Assembly (NCBI RefSeq): GCF_900476085.1 | Contig: NZ_LS991952.1 | Coordinates: 744,001-808,000, forward strand | Source of the DNA: Mycoplasmoides gallisepticum | Lineage (GTDB): Bacteria; Bacillota_I; Bacilli_A; Mycoplasmatales; Mycoplasmoidaceae | Length of the DNA: 64,000 nt | Direction of reading: 5' to 3' | In this document: positions 1 to 64,000 of the stretch, piece after piece | Layout of the letters: the number at the start of each line of letters is the position of its first letter | How positions within the stretch are numbered: position 1 is the stretch's first letter | Notes under the pieces: generated by a model | Databases searched by the model: none | Told to the model about the DNA's origin: nothing | Seen by the model: only the letters and a program-made list of their open reading frames with translations | Translations under genes and position numbers: made by a program

Positions 1-2906
1 GGTGTGTTTTCTGAACTTGAAACATTATAAGTTAGTGAACTATTGTCTCAATAGTTAGGTGCACTAATCTTGCTTGCTTCAGAAGCCACCATATTTTGTC
101 AGTTAGCTTGAGATGAACCTAAGATCCCATTTGGATTTTGGTCAAAAGTAATTAGTGGGTTAAATGATTGGTTGTTAGCTTGAGCATCAACTGGTTGATT
201 ATTAGAAGCTGGGGCAACTTCAGCATTAAAATTAATCGGTAATGATCATGTTGCAAAAGCAACATCACCAGGACGCATATTTAACATTGCAACATTTTTA
301 AAGTTTTGCAAATTGTTTCTTAATAATCATTGGAATGTGTATAAGAATCTGTAGTAACTAAATCTTAGATCACTTCCTTGTTGCGCGTTTGCAAGTTGTT
401 CATCTCACACCTTATCAATAATCTGATTTAACGAACTGAAATTAGTATAAATTCCATAAGAAGTCTTATCACTTAAACCATTAAATGCGCTTAGTTTAAA
501 GACATTTCTAATTACATCAACTAATAGTTGTTGATTAATCCCTTGGAAACTAAATACTTGATTGTTAGCAACATTAAAGAACTCTCTAAAATTAGGATTT
601 GATCTGATGTAATCAATTCTAATTTCATTTGTTAGTGTTGAAGTTGAGATGATCGAACCAACTGCTAAGTTGATCGCTAAATATAAACCTGATCACTGAT
701 TAAGAGTTTGATCATCTGATTTAACTTCAACAAAAGTGTTCTGACTTTCGTTGTTCAATAAGGTTGTTTGAACTTTTAATTTAGTTAACAAGTTATCGAT
801 CTCAGTATCTCTAGCAGTTTTTTTATCTGCTAGATTTTTTGAGATCTCTGCAACCGTACCTTTACTAGAAGTAGTTGGTTGTAATCCATACAATGATAAG
901 TAGTATTGTTCTAGTCCATTAAATGAACCATCAACAGCTCTTACGTATGGTAATCTAGCTGCTATCCCGTTGTTAGCTGTTAGATTTGTTCTTTGATTAT
1001 CTTCAAACCCTTTAGCACGCTCATAGATCTTAGCTCTAATATTTTTTACTTCAGCATCTAAGTTAAGCGCATTTTGATAAGCCACTTCTGCTTTAACTAA
1101 ATTGTTAACTAAATCATAAACTTTCTTAAAGCTAGTTCTAAAACTAAAGTTAGTATTGTCTTCAATGTTGAAGATATTGTTCTTATCAGTTGGTTTAGCA
1201 ACTGCTTCTTCATACATCTTACTTAAAGCTAAGTAAAGATTTAAAGTTTTGTTCTTATTGAAATGATTTCTGATCTGAGCGCTTAGATCAAAATCATATC
1301 TTTCATTTTCAGATAAGTTAACTGAAGATCTTAATAATGAACGGTAAGCTAGAAACTCTTTTTGTTTTGTTATATTTCTAGTCATACCACTTTGGTTTAA
1401 GTAGTAATCCCCACCATCGATCGCCATCACATGGATCCCATCTCGACCACGAGAAAATAAGAACTTACTAGCGTTCATATTTTTACTCATTACGTTTGTT
1501 GATGAATTATCTGATTTCGAAGAATCAACTGTCTTCATCCCATTTCATTCAAAGATTTCATGGATATCTTTATTTCCGGCTGCTAAATCTGCATAAGCAT
1601 TGTAATATGGATCAGTAGTTCGATTCGTTTCACCTGTTTTTAATAATGAATTATTAGTAATCTTTTGTGAGTAGGTGTTGGCTGTGTTACCATTTCCCTT
1701 AGCTCTAATAAAATTATTCATCAGATTGATCTCATCAATATCTGATTGAACTACACCAACGTTATCGCGGTTAGTATTATTAGTTTGTTTTAAATATTGT
1801 TGAACATAAGCTGCACTAAATGATACGTCAAAACTATTGAACATATCAGAAGCAGTCATTAACAACTTACCACCAGAATCTGATGATAAGTTGTTGGGAA
1901 TATTAATCCCTTTAGTTGTACTATTTACATAACTGTCCAACCCTCTAGTAATGAATTGGTTATAAGCTCTCATCCCCTTGTTTTCATCAAAAGGTTGGTC
2001 TTTGGGATTTTTAAATGCTTGGAAATTATAACTTGCTACTAATGCTGTTGAGCTAACAGTACGATCATTAAAGATCGAATTTAGTCCATCTTTAGGAGTA
2101 TCGCTGGTAAAAACAATTCTTGAAACTAAATTAGGGTTTTCTTTAGTTACTCACTGATTGAAAGCAAAAGCTTGGATCTGAGCTAAGAATTCGTTATTAG
2201 TTTGTTCGTTATTAGTTGCACTAAACCCACCATCAGTAAATCTAATGTTGGCTCAGTTAGCTGGGTTACTTAAAATCGTTCTTGAAGGGATCTTAGTTAG
2301 GTTTGAATAAACGACAAAACCATCAGCGTCAGTTGACATTGTTGGCGCATAGTTTAAATAAGAATCCTTAAATAAAGAGTCAAAAAAGTCGTTGCTAATC
2401 TTTTGGTTTAATTGGTTTTGAAGATAACTTTCTTTTGTTCCCCCATTAGGATCAAATAACTGGGATTGGATTAGATCCATGTAGTTATTCCCATAGATTC
2501 TCTTATTATCTTCGATTGAGGTGTTTAGTTGATCGTTAATATCATCACTAAAGTTTTGGTACTTATTACTCAAAACTGATGATTTAGAGTTCTTATAATA
2601 ATCAGCTAAACTACCAGATAATAATGATGATAATAAGCTTTGGAACCCTTGATTATTTTTAAGTGCAGTAGCAAGCACAGTTCTTGCTTGATCTTGTTGC
2701 CCACCTAAAATGTTCCCATTACCAATAAATCCTAGGTTTTGGTTATTACCATTGGTTCTAAACCCGGTTTTAAATTTGTTCATTAGTAGTTGGTTAGCAT
2801 TAGCTGCAGCACCACAAGAACTAACAAGAACCCCAGCTAAAGAAATTAACGATAAAAATGATACTTGTTTAACGATTCGATATTTTTTGTTTTTGCTCTG
2901 AGACAT
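1..2906 (-). CDS. Large lipoprotein, paralogue of the next gene (3' end outside window)
   Basis: Reading TGA as Trp, one open frame runs from ATG 2906 to the window edge, at least 968 residues. The N-terminus is a basic lipoprotein signal peptide with lipobox LVSSC at about residues 27-31, so the product should be a diacylated surface lipoprotein. It shares blocks with the upstream gene: a serine/glycine-led KLLM-ASDMFNSFDV segment and an RG-DGIH-MAIDG segment followed by an RNI-KQKEF stretch. These identify a mycoplasma-specific lipoprotein family of unknown function, possibly the one with DUF3713 domains (a recollection, not checked). The start lies 39 bp after the upstream stop, so the two are probably co-transcribed. 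No catalytic motif seen. Confidence 0.8.
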
Positions 2907-2945
2907 TAGCTTTTCTCCGTTTAAAATTTTACTACTTTATTTAAT

Positions 2946-5900
2946 TTATGAATTCCTTAACACCCATCTTAATCCTAGTGCGTCATATAAGCGTTTATCG
3001 TTAACATCAATCAAGGATTGTTGGCTAATGATGGCTAATTCAGCATTATTCTGATAAGAGTTATCAAATGCGTATTTGGCAACAATTGATAGTAGTTCAT
3101 CAACTGATAAATCTAAACGATTGCTAGGGTTTGTTAACCAAGAAGCACCACCTAAGTTAGCCACTTCTTTAAAGTTGATCTGCTTGATATAAGTTGTTCA
3201 GTTCAGCAATGATTTAGCTGCTGTAAATGGAACAAAACTATCAGGTTGAGTTGTTAGATCAGTTGAACTAACTTTGTTTTGACCAACATAACCAACAAAC
3301 TTCGTATAAACATCAGCAGGTAAGATCTTAGTATCACTTAATTGACTAATTAAGTTAGATCTTCTTTGCTCAGCACTTAAAGCCATCCCATTAGCATCGG
3401 TATCAAACAAGTTGATATTAACTTGCGCTCTTCTTAATAGTTCAACAAAAGCATCCAATTCACGGTTAGTTGTTAATGTGTTCACATAATTAACAACATC
3501 TTCTAGTGAACCACCAAATGCATATAAGACCCCGTTCTGACCTGATTGTTCGAAATTATCAAATAAAACTGAACGCACTTCAGTATTTAAGTTCGTATTA
3601 TTATTAGCATTAGCAATACTTAAACCATTAAACCCATACACTGTTTGGTTATTATTAGTAGTTGAATAATTAAGGTTATTAGCTTGTGAATTTGGGTTAT
3701 TATCAGTGGCTTTATTTAGGTTAGCTAAATTGAATTTCGAACCTTGTAAATAGTTAGTGTTAACAACAAAGTTAGTAAAGTTAATCTTATCTTGAGTTGA
3801 TGCAATATTACCATTATTATCTAACTTTGTACCATTAGTTAATGTTCATGAAACATTAGCGCTAACCCCTCTGGTTATTTGGGTTGATAAGATTCTCTTA
3901 AACTCAGCTAAATTATCTTGGATAAGATATCTAAATGTATTTAGATATCTTAGATAATTTAATCGAGCATCATCATTAAGGTTACTAATCGTTCTTTGGT
4001 TATCAAAGTAGTTGTTTAAAACGTTGTTATATTCAGCTTTAGTAGCTCAAGAACCATACTTAACTTTATTTGCTTGACTTTCTCACGTACTTTGAATAAA
4101 GTAAAAATTAACAACGTTTTTAATCTGATCAGCTTTTAGTCCTTCAAAGTCTTTGAACTGATTTGTTCTTGGATCATAGAAGTTCGTAAACCCTTGGTCG
4201 TTTAGATAAAACTGACGTTTAAAATCATTGGTTGAGGTTGGTAGTGCAATCGTTGTGTTGATCGCTAAATTAGCTGCCAAACTGTATTGTGGATCATATC
4301 TTGAACTCACAAAAACGTTTTGTGAGTAAGTATAAGAAGTTTCTCCATTTAGCAATAATCCTTCAGCTGCTGTTTTAGCAGTTTGGAAATATTTAGCTTT
4401 AGTATCATTAACAACTTGATCAAATAGTTTGCTTAACCCTTGATCTTTGGTTGTTAATGTATTTTCTGGTAATAACTTATTCTCAACTAATAGATTTTTA
4501 TAATAACTTTCAATCCCCACATAAGAACCATCAGCAGCTGCTGGGTGAGGTAATTTACCTGCAATCCCAATTGCTGGGGTCTTATCAGTTTTAATTAAGT
4601 TATCAAAAGTACCAGCCCTTTCAATGATCTTTTCTCTAGCATTGATCGCATCATTTTTTACTTTAAGAGCAAAATCATAATCAACTTTAGCTTTAACTAA
4701 ATCTTTAAGGATTGAAGATGCTTTAGTTAATGATCCTAATAAAGCTTCATTCCCTGGTTTGTGTAAGAATGAATTTTGATCGTCAATTGCATTTAATAAG
4801 AACTCAATTGTTAAAGTAATATTATTTTTATCATAGTATTTCTTAACTGGATCTAGAACGTTGAATTGGTAAGATTTTTCACTAAAAAATCTAGAGAAAT
4901 CAGGGTTGTTTACTAATTGATTTCTAAATAATAAGAACTCTTTTTGTTTCTCAATATTTCTAGAACTACCAGTTAGATAGTAATTAGCCCCATCAATCGC
5001 CATGATGTGGATACCATCTTTTCCACGAGATAAGATGAATTGTTTTTGAATCTCATTTGAATTCATATCAGACGAGGTTGGTCTGATGTATTCGTGAAGA
5101 CTTGCTTTTCCTTCTGCGTATTGTTTGTATATGTCGTAGTAACTATTATCAGCAATCTTATCAACTAAGATACTTGATTTAATCTTCTCTGAAAGTTCTT
5201 TTAATTGGGGATCATTTGAAGTTAAATCTAAGGTTGTTGAATAAGCAGAATTTGCATTAGCTTGGTTAGCAAAAATGAAATTCTTCATTATGTTGTTAGG
5301 ATCTAATGTCACTGATGCAATCGCATTATCCTTATCAACATTATTAGTCAAATCTTGGTATTGCTGCACATAAGCAGTGCTAAAAGCCACGTCAAATGAA
5401 TTGAACATGTCGCTTGCACTCATTAACAACTTACCACCAGAGTCTGATGAAAATTGGTTTAAGAAATCAACAGTAAAGTTAGCTGGGTTGTAATAATTTA
5501 CTAAACCATCGTTAGCTACTAATTGTCTGAACCCAGTTGATAGCTTAGGTGATGTTCTATCGATCACCTGATCTGGGTTAGTAAATGCTTGGAAACTATA
5601 ACTAGCTTTTAGTTCATCACCTAAAACTTTTTTATCAAAGATCTGATCTAATCCACCGTTGATATTTTCATTGGTAAACACTATCCGTGAAACTAAGTTC
5701 GGATTTTCTCGTTTAACTCATTGATCAAAAACGTATGCTTGGAAATCAGCAAACATTTGGTTATCATTTTGAGTTGATTTACTGTCAGTATAACCATCAG
5801 AATAAAACTTAAAGTTTTTTCAATTTTCAGGTTTACTAATTACATCAATTAAGGGGTTGTCAACCTTTTTGTTTTTGTCGTCAAAATAACCTAAATAATT

Positions 5901-6398
5901 ATTTTGGAAAACCATTGATGAAAAATCAGTAAACACGTTAGTTAAAACTTGTCTACGTTTGTAGCTATCAGCTGTTCCACCATTCGGGTCAAAAAGGTCT
6001 GTTTGTCTTCTGATCTCAAAATTTCTTCTAAACTGATTTCTTAGTGAAGTGGTTTCACTTTCAAGTTTAGTTTCAGCATCCCTTTCTCAACCTCGATATT
6101 TTTGCACAATGCTGTTTGAAGCATTGTTGGTATATCAATCTGCTAATGAATTGGCAATTAAGAATCTAGCAAAATCATTGAAACCTTGATCAGTTTCTAA
6201 TGAATTTTGCAAAACAGCATTAAATGAGCCTGCACTAGAGTTGCTAAAATTTTCGGGATGTTGTTTGGTTTTAAATAAACCCTCAACAACCGGATTATTA
6301 GCAGCGCTAGAACAACTACTAGCCACCATACTTACTACAGTTACACCGCTTAACAAAAAGGAAGCTGCAAGAATTTTGTGTTTTTTGTTTTTAAACAT
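2946..6398 (-). CDS. Large lipoprotein, 1150 aa
   Basis: An uninterrupted code-4 frame from ATG 6398 to TAA 2946. The signal peptide starts MFKNKKHKILAAS and ends in a VASSC lipobox near residue 29. Conserved family blocks include FLNQFSSDSGGKLLMSASDM and SRGKDGIHIMAIDGANYYL in the middle third. The remainder is Asn/Ser-rich. A good -10 sequence lies upstream at 6466-6471. The first 256 codons are duplicated almost exactly at 11326-12095. Function unknown; surface exposure is inferred from the lipobox. Confidence 0.85.
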
Positions 6399-6465
6399 AA
6401 AACTAGTTATCTACATATACAAATAAATGAAGAAACGCTAAGGATTCTTCAACTATATGATTTTA

Positions 6466-6471
6466 ATTATA
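6466..6471 (-). promoter_or_regulatory. -10 box of the lipoprotein pair
   Basis: The minus strand reads TATAGTATAAT here, a consensus -10 about 70 bp upstream of the ATG at 6398, in the only gap between the S-component stop and the lipoprotein start. In the duplicated copy the matching sequence (12174-12179) reads TATAAA. Confidence 0.5.
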
Positions 6472-6498
6472 CTATAACACTTATTTTAAGTGGATTTA

Positions 6499-7397
6499 TC
6501 AGCGTAAGCGTGATAAGTTAAAAAAGTTCTGTAAATAAGGCTCTGAGATCTTAATTAAAGCAATCACACAGATGATTAGAATTGCTAATCTTAAGGTCTC
6601 TTTGATCACTCTTGGAATTAAGTAAGCACTTAAGATAAAGTCTCTTGTTTTGGGCTTTTGGTGCACAACATTAATTAAGAATTCGTTAATCGAAATTGTT
6701 CCCAACACTAATGAATACAAGATTGATAAAGTAATCATCATTGTTGAAACATATAAGAACAATTTAATTGACTCTTTGGTCTTACGATGTTTTAGATATA
6801 GCAATCAACTAATCAGTTCAGCAAAGACAAAAAATAGTGCCATAAAGACCATACTTAAAGTTGTCCCAAAAGAATTGTTTCTAACTAAGAATCTATCTGT
6901 ATCAGCATTGTTATACAAAGATAAGAAGATAAAACCAGAGATACAAAAACCAACAATTAAGATCTGTTGAAAAACAAAATCCCAAAAGTTTGAAGCATAG
7001 TTTTTTCTAATTCGGTAGATTGAACCAAATAAAGCAGCAGTAAAGATAATCAGTGGTTCTTGAACACCATACAGTCAATACCAAACACCCCCACCACCTA
7101 AAAAGAATGATAAAGTATCAGTTAAAAACCCAATCGGGATCGCTACCACTGGACCAAAGATTCAACCGATTAAAGCTAATCCTACTCAAGAGATTCCTAA
7201 ACTAATTGTAGGTCCAATACGAACAACAAAAATCCCTAATACGATTTTAAGCGCAATAAAAAGCGCTAAAAAAGAGATTAGGTAAATGTTATATCTTAGT
7301 TTTAAAGGTCAGAACGGTAAAAAAACTTGATGATCGCTGATCTGTCAATTGACTTCTTTGTGACACCTAGTTGTTTTTGTAATCTTAATTTTTGCAA
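6499..7397 (-). pseudogene. ECF transporter S component, copy 1, frameshifted
   Basis: Same gene as 12207-13106 and almost identical, but the early poly-T run (minus strand, about 7319-7325) has 7 T instead of 8. From the TTG at 7397, which has an AGGAG 9 nt upstream, translation would end about 40 codons in. The membrane-spanning part from FLPFWPLKL onward stays open in the other frame, with no convincing start codon. Either a frameshift pseudogene or a slippage-switchable allele. Confidence 0.7.
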
Positions 7398-7399
7398 AT

Positions 7400-7660
7400 C
7401 TAGAATACTCCTGATTTAGATGTATCTGTTGTGCTTGCGCGATCAAATAAAGAAGTGATTTCACCTGTTGCTGAATTAATGTATGAGATTGAAGTCACCA
7501 CACTCGCAGCAATTAAAACCGCTGCTGATATGAAATTTGGTGTTGCAAAGATTGGATATGAATTTTTATCAAATTGCGATACAAATGTCGGTATTGCTTG
7601 TCTTTGAAACAATACGAAGTATCAGATCATTAAACTAGCGCCTAATAGTGTAAACAATTA
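7400..7660 (-). pseudogene. 3' remnant of the duplicated membrane protein gene
   Basis: Corresponds to two separate parts of the intact gene at 13109-14464. The sequence from about FQRQAIPTF to ISYINSATG is joined directly to GEITSLFDR and the C-terminal end. The missing 432 bp (144 codons, in frame) are flanked in the intact copy by the direct repeat acctgttgct. The N-terminal 230 codons are absent, and an in-frame TAA arises at about 7650 next to the breakpoint with the sialidase gene. Confidence 0.8.
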
Positions 7661-7677
7661 GCTTATTTTGTTTTTGA

Positions 7678-10494
7678 TTAACTAACCACAAAGACTCTAA
7701 GTCTTTTTAGGTTGATGTCTCTTCCTTTTTGAGGGCTATTTACCTCGTAGAAAGTTAATACGTCAAAGTAGTTATCATTTTCGTTAAAAGTTACTGTAGT
7801 TGAATAACCATATGAACCTCTATTTATGGTGTAAATTGGTTCAAGGGTTCTAGGATTATTTATATCAACTAGATAAATTTTTCCACCACGATTATCACTA
7901 GCTGAGAAAATTAATTTCTCTCCTAGTGCTTTAATGTTAAAGATAGTAGATCCAATAAATTGTCCTGTAAAAATCCCTCTTTTAGCGTTAAAGATTACTT
8001 TTCAGTTTTTTCCACCGTCTTCTGATTTAATAAGTGTGAAAACTCTTCCATCAGATCTTCTGGCAAGTCATCATAAATTACCTTTACTATCTTCACTTAT
8101 AGATGATTCAGAAGCTCCAGGAGGAAGAAGTTTAAATGGATAATCTGCAAGTTCATATCAGGTTTTTCCACCATCTTTAGTTGCCATTAATTTAGAACGT
8201 TCTAGCTTTCTTTTGTTAGCAAAATAGAATGGGAAAACTGCTATAACATCTCCATTTGAATTACGTTGATGATTAAGTTGAATTCCGTTTCCAACACCAT
8301 TTATGTATCATCTTTGATCTTTTCTATTTAAAAATGGAGATACGTTTCTTAAATTAGTTCAGGTTTTTCCACCATCGATACTTTCAACTTGGAAAGTTCA
8401 TAAAATGTTATCAAAGTAGTATCTAGAATTTGCAAAGTAAGCATTTTTTTGCATTCTATTAAAAACAAAGTAATTTGGTCATCTTTGATCTCAAATTGAG
8501 TATTTTGATATATATTCTGAAATTTCTGATGATCTTGAATTTCTACCAGGCTCACCGAAAGTGCTAAAGATATTACTTGGAACTTTATCGTAGACATTTC
8601 CAGTTATAGTTCCGTTTTTCAATGAGTTATCAATTATTATATTAGCTTCGTCAAGCTGGGTTCTATCATCAATATCTTTTCATTGAACACGAGAACTATT
8701 TTTAACTTTAAATACTTTAAATCAGTTACTATCACCATCGACTGTAATAGGTTTTGCTACAAATTTTTGATTTAGATTTTCTTTATCAATAAATAGCATT
8801 CACTTATTGTTATTTACTAGCCCTGAAGTATTTCCATCACCTCTAATGGTTCATTCATCGTGAACTGTATGTAAGTAACTAGAAACTCCAAAAACATATA
8901 AAAGTTTATGCTTGTTAATGCTTTTATCAAATACCTCTAACATGGTTCCGTCAATTACTTGACCTTTATTTGCACCATCTTTGGTATTTTTAGCTGAAAT
9001 TCTAACAATAGTTTGAGGATTTGATCAGGTTTTTCCACCATCTTCAGATACTCTTATGTCTTGTTCTAGATGCCCACGGTCATCTTTATTGTTAACCCTT
9101 TTATCAGCGTTAAAAATTAGTTTATTATCATGAGTTTTTATAACTCCAGGTATTCTTCAAGTATTTACATCTTTTGTATAGTAGACGAATTTATCACCTG
9201 GAGGAGACATGTTAAAGAATAAATATTTTCCGTTAACAAGCGGACTTTTATTAAATGAAAAGTCGGTATAAAATACTTCTACAGTTCTATCGACGGTATT
9301 TGCGATAGTTACTTTAACTGGAGCTTTATTTTGTTTAAAGCTTTGTAGGTATTTTCTTTGGGTTTCAGATGATGCTTTAGTAAAGGTATCTAAATTAGGT
9401 TTAGATATAACAACTTTATGTTTATCATCGTAGGTCATTCTAGTTAAGTAACCGCTTGATATTAAGTTGCTGTTATCTAAAAATGATTCAACGTTGTCAA
9501 AGGTTTGTGCTGTTTTATTAACGTAGTATCCTAGTTTAAAGTCTTGCCCTTTAACTACTAAATCATCAGGAACGTTATAGAATTGATCTAAAGTTTCAAT
9601 ACTGGTTGAAAAGTTTTGAACCTCTTCAAGGTTTTTAAAAATTTCTTTTGATTGAAGTTTTTTAAAGTCAATGTCATCAACATCACTGTATAAACTTGAA
9701 ATTGAATTTATTTTTTTTAGTCATAGATTTAATTTTCCATTTAAGCTAAATGGATATAAGTTTCCGTAAAATACGTCATTAGCTGCCGGTATTTGTCATG
9801 TAATTTTATAATCCATTACATATGATGCGATAGTGAATTTAACAGGATTGCTTAGCGTAACTACAGCTCCGGTATATAAATTTAGCGGAACGTTATTTTT
9901 ATCAAAAAAAGTTAAATTAAGCTTATCTTGAAGCTCTGATAGTGAAATATTATCTGCATTATTTAAAAAGCTTTCAAGATCTTCTCTAGTTTGAAACTCG
10001 CTAGTGAATTCTTTAGTGTTATTTTCAGGTTTAATTAAAAATGTTGTCACGTTAGGATCGAATAATTTAACTTGTGAGTTTTTAAATTCTAGTTTAAATA
10101 GTTTAACTGCATCTTGATATTTTTTAGCTACTTTAACATTAGGTTTTACTGAAGCTTGAACATAAACTCAACCAGTAATGTAATTAACTCCTGCTAGTTT
10201 TAAATTTAAATCATCAATTGAATATTGTTTGTTGTTAAAAAATGCATTAACAAACTCTGGAAGGTTATCACTATTTATCTCTGAGATAAATCTTGAACCA
10301 TTTAAATCATCTTTAATATTAATTTCAAGATCCTCTTCTATATTAAGAGGAGCTCAAATTCATTTTAATGAAAGCGGAATTAAAAAAGAACTTATAATTG
10401 TTATGCTTCCGATTAAAAATGTAAAGGTAAATCAAAATCTCTTTTTAAATTGCGATTTTTTTTGTTGATCTTTTTGAGCTTTAGTTTTTTTCAT
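7678..10494 (-). CDS. nanH: Sialidase (exo-alpha-sialidase), membrane-anchored, 938 aa
   Basis: Would release terminal sialic acid from host glycoconjugates at the cell surface; sialidase is a known enzyme of M. gallisepticum. Reading TGA as Trp, the frame is unbroken from ATG 10494 to TAA 7678. A hydrophobic segment at about residues 22-48 without a lipobox suggests an uncleaved signal anchor. An Arg-Ile-Pro motif (WRIPGV) sits near residue 447. Four Asp-box repeats follow: SEDGGKTWSN (~482), DGGKTWTNL (~703), KDGGKTWYEL (~771) and SEDGGKNWKV (~823). The N-terminal 440 residues are unrecognised. It sits between the duplicated blocks, so it probably arrived with, or triggered, the rearrangement. 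Confidence 0.9.
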
Positions 10495-10631
10495 TGTAAT
10501 GACTTTTCTTAAGATGATTTGCTATTTAAACAAAAAACTGACATATAAATTTATATACATCAAATTAATAATCATAAGCTTTTTAGTAAAAATCTATTTA
10601 CTTTTAGTTTTGAAAAATACAAAAAAAACAT

Positions 10632-10660
10632 CAAACTAAATTCAAAAGAAAAAAAGTTTG
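10632..10660 (-). terminator. Rho-independent terminator after the GAPDH remnant
   Basis: CAAACT and AGTTTG arms are followed on the minus strand by a run of eight T. The hairpin follows the gap remnant stop by 20 bp and precedes the sialidase, so the sialidase needs its own promoter in 10495-10620, where TATATAAATTTATAT is the best -10-like stretch. Confidence 0.5.
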
Positions 10661-10679
10661 TTATTTTTTTGATTTTTAA

Positions 10680-13806
<3,127 letters not shown>

Positions 13807-14465
13807 TAACAAAAGCAAAATAGTTTAATAATGGCATTAATTTTAATTTTTCTTTATAAAGAAAAATCTTACCAATATCTAGTTCTGATTTAACTACGAT
13901 ACTAGCAAACTGACGATAATCAGGTTGGCCAATCGTTGTAAAGATCTTTTCTAAATTGTCTTTTAGATTAATAGGTGAGTTAATTCCACCATTAAAAGGA
14001 ATTGATCTATTTGGTTTGATCTCATCCTCTTCAATATCTGAAACTGTTGGAGTCGCAGCTTCAACTTTATTCTCTACTGAACTTTTAGAATCAGTGTTCT
14101 TATCTGGTGTTTTATCGTCTTTAACAATTTCGTCAAAAGACAAGTTAAAGGTGTTTAAAATGAAGATGTCAAGATAACGAATGTCATCCATTGCATCGTC
14201 AATTTCAGTGTAAGTAGCCAATTCATCAGCAGTTCTCTTGTCAGATGAATGGTGGTTTAATCTTTCTAAAGCTACATCAACATACTCTAGGTTTTGTGAT
14301 GAATTTTCAGCCTTAGTTGCTAAGTACTTATAAGCTGCTATTTGTTTGAATAAAACATCTCTAAAAGCTTTATTTTTAAGCTCGTGAGCAAATTTCTCAC
14401 TATTAAAAATAGTGTTAAGCTTATATTTAATGTTATCTAACGTTGTATTAAGGTCTATTGACATA

Positions 14466-15383
14466 TTAATTAACACCTTTTATGATAAAGAACTTCAGCG
14501 TTTGATACGAATCAGATAAGTTTCTTTTATTATTAATATCTAATTCTAACAAATTAACAATAAAATTTTTGATAACAGCTGCTGATTTCACGTAAAGATC
14601 TCTATAGGTATATTTTACCCAATAAAGATTGACTCCCATTTTTTTAGCTATTTCTTCATCAGATAATTTCATGCTTTTTCCCAACAACATTAAATAAATC
14701 TTGCTAAGCATAGTTATGAGCATCGAAATAATCTCTGTAGGTTGTCGTTTATTTTCAATTAAATCCTCATAGATAACTAAGATTTCTTCTACTTTGTTGT
14801 TAATAATTTCTTTGGCCAGGTTATAAATCTTTTTATCTGAATGATCAATAATGATCTTTTCTATTAATTCGCTATCGTATAAAGTTTCTTTATCAACGTA
14901 TTGTAATTTTTGAATTTCGTTAGCTATTAATCTAGCATCTGAATTAGATTTATCGTTTATTAAGTAAATTAATCAATTAGGGTAGTCAGTAAATAAATTG
15001 TCCAGTTGCTTTTTAATAAAACCAATTTTGTAATCATTATTTTTATCTAACGATTTTATCTCATTTTTACCGGCTATTTTTAAAAATTTCTCTTTTTTTG
15101 AATCGTAATTTTTATTAACTAATAAATAAATATTTTTAGATGAATTGTTGATATTATTAATGATGATCTTACTTTCATTTAAGTTGAACTCTTTAGATAA
15201 AAAACTAGGGTTAATAATAACCAGATCTTTATTTGAATTAGTATCAAACAAACCAGAACTTAAATATGGAGCTAGATTAGTATTTTCATTGTAATTAACT
15301 CACACAACGTTTTCTGGATTTAGTTTTTGAGTTAAATAATCTTGGGATAAATAAAAGTCATCACAAATAATCAGATAATTCAT
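14466..15383 (-). CDS. holA: DNA polymerase III subunit delta
   Basis: 305 residues. Delta is the clamp-loader subunit that opens the beta sliding clamp. The sequence has the divergent mycoplasma form: an N-terminal nucleotide-binding-like fold starting MNYLIICDDFYLSQDYL, a middle RLIANEIQKLQYV segment typical of delta, and a C-terminal helical collar domain (KSMKLSDEEIAKKMGVNLYW). The ATG overlaps the comEC stop (TAATG), so translation is probably coupled. The synteny supports the call more strongly than the motifs do. Confidence 0.75.
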
Positions 15384-16504
15384 TAATTAAACCTTTTGAT
15401 TCACATATAGCTGATAAATAGATAATAAATTAATAAATAGTAATAAGGGATTCAAGTTGCTAATTGTTTGAAATTTATAAGAAACACATTTATTTGAAAA
15501 ACTTTTATAACTCTTATGAATCCTTCGTGAATAAGTGCTAGAAATGGTCACAGTACACTAAAAGGAAACAAGAATAGGTTTATAAAATACATACCTATAA
15601 TAATTGGACTTAGAATAATTGATCAAAATATCGTTAATAAATTGATTCTTCCATAGCCATTAATTATCAAGCCACTCAAAACAAAGTTAATAACAACACT
15701 AGCCAATATAGACTTTACAAAGTTGTTTAGTTTCTTGATCTGAAAAATTGCATAGATTACTAAAATGCTTAAATAACTCAAAATGTATGAATAATTATTA
15801 AAAGCATAAGGGTTCAGAAACAATAAAATGATTCCAGAACTAGCTATACTTATTAACTTATAATTCTTATTTTTGAAAAACCTTTTAAAGATTAAATTTA
15901 GAACTAAACATAATAAAACCCTAAGTACACCATAACTAAAATTTAAAAGGTAAGAATAAAATAATAAACACGAAAATGATACAAAATTACCGGTGATTTT
16001 GTAATTTTTAAAAATTCTCAAAATCAATAAATTGATTAGAGATAAATGTAACCCACTGATTACTAATAGGTGCGCAATTGATAAGTTTAGGATATGGTTA
16101 TAGAGTAAACGATTATCGTTATTTTTGATATTAAATAACGTTAATAATAACAAACCTCTAGACTGCTTGTTTGGGTTGGTATTCAGATAGTCTATTATGA
16201 CCATTCTTAAATCATATTGCTTGGGAATTTTATCTAATAGATTCTTAAAACTAATCCCTTCTAGTTGAAAGTATCCATAGACAAAATAATAGACTACAAA
16301 AAGCGAAAAGACCAAAATTATCGGTATGCTAATTTTGTAACTAAATAAAAACAAATGTATACCACAAAAGACAGCACTTAAAACTAATACTAAAATTAGT
16401 TGCTGCCTAATAAAAACATATCCCAATAGCCATATGGAAATTAAACAAAATAATAAGGCTAATCCATAATTTTGCTTAATACTTTCTTTTGAAGTCTGTT
16501 CCAT
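15383..16504 (-). CDS. comEC: ComEC/Rec2-type DNA uptake channel, short form
   Basis: 373 residues, mostly membrane segments. The hallmark HLLVISGLHLSLINLL motif is present near residue 145, followed by YGVLRVLLCLVLNLIFKR. These are the competence-domain signatures of ComEC, the inner-membrane channel for single-stranded DNA. The metallo-beta-lactamase C-terminal domain of larger ComEC proteins is absent, as in other small mycoplasmas. ATG 16504 is preferred to TTG 16510. It follows valS by 22 bp. Confidence 0.85.
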
Positions 16505-16526
16505 ATCCAAGATATGGCAAAAATTC

Positions 16527-19109
16527 TTATTTTAAAGAATTTAGTTTATCTTGTTTTAGTTTAAGTTCTTCTTGATAGTTGCTTAACTTCTTTAGTTCAG
16601 CTTCATATTTCTCTTTAGGAGCTTTCTTTTTAAAGTTCTCGTTATTAACGATATTTGAACTTCGTTCAACTTCTTTTTCAAGTTTAGCTATCTCCACAAC
16701 TAACTTATCTACGATCTTAGTTTTATCTTGAGTATACACAACATAAAACTCATTATCTTCTGTTGCAATTAAGAATAGATCATTAAGTTTTTGATCAGAT
16801 ATCTTAATTAAATTTACATTCTCAGTTTTTAAATATTTAGTTAGATCCTTGATATAACTAACCTCATTTTTATAAAGTAGATCTAAAGTATCTTTATTCT
16901 TAAGATCAAAACTTTGCTTAAAGTTTCTAATCTTGATAATAAGATTAAAGATCTGATCAAAATGATCCAAGGCATTTTCAATCTTGATTAAACCTGGTCA
17001 TTTTTCAAGAATAATTGAAGGTTTTGAATCACTAAACTCAAAAGTGTTATAGATCTGTTCGGTAATAAACGGAACAGAAGGGTGTAGCATGATCAAAAAC
17101 TTTCTAAAGATATCGTTAGCTAACTCAAACTTAGCTTTTGATCATTGTGCCTTTTTATTTAACTCAATATAAACATTAGCAAAATCATCCCAAATAAAAT
17201 CGCTTAATTGTTTATTTGATAAGGCAAAACGATATTCTTTTAATTTATCTTGAATTCCCGCATTAACTTCGTTAAAACGGTGAATAATTCAATGATCTAA
17301 ACTATCTAATGGTTGATCTGTTAATTTGCTTTGATCGATCAACTTTAGATATCTAGCTAAGTTTCACAACTTATTTAAAAATGAAGCTGCAGCATTGATC
17401 TTTTCTACATTATATGAAACATCTTCACCTGGTGAGGTATTTGATGTTAAAAACAATCTTAAAGCATCAGCACCATACTGGTCAATAATCTGAATTGGAT
17501 CAACCCCGTTGTTCAAGCTCTTTGACATCTTGCGGTTATGTTCATCTAAGATTAAACCGTGTAATAATAGATCATGAAATGGAATCGATTTTTTTAATAA
17601 CCAAGACATGAAGATCATTCTTAAAACCCAGAAAAAGACGATATCATATGCTGTTACTAACAACGAGTTAGGGAAATTAGCATTAAACTCTTTTTGATCT
17701 AAACCATCATCAAAACAGATTAATGGTCAAAGTGCTGATGAAAACCAAGTATCAAGCACATCACTATCTCTATAATAATCATCACCTGGTGAATTAATAC
17801 TTACTATCACTTCATCAGGATGATCTTTATGATACCAAGCAGGGATCTGATGACCCCAAACTAATTGTCGAGAGATACATCAATCTTGATTATGATCTAA
17901 TCAGTTATTAATCGTATCTAAAAACCGCTTGGGATAGATCTTAATCTGATCTTCATTATTAACCAACTTTTTAATCTCATCAACAAACTTTGTCGTGATT
18001 AAAAACCATTGTTTTGATAACAATGGTTGAACTATCACATTAGATCGATCTGAGTAACCCACATTACTAGTAATCTCTTCAAATTTAACGTACTTATCTT
18101 CACTAATTAGCTTCTTAACTATTAACTCTCTAGCTTCATAGAGATCTAACCCACTAAACTCTAAAGCTAGCTCGTTTAAAGTTCCATCAAAGTTAATACA
18201 ACTTAATTCTTCTAATTGGTATTTCTTTGATAAGGCATAGTCATTATGATCATGCCCAGGAGTACATTTCATAACAGCACTCCCAAACTCCATATCAATA
18301 TATTCATCAACAAGGATTGGGATTAACTTATTATTTAATGGGTTAATCACCATCTGGTTGTGATACTTCAGATATCTTTGATCATTGGGATTAACAAAAA
18401 CAGCAACGTCAGCATAAATCGTTTCAGGACGAGTAGTTGCGATCACTAAATAGTCATTACTATCTTTTAGATAGTATTTGATGTAATGTAGTTTTTGTGT
18501 TGTTTCTTTGTTAATTACCTCAATGTTTGAGATTGCGGTATTAAGTTTAGTATCCCAATTAACAAGGGTATATTTTTTAACAATATAACCTTGTTGATAT
18601 AGTTTTACAAATACGTCTAGAACGTATTTGTTTGATTCTTGGGATAAAGTAAACTTTTCTTTCTTTCAATTAAGTGCTAAACCTAGTGATTTAGCTTGAT
18701 TCTTAATTGTTTGCGAAGATTCTTGTGATCATTGATAGATATTATTAAAGTGCGTAGTTCGATCATCTTTTTTATAATTGATCTCTTTAGTTCTTTGAAT
18801 TGATTCAAATTTAGTTTGGGTAGCAATACCTGCATGATCAGTTCCAGGGATCCAATTGATCTTACCCATTACCAATTTTTGATAACGAACGATTAGATCT
18901 TGAATTGATAGATTTCATGCATGCCCAATGTGCAAGATTCCCGTTAAATTGGGTGGGGGCATGATAATGCTAAAAGGTTTAGCATTAGGATCACAAAAAT
19001 CTGAATCTTGGTTAGCATAATCAGTGGTTAACCAAAAATCCACTACCCCTTCACTAACAGTTTTATGATCGTATTTCTGATTTAGATCAATCTTTTTTAA
19101 TCGCTTCAT
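16527..19109 (-). CDS. valS: Valyl-tRNA synthetase
   Basis: 860 residues, the full length expected. Charges tRNA-Val. Class I signatures: [15 protein letters not shown] near residue 52 and the KMSKS loop in [13 protein letters not shown]. The CP1 editing domain begins [17 protein letters not shown]. The C-terminus is a charged coiled coil ([11 protein letters not shown] onward) typical of ValRS. Several TGA codons are read as Trp, including the one right after the HIGH motif. Confidence 0.97.
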
Positions 19110-19126
19110 AATTTATAAAAAAATAT

Positions 19127-19687
19127 TTAAGAAATCACATCAATTATCTTCAGCATTAAATTATTTAAGTTTTGTTTGTTCTTAGCACTAATTAAAAGAA
19201 TTCTGTCTTCATTAACTTTAAGAGCATCCAAAATCTTTTCTTTATTATTGATATAAGCTGACTTGGGGTACTTATCAATCTTATTAAAAACGATATAGTA
19301 CTCAACATCTAAAGTGGTTAGTAAGCGCACAATCTCAATATCTTGATCAGTAATCACCCCAAGATCTAAGATCAAAAAGATCCCAACTAAATTTTTGCGG
19401 TGATTTAAGTAATCACTTAAAAATAACGAGATCTCTTCTTTTTGCGATTTTTTAATCCGCGCATAACCATAACCAGGTAGATCAACAATTCGTTGATTGC
19501 TGATCTCATAAAAGTTCATCGTAACTGTTCTACCTGGTGTTTTTGATGTTTGAGCTATCTTTGCATTCGCTAGACCGTTGATAATTGTTGATTTACCAAC
19601 GTTAGAACGACCGATTAAACATACCTCTTTTTTAGAATCGTTAATGCAGTCCTTTAAACTAGTTGCACTTTTAATAAAACGATTCAT
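19127..19687 (-). CDS. engB: Ribosome biogenesis GTPase EngB/YsxC
   Basis: 186 residues. A small GTPase that assists large-subunit assembly. All G motifs are visible: GRSNVGKST (G1), TPGRT (G2), DLPGYGYA (G3), NKIDK (G4) and SAK (G5). It lies between a YneF-like gene and valS, with 5 and 17 bp gaps, in one transcription unit. Confidence 0.96.
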   Translation of the reverse strand: MNRFIKSATSLKDCINDSKKEVCLIGRSNVGKSTIINGLANAKIAQTSKTPGRTVTMNFYEISNQRIVDLPGYGYARIKKSQKEEISLFLSDYLNHRKNLVGIFLILDLGVITDQDIEIVRLLTTLDVEYYIVFNKIDKYPKSAYINNKEKILDALKVNEDRILLISAKNKQNLNNLMLKIIDVIS

Positions 19688-19692
19688 GCTCG

Positions 19693-19914
19693 TTATTTTG
19701 TTTCCTTAGTATAAGCACGCATCATTTGTTTTACTTGAGCTTCAGAAGGCTTACGTCCCATTTGAGCATATAAGCTACGGATCTGTGCTTCTGTAATCGG
19801 TGGGTTCTTACGCATCTGACGCTTGAACACTTTCATTGAGACAAAATAACCAACAAAAGCCCCAACAATTAAACATAAAGGAATACTTAAACCTAACGCT
19901 AATCCTAATACCAT
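19693..19914 (-). CDS. YneF/UPF0154 family small membrane protein
   Basis: 73 residues: one N-terminal transmembrane helix (GLALGLSIPLCLIVGAFVGY) followed by a basic cytoplasmic tail with the family pattern PPITEAQIRSLYAQMGRKPS and VKQMMRAY. This is the UPF0154 arrangement, conserved in Firmicutes and mycoplasmas, function unknown. Confidence 0.88.
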   Translation of the reverse strand: MVLGLALGLSIPLCLIVGAFVGYFVSMKVFKRQMRKNPPITEAQIRSLYAQMGRKPSEAQVKQMMRAYTKETK

Positions 19915-19946
19915 CTTTTTTTAACTCCCGATCATTATTTTAATTA

Positions 19947-19969
19947 TTCAAATCAATTGTTGATTTGAA
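19947..19969 (-). terminator. Perfect 10-bp hairpin after the transketolase-like gene
   Basis: Arms ttcaaatcaa and ttgatttgaa with a 3-nt loop, about 50 bp past the stop at 20020. No long T-run follows, so it may be a weak terminator or a processing site. The rest of 19915-20019 holds nothing recognised. Confidence 0.4.
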
Positions 19970-20019
19970 ATTTCTTCTAGTTTTTTTGTTAGCAACTTTT
20001 TTAACAAAGTTAAAGAAAA

Positions 20020-21951
20020 TTATTGTTTATCTTCTTTAGTTGCGTTAAGTTGCTTATTTGACTCATCAACTTTAGTTTTATTATCTAATGTTTTTATTTT
20101 ATTATTACTTTTTTGTGCACGTCTTGGTTTCTTAATATAAGTCGTGTTTTCAGTTGATTTATGATCAACTTCTGGTTGGTTTTGTGACAAAACATAACCC
20201 CAAGCAACTTTATCTGCTCTTGAGATAAAATAGCTCGGTAGATTTTTTAGTAACACTGATTTAGAAACAGCATTAATCTGATCAAAATCAGTTAATGAGA
20301 TTACTGAAACGATCCTTGCAGTAATCTTATTTTCTAAAAGCTGTTGCCTTAAATCTAACGCTTTAATTAGATCACTCCCTGCAGTGACAATGTTAACTGT
20401 AGCATAACTATCACCATACAGTTCATACCCGCCAAAATTGATCTTATCTGCTTGTATACTAATCAGATCATCTGATGAAGGTAAGATAATATATGTTTTA
20501 TCTTTGTTCTTGGCCTTGAAGTTACAAAGCGAATATTTTAATTCTTCATTTGTACCTGGTTGAAGAACGATCCCATCTTTTTCTCGCGAGATCAGATCGA
20601 TAACTTTGTTAACGTACTTTCTTGAAAGTTCTTTACAATTATCAACTAAATATAAGATCTGATCTTTCTTTTCTTCTAATTTTAAGTTTTGAATCGTTTT
20701 ATCAATCAGATTAATATCAAGATTAATCACTGGTAAGTGAATCTTGTTGTCACTAATTGCATTAGCAATTATGATTGCCAACTCAATTCAGTTTCCTAAT
20801 AAAACGATCCGGCTAGGATCGATTGCTTCAACTTCACGTTCGAATTCATCATCGTGATCACTTACATTTAAGAGAACGCTATTAGATTGGCACCTAATTA
20901 AATCAGCTTTTAATTTAGCCAACGATTGGTTGGCATCAATCTGATCTTCAGATAATGCTCAATCCTTAAAAGCTGATAAATAATTAGGAATTACAAGATT
21001 ATTTTGTTTTAATTGATCAACTTGATCAGCAATCAACTCTTTTAATTTATTAACACGTTCTTTAATATTAGGATAAAGATCATTAGCAGTCTCATAAAGC
21101 ACCATAAATTCTTCACCCGTGTATTCAAACCTTTTAGTTAATTGATCAAGTTGATCTTGAGTTAAAGAGCTTTTTATTACTTCTTTAGTTCCAGCTGAAT
21201 CATAACCATGTCCTACGATCGTGTTGATATCAATAAATACAGGTTTTTTTGAATTAACTGCATAATGAAAACCAGCATCAAGCTTTTCGATATTATTCCC
21301 ATTAAAGACATTGATATATTTAAAACCCATATCTTTAACTAATGAAGAAAAATCAGTAACCAAATAATCCTGGTTTTCACCTCGTTCTTCAAAATGATTA
21401 TTATCATAGATAATAATCAGATTATTTAATTCTTGGTTAGCTGCAGTTTTAAGAGCTGCTAATCCATAGCTAGAATTCAGATCTGCAGCACTCACGATAC
21501 AATAAATTTTATTGGTAATTGTATCGTGAGATTTTTGGTTTACCAACTTTGCATCGATCGCTAGACCAACTGCATAAGCTAAGTTATAACCTGGTTGGTA
21601 AGTTGAAAAATCATAAAGATTTCTTATCTGCTTTTCATGTGAAAAGCTCATTAGATCTTCAATCTTAATATCAGGATGTTTTAATAAATAAAAACATGCC
21701 CTGATATTTGATCCACCAAGTTGCTTTGATACCACCAACTTATCATTGTAATTGGCATCAAGATTATCCAGGTCCATAACAAAATAGTTACGGAATAAAA
21801 CATAAAGATAACTAGCTGCACCAAACCCATATGCAGCTGAGCCAACAAAGTTATTGTTGACTGTATCAAACATTAAAAATCTAAAGTTATTAACGATTGA
21901 GTTCGAGTTTTTAGGAAAGGGTTTATTTTGATAAATCAACTTAATAACCAT
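20020..21951 (-). CDS. Transketolase-like protein, catalytic motifs degenerate
   Basis: 643 residues, close to transketolase length, with the same domain order. Recognisable parts are an N-terminal helix SIVNNFRFLMFDTV, a YQPGYNLAYAVGLAID segment, LNNLIIIYDNN, PVFIDINTIVGHG and a C-terminal VNIVTAGSDLIKALDLRQQL. Residues expected for thiamine diphosphate and substrate are missing. SGHPG is replaced by NFVGSAAYG (34-42), the SNGHGS loop by SKQLGGS (75-81), and GDGxxxEG by SAADLNSSYG (154-163). The middle-domain HDSI-GEDGPTHQP block is not recognisable. It ends in a Lys-rich tail. Inferred to be a non-catalytic or repurposed paralogue; a true transketolase would be elsewhere. Confidence 0.7.
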
Positions 21952-21969
21952 CTGTTTATAATTTAGTAA

Positions 21970-22968
21970 TTATCTGAATAATCGTTTATTTTCACCGCTT
22001 TTTAGTTTTTCTCTAAGGTTATTAGGCACCTTAAAAATATAGTTAGAAGCCATATATTGGTTTCTTAACGGAATGATAATATTTTGCTCAAATTTCTCTC
22101 TTAAAGATGGAACTGAGCTGCGATATTCAATTCTTACTTGATCTATTATATTGGTAATTATACTAGATTTAAAATCGTTTAATCGGTCTTTAATGGGCAC
22201 GTAATTGCTGAACCATTCCACCATTCTTGGGAATTGATGCAAGATATATCGATACTTAGCTTCTAAGAATTTAAAACGCTCAAAATCGTAGTAATTATCA
22301 GACTCAATGAAATTGATTGTTGGCTTTCATACGACTCTAAAGAAGTCACAGTTAGCTAACATATCATATTTAATATAGAAGTCTGGAATATATGGGTTTC
22401 TACCATAACGCATATCTAGAGCTTCAAAAAATGACTTTTTGATTAACATCCCTTGGGTGTAGAAAGAATTGCCAAAGATGTAATCGATTGAATTGCGATC
22501 TGAAATTTTCTTATCATTGGTTGGAATATCATACATCCCCTTCATTGGGTTAGCTGTATTCCCCACCATGTTTCTACCAATAACGATCTCAGTAAATTGC
22601 TCTACTACAGAAACCATGTTTTTAATCGCATCTTGATTTAAGGTATTAGGTGTTTCTAAAAACATAAAGAAGTGACCTGATGCATATTTGATCAACTGAT
22701 CATAAACAAAACCCTTACCCCTTTGAATTGGGTTTCGATAGATTCTAATATTTTGTTCTAGTGTTTCAAAACGTTTCAATACTTGGTAAGAGTTATCGCT
22801 TGAACAATCATCAATACAGATAATCTCAACGTTTTTATAGCTTTGAAATAAAGCAGAACTAACAGTAATTTCTATATTCTTAGCATTATTATATATAGGA
22901 ATAAGAATAGAAATTAAAGGATTTTTTACATGATAAAACTCAGAAGATCTAGAATTGGTTTCATTCAT
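21970..22968 (-). CDS. Family 2 glycosyltransferase
   Basis: 332 residues. The N-terminal GT-A fold is clear: ISILIPIYNNAKNIEITVSS, QSYKNVEIICIDDCSSDNS and an RNPIQRGKGFVYD stretch. No membrane segment is seen, so it probably acts at the inner face of the membrane on glycolipid or polysaccharide precursors. The C-terminal 120 residues are basic and poorly conserved. It starts upstream of the transketolase-like gene (18 bp gap) and is divergent from dinB; 22969-23082 should hold both promoters. Confidence 0.85.
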
Positions 22969-23082
22969 ACCGCATTTTTTGGTGTGCTTATTGATTAATT
23001 ATAAAAGCAATTTTGCCAGTTTAAAGGGCTGTTCTAAATAATTTTTCTAATAATTTAATATATATTTAAATTATTGTTTTTA

Positions 23083-24279
23083 ATGGACAGAAAAACCATT
23101 TTTCATATCGATTTTGACGCCTTTTTTGCATCTGTCGAAGAAAATTTTAACCCTGAGTATAATAACAAACCGTTAGTGGTTGGATCCAAGTCTAATGGTT
23201 CTATCGTATCTAGTGCTAACTATATAGCTAGAAAATTTGGCGTTCGGTCTGCAATGCCTATTTTTCAAGCTAAAAAGTTATGTCCTTCTTTAATAATAGC
23301 TGAAGTTGACTACCCTAAATATGAAAGGGTGTCAGCTTATGTTTTTTCTTATTTAAGAGATTTTGTCTCTAATAAAATGGAAGTTGCTTCAATTGATGAA
23401 TGCTATATGGACGTAACTGATATCTTAGAGAAGAATAGTGAGATATCTGCAAGCGATTTGGCTAAAAAGATCCAAAAACAAATTTATGAGTTAACTCAAT
23501 TAACTGTATCAATTGGCATCAGCTCAAATTTATTTTTAGCTAAGATGGCTTCTGATCAGAACAAACCAAATGGAGTATATGAGATTTGACCTGATGAAAT
23601 TGAAGAAAAATTATGACCACTTGAAATTAAAAAAATGTATTTAATAGGGTCTAAAAAAATACCTCTTCTAAATCAATTAAATATCAAAAACATCGGTAAT
23701 TTTGCACAATTTGAGAATAAAGAATTATTAATTGATATTTTTAAAAATATGTATTGAGATCACTATAATCACGCTCATGGAAAAGGTAGTGATTTTGTAG
23801 ATTATGAAAGAAATTCAAGAAAATCGATCTCTGTTTCAAAGAACATTAGACACAAAGTTAGTGATTATGAATCTTTATTAAAACTATTTAATGATTTATT
23901 TGATGACGTTTATTCAAGACTAAAAAACCATAATTTGTTAGCTAAAAACATATCGGTTTCAATAAGAACTGAAAAAGTTAGATCGTTATCATTTAGTTTT
24001 AAACAATATAGCGATAAAAAAACCTTGTTTTACAACAAGGCTATAGATTTATTCGAGAGATTGCATAATAACCAATTAGTTGCTAACATCAGTATTTCGT
24101 TTGGAAACATTACAAACAAATACAAATTTATGCCCAACATTAATATCTACGAAGAATTATCTAAAGAGCAAAAAGATACGATGTTACTAAAGAAAATTGT
24201 TAATCAAATTAATAAAGAATATAACAAAGAATTAGTTAATATTGCCGATGATTTTGATTATTTTAAATTTCAGAAATAA
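23083..24279 (+). CDS. dinB: DNA polymerase IV / Y-family polymerase
   Basis: 398 residues, the only plus-strand protein gene here. Translesion polymerase: catalytic carboxylates in HIDFDAFFASVEE (residue ~6) and SIDECYMDVT (~103), followed by SIGISSNLFLAKMASD and a little-finger domain. Four TGA codons occur in the middle third. ATG 23083 is preferred over TTG 23074. The 3' end overlaps the convergent rnmV by 17 bp. Confidence 0.93.
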
Positions 24280-24823
24280 GCTTTTTTAACTCGTCAAAAT
24301 TCTTTTTTAATAGATTCAAATACCTAAATAAACTTTTGTTATTACCATAAGGAATATTTAGTTTTTTACATAACTCTATACGCTTATTTTTAGTATTAAG
24401 ATTTAAAGCTAAATATTCTTTTCATGTTAATGATTGATAACTATCATGCTCTGAACTAACTAAATTATTAAAAGCTGATAAAACAGCTTCATTGCTTGCT
24501 TCAGCTATTCCTTTTTTCTTAGAATCCTTCAGTTCACTTAAATCAATAAAAGCTTCCCTATATTCTTTTAATTCTTTAATCAGTTTTGCTCTTATCTTCT
24601 TACCTTGATAATCTGGGTCTAAAAATAAAATAACTCCTCTGGTTAAACTTAGTTCTTTAATCAAACTAATAGTTTGATCAGAGATCTCTGATCCATTAGT
24701 TTCAATCGTTTCACAGTCAAAAAGTGATTTAAGTTTAACTGTATCCGTTTTACCTTCAACAACAATAATTTCGTTTATTCTATTTCTTTTAGAATTTTCT
24801 TTAGGTTTGGTGATTTTACTCAT
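24263..24823 (-). CDS. rnmV: Ribonuclease M5
   Basis: 186 residues. Matures 5S rRNA. The Toprim domain shows INEIIVVEGKTDT (catalytic Glu) and FLDPDYQGKKIR (DxD). The N-terminus MSKITKPKENSKRNR overlaps the prs 3' end by 49 bp when TGA 24820-24822 is read as Trp; no later good start precedes the Toprim motif. Stop TAA 24263 lies inside dinB. Confidence 0.9.
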
Positions 24824-25797
24824 TCTTGATAAATTGTATAAACATCACTGATAGAACCACCATTAATATATTTATCTAAAACTAAACTATAAAAGTGGTC
24901 TAATTTAACAACTTTAAATTGTGGTTTCTTTTCTAAATTCTTTTCAGTTTGATCAATAGTATCAGCTATATAAACTTTATTGATTTCTTTTTTCTTATAA
25001 CATTCATCGAATAATTCGATGGCGTTTTTGTTGAATAAACCGTGTGTAGCCATTACTAGAACTGTCTTAGCTTTTTGTTTTTTTAGTAATTTAGCTGCTG
25101 AGATAATCGTTCCACCGGTATCGATCATATCATCAACAAGAATACAGCATTTATTCTTTACTTCACCAAGAATATTGATTGATTCAGCTACATTTGGTTT
25201 AGGTCTTCTCTTATCAATAATAGCTAAAGGAACATTAATTGATTCAGCAATCTTTCTAGCTCTTTTAACACCACCATAATCTGGTGATACAACTACTAAA
25301 TCATCAATTTTATTATCCACTAATACGTGAGATAATAAAACAAAAGAAGCTTTTAGAATATCAACTGGGATATCAAAGAAACCTTGGGTTTGGTCGCTGT
25401 GAATATCAGTTAATGTTGCTCTAGTAACTCCTGCTTTAGTTAGTAAATCTGCAACTAGTTTCGAGGTAATTGGTTCTCTACCAGCCGATTTTCTATCCTG
25501 TCTTGCATAACCATAATATGGGATTAATGCAGTAATCGATTTTGCCGAGGCTCTTTTAGCAGAATCAATAGCAATTAACAATTCCATTAAATTATCATTT
25601 ACTGGCGAGTTAGTCGATTGAATAAAAACAACATCTTTATTTCTCAGGGTACAATCAGGCCTAACAAAGATTTCGTCATCAGCAAATTTTTGAATCACGA
25701 TTTCACCAGGTTTCATTGACAATCTTCTACAGATTGAATCAGTTAATTTTTTAGCGGCCGACAGCCCAAAGATAATATGATTAGATTTAACGTGCAT
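24775..25797 (-). CDS. prs: Ribose-phosphate pyrophosphokinase
   Basis: 340 residues. Makes PRPP from ribose 5-phosphate and ATP for nucleotide salvage. Motifs: YYGYARQDRKSAGREPITSK (flexible loop), DIHSDQTQGFFDIP, VVSPDYGGVKRARKIAE and the PRPP-binding CILVDDMIDTGGT. Under code 4 the protein does not stop at TGA 24820 but adds a Trp and 15 residues to TAA 24775. Confidence 0.95.
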
Positions 25798-25895
25798 GAT
25801 AATTGATATTTTAACAACTTTAATCTTAATAAATTATCTTTTTTAGACGTTAAAAATAAGTTAAAAAGAATAACTTTTGGCTAAATCTTAATAAA

Positions 25896-25921
25896 AAATG
25901 AATAAGCATTAGCTTATTCAT
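25896..25921 (-). terminator. Rho-independent terminator overlapping the truA stop
   Basis: The minus strand reads ATGAATAAGC-TAAT-GCTTATTCAT followed by six T. The 10-bp stem includes the last codons and the TAA (25914-25916) of truA. It should end the long unit from the phosphohexomutase region or the ECF genes. Bases 25798-25895 hold the prs promoter region. Confidence 0.75.
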
Positions 25922-26654
25922 AATAAACTTCATATAAGTACAACCCACTAGCAGGAGCTTTAGTTATTGCTCTACCTTTTTTGGGATTATCTAATAACCA
26001 CTTCAAGTGATTAAGATCATATTTCTTAATCCCAATATTATAAAGCGCACCTACAATCATTCTTACCATCGATCTTAAAAACCCATCACCCGTGATATAG
26101 ATATAAACCTTATTATCTTCTTGTTTCAGATCAATCTTATGGATTGTTCTAAGACCCTTATCTTTATCAGCTGTTGAGAACGATCAAAAATTATGTGTTC
26201 CTTCAAGGATTGGGATCGCTTTTTCAATTAGATTAAAATCTAATTGAAAATTAACAATCCAAGCATGGTCATAAAATAAAGGATTGTTAGCACAATAATC
26301 GATTAGATAAAGGTATGTTTTAGCTTTAGCACTAAACCTAGCATGGAAATTACGATCAACTTCTTTGATTCATTTAATGTATCACTTATTTTGACCATAA
26401 CGGTTTAAGATCTCTCTTAGTTTTTCTAAACTGATTCGATCATCAATATAAAAACTGATGTATTGATTGATCGCATGAACACCTTTATCCGTTCTACCAC
26501 TAGCATTAACATAGATCTTGGATTCATAGATCCATGCTAGTGCATCCTGTAATTTGGATTGAACTGTTTCATAATCGTTTTGAACTGCATAACCATGGAA
26601 CTTGGTTCCATGATAAGAAATGTTGATTAAAACGTTCTTATTTAACTTGGCCAA
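25914..26654 (-). CDS. truA: tRNA pseudouridine synthase A
   Basis: 246 residues. Makes pseudouridine 38-40 in tRNA. Family start ISYHGTKFHGYAVQ and catalytic Asp in ASGRTDKGVHA are present, with GDGFLRSMVRMIVG near the C-terminus. No ATG fits; TTG 26654 gives the usual N-terminal length and a 17-bp overlap with ecfT. Confidence 0.93.
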
Positions 26655-27807
26655 CGTTTTGACCCAAACCGATCGCCATTCATTCTGGTGAACCAAATAC
26701 ACCAAATAAAACTCTTGAAGCTGCTACGTAGATGAAAAAACCTAATAGAACCATTAAGAAAGTATAAACAACAAGATCTAAAGCGTGAACTTTAAAAATG
26801 CGGTATCTAGTTCTAGCAAATCGTGGGTTGTAACTTCTTGCGTCCATCGCATTAGCCAATTCGCCCGCATTTCTAAATGCAATTGATACCATCGGAATAA
26901 TCAATGAAACTAATGAACGCATTCTTTCGATCGTATTCCCATTTTTAAAGTCAATTCCTCTTGATGCTTGCGCATTAAGAATTCTTTGTGATTCTAATAA
27001 TAATGAAGGCACAAAACGAATCGAAATACTGATCGTCATTGCTAATGAGTTAACCGGAACTTTAAGTAGTTTTAGTGGTGATAATAACTGTTCGATCCCA
27101 AAAGTTAACTCAATTGATGTACTTGATGATGTTAAGATTGTTGCCAATAAGATCATCATGAAGATCTTTAAAACAATTGATAAAGTGATGAATAATGTTT
27201 TAAAACTTAGTGCGTATCAACTAAACATTAAAACTGGTTTTAAAACTAAACTATTCGGATTAAACTCAAATTGTTTTAGTTCAGCACCTGCCACTTTAGG
27301 TACTGCAATCCGATAATATTCTTGTAACTGAATTGGGGTTAGGTCAGCTCTTTTTTGATGAACTAAACTTAGAAGGTCATCAAAAGTTATGAACATCTTA
27401 GTTTTTGTGTTGATAATCATTGGTGATTCAGTTTTAAAGAAGTTGTAATCATAAAGATTAGCCACTGAATGATCATTATAATCACCAATTAAGATGTAAC
27501 TATGGTTATTGTTAGCTCAGACTGAGATATTTAAAAAACCAGGATTCCGATAGGTAAACCAGTTAATTAAAAACAAGAACAAGAACATGATAATGATCGT
27601 TTTTAAAGTCGATCAATAGATTCTAAACGGAAGTTTAGAGATCATGAAGATCAATGAGATTATTGCTAGTACAATCAACTGAAAAACTAAACCAGTTGGT
27701 AAGAAAATGATCACAACAAAAGCAATAAAAATGATCAATTTAATTGATGGATTAGTTTTATGGACAACTGAATTACTTAATATGTACCCATTAATTGCGT
27801 TTTTCAT
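26638..27807 (-). CDS. ecfT: ECF transporter transmembrane protein EcfT
   Basis: 389 residues. Scaffold subunit that couples the two ATPases to S components. There are N-terminal membrane helices, then a mycoplasma-specific extracellular insertion of about 120 residues (NHSYILIGDYNDHS to VAGAELKQF), then the conserved core. The two coupling Ala-Arg motifs appear as ASRGIDF and MDARSYNPRFART. It overlaps ecfA2 by 17 bp at the start and truA at the end. Confidence 0.9.
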
Positions 27808-28747
27808 AGTTCTTGATTACTTCATTGATTACTTTTGCTAGATCTTTAACTGTTCTTGGTTCGTAGTCATACAGTTTTTTAAAGATCGGATTTCTTAATG
27901 ACAAGTCATTAATGACTTGAACCACATGAGGCAGTGCAATTGATGTTGTTTGCATGATCTCAGGGTTAGTAAAGATCTGATATGGCGTGCCTGATGTTAA
28001 GATCTTACCTTTATCTAATAAGATTACCTCATCAGCAATCTCAAGCACTTTTTCCATCTGGTGGGTGATCACGATCACGGTTTTATTCTCTTTTTTTGAT
28101 TCAAGAATTAGTTCTACCATCTCGCTTTCACCCTTAGGGTCTAATCCAGCGGTTGGTTCATCAAAGATGATAATCTCTGATTGGATTGCTAAGATCCCAG
28201 CAATCGCTACCCGTCTTTTTTGTCCACCTGATAGTTCAAACGGACTAACATCTAAATAAGAAGAATCAAGCCCCATCCGGTTAAGATAGAATTTAGCTAG
28301 TTTGGCTGCTTCTTCTTTATGAACACCAAGTGCTACTGGTCCAAACATAATATCTTTTTGGATCGTATCTTTAAATAATTGGTATTCAGGAAACTGAAAT
28401 ACCATTGAGATGATCTTTCTTAACCGTTTGAAATTTTTAATCTTTTTGGTATTAGGTGATATCACGATATCGTGATTGTTCTTAAAATCACGGATCGATA
28501 ATGTGCCATATTTTGAGGTTAACAACCCATTAAAATGGGTTACTAACGTTGATTTACCACTACCAGAATTCCCAATAATACAGTAAATCTTATTCTTTTC
28601 AAAGGTAAAATCGATGCCGTTAAGCGCCCAAAATTCTTCAGGTGTTTTTTCATCAAAAACACATTTTAACCCTTGAGCACGTAAAACCTCATCACCTACT
28701 AAAGGAGTTGGTGCATACTTTAGTCTTTTTGATCAACTCTTGAACAT
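27791..28747 (-). CDS. ecfA2: ECF transporter ATPase EcfA2
   Basis: 318 residues. Walker A GNSGSGKST (~60), Q-loop MVFQFPEYQLF, signature LSGGQKRRVAIAGI, Walker B IIIFDEPTAGLDPKG and switch His in VITHQMEKV. ATG 28747 is chosen: it overlaps ecfA1 by 28 bp and gives the short leader before AQGLKCVF; the next ATG in another frame hits a TAG. Works with EcfA1 and EcfT. Confidence 0.93.
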
Positions 28748-29559
28748 ATATTATCGATTAATTCATTATATCGTAAAGTCGAATTAATTTTCTCATCCAA
28801 CTCATTTAATTGCATCGCTAGATCTAAACTAAAAGGCACATCTAAATTAATATCTCTTAAGAACTGCTTATCCTTAAAGATCTCATCAGGTCGACCTTGC
28901 TTGATTAAATTTCCGTGATCCATCACCAAAACGCGATCACAATTAACCACTTCTTCCATATCGTGGGTAATTGAAATCACTGTTTTACCTTGATTACGTA
29001 ATTGAAGCATAAAGCTTTTAATATCTTTTTTACCCTTAGGATCTAACATTGATGTTGATTCATCAAATAAGATAATACTTGGGTTGATCGCTAAAACTGA
29101 AGCGATCGCTACTCGTTGTTTTTGCCCACCAGATAATTTGTGGGGTTCGAATTTTAATATATCTTTGATCCCAACTTTATCAGCAACAGAATCAATAATT
29201 CTTTTAATCTCTCCACGGGGAATCTTACGGTTTTCTAACCCAAAGGCAATATCATCTTCTGCTGTAATCCCAATGAACTGGTTATCTGGGTTTTGAAAAA
29301 TAATCCCAACGTTGTCACGTAAGAACTTAATATTATCTCGTGAGATCGCATAACCAAATAAATAGATCGTACCTGCAAGTGGTTTTAAGATCCCTGTCAA
29401 CAACTTAGACATTGTTGATTTTCCAGACCCATTATGACCCACAATACAAACGTATTCTTTTTCATAAATTTCATAAGATACGTTTTTTAGTACTTGTTTT
29501 TTAGAGTTATATGAAAACGATACGTTTTCAAATTTTATTACTGAATTTTTATTATCCAT
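28720..29559 (-). CDS. ecfA1: ECF transporter ATPase EcfA1
   Basis: 279 residues. Walker A GHNGSGKSTMSK, Q-loop IIFQNPDNQFIG, signature LSGGQKQRVAIASV, Walker B IILFDESTSMLDPKG (Ser instead of the usual Pro after DE, as often in EcfA1) and SITHDMEEV. First gene of the energising module that would serve vitamin S components such as the one at 12207-13106. Confidence 0.94.
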   Translation of the reverse strand: MDNKNSVIKFENVSFSYNSKKQVLKNVSYEIYEKEYVCIVGHNGSGKSTMSKLLTGILKPLAGTIYLFGYAISRDNIKFLRDNVGIIFQNPDNQFIGITAEDDIAFGLENRKIPRGEIKRIIDSVADKVGIKDILKFEPHKLSGGQKQRVAIASVLAINPSIILFDESTSMLDPKGKKDIKSFMLQLRNQGKTVISITHDMEEVVNCDRVLVMDHGNLIKQGRPDEIFKDKQFLRDINLDVPFSLDLAMQLNELDEKINSTLRYNELIDNICSRVDQKD

Positions 29560-29606
29560 TTATCTAATTATAAAACCCAAACTAAAGAATCTGTTTAAAA
29601 AACAAC

Positions 29607-31118
29607 TTAAATTAGTGGTTCTTGATCCATCTCTTCAGGAATTTGAATCTCTAGGTATTTTAGGATCGTTGGGGCAACGTTAGCTAAAATCCCTTCTTTT
29701 TTAGTAAATTTAACGTTTGGATCGGTGATACTAAAAGGCACAACGTTCGTTGTGTGCTTGGTTACCTTTTGGTTATTTTCATCGATCATCTCTTCGGCAT
29801 TACCATGATCAGCCGTAAAGAAGACGGTAATATTATTCTTCTTAGCATCAGCTAATAATCTTCCAATCTCGTGGTCTAGTGCTTCAAGTCCTTTTAGGGT
29901 TGCTTCATAATTACCAGTATGACCAACCATATCAGGGTTAGCAAAATTTAACACGGTTAGATCGTATTTTGTATAAACTTTTAGTAACTGATCAACAATC
30001 GCTGCAGCCGACATTTCAGGTGCTAAGTCATAAGTCTTAACATCTTTTCTTGAAGGAACTAAAACTTTATCTTCGTTTTGATACTCAACTTCAACACCAC
30101 CATCAAAAAAGAAGGTAACGTGTGCGTATTTTTCAGTTTCAGCAATTCTTAATTGCTTCTTATTAGCATTCTTTAACACTTCACCTAAAGTGTTCTTTTC
30201 AATCTTTGGGGGATAACAGATCGCTGAAGGATTAATTCCTTCGTATTGCATCATAATTACGAAGTAAAGGTTTTTTCTTCTTAATTGTGGATGATGATCA
30301 TAATAATTCGAACCAAAGACATAATGACTTAATTGACGTGCTCGATCTGGTCTGAAATTAGCAAAAACAACACTATCATTATCTTGAATAGTGATCTCAT
30401 CACTCTTGTAATTATTATTGTAAGCGGGAACAATGAATTCGTCTGTAATATTTTGTTGATACGAATCTTTTACATAAGTTTTCAGATCAGCAAAACTCTT
30501 ACCTGTATTTGATAAAAGGTTGTTGTAAGCTAAATCAATTCGATCCCATCTTTGGTCACGATCCATCGCATAGAACCGACCAGAGATCGTACCGATCTTA
30601 GTTTTAGTTGTTTCTGCTTTTTTAATTAGTTGATCTAAATCAGCTAATAATTGGGTTGGTGGTACGTCTCTACCATCACCAAAGATATGTAAGATTGCAG
30701 GTACATTATGTTGATTAGCCAACTGCATGATCGCGTAGATATGGTTAATGTGTGAGTGCACGCCACCATTAGAGACCAATCCCAAGATATGTAGTTTACT
30801 ATTATTTTTCTTGGCATGATCAATCGCATTTAGTAATGCTTGGTTAGTAAAAAACTTCTTGTTTTCGATCTCTTTATTAATTAAAGATAGACCCGTATAA
30901 ATAATTCGGCCTGCTCCGATATTTAAGTGACCAACCTCAGAGTTACCAATCTGATTTTTAGGTAAACCCACAGCTTCACCACTAGCTTGAAGCATAATTG
31001 TGGGATTGTTGTTCATTAAGTTATCTAAATGAGGTGTTTTGGCATTTTTTACGGCATTACCGTGAGTAGTTGAACTGATTCCATAGCCATCAAGAATCAT
31101 TAATAGTGCTTTTTTCAT
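29607..31118 (-). CDS. gpmI: Phosphoglycerate mutase, cofactor-independent
   Basis: 503 residues, full length. Interconverts 3- and 2-phosphoglycerate with manganese. Motifs: LMILDGYG, catalytic Ser in GNSEVGHLNIGAGR, FGDGRDVPPTQLL, RFYAMDRDQRWDR, NFRPDRARQLS, NFANPDMVGHTGN and TADHGNAEEM. It follows tpiA by 3 bp. Confidence 0.97.
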   Translation of the reverse strand: MKKALLMILDGYGISSTTHGNAVKNAKTPHLDNLMNNNPTIMLQASGEAVGLPKNQIGNSEVGHLNIGAGRIIYTGLSLINKEIENKKFFTNQALLNAIDHAKKNNSKLHILGLVSNGGVHSHINHIYAIMQLANQHNVPAILHIFGDGRDVPPTQLLADLDQLIKKAETTKTKIGTISGRFYAMDRDQRWDRIDLAYNNLLSNTGKSFADLKTYVKDSYQQNITDEFIVPAYNNNYKSDEITIQDNDSVVFANFRPDRARQLSHYVFGSNYYDHHPQLRRKNLYFVIMMQYEGINPSAICYPPKIEKNTLGEVLKNANKKQLRIAETEKYAHVTFFFDGGVEVEYQNEDKVLVPSRKDVKTYDLAPEMSAAAIVDQLLKVYTKYDLTVLNFANPDMVGHTGNYEATLKGLEALDHEIGRLLADAKKNNITVFFTADHGNAEEMIDENNQKVTKHTTNVVPFSITDPNVKFTKKEGILANVAPTILKYLEIQIPEEMDQEPLI

Positions 31119-31121
31119 AGG

Positions 31122-31871
31122 TTATTTAGCTTCAATAAGTTGGATAAATTTGTGTGGGTCTAATGAAGCTCCACCCACTAGTGCTCCATTAATGTCTTTT
31201 TGTGCTAACAGTTCTGAAACATTATCAGGAGTAACTGATCCACCATATAAAATTGGTAACTCATTTGCGATCGTTTTTGATGATAATAAACCTAGAACAG
31301 TTCGAATATAAGCGATTGCATCTTGCGCAGTTTGACTTGAAGCAGTCTTACCTGTTCCGATCGCCCAAACTGGTTCATAAGCAATAATTAGATCTTTTAA
31401 TAAAGAACTATCAATTTCTTTAAGATCTTTTTCTAACTGATCTTTAAGTACAGCTTTGGTCTTGTTAGCTTCGTATTCTTCTAACGTTTCACCAATACAT
31501 AAAATTGGTCTCATCTTATTTTCTAATAGCGTTTTTACTTTCTGATTAATTAGTTCATCAGATTCATGAAATAATTTTCTTCGTTCAGAGTGACCAATTA
31601 TTACGTAATTAACACCAATATCTTTTAATTGTTCATAACTAACGGTTCCCGTGTTAGCTTTATTCATTACATAATTAGCATCTTGAGCTAAAACTAAACA
31701 TTCGTTTCTTTCTAATTGATTAGCCAAACCCAAATGTACGAATACTGGTGCAACACCAAAAACCACGTCTGGGTTTTTGGTTAACTTAGTTTGATTTAAA
31801 ACACTAAAAAACTCTTTAACTTCTTGAGTAGTTTTATATGTTTTTCAATTTCCAAAGATGTATCTTTTCAT
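31122..31871 (-). CDS. tpiA: Triosephosphate isomerase
   Basis: 249 residues. Interconverts glyceraldehyde 3-phosphate and dihydroxyacetone phosphate. GNWKTYK (Trp from TGA), catalytic His in VIIGHSERR, catalytic Glu in AYEPVWAIGTGKTAS, and phosphate-binding LYGGSV and ALVGGASL. It would also process the triose phosphate made by DeoC encoded upstream. Confidence 0.97.
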
Positions 31872-31900
31872 ACTGTTCATAAATTTCTTATTTTATAGAT

Positions 31901-33532
31901 TTATTTAATTAAACTGATGTATCGCTTTAGCGTTTTTGTAATCTGATTAGCTTCTTCTTTTAATTGCTTTAGCGAATTACCATATAAATTATAATAAAAT
32001 TTAAATTTCGGCTCTGTCCCTGACAGTCTGAATCTAATCCAAGAATCATCTTCTAAAATCCAGTCTAAACAATCCCCAGCTTGGTTTCATTTGATACTAA
32101 CGATCTTACGATCATTAATATAAGGTTGGTCGTATCTTTTTAAGCGTTCCATCCAATCGTTGGCTTTCTTCTTCCAATCAAGATCGTTGATTAGTGTGGT
32201 GATCGTATCGTTGTGGATAAAACCAAATTGTGGGTAGATCTCTCGTTCTAAGAAATCAACCATCGTGATCTTTCTTTTTAAACACTCGTTATAGATCTCA
32301 AGTGCTAGTGCTGCTGTTTGAAATGAATCCTTATCAGAACCAATCGTTGTTGGTAAAGCACCGATTGCTTCTTCAAACCCTAAGATGAAATCTTCTTGAT
32401 CTTTGTGATCAATCGCTTTATTCCCAATTCATTTAAAACCAGTTCCAACCCGATAAACAACACCGTTGTATTTAGCAATAATTCGATCAATCAAATTTGT
32501 TGATACGTATGATGAAACGATATATGGACGTTTAGTTAACTGCTTATACTTTAAGATGTAATAAGCAAAGATGATCCCCATCTCATTACCATTAAAGTAT
32601 CTAAACTCATTATTATGTTTTACAGCCACTGCTAATCGATCAGCATCGGGATCAGTAGCTAACATAATATCAGCCCCATAGTGTTGGGCATATTTTAGGG
32701 CTAGATCCCAAGATTCTCTAGCTTCTGGATTAGGTGATTTTGTGTAAGTAAAGTTCTCATCATACTTACATTGTTCTTTAACTGGAATCACATTGTAGTT
32801 AAATCTTCTTAACATCTCTGGTAATCAATATGATGCAGCTCCATGTTGACCAGTAAAGATAACTTTAAAATCCTTAACTTCTTTATGATCGGTTGTATAT
32901 AGATCGCGATAAATATCAGCAAAATAACGATCATAGATCTCATCAGGAATAAACTTAACCAAACGATCGTTTGGTTGATATTCTAGATTTAAGATCTCAC
33001 AACTCTTAGGCATGAAATCAATGATCTTTTGCGCATCTTGATTTAATAGTTGTGCCCCTTTTTCATTGTAGGTCTTAAACCCATTATCAGTTTTACGATT
33101 ATGAGATGCAGTTACATTAATCCCCCCATCAGCATTATATCTTGGGATTGCATAAGATAAGATTGGTGTTGAACTAATCTTATTATTATCAAATAAGTAA
33201 ACCTCAATCCCCATTGAAGTTAAAACATCCGTAATAATCTTTGCAAAGTGAACACCGTTCTTACGGTTATCGTGCGCAATCACACATCTTGGTGAAAAAC
33301 CAAATTTATCAATTAAAAAACGACCATAACCAAATGCCATCTGGGCATACGTAAAGTCATTTAAATATCGGTAACCAGGACCCATTTTTTGGCGAATACC
33401 AGCTGTGCCAAATCCTAATGGTTTTTCATTAAAAGCATATGCTAACTCTTGTTCTGACATTGCTTTTATCTGAGCTTTTAAGTCCTTGCTTACCTTTGGG
33501 TGAACTAATCAATATTTAACGGTATTATTCAT
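31901..33532 (-). CDS. manB: Phosphoglucomutase/phosphomannomutase family
   Basis: 543 residues. Alpha-D-phosphohexomutase fold: GTAGIRQKMGPG, phosphoserine loop TASHNRKTDNGFKTYN, metal loop ATDPDADRLAVAV, sugar loop GFEEAIG and phosphate loop RLSGTEPKFKFYY. In this salvage cluster a phosphopentomutase role (ribose 1-phosphate to ribose 5-phosphate) is plausible, because no separate deoB is seen here; that is inference. Confidence 0.92.
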
Positions 33533-33551
33533 AGTTGTTAATTCCTTCAAA

Positions 33552-33956
33552 TTATTTAGCAGTCATTGCTTTGTGATTAAAACCTAATGGTAATAGTTGT
33601 TTAAATTGATAGGTCTTTTTTGTTTGATTTTTATAATAGATCGTTATTAAAGTGCTGTCATCACTAAACTCTCATAATGCTTGACGACACATGCCACACG
33701 GTGAGGCATTACTATCATTTGAATCGCTCATCAAGTGGATCTGCTTGATCACAGGTAGATGATCAGAATTGCTACTAGTAATCATCGTTCCAATCGCATT
33801 TCTTTCAGCACATAAAGTAATTGGGTATGACGCGAATTCAACATTAACGCCTTGATATTCTTTGTTCTGATCATCAACTAAGATACAAGCAACATGAAAG
33901 TTCGAATAAACACAATAAGCTTTATCTAATAGTCGCAATAATTCGTTATGTTTCAT
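33552..33956 (-). CDS. cdd: Cytidine deaminase
   Basis: 134 residues. Deaminates cytidine and deoxycytidine. Catalytic Glu in [10 protein letters not shown], then zinc Cys residues in TLCAERNA and [10 protein letters not shown] 33956 is preferred over TTG 33983; it overlaps the deoA stop by 11 bp. Confidence 0.95.
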
Positions 33957-35205
33957 ATCTAATTGTTTTATCTGCTTTATCAATAATTACTTGATCAATT
34001 GGTTTAGATGAATATAAGCTCATGATAGGTTCATCTAAGCTCACTTGATCATGATTTTTTTTATGTAAGTAGATCCCTGCTTGGAAATCAATTGGTTGAT
34101 CTTTAATCATTCTGCCTGAGCCTAAACCTACTGAAACCATTGCTAGATCCACTGGTGAACTGTAACTGATCTTGCCGGCTTTTTTAGCTTTAAGTTGATA
34201 CTCGTATTTTGGCTGAAAATATGAGTCATTAATAATCTCTTGTCAGTTCCCAATTTGGGATTTTATCCAACTAATAAACTTATCAAATGGTTTTGTTGTT
34301 TTTAGTAGTTGATCTAAGCTAATTAAAGCTTCTTTTTTAGTAGTAAACTGCTTGGTTTCAACTAAAATTTCAGCGACCAGATTATCCATTAAAATTTTAA
34401 ATGAATTATTTTGAGATAACTGATTTTTTAAGTAAGCTATTGCTTCTTTAATTTCGATCGCATTACCAATACTGTTACCTAATACTTCATTCATATCATT
34501 GAGTTCGCACTTTAAATGACGATTGAACTTTTTAGCTAGATTTAACATCCGTTTTTTTAGTTCATTAGCTTCATCAATCGTTTTACAAAACGCTCCTAGA
34601 CCATACTTAATATCAATAAAGATGTAATCTGAATTAATCGCAAATTTCTTGGAAATAATTGATGAAGCAATTAAATCTAAACAATCAGTTGTTGCAGTAA
34701 CATCTCTTAATGCGTATAAGATCTTGTCCGCCAAAACTAAATCATTAGTTTGAGCAATAATAAACATATCATTGGTCTTAAGAATCTGTTTGGCTTGATC
34801 AAGACTAATAAAACAATCGACACCGATCGCTTCAAGTTTATCAATCGTTCCACCAGTGTGAGCTAACCCTCTTCCTGACATCTTAGCTACTTTGAAATTA
34901 AAGCAAGCTAAGATTGGTGCTAATGCGATTGATACCTTATCACCCACACCTCCGGTCGAATGTTTATCAATTAACTTTTTTTGATCTGATTCAAAGTTTA
35001 ATGTTTTACCTGATTTGATCATGAAATCAGTTAAATAAAACAACTCATCATCGTTTAAGCCATTAAATCAGATCGCCATTAATAATGCGCTGATCTGATA
35101 ATCTGGGATCGTTTTTTTGACACAACCATCAATGAAAAAACCGATCTCTTCTTTAGTTAAAATCTGCTTGGTTTTCTTCTTCTCAATGATATCAATAATG
35201 TTCAT
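33946..35205 (-). CDS. deoA: Thymidine/pyrimidine-nucleoside phosphorylase
   Basis: 419 residues. Cleaves pyrimidine nucleosides to base and pentose 1-phosphate. Signatures: [13 protein letters not shown] (phosphate binding) and [19 protein letters not shown]. The C-terminal domain continues through one TGA Trp near 34240. It lies 10 bp after deoC. Confidence 0.95.
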
Positions 35206-35215
35206 CGCTTTTTGA

Positions 35216-35887
35216 TTATTTAGCTAAATCCATCGTTTTTAATTCTTGCATTAATTTAACTGAACGAGAAGTCCCAATCCGATCAGCACCAACTTTAACA
35301 AATTCGATTAATTCTCTAGCTGTTGAGATCCCCCCACTAGCCTTAATTAAGATCTTATTTTGACTGGCTTGTTGCATAATCTTAATATCATTTAAACTAG
35401 CACCACGAGTTGAAAACCCCGTTGAAGTTTTAATAAAATCAGCACCACCATCAATACATGCTAAGGTAGCTTTTCTAATCTGTTCTTCATTTAGTAATGC
35501 CGTTTCTACGATCACTTTTAAGATCTTTTCACCACAAACTTTTTTAACTTGTCTGATCTCATCAATTACACAAGCACAACCATTAATTAGTTCTGGGATA
35601 TTGATTACCATATCAATCTCGTCAGCACCCATTTTAATTGAGGTTTTGGCTTCATAAACTTTTTGTTCACTAAAAGTTTCACCTAAAGGAAAACCCACCA
35701 CAGTGCAAACTTTTACGGGGGATTTTAATAAGATTTTTTTTGCTGTTCTAATGTAAGCTGGATTAACACAAACACTAAAAAAGCCATACTCAATTGCTTC
35801 ATGACATAATCTTTCGATCTCTTCGTATGTAGCATTAGCTTTTAAGTTAGTGTGGTCAATTAGTTTGTTGAAATTTAGAATGCTCAT
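35216..35887 (-). CDS. deoC: Deoxyribose-phosphate aldolase
   Basis: 223 residues. Splits deoxyribose 5-phosphate into glyceraldehyde 3-phosphate and acetaldehyde. Schiff-base Lys in FIKTSTGFS and the second active-site Lys in [17 protein letters not shown] and EIDMVINI are also typical. It starts 6 bp after the deoD stop. Confidence 0.97.
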
Positions 35888-35892
35888 AGTGT

Positions 35893-36603
35893 TTATAGTT
35901 TATTAGCCACATTAAGTGCTAACTCCATCATATTTTTAAATGTTGTTTGGCGTTTCTCTGGACTCATTGATTCATGGGTAACTAATGAGTCAGAGACCGT
36001 TAGGATCGTCATTGCATGCTTTTTAGCTTTTTGTGCATTAGCATTCAAAGCAAAACCTTCCATCTCTACAGCAATCGCATTTCACTTTTCATTAGCTTGC
36101 TTGGGAGTGTATAAGGTTTGATAAAAAGCGTCTTCACAGATCACTAACCCTTCATGGTATTTGATCTTTAATTCATCAGCTGTTTTTCTTGATAACTCTA
36201 ATAATTTAGCTGAAGGGTAATTAGTTTTATCCACCACATCAACTCCGATTAGCATTGCATAAGGTGATTCACTATAAGCCTTGCTTTCTAAGATCACATC
36301 ACCTAAGTTAACATCTTTAACTAAAGCGCCACATGAACCAACACGAATAATATTTTCAACATCATAAAAATTATAAAGCTCGTGGGTGTAGATTCCAATT
36401 GAAGGATTACCCATCCCGTGACCCATAACTGTTACTAATTTGTTCTTATATTTACCTGTGTAAGCAAACATATTTCTTACTTCATTAACTAGTTTATAGT
36501 CTTCTAGAAATGTTTCTGCAATCCATTTTGCTCGTAATGGATCACCAGGCATAATTACTGTTTTAGCGATCTCTTCTTTTTTTGCTTTAATATGTGGAGT
36601 CAT
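35893..36603 (-). CDS. deoD: Purine-nucleoside phosphorylase DeoD-type
   Basis: 236 residues. Phosphorolysis of purine nucleosides. IMPGDPLRAKWIAE, GHGMGNPSIGIY, VGSCGALV, AVEMEGFAL and the catalytic Asp in VSDSLVTHE. The gap to the upstream permease (36604-36682) contains TATAAG- and GATAAT-like sequences, so an internal promoter is possible. Confidence 0.96.
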
Positions 36604-36682
36604 TATTTAATTACCTATTTTGAATTTGTTTATATATTTAATTATCTAACTTATAAAACTGATTGTTAAGATTATTTTTTTT

Positions 36683-37615
36683 CTACCTTAGTCCCTTATC
36701 AAAATGGTTACCGACATTTTTAGGACCAATTGAGAACTTACCAAGTAATAACATCGTTGCTAATGTTAGTGCGTATGGAATTGTTCTGACTAAAAAGATC
36801 TGTGATTGGTTAACGCTTGTAGTTGAAGTTGAATGAACTAATAGTGAACTAAATACCAAACCAATGATCGTAATTGGTAATAGTTTTCATCCACTTACGA
36901 TCAGGATTGCTAACGCAATGAATCCAACTCCATCCACATCTCCAGCAAACGATCTACCTGATTGGTAATATCCAAATAAAGCACCACCAGATCCAGCCAC
37001 AACACTAGCTAAGATAATCCCAATTCATTGGTACTTAGTAACATTAATTCCTTGTGAGTCAACAGCGTTAGGGTTTTCACCAACAGCTCGATATCTTAAT
37101 CCGATCTTTGAAAAGTTCATCACGACATATAAGATGATGAAAAAGACAATAAATAAAACAAAGATAATAATTGCTTCAGTACTAACACTATTTGGTCTTA
37201 GTGTTCGATTATAAACATTATCAAGACTTGGTCGACCAAATAAAGTCGTAGCGCGGTCTGATAAGATTTGTCCAATCCCTCTGGCTAACAGATTGATTCC
37301 AGTCCCAGCTATCACATGATCGGCTTTTAATTTAATCGTGGCAACCCCAAATAAGATTCCCACGGGAACAGATAATAAAGCTGATAATAAGATCGAAGCT
37401 AAAAACGTCCAGTTATACGTGGTTGTTAACATCCCACCCATCGATCTGAAAAAGACATTTGAAAAGAGTACAAAAAACGTTGCTCCAAACGTCATTGTTC
37501 CATTAATGGCAATATTAACAATTCCCACTCGTTCAGATAAATAACCACCAAAAACACCAAGGATCAGTGCAGGGGCTAGAATTAATCATTGATCTAGTTG
37601 GGTTGGTGAAAACAT
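36683..37615 (-). CDS. Nucleoside ABC importer, permease 2 (YufQ/MG121-like)
   Basis: 310 residues, eight to nine hydrophobic segments. Membrane subunit of a BMP-type ABC importer: GYLSERVGIVNIAINGTM near the N-terminus and LRYRAVGENPNAVDSQGINV are family signatures. Its ATG shares bases with the stop of permease 1 (TAATG). Predicted substrate is nucleosides, from both family and the downstream deo genes. Confidence 0.88.
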
Positions 37616-39264
37616 TATCTAGCCTCCTTATTAATATTTAGATTACTAATCTTTTTGTTGATTGTTTTAATGTGTTTATTTACTTGCATCTTCATCTCGT
37701 CTTCTAATGTAGCAGCAAGTTTTTGAATGCGTCTTTCTTCTTTATTTCACTTACTTAATTTATGTAACAGTTTTTGGTTTTTAGAACTCTCACAGTCTTG
37801 AATTACTTTTTCAGTAGCAAGAATTGAGTTAAAGACACAGCTGTGATAAAACTCGTTAACGATGCTAACTCGTTCTTGTACGTATTCATTTTTATACGTA
37901 TTAATCTGTTCTTTATATTCTTTTAAGAAAAGAATCTTAATTGGGTTGATCAAAACCATTAATGCAACTTTAAGCTTACTACCGTATTGTTCATTAAGTT
38001 GCTCGTTTAAATCTTTTTGAAGTTTCTTAACTTTAAATAGGTGCTTCTCAGATAAAGCAGCCATATTGTTCTCTAAGTTTTGATACTCCGTAATATTTTT
38101 ATCGCCATAGATCTTGATGATGATTCAACGCCATGGTTTTAAGTAGTTCATTAAACCATAAATTGAGATGATGTACATCAACACCCCTAGAGTTAAAGAT
38201 AATGTTTGTGGAGTTGGTAAGTTAGCAGGACCTTGTCCTACTGAGATTAGTGAGAACAACATTGATACGATCACAATCCCTCAAGGGTTGTTTAAGGCAA
38301 TTAATGAGATCGCAATTCCATTAAATCCTTCAATAGGCACAGATGATAAACCAAATCTTCCCACTGAACTAAAATCAATTGCTTGAGAAGCTTGACCAGT
38401 ATAAACAACAACACCCAAGATTCCAGCTAAAGCTCCTGAGATCGCAAATGAACTTAGTTGTAATAAGTTTTTATTATAACCAAAGTATTCAGCTGAACTA
38501 CTTGATAACCCTGTTGTTTTTAGTTTGTGACCAAAAACGGTAAATCTTAATAAAACCCAGACAATCACAACTGAAACAGCAGTAACTGCAATCGTTCACA
38601 CTCAACCAGTGTTACTAGTAAAGAAGGTTGGACCATTAACAACATAGAACGAATATTGATCCGGGAATTTCACTGATAAGAAGTTACCATTCAATCTTTG
38701 TGTACTATCAATGAAGTGATTGTTAATAATCGTTCCCACGATTAAAAGAATAATTCAGTTTAATAAGATTGCCGACACCACTTCATTGATCTTTAAGTAG
38801 ATCTTAAACAGTCCGGTTAGTACTGAAACAAAGGCCGCCACAAACATCGATAAGATGATCGTAATTAACTGACCACCAACTGCTGGAGCAAAACCTGTTT
38901 TCGCTAAATAATGGGTAATAATAAAAGCAAAAGAAGCACCTGCAAGCATCTGGCCTGAGATCCCAATATTAAAGATTTTTACTTGCATAGCAAAACCAAA
39001 TGATAGCCCTGCTAAAGTAAAGATCCCGATATTAGTAATGAAATCTTGTTGTTGTTTTTGATCTCGTAACCCTCTAGTAAATAAAGATAAAAACGCATAA
39101 CGGTTAACGTTTGTTGCCACTAAGATCCCATAAATTACTAATAAAGCAATTAGGATCAAAACAATAATACTTAAAATTCTTCTTCTGGTAGACTTATGTT
39201 CTTTACGGTAAAAAAATCGATCAAAACCGATCAAAAAATTCGGATACTTTTTAAATTGATTCAT
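37615..39264 (-). CDS. Nucleoside ABC importer, permease 1 with long cytoplasmic tail (YufP/MG120-like)
   Basis: 549 residues. The permease core covers about residues 20-365 (FTLAGLSFGFAMQVKIFNIG, GLSSSSAEYFGYN, PIEGFNGIAISLIALNNPWG). It is followed by about 185 charged, largely helical residues (YLKPWRWIIIKIYGDKN to the end) that ordinary YufP-type permeases lack. Start ATG 39264 overlaps the ATPase stop by 14 bp. A long form is also known, as I recall, in M. genitalium. Confidence 0.88.
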
Positions 39265-40909
39265 TCATCGCTTCTCCTGCTAATAATTGACCGATTTTAG
39301 ATCTTGTCATCTCTTCTTTAGACCCAATTCCGATGAAATTATTCCGACTGATCACTGCAATCGTATCAGCTAGTGCCATAATTTCATCTAGTTCATAAGA
39401 AACAAGTAAAACTGCTTTCCCTTGTTTTTTGGCTTCAATAATCTGACCGTGAATATATTCGATCGCTCCCACATCTAACCCTCTTGTTGGTTGGGCTAAA
39501 ATTAACAACTCGTGTTTTTTACTCATCTCTCGACCAATGATTAACTTCTGTTGGTTCCCACCAGATAGTGATCTTGATAGTGCAGTTCCATTCGCCGTAC
39601 CCCTAACGTCGAACTTGTCGATAATATCTTGGGCGTATTTAGCTATTTCAAACGGCACAATAAAACCTTTATCAGAGAAAGGTTTTTTATCAATTAAATT
39701 ATTAACTGAATTTAGTCTTACGTTCTCATCCAAGGTTAAACCATGTTTATGACGGTCTTCTGGAACAAAAGAGATTCCTAATCTAGAGCGCTTTTTGATT
39801 GATAGTTTTGAGATATCTACTAGTTTGTTATTATCCCTAAAAAAGATCTTATTGGGTTCTGATTTTTTTAAACCAGAAATAATCTCGATTAGTTTGGATT
39901 GACCATTACCCTCTACACCAGCTACTGCAAAGATCTCTCCCTTTTTAATTTCGAAATTAATCTTGCTTTTATCACGATTAGAACTACTAAGCTTTTCTCA
40001 TGTTTGTTTAGCTTTTTGTCAACCTTTAGTAAAAGTTGTTTTAGTTACTGAAGAAGCCTTATTCAATAATTCGTCATATTTTTCTTCAGCGGTCTTAGTA
40101 TCTAAATTTAGATCTCTAACACTCAATACAACTTCATCACTAGTAACGGGTGAATCATTAATTGAAGAGATAATCGTTCTACCAACCATTAGTTCTGCCA
40201 TCTCTTCAATTGAAGTTGTCTTTACATCAACAGAATCAACATACTCACCTTTTCTGATGATCGTTGCATTATCAGCAATCGCTTTGATCTCATGTAGTTT
40301 ATGACTAATAATAAGGATCGTTTTATTTTTAGCTTTAAACTCTCTTAAGATCTCTAAAAAACTTTCAATCTCATTATCTGATAAAACTGCTGTTGGTTCA
40401 TCAAAAATTAAGAGATCAGCATCACGATAAAGAACTTTTAAAATCTCAACTTTTTGCTGTTCACCAACAGTTAAAGAAGAAACCTTCGCATTTAAATCGA
40501 TCTTAAAGTTATATTCATCGATAATCTTCTTTAATTTGTTGAAACTCTTCTTATAATGAATGATCCCAGCTTTAGTGGTTTCAGACCCCAAGATGATATT
40601 ATCGATCACCTTAAAATTCTCAATCAACTTAAAGTGTTGGTGAACCATCCCAATCTTTGCTTTAGAAGCATCCTTTGAAGACTTAAAGTTAACTTCTTTA
40701 CCCCAAACATAAATCTGACCTTCATCTTGTTTGTACAAGCCAAACAAGATTGACATAAGAGTTGATTTACCTGCTCCATTCTCACCTATAATGGCGTGTA
40801 TTTCATTCCTCTTAACTGACAGATTAATTCCTGAGTTAGCTTTTATCTGGCCGTTATTAAAGGATTTATGGATATCAACCATTCGAAGTGCATATTCTTG
40901 TGTATCCAA
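39251..40909 (-). CDS. Nucleoside ABC importer, double ATPase (MG119-like)
   Basis: 552 residues with two nucleotide-binding domains. First: IIGENGAGKSTLM, HQHFKLIENF, LTVGEQQKVEILK, LLIFDEPTAVLSDNE. Second: VAGVEGNGQSKL, FVPEDRHKHGLTL, LSGGNQQKLIIGRE and LILAQPTRGLDVGA, where Gln replaces the usual Walker B residue as is normal in this sugar/nucleoside family. TTG 40909 is chosen because AAAGGA lies 8 nt upstream; the next ATG is at 40882. No substrate-binding lipoprotein gene accompanies the operon. Confidence 0.9.
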
Positions 40910-40950
40910 ACTAATATCCTTTCATTTTTATTTATTTTCTTATTTTAACT

Positions 40951-40960
40951 AATATAATAT
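40951..40960 (-). promoter_or_regulatory. Promoter -10 region of the nucleoside transporter operon
   Basis: TATATTATATT on the minus strand about 42 bp before the TTG start; no clear -35. It is the only AT-rich -10 match next to the ribosome-binding AAAGGA. Confidence 0.4.
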
Positions 40961-41070
40961 AAAGAAAAATTACCCATTAGACAGATTATTAATATTAGAT
41001 TGTTGTTTTGGACAAATTCTTATAAATATATATTTATGATTCGTTGCTTTTCTAAGTAAAAAGAGGGGGA

Positions 41071-41108
41071 AACCAGCTTAACTTTCTTTGCAGGTTATTT
41101 TTTTTCTT
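41071..41108 (+). terminator. Hairpin plus T-run inside the candidate RNA
   Basis: AACC-A-GC and GC-A-GGTT arms with an A/A mismatch and a 12-nt loop, then attttttttc. The T-run is on the plus strand only. Confidence 0.5.
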
Positions 41109-41147
41109 GAACATACAATCTCTTTAAAGATCCCTTTTCTATTTTGT

Positions 41148-41180
41148 GACATACCTTTCTAATAAAGATATGTCTTTTTG
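41148..41180 (+). terminator. Second hairpin plus T-run
   Basis: Six-base outer arms GACATA/TATGTC (41148-41153, 41169-41174) and an inner CTTT/AAAG stem, then tttttg. The polarity again points to plus-strand transcription. Confidence 0.6.
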
Positions 41181-41202
41181 TCTAAAAAAGAACAAAAAAA
41201 AT

Positions 41203-41254
41203 GAAAAGTAAACATCAGCATGAAATTTAAAATTCAAGCTTTGTTTAACTTTTC
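41203..41254 (-). terminator. Terminator of vlhA A
   Basis: GAAAAGT-AAAC arms (one bulged T) enclose an AT-rich loop; the minus strand continues into eight T. It separates the array from the candidate RNA and the importer operon. Confidence 0.6.
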
Positions 41255-41324
41255 ATATCTTACTAATTTTATTTAACTAACTTACGCTTATCTATTTTTA
41301 TTCAACAGTTTTTTACTTATCATC

Positions 41325-43439
41325 TTACATTGAAGGATTCATTAAAGTAAAGGTAATGTTACCAAAGTTTGGAGCATCTCCAGTACCATCTTTACCATTA
41401 ACAATAATCTTATTTAATCCAGCTTTTAGATTTAGTGTTTTCTTACCTTTAGGGTTAAGTTTTGTGTTTTCTCTAGCTGTATCAAATGTTGCTAATTTTG
41501 TAGTTCAATTACCAGAAGCCACTTTTTCAGTGTTATTATTTCCTGGTGTTTCAACTTGTAAAACATTAGTTTCATCACCAGTTTTAAATTGCAGTCAACT
41601 GTTAGCTATCTCTGTATTTTGGGTTCCTGAGATATAAACACCGCTGATTGAATATGCCCCATCTTTTGGAGCGTTTACGTAGAAAATGTAATCGCGTTTA
41701 TTTGTATCACTTACAGCTGGAGATTTCTGAACATTCATTGTTACATCACTTCCTCTATAAGTACGAGGGCTTTTACCACCCACATACCCTACTAAATAGA
41801 ACTTTTCATTAGGTTTTTGCATATTATCTACCGTTAAATCGTTCCCTGCATATTGAGAGATAACTGTAGATCAATCAGATGCTAAACTATAACCTTTTAA
41901 CATGTCAACAGTTACAGATGTTGCAGCTGCATCACTTGAACTATTAGTGTTTCCAAAAATTTGGTTATATACAGCTCCTTGGTTAGCTACATCTGAAGTA
42001 ATATACATATTACCGATCATCGGAGCTACTTTATTCATTGGAACACTAAATTCGATTGTGTTTTCTCCAAAATTTAAATTTGCCAAATTAACTTTAGCTA
42101 CATTAATATTGTCAACTGATGCAGCAGGTCCATTTGCATTTGCTTCAGCCCCAAAATTAAGTGCAACTGGATTATTGTTATTTAATTTATATTGCAACCC
42201 AACACTATCATCACTTTTAACTAACTTATATGGGAAGTATAAATAAGCCATAGAAGGCCCAAAATAATTAAATGTAAATGTATATTTTACATCTGTACCA
42301 CTTAAACTATAGATTCATGATACATCTGTTAAAGGTGTGCCTTGTGAAGTTGCAGGTTGTTCAGTGTCTGCTTGTTGAGCTTGTACTTCAGCAGCAGGGG
42401 TTGGTGAAACTTCTTGTGTTTCAGAAGCTTGTTTCGGTGAAGAATCTCCTTGTTGTTGAGCAGGTTCTACTCCTTGAGGAGCGCTCATAGGCGGAGTTTC
42501 TGCTTGTGGAGTTTCTGTTTGTGATGCTAAAGGAGCCCTAGGAGCCCCACTACTTCAAACAATTCTTTGAGCAAAATTCCAGTTGGGAATAGTAGTTTGT
42601 CCACTTTGCATTCCAGTTACACCAACACTGTAGCCAACAAAACTGTAATTTTGAGGTTGCTTCATCATGTTTGTGCTCATGCCCATTATTTTTGTTTTAT
42701 CTAATTTAAAGAATTGATAATTGGCAAAAGCATCAGCATTATCTTTTTTAGGTTTAAGTTGATTTTCACTTATTGCTTTATTAATTTCATCATTAACTTT
42801 TGTAATTGAAGCAGCAGTTGGAATAGCACCACTAACTGGATCTAGTGTACGAATAACAACTTCTTCACCTTGTGCATATATAGAGTTAATTTTATTCAAA
42901 ATTGCGCTATATTTTGGTTGATTTAATAACACCACAGTAGCGTTTTTTTGACTTAAAGTTGTTTTCAACTCACTATAAGGCATTAATAAATCTTTGTGAT
43001 CTTGTTCGAACTTTTGTTTATCGCTAGCAGCTTTATCAATTGCTGTTTGTAACTTTGATGTTGCTGTTTTAACTTGATCTAAAGTTGATGTTGAACTATC
43101 TGAAGTCGTTTTAGCAACTGTGTACGCAGAAGTCAAGTCAGCTTTAATTTTTGCATAATCAACGTATAATCCAACTTTTTCACTTTCGCTATTTGTTAAA
43201 GTGGTTAAAGCAGCTTTAGCGCTTGCTAATTCTTGTGCCGCAGTATCCATACCTGGATTAGTATTTCCATCATTCATACCACCACTAGGAGGGTTTGGCA
43301 TTGGATCTGGTTTTGGTTCAGGGTTTGGTGTTGGGTTAGGTGTTGGTGCAGTTGCTGAAGTACAACTAGTAGCTGCTAACATCACAAACGAACCAATACC
43401 TAATAAACTAACAAACTTTAAAATGTTTTTTCTTTTCAC
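41325..43439 (-). CDS. vlhA: VlhA haemagglutinin lipoprotein A, 12 GAA repeats (predicted on)
   Basis: 704 residues from GTG 43439 to TAA 41325, unbroken in code 4. Signal peptide MKRKNILKFVSLLGIGSF with lipobox LAATSC, then a Pro-rich linker of P-T/N/E/K-P units, an Ala-rich helical domain with YADYAKIKA-type repeats, and a Gln/Pro/Ala-rich insertion (about residues 295-370). The VlhA core follows: VSWIYSLSG, YLYFPYKLVK, NTIEFSVPM, VAPMIGNMYITS, MLKGYSLASD, YLVGYVGG, FYVNAPKDG, LNLKAGLNKIIV, FGNITFTL. VlhA proteins are phase-variable surface adhesins. With C, one of two genes here at the 12-repeat length reported to allow transcription. Confidence 0.95.
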
Positions 43440-43488
43440 TTAAAGTCGAATTGACGAATTTGTAAAACGAACAAGTTCATCAAGATAA

Positions 43489-43519
43489 GAATATATAAAG
43501 TTCAGTAAGTAATAAATCG
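43489..43519 (-). promoter_or_regulatory. vlhA A promoter block
   Basis: The sequence gaatatataaag followed by ttcagtaagt (plus strand) recurs before all nine vlhA starts seen; on the minus strand it supplies a TATATT -10 about 50 bp before the GTG. There is no obvious Shine-Dalgarno. The same block lies at 45822 (B, altered), 48079 (C), 50646 (D), 53104 (E), 55858 (F), 58175 (G), 60515 (H) and 62900 (I). Confidence 0.6.
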
Positions 43520-43568
43520 TGTTTATTTTCGTCTATCAGACGAGTCCCAAACCTCTAAACTTCTAAGA

Positions 43569-43606
<38 letters not shown>

Positions 43607-43696
43607 TAGAAATAAAAGGTTTTAGCGTTTTTTGTCATTAATTCAAAAAAAATAGTTATTAGTTTTTTTGCCACTTGATGAAACAAAAATAAAAAA

Positions 43697-43719
43697 AACA
43701 CCAGATAAAATCTGATGTT
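43697..43719 (-). terminator. Terminator of vlhA B
   Basis: AACACCAGAT / ATCTGATGTT stem with a 3-nt loop (one G-U on the transcript) and eight T on the minus strand. Confidence 0.75.
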
Positions 43720-43787
43720 TTAATAATTTTTATTTAACTAACTTAGCAGCCTTACATTAATTTATTATTGGATCATATTAATGTTTA

Positions 43788-45771
43788 TTAACTAGAAGCA
43801 CTATTGGCGATTGCACCAGTCTCATCGTTACTTGTCGTGCTAGTTTTTAAAGTAAAAGTCAAGTTACCAATGTATGGAGCGCTTTTACTATCTAAAGTAT
43901 CACCTGCAATAATAATCTTATTTAAACCCTCTTTTAGTAATAAAGTGCGTGTATTTCCCTGAACAGTACCATCGTTGCCACTGGTCTTAGAAGTGTCAAA
44001 TGTTCCTGCTGAAGTTCAATTACTTTTTCCTGTAACGTTAACTTTAACAACATTTGTATTTTGAGAAACAGCATCACCTGCTGTGAATTGCAATCCTCTT
44101 TGCTTAGATGTAATATATGAACCACTAATGTAATATTGACCTTCGACTGGAGCATTTACGTAAATTGTAATCGTTCTCGCGTTTCCTCAAGTATAAGGGA
44201 ATAAAACCTTATTAGTTTTTGTATTGTTAGCAACACGCTCATTAGGACCGCCAATAAATCCAACTAAATACATTGTTTTTTGATCTGTTAATTTAGTAAA
44301 CTGACCTATATATGTTGATCAACTAGACGCTAAACTGTATCCTGTTAATAAGTCAACCGTAACAGATTTTTTATTATCTATTATGTTTTGTTTATTACCA
44401 AAAATATCATCATAAACCTTATTAGTATTTTGATCATTTGAAGTAATATATATATATATTACCGATCATAAGCGCTACTTTTGCAGGATTTTCAGTAGGC
44501 ACACTTAACTCAATTGTGTTAGAACCAAATTTTAATCCAGACAAACTAACTTTAGCTACATTAATATCGCTAACTGTTGGAGTTTTATTAGCTGTAGCCT
44601 CGACATTTTGTTGATTATCAGCTGCAAAAGTTATAGGTTGTTGTTCGCCACCATTTAACTTATATTGCAAGGCAACTAAAGATGAATCAGCAGACTTAAC
44701 TAATTTATAAGGGAAGTATAGATAGACTGTTGATGGTCCATAGTAAATAAATTCTAGAGTATATTTAGTTGTTTCTCCAGATAAACTATAAATTCACGAT
44801 ACATCTGTTTTAGAAGTTGGAGATTCAACGATATCTGTAGAACCATTCTTTGTTTTTGTTTCAGATGTTCAAACTTTTCTTTGAGCAAAATTTCAAGTTG
44901 GTAAATTACTTGGTGGATTTCCTGCATTACCTGCAATTTTATGATCTAAATCATTACTAAAACCAACAAAACTATAGTTACCTGGTTGATTCTCTGTCTT
45001 GGTTGTTCCAGTAATCTTTGTTTTATTGATTACTTGCTTAACAAAACTATCAGCTAGTTTTGTTGCGTTTTCTTTTTGAGGATTTAATACTTCATCTTTA
45101 ATTGCTTCAACAATCTTAGTATTAGCCATCATTACAGCAGATGCTGTAAGTGGATCTCCCTCAACTGGTTCTAACGTTTTAGTAGTAATGGCTTTACCTG
45201 CATCATATAGCCCACTTAAATGCATTTTAATTCCAGCATATTGCGAATCTGCATATGGAGCTAAAGTAGCAGTTTCATTACTTAAAGTCGTTTTTAATTC
45301 TTTATAAACTTTTACTAACTCGGCATGTTGTTCATCAAAGGTTTGTTTACTAGTAGCAGCTGTTCTAATTGCAGTTTCTAATCTAGTCTTAGCCTCATTA
45401 AGGTTTTGTGTTGTTGATGATGAATTATCAAGAACATTCTTAGCAGCATCATATGCTTTTGTTAGATTCTGTTGTGTTTTTTTGTAGCCAACATACAATC
45501 CAAGATTTTTAGCTTTAGAATCAAATACAGTAGTTAATCCCATTCTTGCAGCTTCTAATTCTTGAGATGCAGCATTCATCATATTTTGTCCACCACCTGG
45601 ATTGGTATCTCCGCCATTCATACCACCACTAGGAGGATTTGGCATTGGATCTGGTTTTGGTTCAGGGTTTGGAGTTGGTGTAGTTGCTGAAGTACAACTA
45701 GCTGCAGCTAACATTACAAATGAACCAATACCTAATAAACTAACAAACTTTAAAATGTTTTTTCTTTTAAC
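43788..45771 (-). pseudogene. vlhA: vlhA B, start codon lost and frameshifted
   Basis: The usual GTG-AAA-AGA start reads GTT-AAA-AGA (45769-45771), leaving only an ATG inside the signal peptide (45714). About codon 435 the conserved GTAATATACATATTACC block has grown by 4 nt into a TA dinucleotide run (44444-44461), shifting the frame right after VALMIGN. The downstream core is still recognisable in the second frame: GYSLASSW, YLVGFIGGP, IYVNAPVEGQYYISGSY, to TAA 43788. The N-terminal helical domain is nearly identical to that of C. Silent on three counts, but still a usable donor of sequence. Confidence 0.85.
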
Positions 45772-45905
45772 TTAAAGTTAAATTGATGAACTTAGATAAA
45801 AAAAAGATATTCATCAAGTAAAGAATATATAAAGTTCAATTAAGGAATAAATCGCGTTTATTTTCGCCGATCAGACCAGCCCCAAACCCCAGAACTCCTA
45901 AGAAT

Positions 45906-45917
45906 TTCTTCTTCTTC
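45906..45917 (-). repeat. (GAA)4 tract of vlhA B
   Basis: Only four units, the shortest tract in the array, as expected for a locus no longer selected for switching. The adjacent promoter block is also altered (tcaattaagg instead of tcagtaagt). Confidence 0.85.
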
Positions 45918-45992
45918 GAAAATAAAAGGTTTCACTAATTTTTATAGCAAATTCAGAGAAATGTTTTTTAAAAAAAAATCCCAAAATAAAAA

Positions 45993-46022
45993 AACATCAA
46001 AATTCGAATTGATTTTGATGTT
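45993..46022 (-). terminator. Terminator of vlhA C
   Basis: Perfect 11-bp stem AACATCAAAAT / ATTTTGATGTT followed by seven T on the minus strand. 46023-46091 is AT-rich with nothing else seen. Confidence 0.8.
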
Positions 46023-46091
46023 AAATGACAAACAAAATAACTTATATAAAATACTTAACTAACTCAGCTTGATTACATATATTTTCTATTA

Positions 46092-48029
46092 CTAAGATGG
46101 ATTTGAAACATTAGTAGTTTCAGGTTGGGTTTCATTAAGAATAAATTCTAAATATCCAAAATTTGGAGCACCAATATTTTCAGTAGTTCCACTAACTACT
46201 ATCTTATTTAATCCTTCTACTAGAGTTAACGTCTTTTTATTAGTAGGATCAGTTGTAACTCGGGTAGATTCTGTTGTTGCAGAGGTATCAAAGGTTCTTA
46301 ATGTAGTAGTTAAATTACCTGTAAACAATTGTTTTACAGTTACATTATTAGAAGACATATCTCCGGTACTGAATTTAAGATCACTATGAACTCCTGAAGC
46401 GAACACTCCTTTAATATAATAATCACCTGCTTTTGGAGCATTTACATAGAATACGTAGTTTCTATTACTTGTGTTGTTTGCTAATGGGAATTTTTGAACA
46501 TTGTTCTTTGGAACCATCATATCATTACGAGCACCAGTTCCACCCACATACCCAATTAAATAGTATTTTTCATTAGGTTTTGCTTGGTCGTTTAATGTTA
46601 AACCTGCACCACTGTATTCAGCAATATATGTTGATCAATCTGAAGCTAAACTATAACCATTTAAAGCATCAACTGAAATTATTGTTCTATTATTTTCAGT
46701 TGTAACACTATTACCAAAAATATCATCATAGATCTTATTCCAGTTATTAGGACTAGAAGAAAGATACATATTACCGATCATCGGACTTACTTTTTCTGCT
46801 GGAACACTAAACTCAATTTTGTTTGAACCAAATTTTAAGTTAGCTAAAGTAACTTTAGCTACATTAATATCATTAACAGTTGGAGTTTTACCATTCATTG
46901 TTTGCTCACTACCAAAAGTGATCGCGCTTGGTTCAGTCGCATCATTTAATTTATATTCTAAACCTAGTTTCATTTGATCACTAGTATTAACTAACTTATA
47001 AGGGAAATATAAATAACCTGTTGATGGTCCATAATAAGTAAACTCTAAAGTGTATTTAGCACCAGTGCCAGCTAAACTATAAATTCAAGACACATTAGAT
47101 AAAGGTTGTACCATAGTTTGACCATCAGCAGGAGTATTAGAAATGCTTCTAGGTTCATCACCGTTTGTGAAAATGGTTCTCTGAGCATAATCTCAGTTAG
47201 GAATACTTGTTTGTCCAGTAACAGTTCCAGTTATATCAACGCTGTAACCTACAAAACTGTAGTTAGCAGGTTGTGCTTTATTATGAGCTTCTTCAACTCC
47301 TGTAATTTTTTCTTTTACTAATACTTGCTTAACAAAACTATCAGCTAGTTTTGTTGCGTTTTCTTTTTGAGGATTTAATACTTCATCTTTAATTGCTTCA
47401 ACAATCTTAGTATTAGCCATCATTACAACATCTGCTGTAAGTGGATCCCCTTCAACTGGCTCTAACGTTTTAGTAGTAATGGCTTTACCTGCATCATATA
47501 ACCCACTTAAATGCATCTTAATTCCAGCATATTGTGCAGCTGCATATGGAGCTAAAGTAGCAGTTTCATTACTTAAAGTCGTTTTTAATTCTTCATAAAC
47601 TTTTACTAACTCGGCATGTTGTTCATCAAAGGTTTGTTTACTAGTAGCAGCTGTTCTAATTGCAGTTTCTAATCTAGTCTTAGCCTCATTAAGATTTTGT
47701 GTTGTTGATGATGAATTATCAAGAACAGTCTTAGCAGCATCATATGCTTTTGTTAGAGTGTCCTGTGTTTTTTTGTAGTCAACATACAATCCAAGATTCT
47801 TAGCTTTAGAATCAAATACAGTAGTTAACCCCATTCTTGCAGCAGCTAATTCTTGAGATGCAGCATTCATCATACCTTGTCCATCACCTGGATTAGTATC
47901 TCCACCATTCATACCACCACTAGGAGGATTTGGATTAGGTGTTGGTGTAGTACAACTAGCTGCAGCTAACATTACAAACGAACCAATACCTAATAAACTA
48001 ACAAACTTTAATATGTTTTTTCTCTTCAC
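46092..48029 (-). CDS. vlhA: VlhA haemagglutinin lipoprotein C, 12 GAA repeats (predicted on)
   Basis: 645 residues, the shortest complete vlhA here, GTG 48029 to TAG 46092, unbroken. Lipobox LAAASC. The Pro-rich linker is very short (PTPNPNPPSGG). The helical domain (ELAAARMGLTTVF onward) is nearly the same as in B. The core includes NYSFVGYSVDITG, VSWIYSLAGTG, YLYFPYKLVN, KVSPMIGNMYLSS, NGYSLASD, IGYVGGTG, FYVNAPKAGDYYIKG and LVEGLNKIVVSG. Second locus at the permissive repeat number. Confidence 0.95.
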
Positions 48030-48158
48030 TTAAAGTTAAGCCAATAACTTACGTTAAACACGTCTATTATTAATATAAGAATATATAAAGTTCAGTAAGT
48101 AATAAATCTGCTTAATTTTCACTGATCAAACCAGCCCCAAACCCCAGAACTCCTAAGA

Positions 48159-48196
<38 letters not shown>

Positions 48197-48271
48197 GAAA
48201 ACAAAAGATTTTATCAGTTTTTATAGTTAAAACCATCACAACTCATAACTCTTAACTTACTGAACAAAAAA

Positions 48272-48295
48272 CCAGAACGGTTTTATGGGTTCTGG
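48272..48295 (-). terminator. Terminator of vlhA D
   Basis: CCAGAAC / GTTCTGG arms, then six T on the minus strand. Confidence 0.75.
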
Positions 48296-48393
48296 ACTAA
48301 TAATTTTATTTAACTAACTTAGCGCTATTAAACTGTAAGTATTTTTTTTCTTATTTATAAGTTTTACATTTTGTTATTTAATAACATAACTAT

Positions 48394-50598
48394 TTAAGCT
48401 GCTGCACCAGAAACGTTTTCTGGTGTAGAACTACTACCATCTGCACTGATTTTTAATGTAAATGATAGCTTACCAATATAAGGAGTATTAAGATCCTTAT
48501 CTCCTCCAATAATAACTTTATTTAATCCTTTTTTAAGGTGTAGAGTCTTATTAGCACTTTGAGCGCTACTACCTTCTCGACCACTACCAGTTGAAGTAGT
48601 CTGTTCATTAATATTTTTATTAGTTTTTGTATCAAATGTTCCTAGTATAGTTCAACTATTTAAAGATTTCACATCTATAACAAGAGAAGAGTTCATGTTT
48701 GGCTCTGTACCTTGAGTTGTTGAGAATTTTAGATATCTTTTTGCCGTTGGTTGTCTACTTGTATTATCCCCATTTAGATACGACCCACTAATATAATAAT
48801 CACCGTCTTGTGGAGCATTTACATAAATTGTAAATGTTCTACTATTACCTGTAAGATTAGGGCTTGTAGGTGTAGTTGGAACATTTTCAGCATCAGTACG
48901 ACGTGCACTACCATTAATTAAACCAACCAAATAAACAGTTGGAGATTTTGTTGCAGAACCTTCTGCAGTCAAATCAGTAAATTGACGAATGTATTCAAAA
49001 TAACTAGTTGCTAAACTATATCCTTTTAGTAAATCAACTGTAACAGTTGATTCATTATTTTGTTTAACTAATGTATTTCCAAAAAGATCATCATAAATCT
49101 TGTTTTTATTAGCATCAGTATCAGATGAAGTTAGATACATATTCCCGATCATCGGAGCAACTTTAGACATATCACTTCCTGTTGATTGAGGAACGCTGAA
49201 ATCGATTGTGTTTTCACCAAACTTTAAACCTGTTAATTTAACTTTAGCTACATTGATGTCAGCAACTGTTGGCGCTTCGTTCATTGTAGCAGTAGCAGGC
49301 ATTGCTTGATTAGTATCAGAGCCTTCTTGATTTGTTTGATTAGAATTCGCAGCAGTTTCTGTAGCTGCTCGTTCTGCAGGTGCAGGTGCTGCAGGTGGCT
49401 GAACCGGTGGAACAGTAGGAGCAGGCTTAAACTCTATCAATTTAGCATTAGCCCCATTTAATGAATACTGTAATTCTGCCCTATCATTAGTTTTAACTAA
49501 CTTATAAGGAAAATATAAATAAGCTGTATCTGGCCCATAATAATTAAATGTTAAAGTATATTTAGCATTCATTCCACTTAAACTATAGATTCATGATACA
49601 TCTGTTAAAGGAACTGAATTTTCAGTTTGATCAGCTAAAGGAAAATTTTTATTAGCTGTATTAGTCCAAACTATTCTTTGAGCAAAGTTTCAGCTAGGAA
49701 GATTATCACTTGAACTAGAAGTCTGAGAATTGTTTCCAGTACGAGTAGTTATAGTATTTAAATCGACACTATAACCTACAAAACTATAGTTTCCTGGTTG
49801 TTTCTCTGTATTGGTTGTTCCAGTAATCTTTGTTTTATTGATTACTTGTTTAACAAAACTATCAGCTAAGTTTGTTGCGTTTTGTGTTTGCTGTGTTAAT
49901 GAATTTTCATTAGTTGCTTCTTGAAGTTTTGTATTAGCCTGAGTTACTTGATCAACATCTAACACAGCGCCATCGATTCCTTCTAATGGTTTAGCAGTAA
50001 GCATTTTGCCGGCGTTATACAATGTGACTAAATTTTCTTTAATTCTAGCAAACTTAGCATCTTCCACTTTTGCTAAAGTAGCAGATTCATTACCTACTGC
50101 AGTCTTAAGTTGGTTGTATGCTGTTACTAATGCATTATTTTGCTGATTAAACGTTTGTTTACTACTAGCAGCAGTAGAAATAGCTGCTTGTAGAGTAGTT
50201 TCAGCATCCTTAAGATTTTGTGTGGTTGAAGCAGAGTTATTAAGTGTAGCTTCAGCTGCATCGTATGCTTTTACTAAAGTATCTTGAATTTTTTCATAAT
50301 CTGCATACAACTTAGTGTTCTGATCCTTAGAACCAATTAAAGAGGTTAAAGCAGCTTTTGCGTCTGCTAATTCTTTAGCAGCTGCATTCATCATGCCTTG
50401 CCCATCACTTGGGTTGGTGTTTCCACCATTCATGTTACCACCACTAGGAGGGTTTGGTTAAGGGTTTGGAGTTGGTGTTGGGTTAGGTGTTGGGTTAGGT
50501 GTTGGGTTGACCGGTGTAGTACAGCTTGCAGCTGCCAACATTACAAACGAACCAATACCTAATAAACTAACAAACTTTAAAATGTTTTTTCTTTTCAC
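48394..50598 (-). pseudogene. vlhA: vlhA D, nonsense mutation in the Pro-rich linker
   Basis: The frame from GTG 50598 to TAA 48394 (734 codons) is complete except for TAA at 50458-50460, codon 47. Sister genes have GAA (Glu) at this place in the PNPEPKP linker, so a single G-to-T change explains it. All later parts are intact: helical domain, VSWIYSLSG, YLYFPYKLVK, a Pro/Ala-rich insert (PPVQPPAAPAPAERA), APMIGNMYLTS, LLKGYSLATS, IYVNAPQDGDYYISGSYL. One base change or gene conversion would restore it. Confidence 0.85.
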
Positions 50599-50727
50599 TT
50601 AAAGTTAAATTGATGAACTTAGATAAAAAGATATTCATCAAGAAAGAATATATAAAGTTCAGTAAGTAATAAATCGTGTTTATTTTCGTCGATCAGACGA
50701 GCCCCAAACCTCTAAACTTCTAAGAAC

Positions 50728-50754
50728 TTCTTCTTCTTCTTCTTCTTCTTCTTC
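50728..50754 (-). repeat. (GAA)9 tract of vlhA D
   Basis: Nine TTC on the plus strand, off by three from the permissive length. Inverted repeat tcgtc-gatca-gacga at 50686-50700 between it and the promoter block. Confidence 0.9.
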
Positions 50755-50825
50755 GCAAACAAAAGGTTTCATTCATTTTTGCAATTAATTCAGAAATAAT
50801 TTATTAGACTTTTTAAATTAAAAAA

Positions 50826-50851
50826 CACCAAGACCGTTTACGATCTTGGTG
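50826..50851 (-). terminator. Terminator of vlhA E
   Basis: CACCAAGACCG / CGATCTTGGTG arms, six T on the minus strand. Confidence 0.8.
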
Positions 50852-50918
50852 CTAATAATTTTATGTAACTAACTTAGCGCTTTACTCAAAGATAAAGATT
50901 TTTTTATTTGATTCATTA

Positions 50919-53054
50919 TTATGTTGATTGACGAGTCTCACTTTCAGTATTACTTGACGGGTTATTATTTAAAGTAAATGTTAAATTACCAATATAAGGA
51001 GTATCACCGTTTGAAACTCCACTAATAACAACTTTGTTTAATCCTTTTTTAAGATGTAGGGTAGTATGAGCGTTTTGCATACCACTAGATAAATTAGAAG
51101 GATTAACGATATTTGTATTAGTTTGAGTGTTAAAGGCGTCTAATGTAGTTCAATTTCGTTTCCCTTGAATAGTTAATGTAACATTGTTCATAGAACTTGT
51201 ACTATCACCTGTTGGTGAAGAGAACATTAGTTGTCTATTATCACTTGTTAGATACGACCCACTAATATAATAATCACCGTCTTGCGGAGCATTTACATAA
51301 ATTGTAAATGTTCTTTTTTGACTATTTGTTTGCGGACTCTGAATTCTATTACTGTTGTTAACAAGCTGTCTTCTACCAGGACCACCAATAAATCCGACTA
51401 AATAACTTGACTTTCTTGTTTGTGAATCTGAAGATGCTCCCATCTGCGTGTCCATTAATTGTTTAAATTCACCGATATATGTTGATCAACCAGAAGCAAG
51501 ACTATAACCTGTTAATAAATCAACAGTGACAGAAATTGAATTGTCACTTGAGTTACTAGTATTACCGAAGATTTCATTATAGATCTTTCCTTGGCTTCCA
51601 GAATTTGAAGTAAGATACATATTTCCAATCATTGGAGCTACCTTATTTGTTGGAACACTAAATTCAATTGTATTTTCTCCAAATGTCAGCCCAGATAAAG
51701 TAACTTTTGCAATATTAATGTCACTTACTGTTGGAGTAGGATTCATTTCATTATTAACAGCTGCAACTTCATCAGCAACTAAAACTTCAGAAGATGATCT
51801 ACCTTCAGTAGTACTAGTAGTTGCTACTCCATTTTCACTTTGATCAGCGTTTGTAGAAACAGTTTCAGCTGGTTCAAAATTAATTAATTTCGAACTAGTT
51901 TTATTTAGACTGTATTGAAGGGCTACTGAACTTGAATCAGCTTGTTTAACTAACTTATAAGGGAAATACAAGAATGCAGTATCAGGACCATAATATTCAA
52001 AACTTAGGGTATATTTAGTTCCTTCTCCAGCTAAACTATAAATCCAAGAAACATCAGTTGCAGAAACAGGAGAAGAAACTAGAGCTGTTTTTCCGGTTTG
52101 TTGACCTTCACTAGTTCAAACCTTTCTTTGAGCAAAATTTCAGTTAGGTAGATTTTGCGAATTACCAGTAGATCCAGTTGTTAGATCAACACTATAACCT
52201 GCAAAACTTCAGTTTGCCGGTTGTTCTTGATTATGAGCTCTATCGTTTGTTGATTCTAATTTTTCTTTAGACAACGGTTTTTTCTCAAAATCGTTAAACT
52301 TATCTGCATTAGTTTTTCATTCCGTAAGTTTTGAAACAGCAGTCATTATATCTTCGTTCGCTTTAGTAACAGACATAACTTCAGGAACAGTTCCCATAGT
52401 AGGATCTAATGTTCTAGCTGCTATTGCACTACCTGCATCAAACAGTTTACTTAAGTGATTTTTAATACTACTATATTTATTTTCAGATAAACCTTCTAAA
52501 CTAGTAGTTTTAGATTGTAGTGTAGTTTTTAATTGATTATATGCAGTTACTAAAGGTTGATTAGCACTATCAAATGTACGTTTATTACTAGCAGCTTTAT
52601 CAATAGCTGCTTGTAGTGTAGTTGATGCAGATCTTAAATTATCTAAAGTTGCACTTGTATTTTCTGATGCAGTTTTAGCTGTCATATAAGCAGTGCTTAA
52701 AGTACTTTGAATTTTGGCATAATCAGCATATAAGGCAACATTGGTATTTTCTGTACCAAGTAGATCGGTTAGCGTTTTTCTAGCAGCTGCTAATTGTTGT
52801 TCTGGTGTGGTGTTCCCAGAATTAGGATTGTCGCCCATCATGCCACCATCATTCCCTGGATTAGTATCTCCGCCATTCATACCACCACTAGGAGGGTTTG
52901 GCATTGGATCTGGTTTTGGTTCAGGGTTTGGATTTGGCTTTGGTGCAGGGTTAGGTGTTTGGTTAGTTACTGAAGTACAACTAGCTGCTGCCAACATCAC
53001 AAACGAACCAATACCTAATAAACTAACAAACTTTAAAATGTTTTTTCTCTTCAC
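50919..53054 (-). CDS. vlhA: VlhA haemagglutinin lipoprotein E, 7 GAA repeats (predicted off)
   Basis: 711 residues, GTG 53054 to a double stop TAATAA, unbroken. Lipobox LAAASC and a long Pro linker (PNPAPKPNPNPEPKPDPMP). The helical domain TTPEQQLAAARKTLTDLLG is shared with G and I. Core: VSWIYSLAGEG, FLYFPYKLVKQ, SSEVLVADE insert, KVAPMIGNMYLTS, LLTGYSLASG, YLVGFIGGPG, IYVNAPQDGDYYISG, LHLKKGLNKVVISG. Expected to be silent at this tract length. Confidence 0.95.
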
Positions 53055-53185
53055 TTAAAGTTAAGCCAATAACTTACGTTCACCACGTCTATTATTGTCT
53101 AAAGAATATATAAAGTTCAGTAAGTAATAAATCGGGTTTATTTTCGCTGATCAGAGCATCCGCTAACTCCTAAACTTCTAAGAAC

Positions 53186-53206
53186 TTCTTCTTCTTCTTC
53201 TTCTTC
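53186..53206 (-). repeat. (GAA)7 tract of vlhA E
   Basis: Seven TTC on the plus strand. 53055-53185 holds the promoter block (53104-53134). Confidence 0.9.
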
Positions 53207-53282
53207 GATTTCTAAAGGATTTTAGCTATTTTATATATTAAATACAACAACTCAATTTGTCTTAACTAAACAAAAAAAAACA

Positions 53283-53306
53283 CCAGAACCGCTTTAGCGA
53301 TCCTGG
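53283..53306 (-). terminator. Terminator of locus F
   Basis: CCAGAACCGCT / GCGATCCTGG arms and nine T on the minus strand; a vlhA-type terminator kept by the chimeric locus. Confidence 0.75.
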
Positions 53307-53333
53307 GCTAATAATTTTATTTAACTAACTTAG

Positions 53334-53407
53334 CGCTTATATATTCTTTTCTGCAGTAGCAGAACTAGGCTCAACTTGTTCACTAATCGTTTGATTTCTT
53401 TCTAAAC
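53334..53407 (-). pseudogene. vlhA 3'-tail remnant behind locus F
   Basis: Almost identical to the end of vlhA H (58405-58478). In that frame it reads NQTISEQVEPSSATAEKNI and a stop. Similarity ends abruptly at 53407, 19 bp before the stop of the foreign body. It is out of frame with, and downstream of, the F stop at 53426, so it is untranslated debris of the host vlhA gene. Confidence 0.85.
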
Positions 53408-53425
53408 ATGTTTTTGGTTTTATTA

Positions 53426-55807
53426 TTAGTTTGAAGATGAACTTGTTCCAGTTGTTGGTGAGCTTTGAGCTTGTTGTGTTGATCCTGTTTCTGAACCTGC
53501 TGGTTCATTACTTTGACCTGATTGAGCTTCACTTGTTGAAGCTGTTCCTGATCTAGCATCTTGAGGTTGAGTTGCTTCTTCACCACCTTCTTTAGTTTGC
53601 TGTTGATCTGGAGTTTGTAATACGCTTATAGGTCTTACAAATTTAGTTAAAGGAATTCTAATTAAGAAAGTATTTAATCAACCTTCGCTGGTTACACCGT
53701 TAACTGCAAAATATACTGCGCTTGAGTCTCCATTAACTTGTTGTAAGAATACGCTGCTATCGTTTAAATTTCCTATTCTAAGTTCTTTAATGTTTTGAAC
53801 TTTAGTTATAGCAACTCCGTCTTTTTCTGTTACAAGTTGAGCTTTAAATTTAGGGTCAAATTTGTTAACATAGTTAATTATTGCTTGTAATAATGAAGTT
53901 TGAGCGTTATCTCTTACTAATAATTCTTTGAATTTAGTGTTAAAGTTACCATCTACATTTGAGGTTCCGTTAATTGAAGTATTATTTTGAGATCCTACTT
54001 GAGGAAACTTTGCATCTAACTCAATATTTGGCCCGGTGTAGTTTAAATAAACATTAACTTTTGCTTTTACGTTAGCATCATCAACTTTTGAATTTTGTGG
54101 CGCTGCTGAAGATGAAGCTCCTTGTGTTGCAAATAAGTTTTTATTTGGATCTGCTTCTTTATATAGATTTCTAATAGTTAGTGTAACTGTTTGAGAAGAA
54201 TCATCTGCTTTTTTATAGCCTTTTTTAGGAGTTAAGGTAAAAGTTACTTTTGGTGTCAAAATAGTTTTACTGTTCATGACTAATTCATCCCAAGAAATTT
54301 TAGGATCTGATAAAGTCATATTCTTGAACTTTTCTTCACCTAATTTTTTTGTCAGTTGCTCTGCTACAAGGCTTAGTTTATCTTGATTTTGATTAAATCA
54401 TGTAGTTAATATTAATGCGTTTCTTTCTTTTCAAAAAGGATAGCTGCCAGTTGGAGATACATTATATTCTCTATTCCTTGGCACAACAGTAAGAGTTGTA
54501 GTTACAATTTTTGGCATAAACCCGTCTCAGTATAGTGTACGCCCAGCGTCAGCTTTATAGTAAGCAGTTTTGGTTGTAGGGTTATCGCCGTTAAGCGCAT
54601 CAGTAGCTGCTTTTAAAGTATCGTTTAATGATTTTAGATAAGAAGCAGTTGATGCTAAATCAGCTGTTGTAGTTTGTGCTGCAGGAGCAGTTTGCATAGT
54701 TGAAGTTTCTTTTGTTCCTGTTGCAACTCTAACTATAGCTGATGCTGTCGCGCTAGGTGAAGTTTGCGTTATTATTGGAGTAGCTGCTTGAGCTGGAGCC
54801 ATTACAAAGTTTTGTAGTTTGAATTCTGATTTGTCTCTAGCTTTGGTTCAAGCTCTAGGGTTTGGTAAAGCACCATTTGTTGCAGCAGGAACCATAATTG
54901 ATTCAGCTGTTCATTGGAATGCTGGAAACACTGATGAAGCTTTAAGTAGCGCTGCATCGAAATCTGCTTTGTTATCTGCATCATAGTAGCTTCTTGGGTA
55001 GTCCACTTGCATTGCAAGACCTTTAGAAACTAGATCTTGAAGTGATGTTAGAGAATCTTTTAATGATGTTAGGTTTTCTAACATTGTTGTAGCTTGAGCA
55101 GCGTGATCTTTATCTAAAGCTGTAACTTGTCTTTGTAGTTCAACTTTTAAAGCTGAGTTAACAAGAGTATCTAGCGCTTCTACTGCTGATGCTGCGCTAG
55201 TTTTTGTTTTTTGGAAGTCAAGATCTGGTTTAACTGCTGCAACTGCTGCATCAAGATCTGTTTTTGAAGATTCTAATGAAGCTTTTGTTGTGTCTAAATT
55301 ACTTGAAGCATCTAGATTTTTAAGTTTTGTTCCATCTTCTAGTAATGCCGTTGCTGCTGTTAATTTTGCTTCTAAAGTAGTTTTAAGATCTTGGCTTACA
55401 TTTGTGTATTGTTCTTCAGATTGAAGTGTTTTAGCAGCAGTAACCGATCCGCTTAATGCTTTTACAGCTGAAACAAGAGCTTCTGCTTTAGTTTTTAAAT
55501 CTCTTGCTGCAGGTCCTGTTGTAGTTGCATCAACTTGTCTTTTTAATGCTTCTTTAACTGAATCTGATAATTCTGCTGAAGCATTAATAACAACTTTAGC
55601 TTCTGTTTTAGCAGCTGCTAATTGCTTAGCAGAATTATCCATTCCTCTACCATTCCCTGGATTAGTATTTCCACCATTCATACCACCACTAGGAGGATTA
55701 GGTGTTGGTGTTGGGGTAGTTGCTTGGGTACAACTAGCAGCTGCTAACATCACAAACGAACCAATACCTAATAAACTAACAAACTTTAAAATGTTTTTTC
55801 TTTTCAC
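53426..55807 (-). CDS. Chimeric locus F: vlhA leader fused to an unrelated lipoprotein body
   Basis: 793 residues, GTG 55807 to TAATAA. The first ~55 residues are vlhA (same signal peptide, LAAASC lipobox, short Pro linker, SGGMNGGNTNPGN). Nothing after them resembles VlhA; GYSLAS, APMIGN and YVNAP motifs are all absent. Residues ~60-280 are Ala/Lys/Leu helical repeats (LKRQVDATTTGPAARDLKTK and LQRQVTALDKDHAAQATTM align with each other), with a FIVAR/GA-module feel. A C-terminal VTFTLTPKKGYKKADDSS unit resembles mycoplasma 'lipoprotein-associated' repeats. It ends in a Gln/Ser/Gly-rich tail. Function unknown; probably a surface lipoprotein under vlhA control. Confidence 0.85.
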
Positions 55808-55938
55808 TTAAAGTCGAATTGACGAATTTGTAAAACGAACAAGTTCATCAAGATAAGAATATATAAAGTTCAGTAAGTAATAAATCGGGTTTATTTTCGT
55901 CGAACAGACGAGCCCCAAACCTCTAAACTTCTAAGAAC

Positions 55939-55956
55939 TTCTTCTTCTTCTTCTTC
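55939..55956 (-). repeat. (GAA)6 tract of locus F
   Basis: Six TTC on the plus strand; the full vlhA control region (promoter block 55858-55888, inverted repeat tcgtc-gaaca-gacga 55897-55911) is retained. Confidence 0.9.
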
Positions 55957-56026
55957 GAAAACAAAAGTTTTTATTCGTTTTTACAGTTGATTCAGAAATA
56001 ATTTACCAGCCTTTTTAAATAAAAAA

Positions 56027-56053
56027 CACCAAAACTGCTTATCGGTCTTGGTG
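56027..56053 (-). terminator. Terminator of vlhA G
   Basis: CACCAA / TTGGTG arms around an ACTGC-like inner stem, six T on the minus strand. Confidence 0.75.
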
Positions 56054-56120
56054 CTAATAATTTTATGTAACTAACTTAGCGCTTTATTCAAAGATAAAGA
56101 TTTTTTTATTTGATTCATTA

Positions 56121-58124
56121 TTATGTTGATTCACGAGTCTCACTTTCAGTATTACTTAACGGATTATTATTTAAAGTGAATGTTAAATTACCAATATAAG
56201 GAGTATCATTAGTTCCACTAATAACTATCTTATTAAGACCTTGTTTAAGGTGTAATGTTCTTTTGGCCATATTGCCTGATACAACATTGTTAGTCGTATC
56301 ACTTGTATCAAATGTTTCTAATGCAGTTCAAGCAGTTTTTGCTGTTACATTAATTGTTACAGAATTAGAATCATCACTCCCTGTTTGGAATTTTAATGAT
56401 CTTTGTGTTCTATTTGTTGAAATATATGAACCACTAATTCCATACTGACCGTCAGATGGTGCATTTACATATATTGCAAGGGTTCTTCGTTGTCCTGCTA
56501 TTTGCGGGTTTCTAATTATATTACTAACATTATTAACATTATTAACAGTTCTTTGTCAAGATCCTGCAATATATCCAACTAAATAACTTGGGGCACTTGT
56601 TTGTGAATCTGAAGCTGTTTGATTTGCTCCAGTTAGTCGTTTAAATTCTCCAACATATGTTGATCAACCAGAAGCAAGACTATAGCCTTTTAATAAATCA
56701 ATGGTTACAGATCTAGAGTCAGTGCTTAAATTACTTGTATTGCCAAAGATTTGATTATAAATCTTTTCTTGACTTTCAGAATTTGAGCTAATAAACATAT
56801 TACCAATCATCGGAGCTACTTTATTAGTTTGATCTGTTGGAACGCTAAACTCAATAGTGTTTTGTCCAAATGCTAAACCTGTTAAAGTCACTTTAGCTAT
56901 ATTAATACTATCCACTGTTGGAGTAGGATTCATTTCATTATTAGAAGTTGCAGCTTCATCAGCAACTAAAACTTCAGAAGATGATCTACTTTCACTGCTA
57001 CCTGTAGTTGTAGTTTCATTAGTAGTTGAATCAGCATTTGCAGGTTCTGTTCTAACTGGTTGAAAATTAATTAATTTTGGGCTAGCTTTATTTAGACTGT
57101 ATTGAAGCGCTACTGAATTTGAATCAGCTTGTTTAACTAACTTATAAGGGAAATATAAGAATGCAGTATCAGGACCATAATACTCAAAACTTAGGGTATA
57201 TTTAGTTCCTTCTCCAGCTAAACTATAAATCCAAGACACGTCAGTTGAAGAAACAGGGGAAGAAACTAGAACTGTTCTTCCACCTTCTTGACCTTCACTA
57301 GTTCAAACCTTTCTTTGAGCAAAATTTCAGTTAGGTAGATTTTGCGAATTACTAGTTAGATCAACACTATAAGCTGCAAAACTTCAATTTGCTGGTTGTT
57401 CTTGATTATGAGCTGTATCGTTTGTTGATTCTAATTTCTCTTTAGACAACGGGTTTTTCTCAAAATCGTTAAATTTATCTGCATTAGTTTTTCATTTATT
57501 CAATGATTCAGAACTAATAGCCATTTTAATACCGTTGTTAGCTTCATTTACTTTCTCTAAAGTAGGTCTTTCACCACTAGTAGGATCTAATGTTCTAGCT
57601 GTTATTGCACTACCTGTATCAAACAGTTTACTTACGTGGTTTTTAATACCACTATATTTATTTTCAGATAATCCTTCTAAACTATTAGTTTTAGATTGTA
57701 GTGTAGTTGATGCAGATCTTAAATTATCTAAAGTTGCACTTGTATTTTCTGATGCAGTTTTAGCTGTCATATAAGCAGTGCTTAAAGTACTTTGAATTTT
57801 GGCATAATCAGCATATAAGGCAACATTGGTATTTTCTGTACCAAGTAGATCGGTTAGCGTTTTTCTAGCAGCTGCTAATTGTTGTTCTGGTGTGGTGTTC
57901 CCAGAATTAGGATTGTCGCCCATCATGCCACCACCATTCCCTGGATTGGTATTTCCATCAGACATACCTACACCACCGCCAGGATTTGGCATTGGATTTG
58001 GTTCAGGGTTCGGTGTTGGTGTTGGTGTTGGTGCTGGTGCTGAAGTACAGCTTGCAGCTGCCAACATTACAAACGAACCAATACCTAATAAACTAACAAA
58101 CTTTAAAATGTTTTTTCTTTTCAC
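56121..58124 (-). CDS. vlhA: VlhA haemagglutinin lipoprotein G, 9 GAA repeats, internal deletion
   Basis: 667 residues, GTG 58124 to TAATAA, unbroken. Compared with E it lacks 32 residues of the helical domain: STTLQ runs straight into SKTNSLEGL. The rest is a close relative of E (TTPEQQLAAARKTLTDLLG, SSEVLVADE, KVAPMIGNMFISS, LLKGYSLASG, NNNPLSNTESETREST end). Still a full open frame, so it could be expressed after tract expansion. Confidence 0.95.
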
Positions 58125-58256
58125 TTAAAGTCGATCTGATAAATTTTTAAAAAATTAAAAAATTCACCAATTAAGAATATATAAAGTTCAGTAAGTAATA
58201 AATCGGGTTTATTTTGGCTCACTAGGCCAATCCAACACTCCTAAACTTCTAAGAAC

Positions 58257-58283
58257 TTCTTCTTCTTCTTCTTCTTCTTCTTC
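58257..58283 (-). repeat. (GAA)9 tract of vlhA G
   Basis: Nine TTC on the plus strand. The inverted repeat upstream has changed on both arms (ttggc / gccaa, 58214-58230). Confidence 0.9.
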
Positions 58284-58353
58284 GAAAACAAAAGCTTTCA
58301 TTCGTTTTTACAGTTAATTCAGAAATAATTTACCAGCCTTTTTAAATAAAAAA

Positions 58354-58380
58354 CATCAAAACCGTTTATCGGTCTTGATG
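58354..58380 (-). terminator. Terminator of vlhA H
   Basis: CATCAAAACCG / CGGTCTTGATG arms and a T-run on the minus strand. Confidence 0.75.
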
Positions 58381-58409
58381 CTAATAATTTTATGTAACTA
58401 ACTTAGCGC

Positions 58410-60464
58410 TTATATATTCTTTTCTGCAGTAGCAGAACTAGGCTCAACTTGTTCACTAATCGTTTGATTGCTTTCTAAAGTAAATGTTAGATTACCTATA
58501 AATGGTGTATCGCCATTGTTTACTCCTGATACAACAATCTTGTTTAAACCTTGATTTAAGGTTAGAGTTCTTTTCATTGGTGTACCTGTTCCTGAAACAG
58601 TAGTGCTAGTCATCTTAGTATCAAAGTGACCTAATGTGGTTCAATTTTTTTGTTTTAAACCAGTGACTGTAACTTCATTATTACTGCCACTTGTACCGGT
58701 TGAGAATTTTAGACTTCTTGCTTGATTCGCTCCTTGTAAATATGCACCACTTATGTGATAGTTCCCGTTTACTGGTGCATTTGCATATATTGTGAATGTT
58801 CTTGTAGCGCCATTCATATTAGGAATATTTTTAATATTCATTGGACCGCTTGCAACTGTACGATTCTGGCTACCATCAATCAAACCAATTAAATAAACAA
58901 GGTCAGAGGTTTGTACACCATTACCTGTTAAACCAGTAAATTGACGAATATATGTGCTTCAACTAGTTGTAAGACTATATCCTTTTAATAGATCAACACT
59001 AACAGATGTTTGGCTAGCAGTTTGTGATGAAGTGTTTCCAAAAATACTATCGTAAATTTGCTTTTTATTTGCTTCATCATTAGATGAAGTAATATAGATA
59101 TTACCAATCATTGGCGCAACTTTATTCATATTGTCTTGATCCATTGGAACACTAAATTCAATTGTGTTAGAACCAAACTTTAAATTAGATAAAGTCACTT
59201 TAGCAACATTAATAGTATTAACTGATGGCATTGGGTTAACTTTCTCATTAGCAGTTGTAGTTTCAGCTGATTCTTGTCTACCATCTGTTTCAGCTGGAGC
59301 TGAAGCAGTAGCAGCCGCTTCACTAAACTGAATCGCTACAGGATCTGCTTGATTTAATTTATATTGAAGCCCGACTTTATCACTTGTTTTAACCAACTTA
59401 TAAGGAAAGTATAAATAACCAGTTTGTGGGCCATAATAATCAAATGTTAGTGTATATTTAGCTCCTGTCCCGCTTAAAGTGTAGATTCATGACACATCTG
59501 TTAAAGGAGCAGAGTTTTGTAAATTATTAGGTAAAGGGCTGGTTCAAGTTCTACTATCTGCTGTTCAAACTGTTCTTTGTGCAAAATTTCAGTTTGGACT
59601 TGCTATGTCACTAGCATAAGCTACAAAGCTATAATTTCCTGGTTGTTTCGTATTATTAGAACCTTCACTCATTAATTTAGTTCTATCCAATTTATACAAT
59701 TGATAATTTGCAAACAGATCAGCATTACTTTTTTCTGAATTAATTTTTTCTTCTTTTATTGCTTCTAGGATTTTGGTGTTTTCAGCATTAAGTGTAGCTA
59801 CAACTGGAAGATTACCATTCACTGGATTCAATGTTTGTTTAACGATTTCTTCAGCTGTTGAAGAAGCTGCATTAATTTCACTCAAAATTGCGCTATATTT
59901 TTCTTGATTTAATGACATTACTATAGCTTCTTTTTTATTAAGAGTGTCTTTTAAAACTTTGTATGCCATTAATAATTGGCTATTTTGTTGATCAAATTTT
60001 TCTTTGTCACTAGCAGCAGTATTAATAGCAGTTTGTAAAGTTGATGTTGCTGTTTTAACTTGATCTAAAGTTGATGTTGAACTATCTGAAGTCGTTTTAG
60101 CAACTGCGTACGCAGAAGTCAAGTCAGCTTTAATTTTTGCATAGTCTGCATATAATTCAACAGTCTTAGATTCTCCACCAATTAAATCACTTAAAGCTTT
60201 TTTAGCATTCACTAATTCCTGGTTAGTAGCATTCATCATGCCTTGTCCACCACCTGGATTAGTATCTACGCCATTCATACCACCACTAGGAGGATTATTC
60301 GTGTCACCACCACCAGGATTTGGCTTTGGTTCAGGGTTAGGTGTTGGGGTAGGAGTTGGGGTAGGAGTTGGAGTGCTAGCTTGAGTACAGCTAGCAGCTG
60401 CTAACATCACAAATGAACCAATACCTAATAAACTAACAAACTTTAAAATGTTTTTTCTTTTCAC
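58410..60464 (-). CDS. vlhA: VlhA haemagglutinin lipoprotein H, 8 GAA repeats (predicted off)
   Basis: 684 residues, GTG 60464 to TAA 58410, unbroken. Pro linker with five consecutive TP units (encoded by alternating ggagtt/ggggta on the plus strand) and an extra GGGDTNNPPSGG. The helical domain is shared with A (ADYAKIKADLTSAYAVAKT). Core: NYSFVAYASD, VSWIYTLSG, YLYFPYKLVK, KVAPMIGNIYITS, LLKGYSLTTS, LIGLIDGSQ, IYANAPVNGNYHISGAYL. Donor of the tail found behind F, or sharing its ancestor. Confidence 0.95.
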
Positions 60465-60598
60465 TTAAAGTTGAATCGATGAATTTGTATGAAAAATACA
60501 TACTCATCAAGTAAGGAATATATAAAGTTCAATTAAGTAATAAATCGGGTTTATTTTCGCTGATCAAACCAACCCCAGACCACAGAACTCCTAAGAAC

Positions 60599-60622
60599 TT
60601 CTTCTTCTTCTTCTTCTTCTTC
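60599..60622 (-). repeat. (GAA)8 tract of vlhA H
   Basis: Eight TTC on the plus strand. The promoter block at 60515 carries the tcaattaag variant also seen in B. Confidence 0.9.
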
Positions 60623-60696
60623 GGAAAACAAAAGGTTTTATCGATATTTATATTAAAACCAAATCTACAATTGCATCTTTTTAATTAATAAAAAAA

Positions 60697-60720
60697 CCAG
60701 AACCGTTTTATCGATCCTGG
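60697..60720 (-). terminator. Terminator of vlhA I
   Basis: CCAG / CTGG arms with an ACCG-rich inner part and seven T on the minus strand. Confidence 0.7.
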
Positions 60721-60771
60721 GCTAATAATTTTATATAACTAACTTAGCGCTTATTTATAATTTTTCAACAG

Positions 60772-62850
60772 TTATTTCTTAGCCTCCATCATTGTAGGAC
60801 TCATTAAAGTGAATTTAAGATTACCAATATAAGGAGCACCCGGATATCTATTATTAATCATTACTGAACCTATAACAACCTTGTTTAAACCTTTATTTAA
60901 TTTTATTGTCTTTGATTCGTTTGCCTGACCACTACTAGAAGAACCACTTGTTTCAATGTCGTTATTATTCGCTGTATTAAAAGTACCTAGCGTACTTCAA
61001 TTATTTTTTCCTTTAACAGTAAATGTTATTGAATTATTTGCAGTAGCAGTTGTTGTAAATTTTAAGTTTCTATTATCTGATGTAAGATATGAACCTTTAA
61101 TATAATATTGACCATCTTTAGGAACATTTACATAGATCGTTAGAGTTCTATCAGATGTTTGAAAAGAAGGACTAGCAACTTTATTATCAGCAGTAACAGA
61201 AGAATTTAGATTATTACGATTCCCACGACCACCAATAAATCCAACTAAATAAGTAGGGTTGCTTTCATTCATTCCGTTAGAACTTGAAAATTGATAAAAA
61301 TATGTTGAGTGGTCAGCTGCTAGACTATAACCCTTTAATAAGTTAACAGTGACAGAAGTTGGTTCATCTTGTTTATCTAAAATATTACTAAAAATATCAT
61401 TGTATACTAAATTATCATTTTTATCAGTTGAACTAATATACATATTACCTATCATTGGAGCTACTTTATCTTGACCTGTTGGCACGCTGAATTCAATGGT
61501 GTTTTGACCAAATTTTAATTCAGATAAGATAATTTTAGCTACTTTGATCTCATCAACGCTTGGCGCTGAGTTAACTGCGCTTCTAGAAACATCACTTGTA
61601 GAAGAAGCTTTCTCAGCTTTTACTTGAGATTTAGCACTACTATCATCAGCTGTTGTAGCCACCTCAGAACCATCAGCATCACTAGCACTTTCTTGAGATG
61701 GACTTATTGCTGAGTTATTAAAATCGATAGATACCGGACTAGCACCATTTAACTTATATTGTAATGCAACATTATCGCTTGATTTAACTGACTTGTATGG
61801 AAAATATAAGTATCCTGTAGTTGTGCCATAATTAGCAAAAGTAAAACTATATTTAGTTTCATTTCCAGCTAAACTATAAATTCATGATACGTCTGTTAAA
61901 TCACCTTGATTTTCTAATGGCACATAGGTACTTGACCGACCTTCTTGTGGTTTTCAAACTACTCTTTTAGCAAAATTATAAGTAGGATTAGTTATATCTT
62001 GATTATATGCTACAAAACTGTAATTTGCAGGTTGTTGTAATTCCGCATTACTTGTTAATTGTTCTTTATCTAAGGTTTTCTTTAAAAAACTATCAGATAA
62101 CATGTTTGCATTATTTTTTCATTGTTCAATATTACTATTTGCATTTGTAATAAAATTGTTTACTACTTTTACAGCATCAACTTTAGGAATCTCCCCTGAT
62201 TCAGGATATAGCGTAGCTGTTAAAATATTCTTAGCTTTACCATAATAAGTAGTAAGGTTATCTTTTATGGCTGTATAATTTGCATCAGATAAACCTTCTA
62301 AATTAGTAGTTTCTGATTTAACAGCATCTTTTAATGATGTATATGCACTAACTAAATCAGCATTTTGGTTATTAAAATCATTTTTATCACTAACAGCTTT
62401 ATCAATTGCTGTTTGTAGTGTAGTTGATGCAGATCTTAGATTTTCTAAAGTTGCATTTGTATTTTCTGATGCAGTTTTAGCTGTCATATAAGCAGTGCTT
62501 AAAGTGCTTTGAATTTTGGCATAATCAGCATATAAAGCAACGTTGGTATTTTCTGTACCAATTAGATCGGTTAGCGTTTTTCTAGCAGTTGCTAATTGTT
62601 GTTCTGGTGTGGTGTTCCCAGGATTAGGATTGTCGCCCATCATGCCACCACCATTCCCTGGATTAGTATCTCCACCATTCATACCACCACTAGGAGGGTT
62701 TGGCATTGGATGTGGTTTTGGTTCAGGGTTTGGAGTTGGTTTTGGGTTAGGTGTTGGGTTGACCGGTGTAGTACAGCTTGCAGCTGCCAACATTACAAAC
62801 GAACCCATACCTAATAAACTAAGAAACTTTAAAATGTTTTTTCTTTTCAC
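60772..62850 (-). CDS. vlhA: VlhA haemagglutinin lipoprotein I, 10 GAA repeats (predicted off)
   Basis: 692 residues, GTG 62850 to TAA 60772, unbroken. The signal peptide is slightly diverged (LKFLSLLGMGSF). The helical domain is of E/G type (TTPEQQLATARKTLTDLIG). The second half is more divergent: FNNSAISPSQESASDADGSE insert, KVAKIILSELKFG, KVAPMIGNMYISS, LLKGYSLAADHSTY, YLVGFIGGRG, IYVNVPKDGQYYIKGSY, and a basic C-terminus MSPTMMEAKK. Confidence 0.95.
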
Positions 62851-62980
62851 TTAAAGCTGAATTGACGAATTTGTATTTATTTCAAATTCATCGACTAGAA
62901 GAATATATAAAGTTCAGTAAGTAATAAATCGGGTTTATTTTCGCTGATCAAACCAACCCCTAGCTTCTAAACTTCTAAGA

Positions 62981-63015
<35 letters not shown>

Positions 63016-63086
63016 GAAAATAAAAGAATTCTATAAATATTTATATCTAAACCAGATCTACATTTGCATCTTTTAATTAATAAAAA

Positions 63087-63110
63087 ACCAGAACCGTTCG
63101 TGGTCCTGGT
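63087..63110 (-). terminator. Terminator of vlhA J
   Basis: ACCAGAACC / GGTCCTGGT arms, a six-base loop, and a T-run on the minus strand. Confidence 0.75.
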
Positions 63111-63160
63111 ACTAATAATTTTATTTAACTAACTTAGCTTCCAATGCTGATTGAACAATT

Positions 63161-64000
63161 TTATTTATCTTGAGTTGAATTACTAGAGCTATCTTGACTT
63201 GCATTTGTTGAAGAATTATTCAGAGTAAATGTTAAATTACCAATATAAGGAGCGTTAGTTCCATCTTGTCCTGAAGATCCACCCGATATAACTATCTTGT
63301 TTAAACCTTTTTGTAAAGTTAGCACTTTTTTGCCGCTTGTTTGGATCGAACCATCATTACCTTGGCTTTCATTATCCTTAGATGTGTCAAAATGTCCTAA
63401 TGTATTTCAATTTGCTTGTTTTTTAACGGTTAACAAAACAGAGTTATCATTGTTTATTGATAATTTTAAGCCTCGTTGTACGTTTTGATTACTTGAAAAA
63501 AGATATGAACCACTAATATGATAATCACCAGCTTTAGGAGCATTTACATAGATTGTAAATGTTCTTTGATCATTCTGTGCTAAAGGATATCTAAGATTAT
63601 TCTGAACTTGTAAATTTTGTGTAAAGTTTCTGTCCTGACTACCACCGATATACCCAACTAAATAAACAGGGTCTTGAATTCTTTGAGTTCCTTCCATCAA
63701 GTCTGTAAATCTTGCTAAATAGATCGATCAGTTAGTTGCAAGACTATAACCCTTTAATAGATCAACTGTGACAGCCTTATTTTGATCAGTTGAATTAGAT
63801 ACACTATTACCAAAAATATCATCATAGATCTGATTAACGTTTAAAGGGTTAGAAGTAATATACATATTACCAATCATTGGTGCAACCATACTATCACCCA
63901 TTGGAACACTAAATTCAATGGTGTTTGCTCCAAAATTTAAATCAGATAGAGTTACACTAGCAACATTAATATCACTAACTGTTGGAGTCTTGTTCATTGA
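63161..64000 (-). CDS. vlhA: VlhA haemagglutinin lipoprotein J (5' part outside window)
   Basis: The C-terminal ~280 residues, unbroken to TAA 63161: PTVSDINVASVTLSDLNFG, NTIEFSVPM, VAPMIGNMYITS, IYDDIFGNSV, LLKGYSLATN, YLVGYIGGSQ, IYVNAPKAGDYHISGSYL, LTLQKGLNKIVISG and APYIGNLTFTL. Its start, leader and GAA tract lie beyond 64000, so its expression state cannot be judged. Confidence 0.93.

Follow-up and report, generated by a model that had tools for sequence, protein, structure and literature searches.

The window (the whole stretch of DNA that was analysed, 64,000 nucleotides long and corresponding to 744-808 kb of a single-contig genome of 981,408 bases) contains on its reverse strand a transketolase-like gene, here called TKL (20020-21951). 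Its frame runs without interruption from an ATG start to a stop codon when it is read in code 4 and breaks under table 11, which confirms the intact frame of 643 codons reported in an earlier reading of the sequence alone (the sequence-only reading). As this frame is furthermore conserved in 10 species, an artefact of annotation or of frame can be ruled out. The relatives of TKL by identity are found in Mycoplasma imitans (73-74%) and M. bradburyae (61%), and also in M. amphoriforme and M. testudinis, which places the gene in the M. gallisepticum cluster of Mycoplasmoides. The domains of the protein and the surrounding genes are listed in Table 1. The tail includes a KIK motif that is kept within the close clade, and the M. 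amphoriforme protein (L068 5938-7359), of 474 aa, is without the C-terminal domain. Scans for promoters and terminators gave signals near chance level. In this part of the window (19127-21951) engB is 96% identical to that of M. imitans (L006) and 85% to that of G010 (L005), while TKL is 73% and 84% identical, respectively, and this opposite order suggests interspecies recombination at the locus. Elsewhere in the window, a 938-aa frame (7678-10494, reverse strand) presents several Asp-box-like repeats (DGGKTW) and is sialidase-like by eye.

Table 1. Features of the TKL locus (window coordinates) and the g15 genes discussed in the text.
Feature	Position	Strand	Remarks
TKL, transketolase-like, very likely a pseudoenzyme	20020..21951	-	643 aa, code 4, two in-frame TGA = Trp
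PP (ThDP-binding) domain of TKL, residues 1-320	20992..21951	-	best conserved part, dN/dS 0.07-0.16
Middle (Pyr) domain of TKL, residues 321-505	20437..20991	-	no Pfam match, strongly diverged
C-terminal transketolase domain of TKL, residues 506-590	20182..20436	-	PF22613, E=4e-6
Lys/Asn-rich tail of TKL, residues 591-643	20023..20181	-	weakly constrained, dN/dS ~0.3-0.7
UPF0154/YneF family gene, directly downstream of TKL	19693..19914	-	synteny anchor of the native tkt slot
engB/YihA-like GTPase gene, after UPF0154	19127..19687	-	
valS-like gene, end of the conserved block	16527..19109	-	
GT2-type glycosyltransferase-like gene, 18 bp upstream of TKL	21970..22968	-	DXD motif lost
g15 genomes with a pseudo-transketolase, first part			G139, G250, G134, G098, G232, G137, G255, G280, G241
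g15 genomes with a pseudo-transketolase, second part			G145, G141, G155, G264, G212, G151, G254, G275
g15 pseudo-transketolase loci			L083-L088, L091-L101

Pfam recognised a Transketolase_N domain (E=1.3e-26) and the C-terminal domain in TKL, but not the middle Pyr domain, and the NCBIfam transketolase models gave it ~120 bits, with cut-offs near 700. A comparison by hhalign of a profile of nine TKLs with one of 13 canonical transketolases (TKTs) gave a collinear alignment of 561 columns (probability 100%, E=1.5e-46, 21% identity). TKL is thus a whole transketolase by descent, and the transketolase length and domain order first read from its sequence are borne out.

In an alignment of the TKLs with E. 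coli TktA and the canonical TKTs of mycoplasmas, we scored 23 ThDP, Mg2+ and substrate positions of TktA, a set that, like its numbering, we take from general knowledge of transketolase structures and that was checked for letter identity in TktA only. The TKLs keep 0-3 of these residues depending on the alignment, and the canonical mycoplasma TKTs 21-23 (22-23 in the canonical tkt of the same genome). In TKL, SGHPG is changed to VGSAA, SAGHGS to SKQLGG and GDG to SAA; the TPGHPE loop carrying H100 is deleted, the H261 loop is replaced or deleted, and both the HDS..GEDGPTHQP block of the middle domain and the catalytic E411/H473 block are absent, so that the alignment to TktA upholds the claim of the sequence-only reading that the named cofactor motifs are all replaced. 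The Mg2+/diphosphate motif GDG(X)n-N (D155, N185) is lacking, D155 being substituted by A, T, S or Q in nine of nine TKLs, and none of the histidines H26, H66, H100, H261, H461 and H473 is conserved in any TKL of the alignment. The PP-domain part of this alignment is secure and the middle domain is uncertain; in the weakly aligned E411 column of the Pyr domain no Glu appears, with the exception of one uncertain row. Altogether, 73 of the 90 columns that are invariant among canonical TKTs are lost from the TKLs. In the PP domain, N69, K76 and H248 (aligned to R57, N64 and F249 of the E. coli protein) are invariant only among TKLs and lie around what was the pocket for cofactor and substrate, close to the loops that carried H66 and H261; the polar residues N220 and R274 of this domain are likewise invariant in TKLs only. 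An AlphaFold2 model of full-length TKL, built from 9 alignment rows, was poor (pLDDT 46.5, pTM 0.42, with the PP core alone at 60-90) and therefore the pocket was not judged from it.

The sequence-only reading had also proposed to look for a second, canonical tkt, and one of 662 aa was in fact found in the same genome at 33.5 kb (G000:C1:33.5 kb), so TKL as the only transketolase of the cell can be ruled out; a DXS-like frame is present at ~477 kb. The position of TKL is informative in this respect. UPF0154 directly follows TKL in 9 of 10 TKL genomes, and engB and valS come next in the loci inspected; the M. amphoriforme TKL stands apart from UPF0154-engB. In order-wide searches for UPF0154 and Transketolase_N, the gene immediately before UPF0154 was, among the matches listed, a canonical tkt in 11 of the 12 genomes from g8 (a genus of the same family), in 6/6 genomes of family f3 and in 40/57 of family f4; none of the 10 canonical tkt genes of the window's genus has this position. 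The slot before UPF0154 is hence the native tkt slot in related Mollicutes, which suggests that the resident gene became non-catalytic and another copy kept the chemistry. This argument rests on synteny; the TKL branches of the tree are very long and the exact branching is uncertain. In the M. genitalium-like genome G005 the slot is closed, valS-engB-UPF0154 being followed by a divergent glycosyltransferase gene. The tkt of G005 (L014) groups with TKTs of another family (L090 of G275 and L107 of G271; 99/98) and not with those of the other members of its genus, and a gene replacement is possible there.

A genus-wide search found TKL in 10 of 11 genomes, the M. genitalium-like G005 being the one without it, and a canonical tkt in all ten TKL genomes. 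The separation of the family is clear in the profile search (true TKLs E<=1e-177, all other matches E>=1e-59) and in the tree, where all TKLs fall into a single clade (100/100) with subclades that mirror the ones seen among canonical TKTs. As the feature is family-wide, a chance divergence in a single genome can be discarded. Between species, dN/dS was 0.13-0.21 for the whole gene and about 0.07-0.2 outside the tail, with the PP domain and the tail at the values given in Table 1. TKL is under purifying selection, slightly weaker than that on canonical tkt (dN/dS 0.08-0.11).

We have also found a second case in genus g15 (family f5), in which 17 of 22 genomes encode an intact transketolase-like protein (about 600-627 aa) in which 0-8 of the 23 residues remain; its dN/dS is 0.07-0.26. 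This genus is likely Metamycoplasma, which fits the absence of phosphofructokinase from 21 of its 22 genomes. At the two g15 loci inspected in full the degenerate gene follows efp and an Asp23-like gene, a slot that holds a canonical tkt in genera g25, g41 and g37 (in g27 tkt comes directly after efp). No canonical transketolase was found in 16 of the 17 g15 genomes with the degenerate protein; the remaining one, G275, carries a canonical tkt, beside an fba-looking gene, in addition to the degenerate gene, which occupies the native slot. In the tree, TKL groups with the TKTs of family f1 (99/99) and the g15 proteins with those of f5 (99/96), indicating two origins. The cofactor and substrate residues that remain in the g15 proteins vary between species, as if a site no longer required were being worn away step by step in a protein that itself continues to be required. 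In M. hominis, which lacks 6-phosphofructokinase, TktA was detected by mass spectrometry and counted as an enzyme of the pentose phosphate pathway (PMC8895549).

All these data indicate that TKL is very likely a pseudoenzyme, as far as sequence can tell, since it combines homology to an enzyme and loss of the catalytic residues with an intact gene under selection. The sequence-only reading had reached the same interpretation, which is now strongly supported by the loss of the site across 10 species, the intact frames, a dN/dS well below 1 and the presence of a canonical tkt in each genome. Its suggestion of a moonlighting surface protein is, however, unsupported, as there is no N-terminal signal or membrane-type hydrophobic segment: none was found in nine TKLs, with a maximum 19-residue Kyte-Doolittle value of <=1.86. 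A secreted or surface TKL is thus unsupported by classical signals, and non-classical export is possible. We consider it probable that the gene in the native tkt slot encodes a true pseudoenzyme, kept for a non-catalytic job of the folded protein. According to this model, a second tkt copy would have taken over the chemistry in the Mycoplasmoides lineage, and the transketolase of the native tkt-UPF0154 slot would then have lost the binding of ThDP/Mg2+ and substrate and would owe its retention to this non-catalytic task. TKL would do no catalysis, and its second job would predate the loss of catalysis. Most likely, the remodelled pocket of the PP domain would bind a new small ligand or another protein, and the pocket bearing N69, K76 and H248 is a putative binding site. 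A non-catalytic function of TKL is suggested by conservation only, and since the protein is intact under selection in ten species and in an independent second group, the fold probably has such a job. A conserved scaffold formed by the whole protein is doubtful because the middle and C-terminal domains are very diverged (the latter being absent in M. amphoriforme), and the PP domain alone may be what matters. That the M. genitalium-like genome does without TKL counts against this explanation. More tentatively, we also propose that mycoplasma transketolase has an important second function independent of the cofactor, for which two independent lineages would have kept the fold at the native locus once catalysis had disappeared or passed to another gene copy; if true, this would be a new and widespread moonlighting role of transketolase, exposed by evolution.

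An alternative is that TKL has a regulatory role, pairing in heterodimers with the cell's own canonical TKT and adjusting the pentose phosphate flux, as is reported of human TKTL1. TKTL1-TKT heterodimers have been reported (PMC6555833), and TKT shortened by 38 residues as a model of TKTL1 was folded, bound no thiamine cofactor and was inactive (PMC3485151). In TKL, as in TKTL1, part of the PP domain is missing (in TKL the H100 loop). The PP-domain fold is retained in TKL, and a canonical tkt is present in every TKL genome, although this co-occurrence is weak evidence because canonical tkt is near-universal in the relatives. Much of the transketolase dimer is made by the middle domain, however, and this is the most diverged part of TKL. 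Moreover, the lack of a canonical partner in nearly all of the g15 genomes with a pseudo-transketolase (16/17) means that this model is not a general answer. A heterodimer is possible for TKL itself, but on the whole we regard this explanation as unlikely.

Less probable still is that TKL and the GT2-like protein encoded upstream form a pair of degenerate sugar enzymes with a role in envelope or glycolipid biology. The two genes are co-directional and separated by 18 bp, and a glycosyltransferase neighbour occurs in 8 of 10 TKL genomes, but TKL of G001 and G007 lies beside unrelated genes with no close glycosyltransferase found, and for a mycoplasma, gene adjacency counts as weak evidence. The GT2-like protein has FLETPN in place of DXD, and its relatives in M. 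amphoriforme and M. testudinis also lack the first Asp. In MG517, a glycolipid synthase of M. genitalium, the residues used are D40, D93/D95 and E193 (PMC3849446); where MG517 has its catalytic base, the residue of the GT2-like protein is not acidic, and this protein is a candidate pseudo-glycosyltransferase. As this protein has also lost its DXD, we keep the function as a pair as a lead.

It is also improbable, to a similar or slightly greater degree, that TKL is catalytically active through a new site, either rebuilt or independent of ThDP. The strong selection on the PP domain and its TKL-only polar invariants, several of them near the old pocket, would agree with a new site. We know of no enzymes of transketolase fold outside ThDP chemistry. 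Against a new site, no new acidic or metal-binding set is conserved in the TKLs, whose middle and C-terminal domains vary greatly and are lacking in part, and the residual residues of the g15 proteins differ by species, as expected from erosion and not from a new site. The alternative named in the sequence-only reading, a complete ThDP site made up of other residues, is disfavoured because neither a substitute acidic metal ligand nor a substitute His is conserved across the TKLs.

Finally, that TKL is a recently formed pseudogene or a passenger in the process of being lost, as its fast evolution, the shortened M. amphoriforme protein and the absence from the M. genitalium-like genome might suggest, is hardly credible given frames that are intact in all ten species over a deep divergence and a low dN/dS outside the tail.

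Our search of open-licence papers found none on a transketolase pseudoenzyme in mycoplasmas, and the name tktA_1 of one M. gallisepticum gene suggests a second gene of the same name (PMC9681074). Because TKL and the g15 proteins match transketolase families and could easily be annotated as transketolase, a metabolic model in which they figure as active enzymes of the pentose phosphate pathway may be in error, especially for species with no transketolase other than the degenerate one. Genes of reduced genomes that keep the fold of an enzyme and erase its active site expose functions hidden behind catalysis, and with two independent cases a non-catalytic role of transketolase becomes directly testable.

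In comparison with canonical bacterial transketolases (E. coli TktA and the tkt of its own genome), TKL shares the collinear three-domain homology, a similar length and the native tkt slot of the lineage, but it has lost nearly all of the 23 ThDP, Mg2+ and substrate residues and the H100 loop, and its middle domain is not seen by Pfam. The g15 pseudo-transketolases are like TKL in the lost cofactor site, the purifying selection and, where checked, the native tkt slot, and differ from it in their separate origin, the efp-Asp23-like slot, being usually the sole gene of the transketolase family, and the graded loss of residues. Human TKTL1 is, like TKL, a transketolase paralogue that coexists with a canonical TKT and has part of the PP-domain active site deleted; however, TKTL1 presents high identity to TKT, whereas TKL, a bacterial protein of separate origin, is ~20% identical and has lost almost every catalytic residue.
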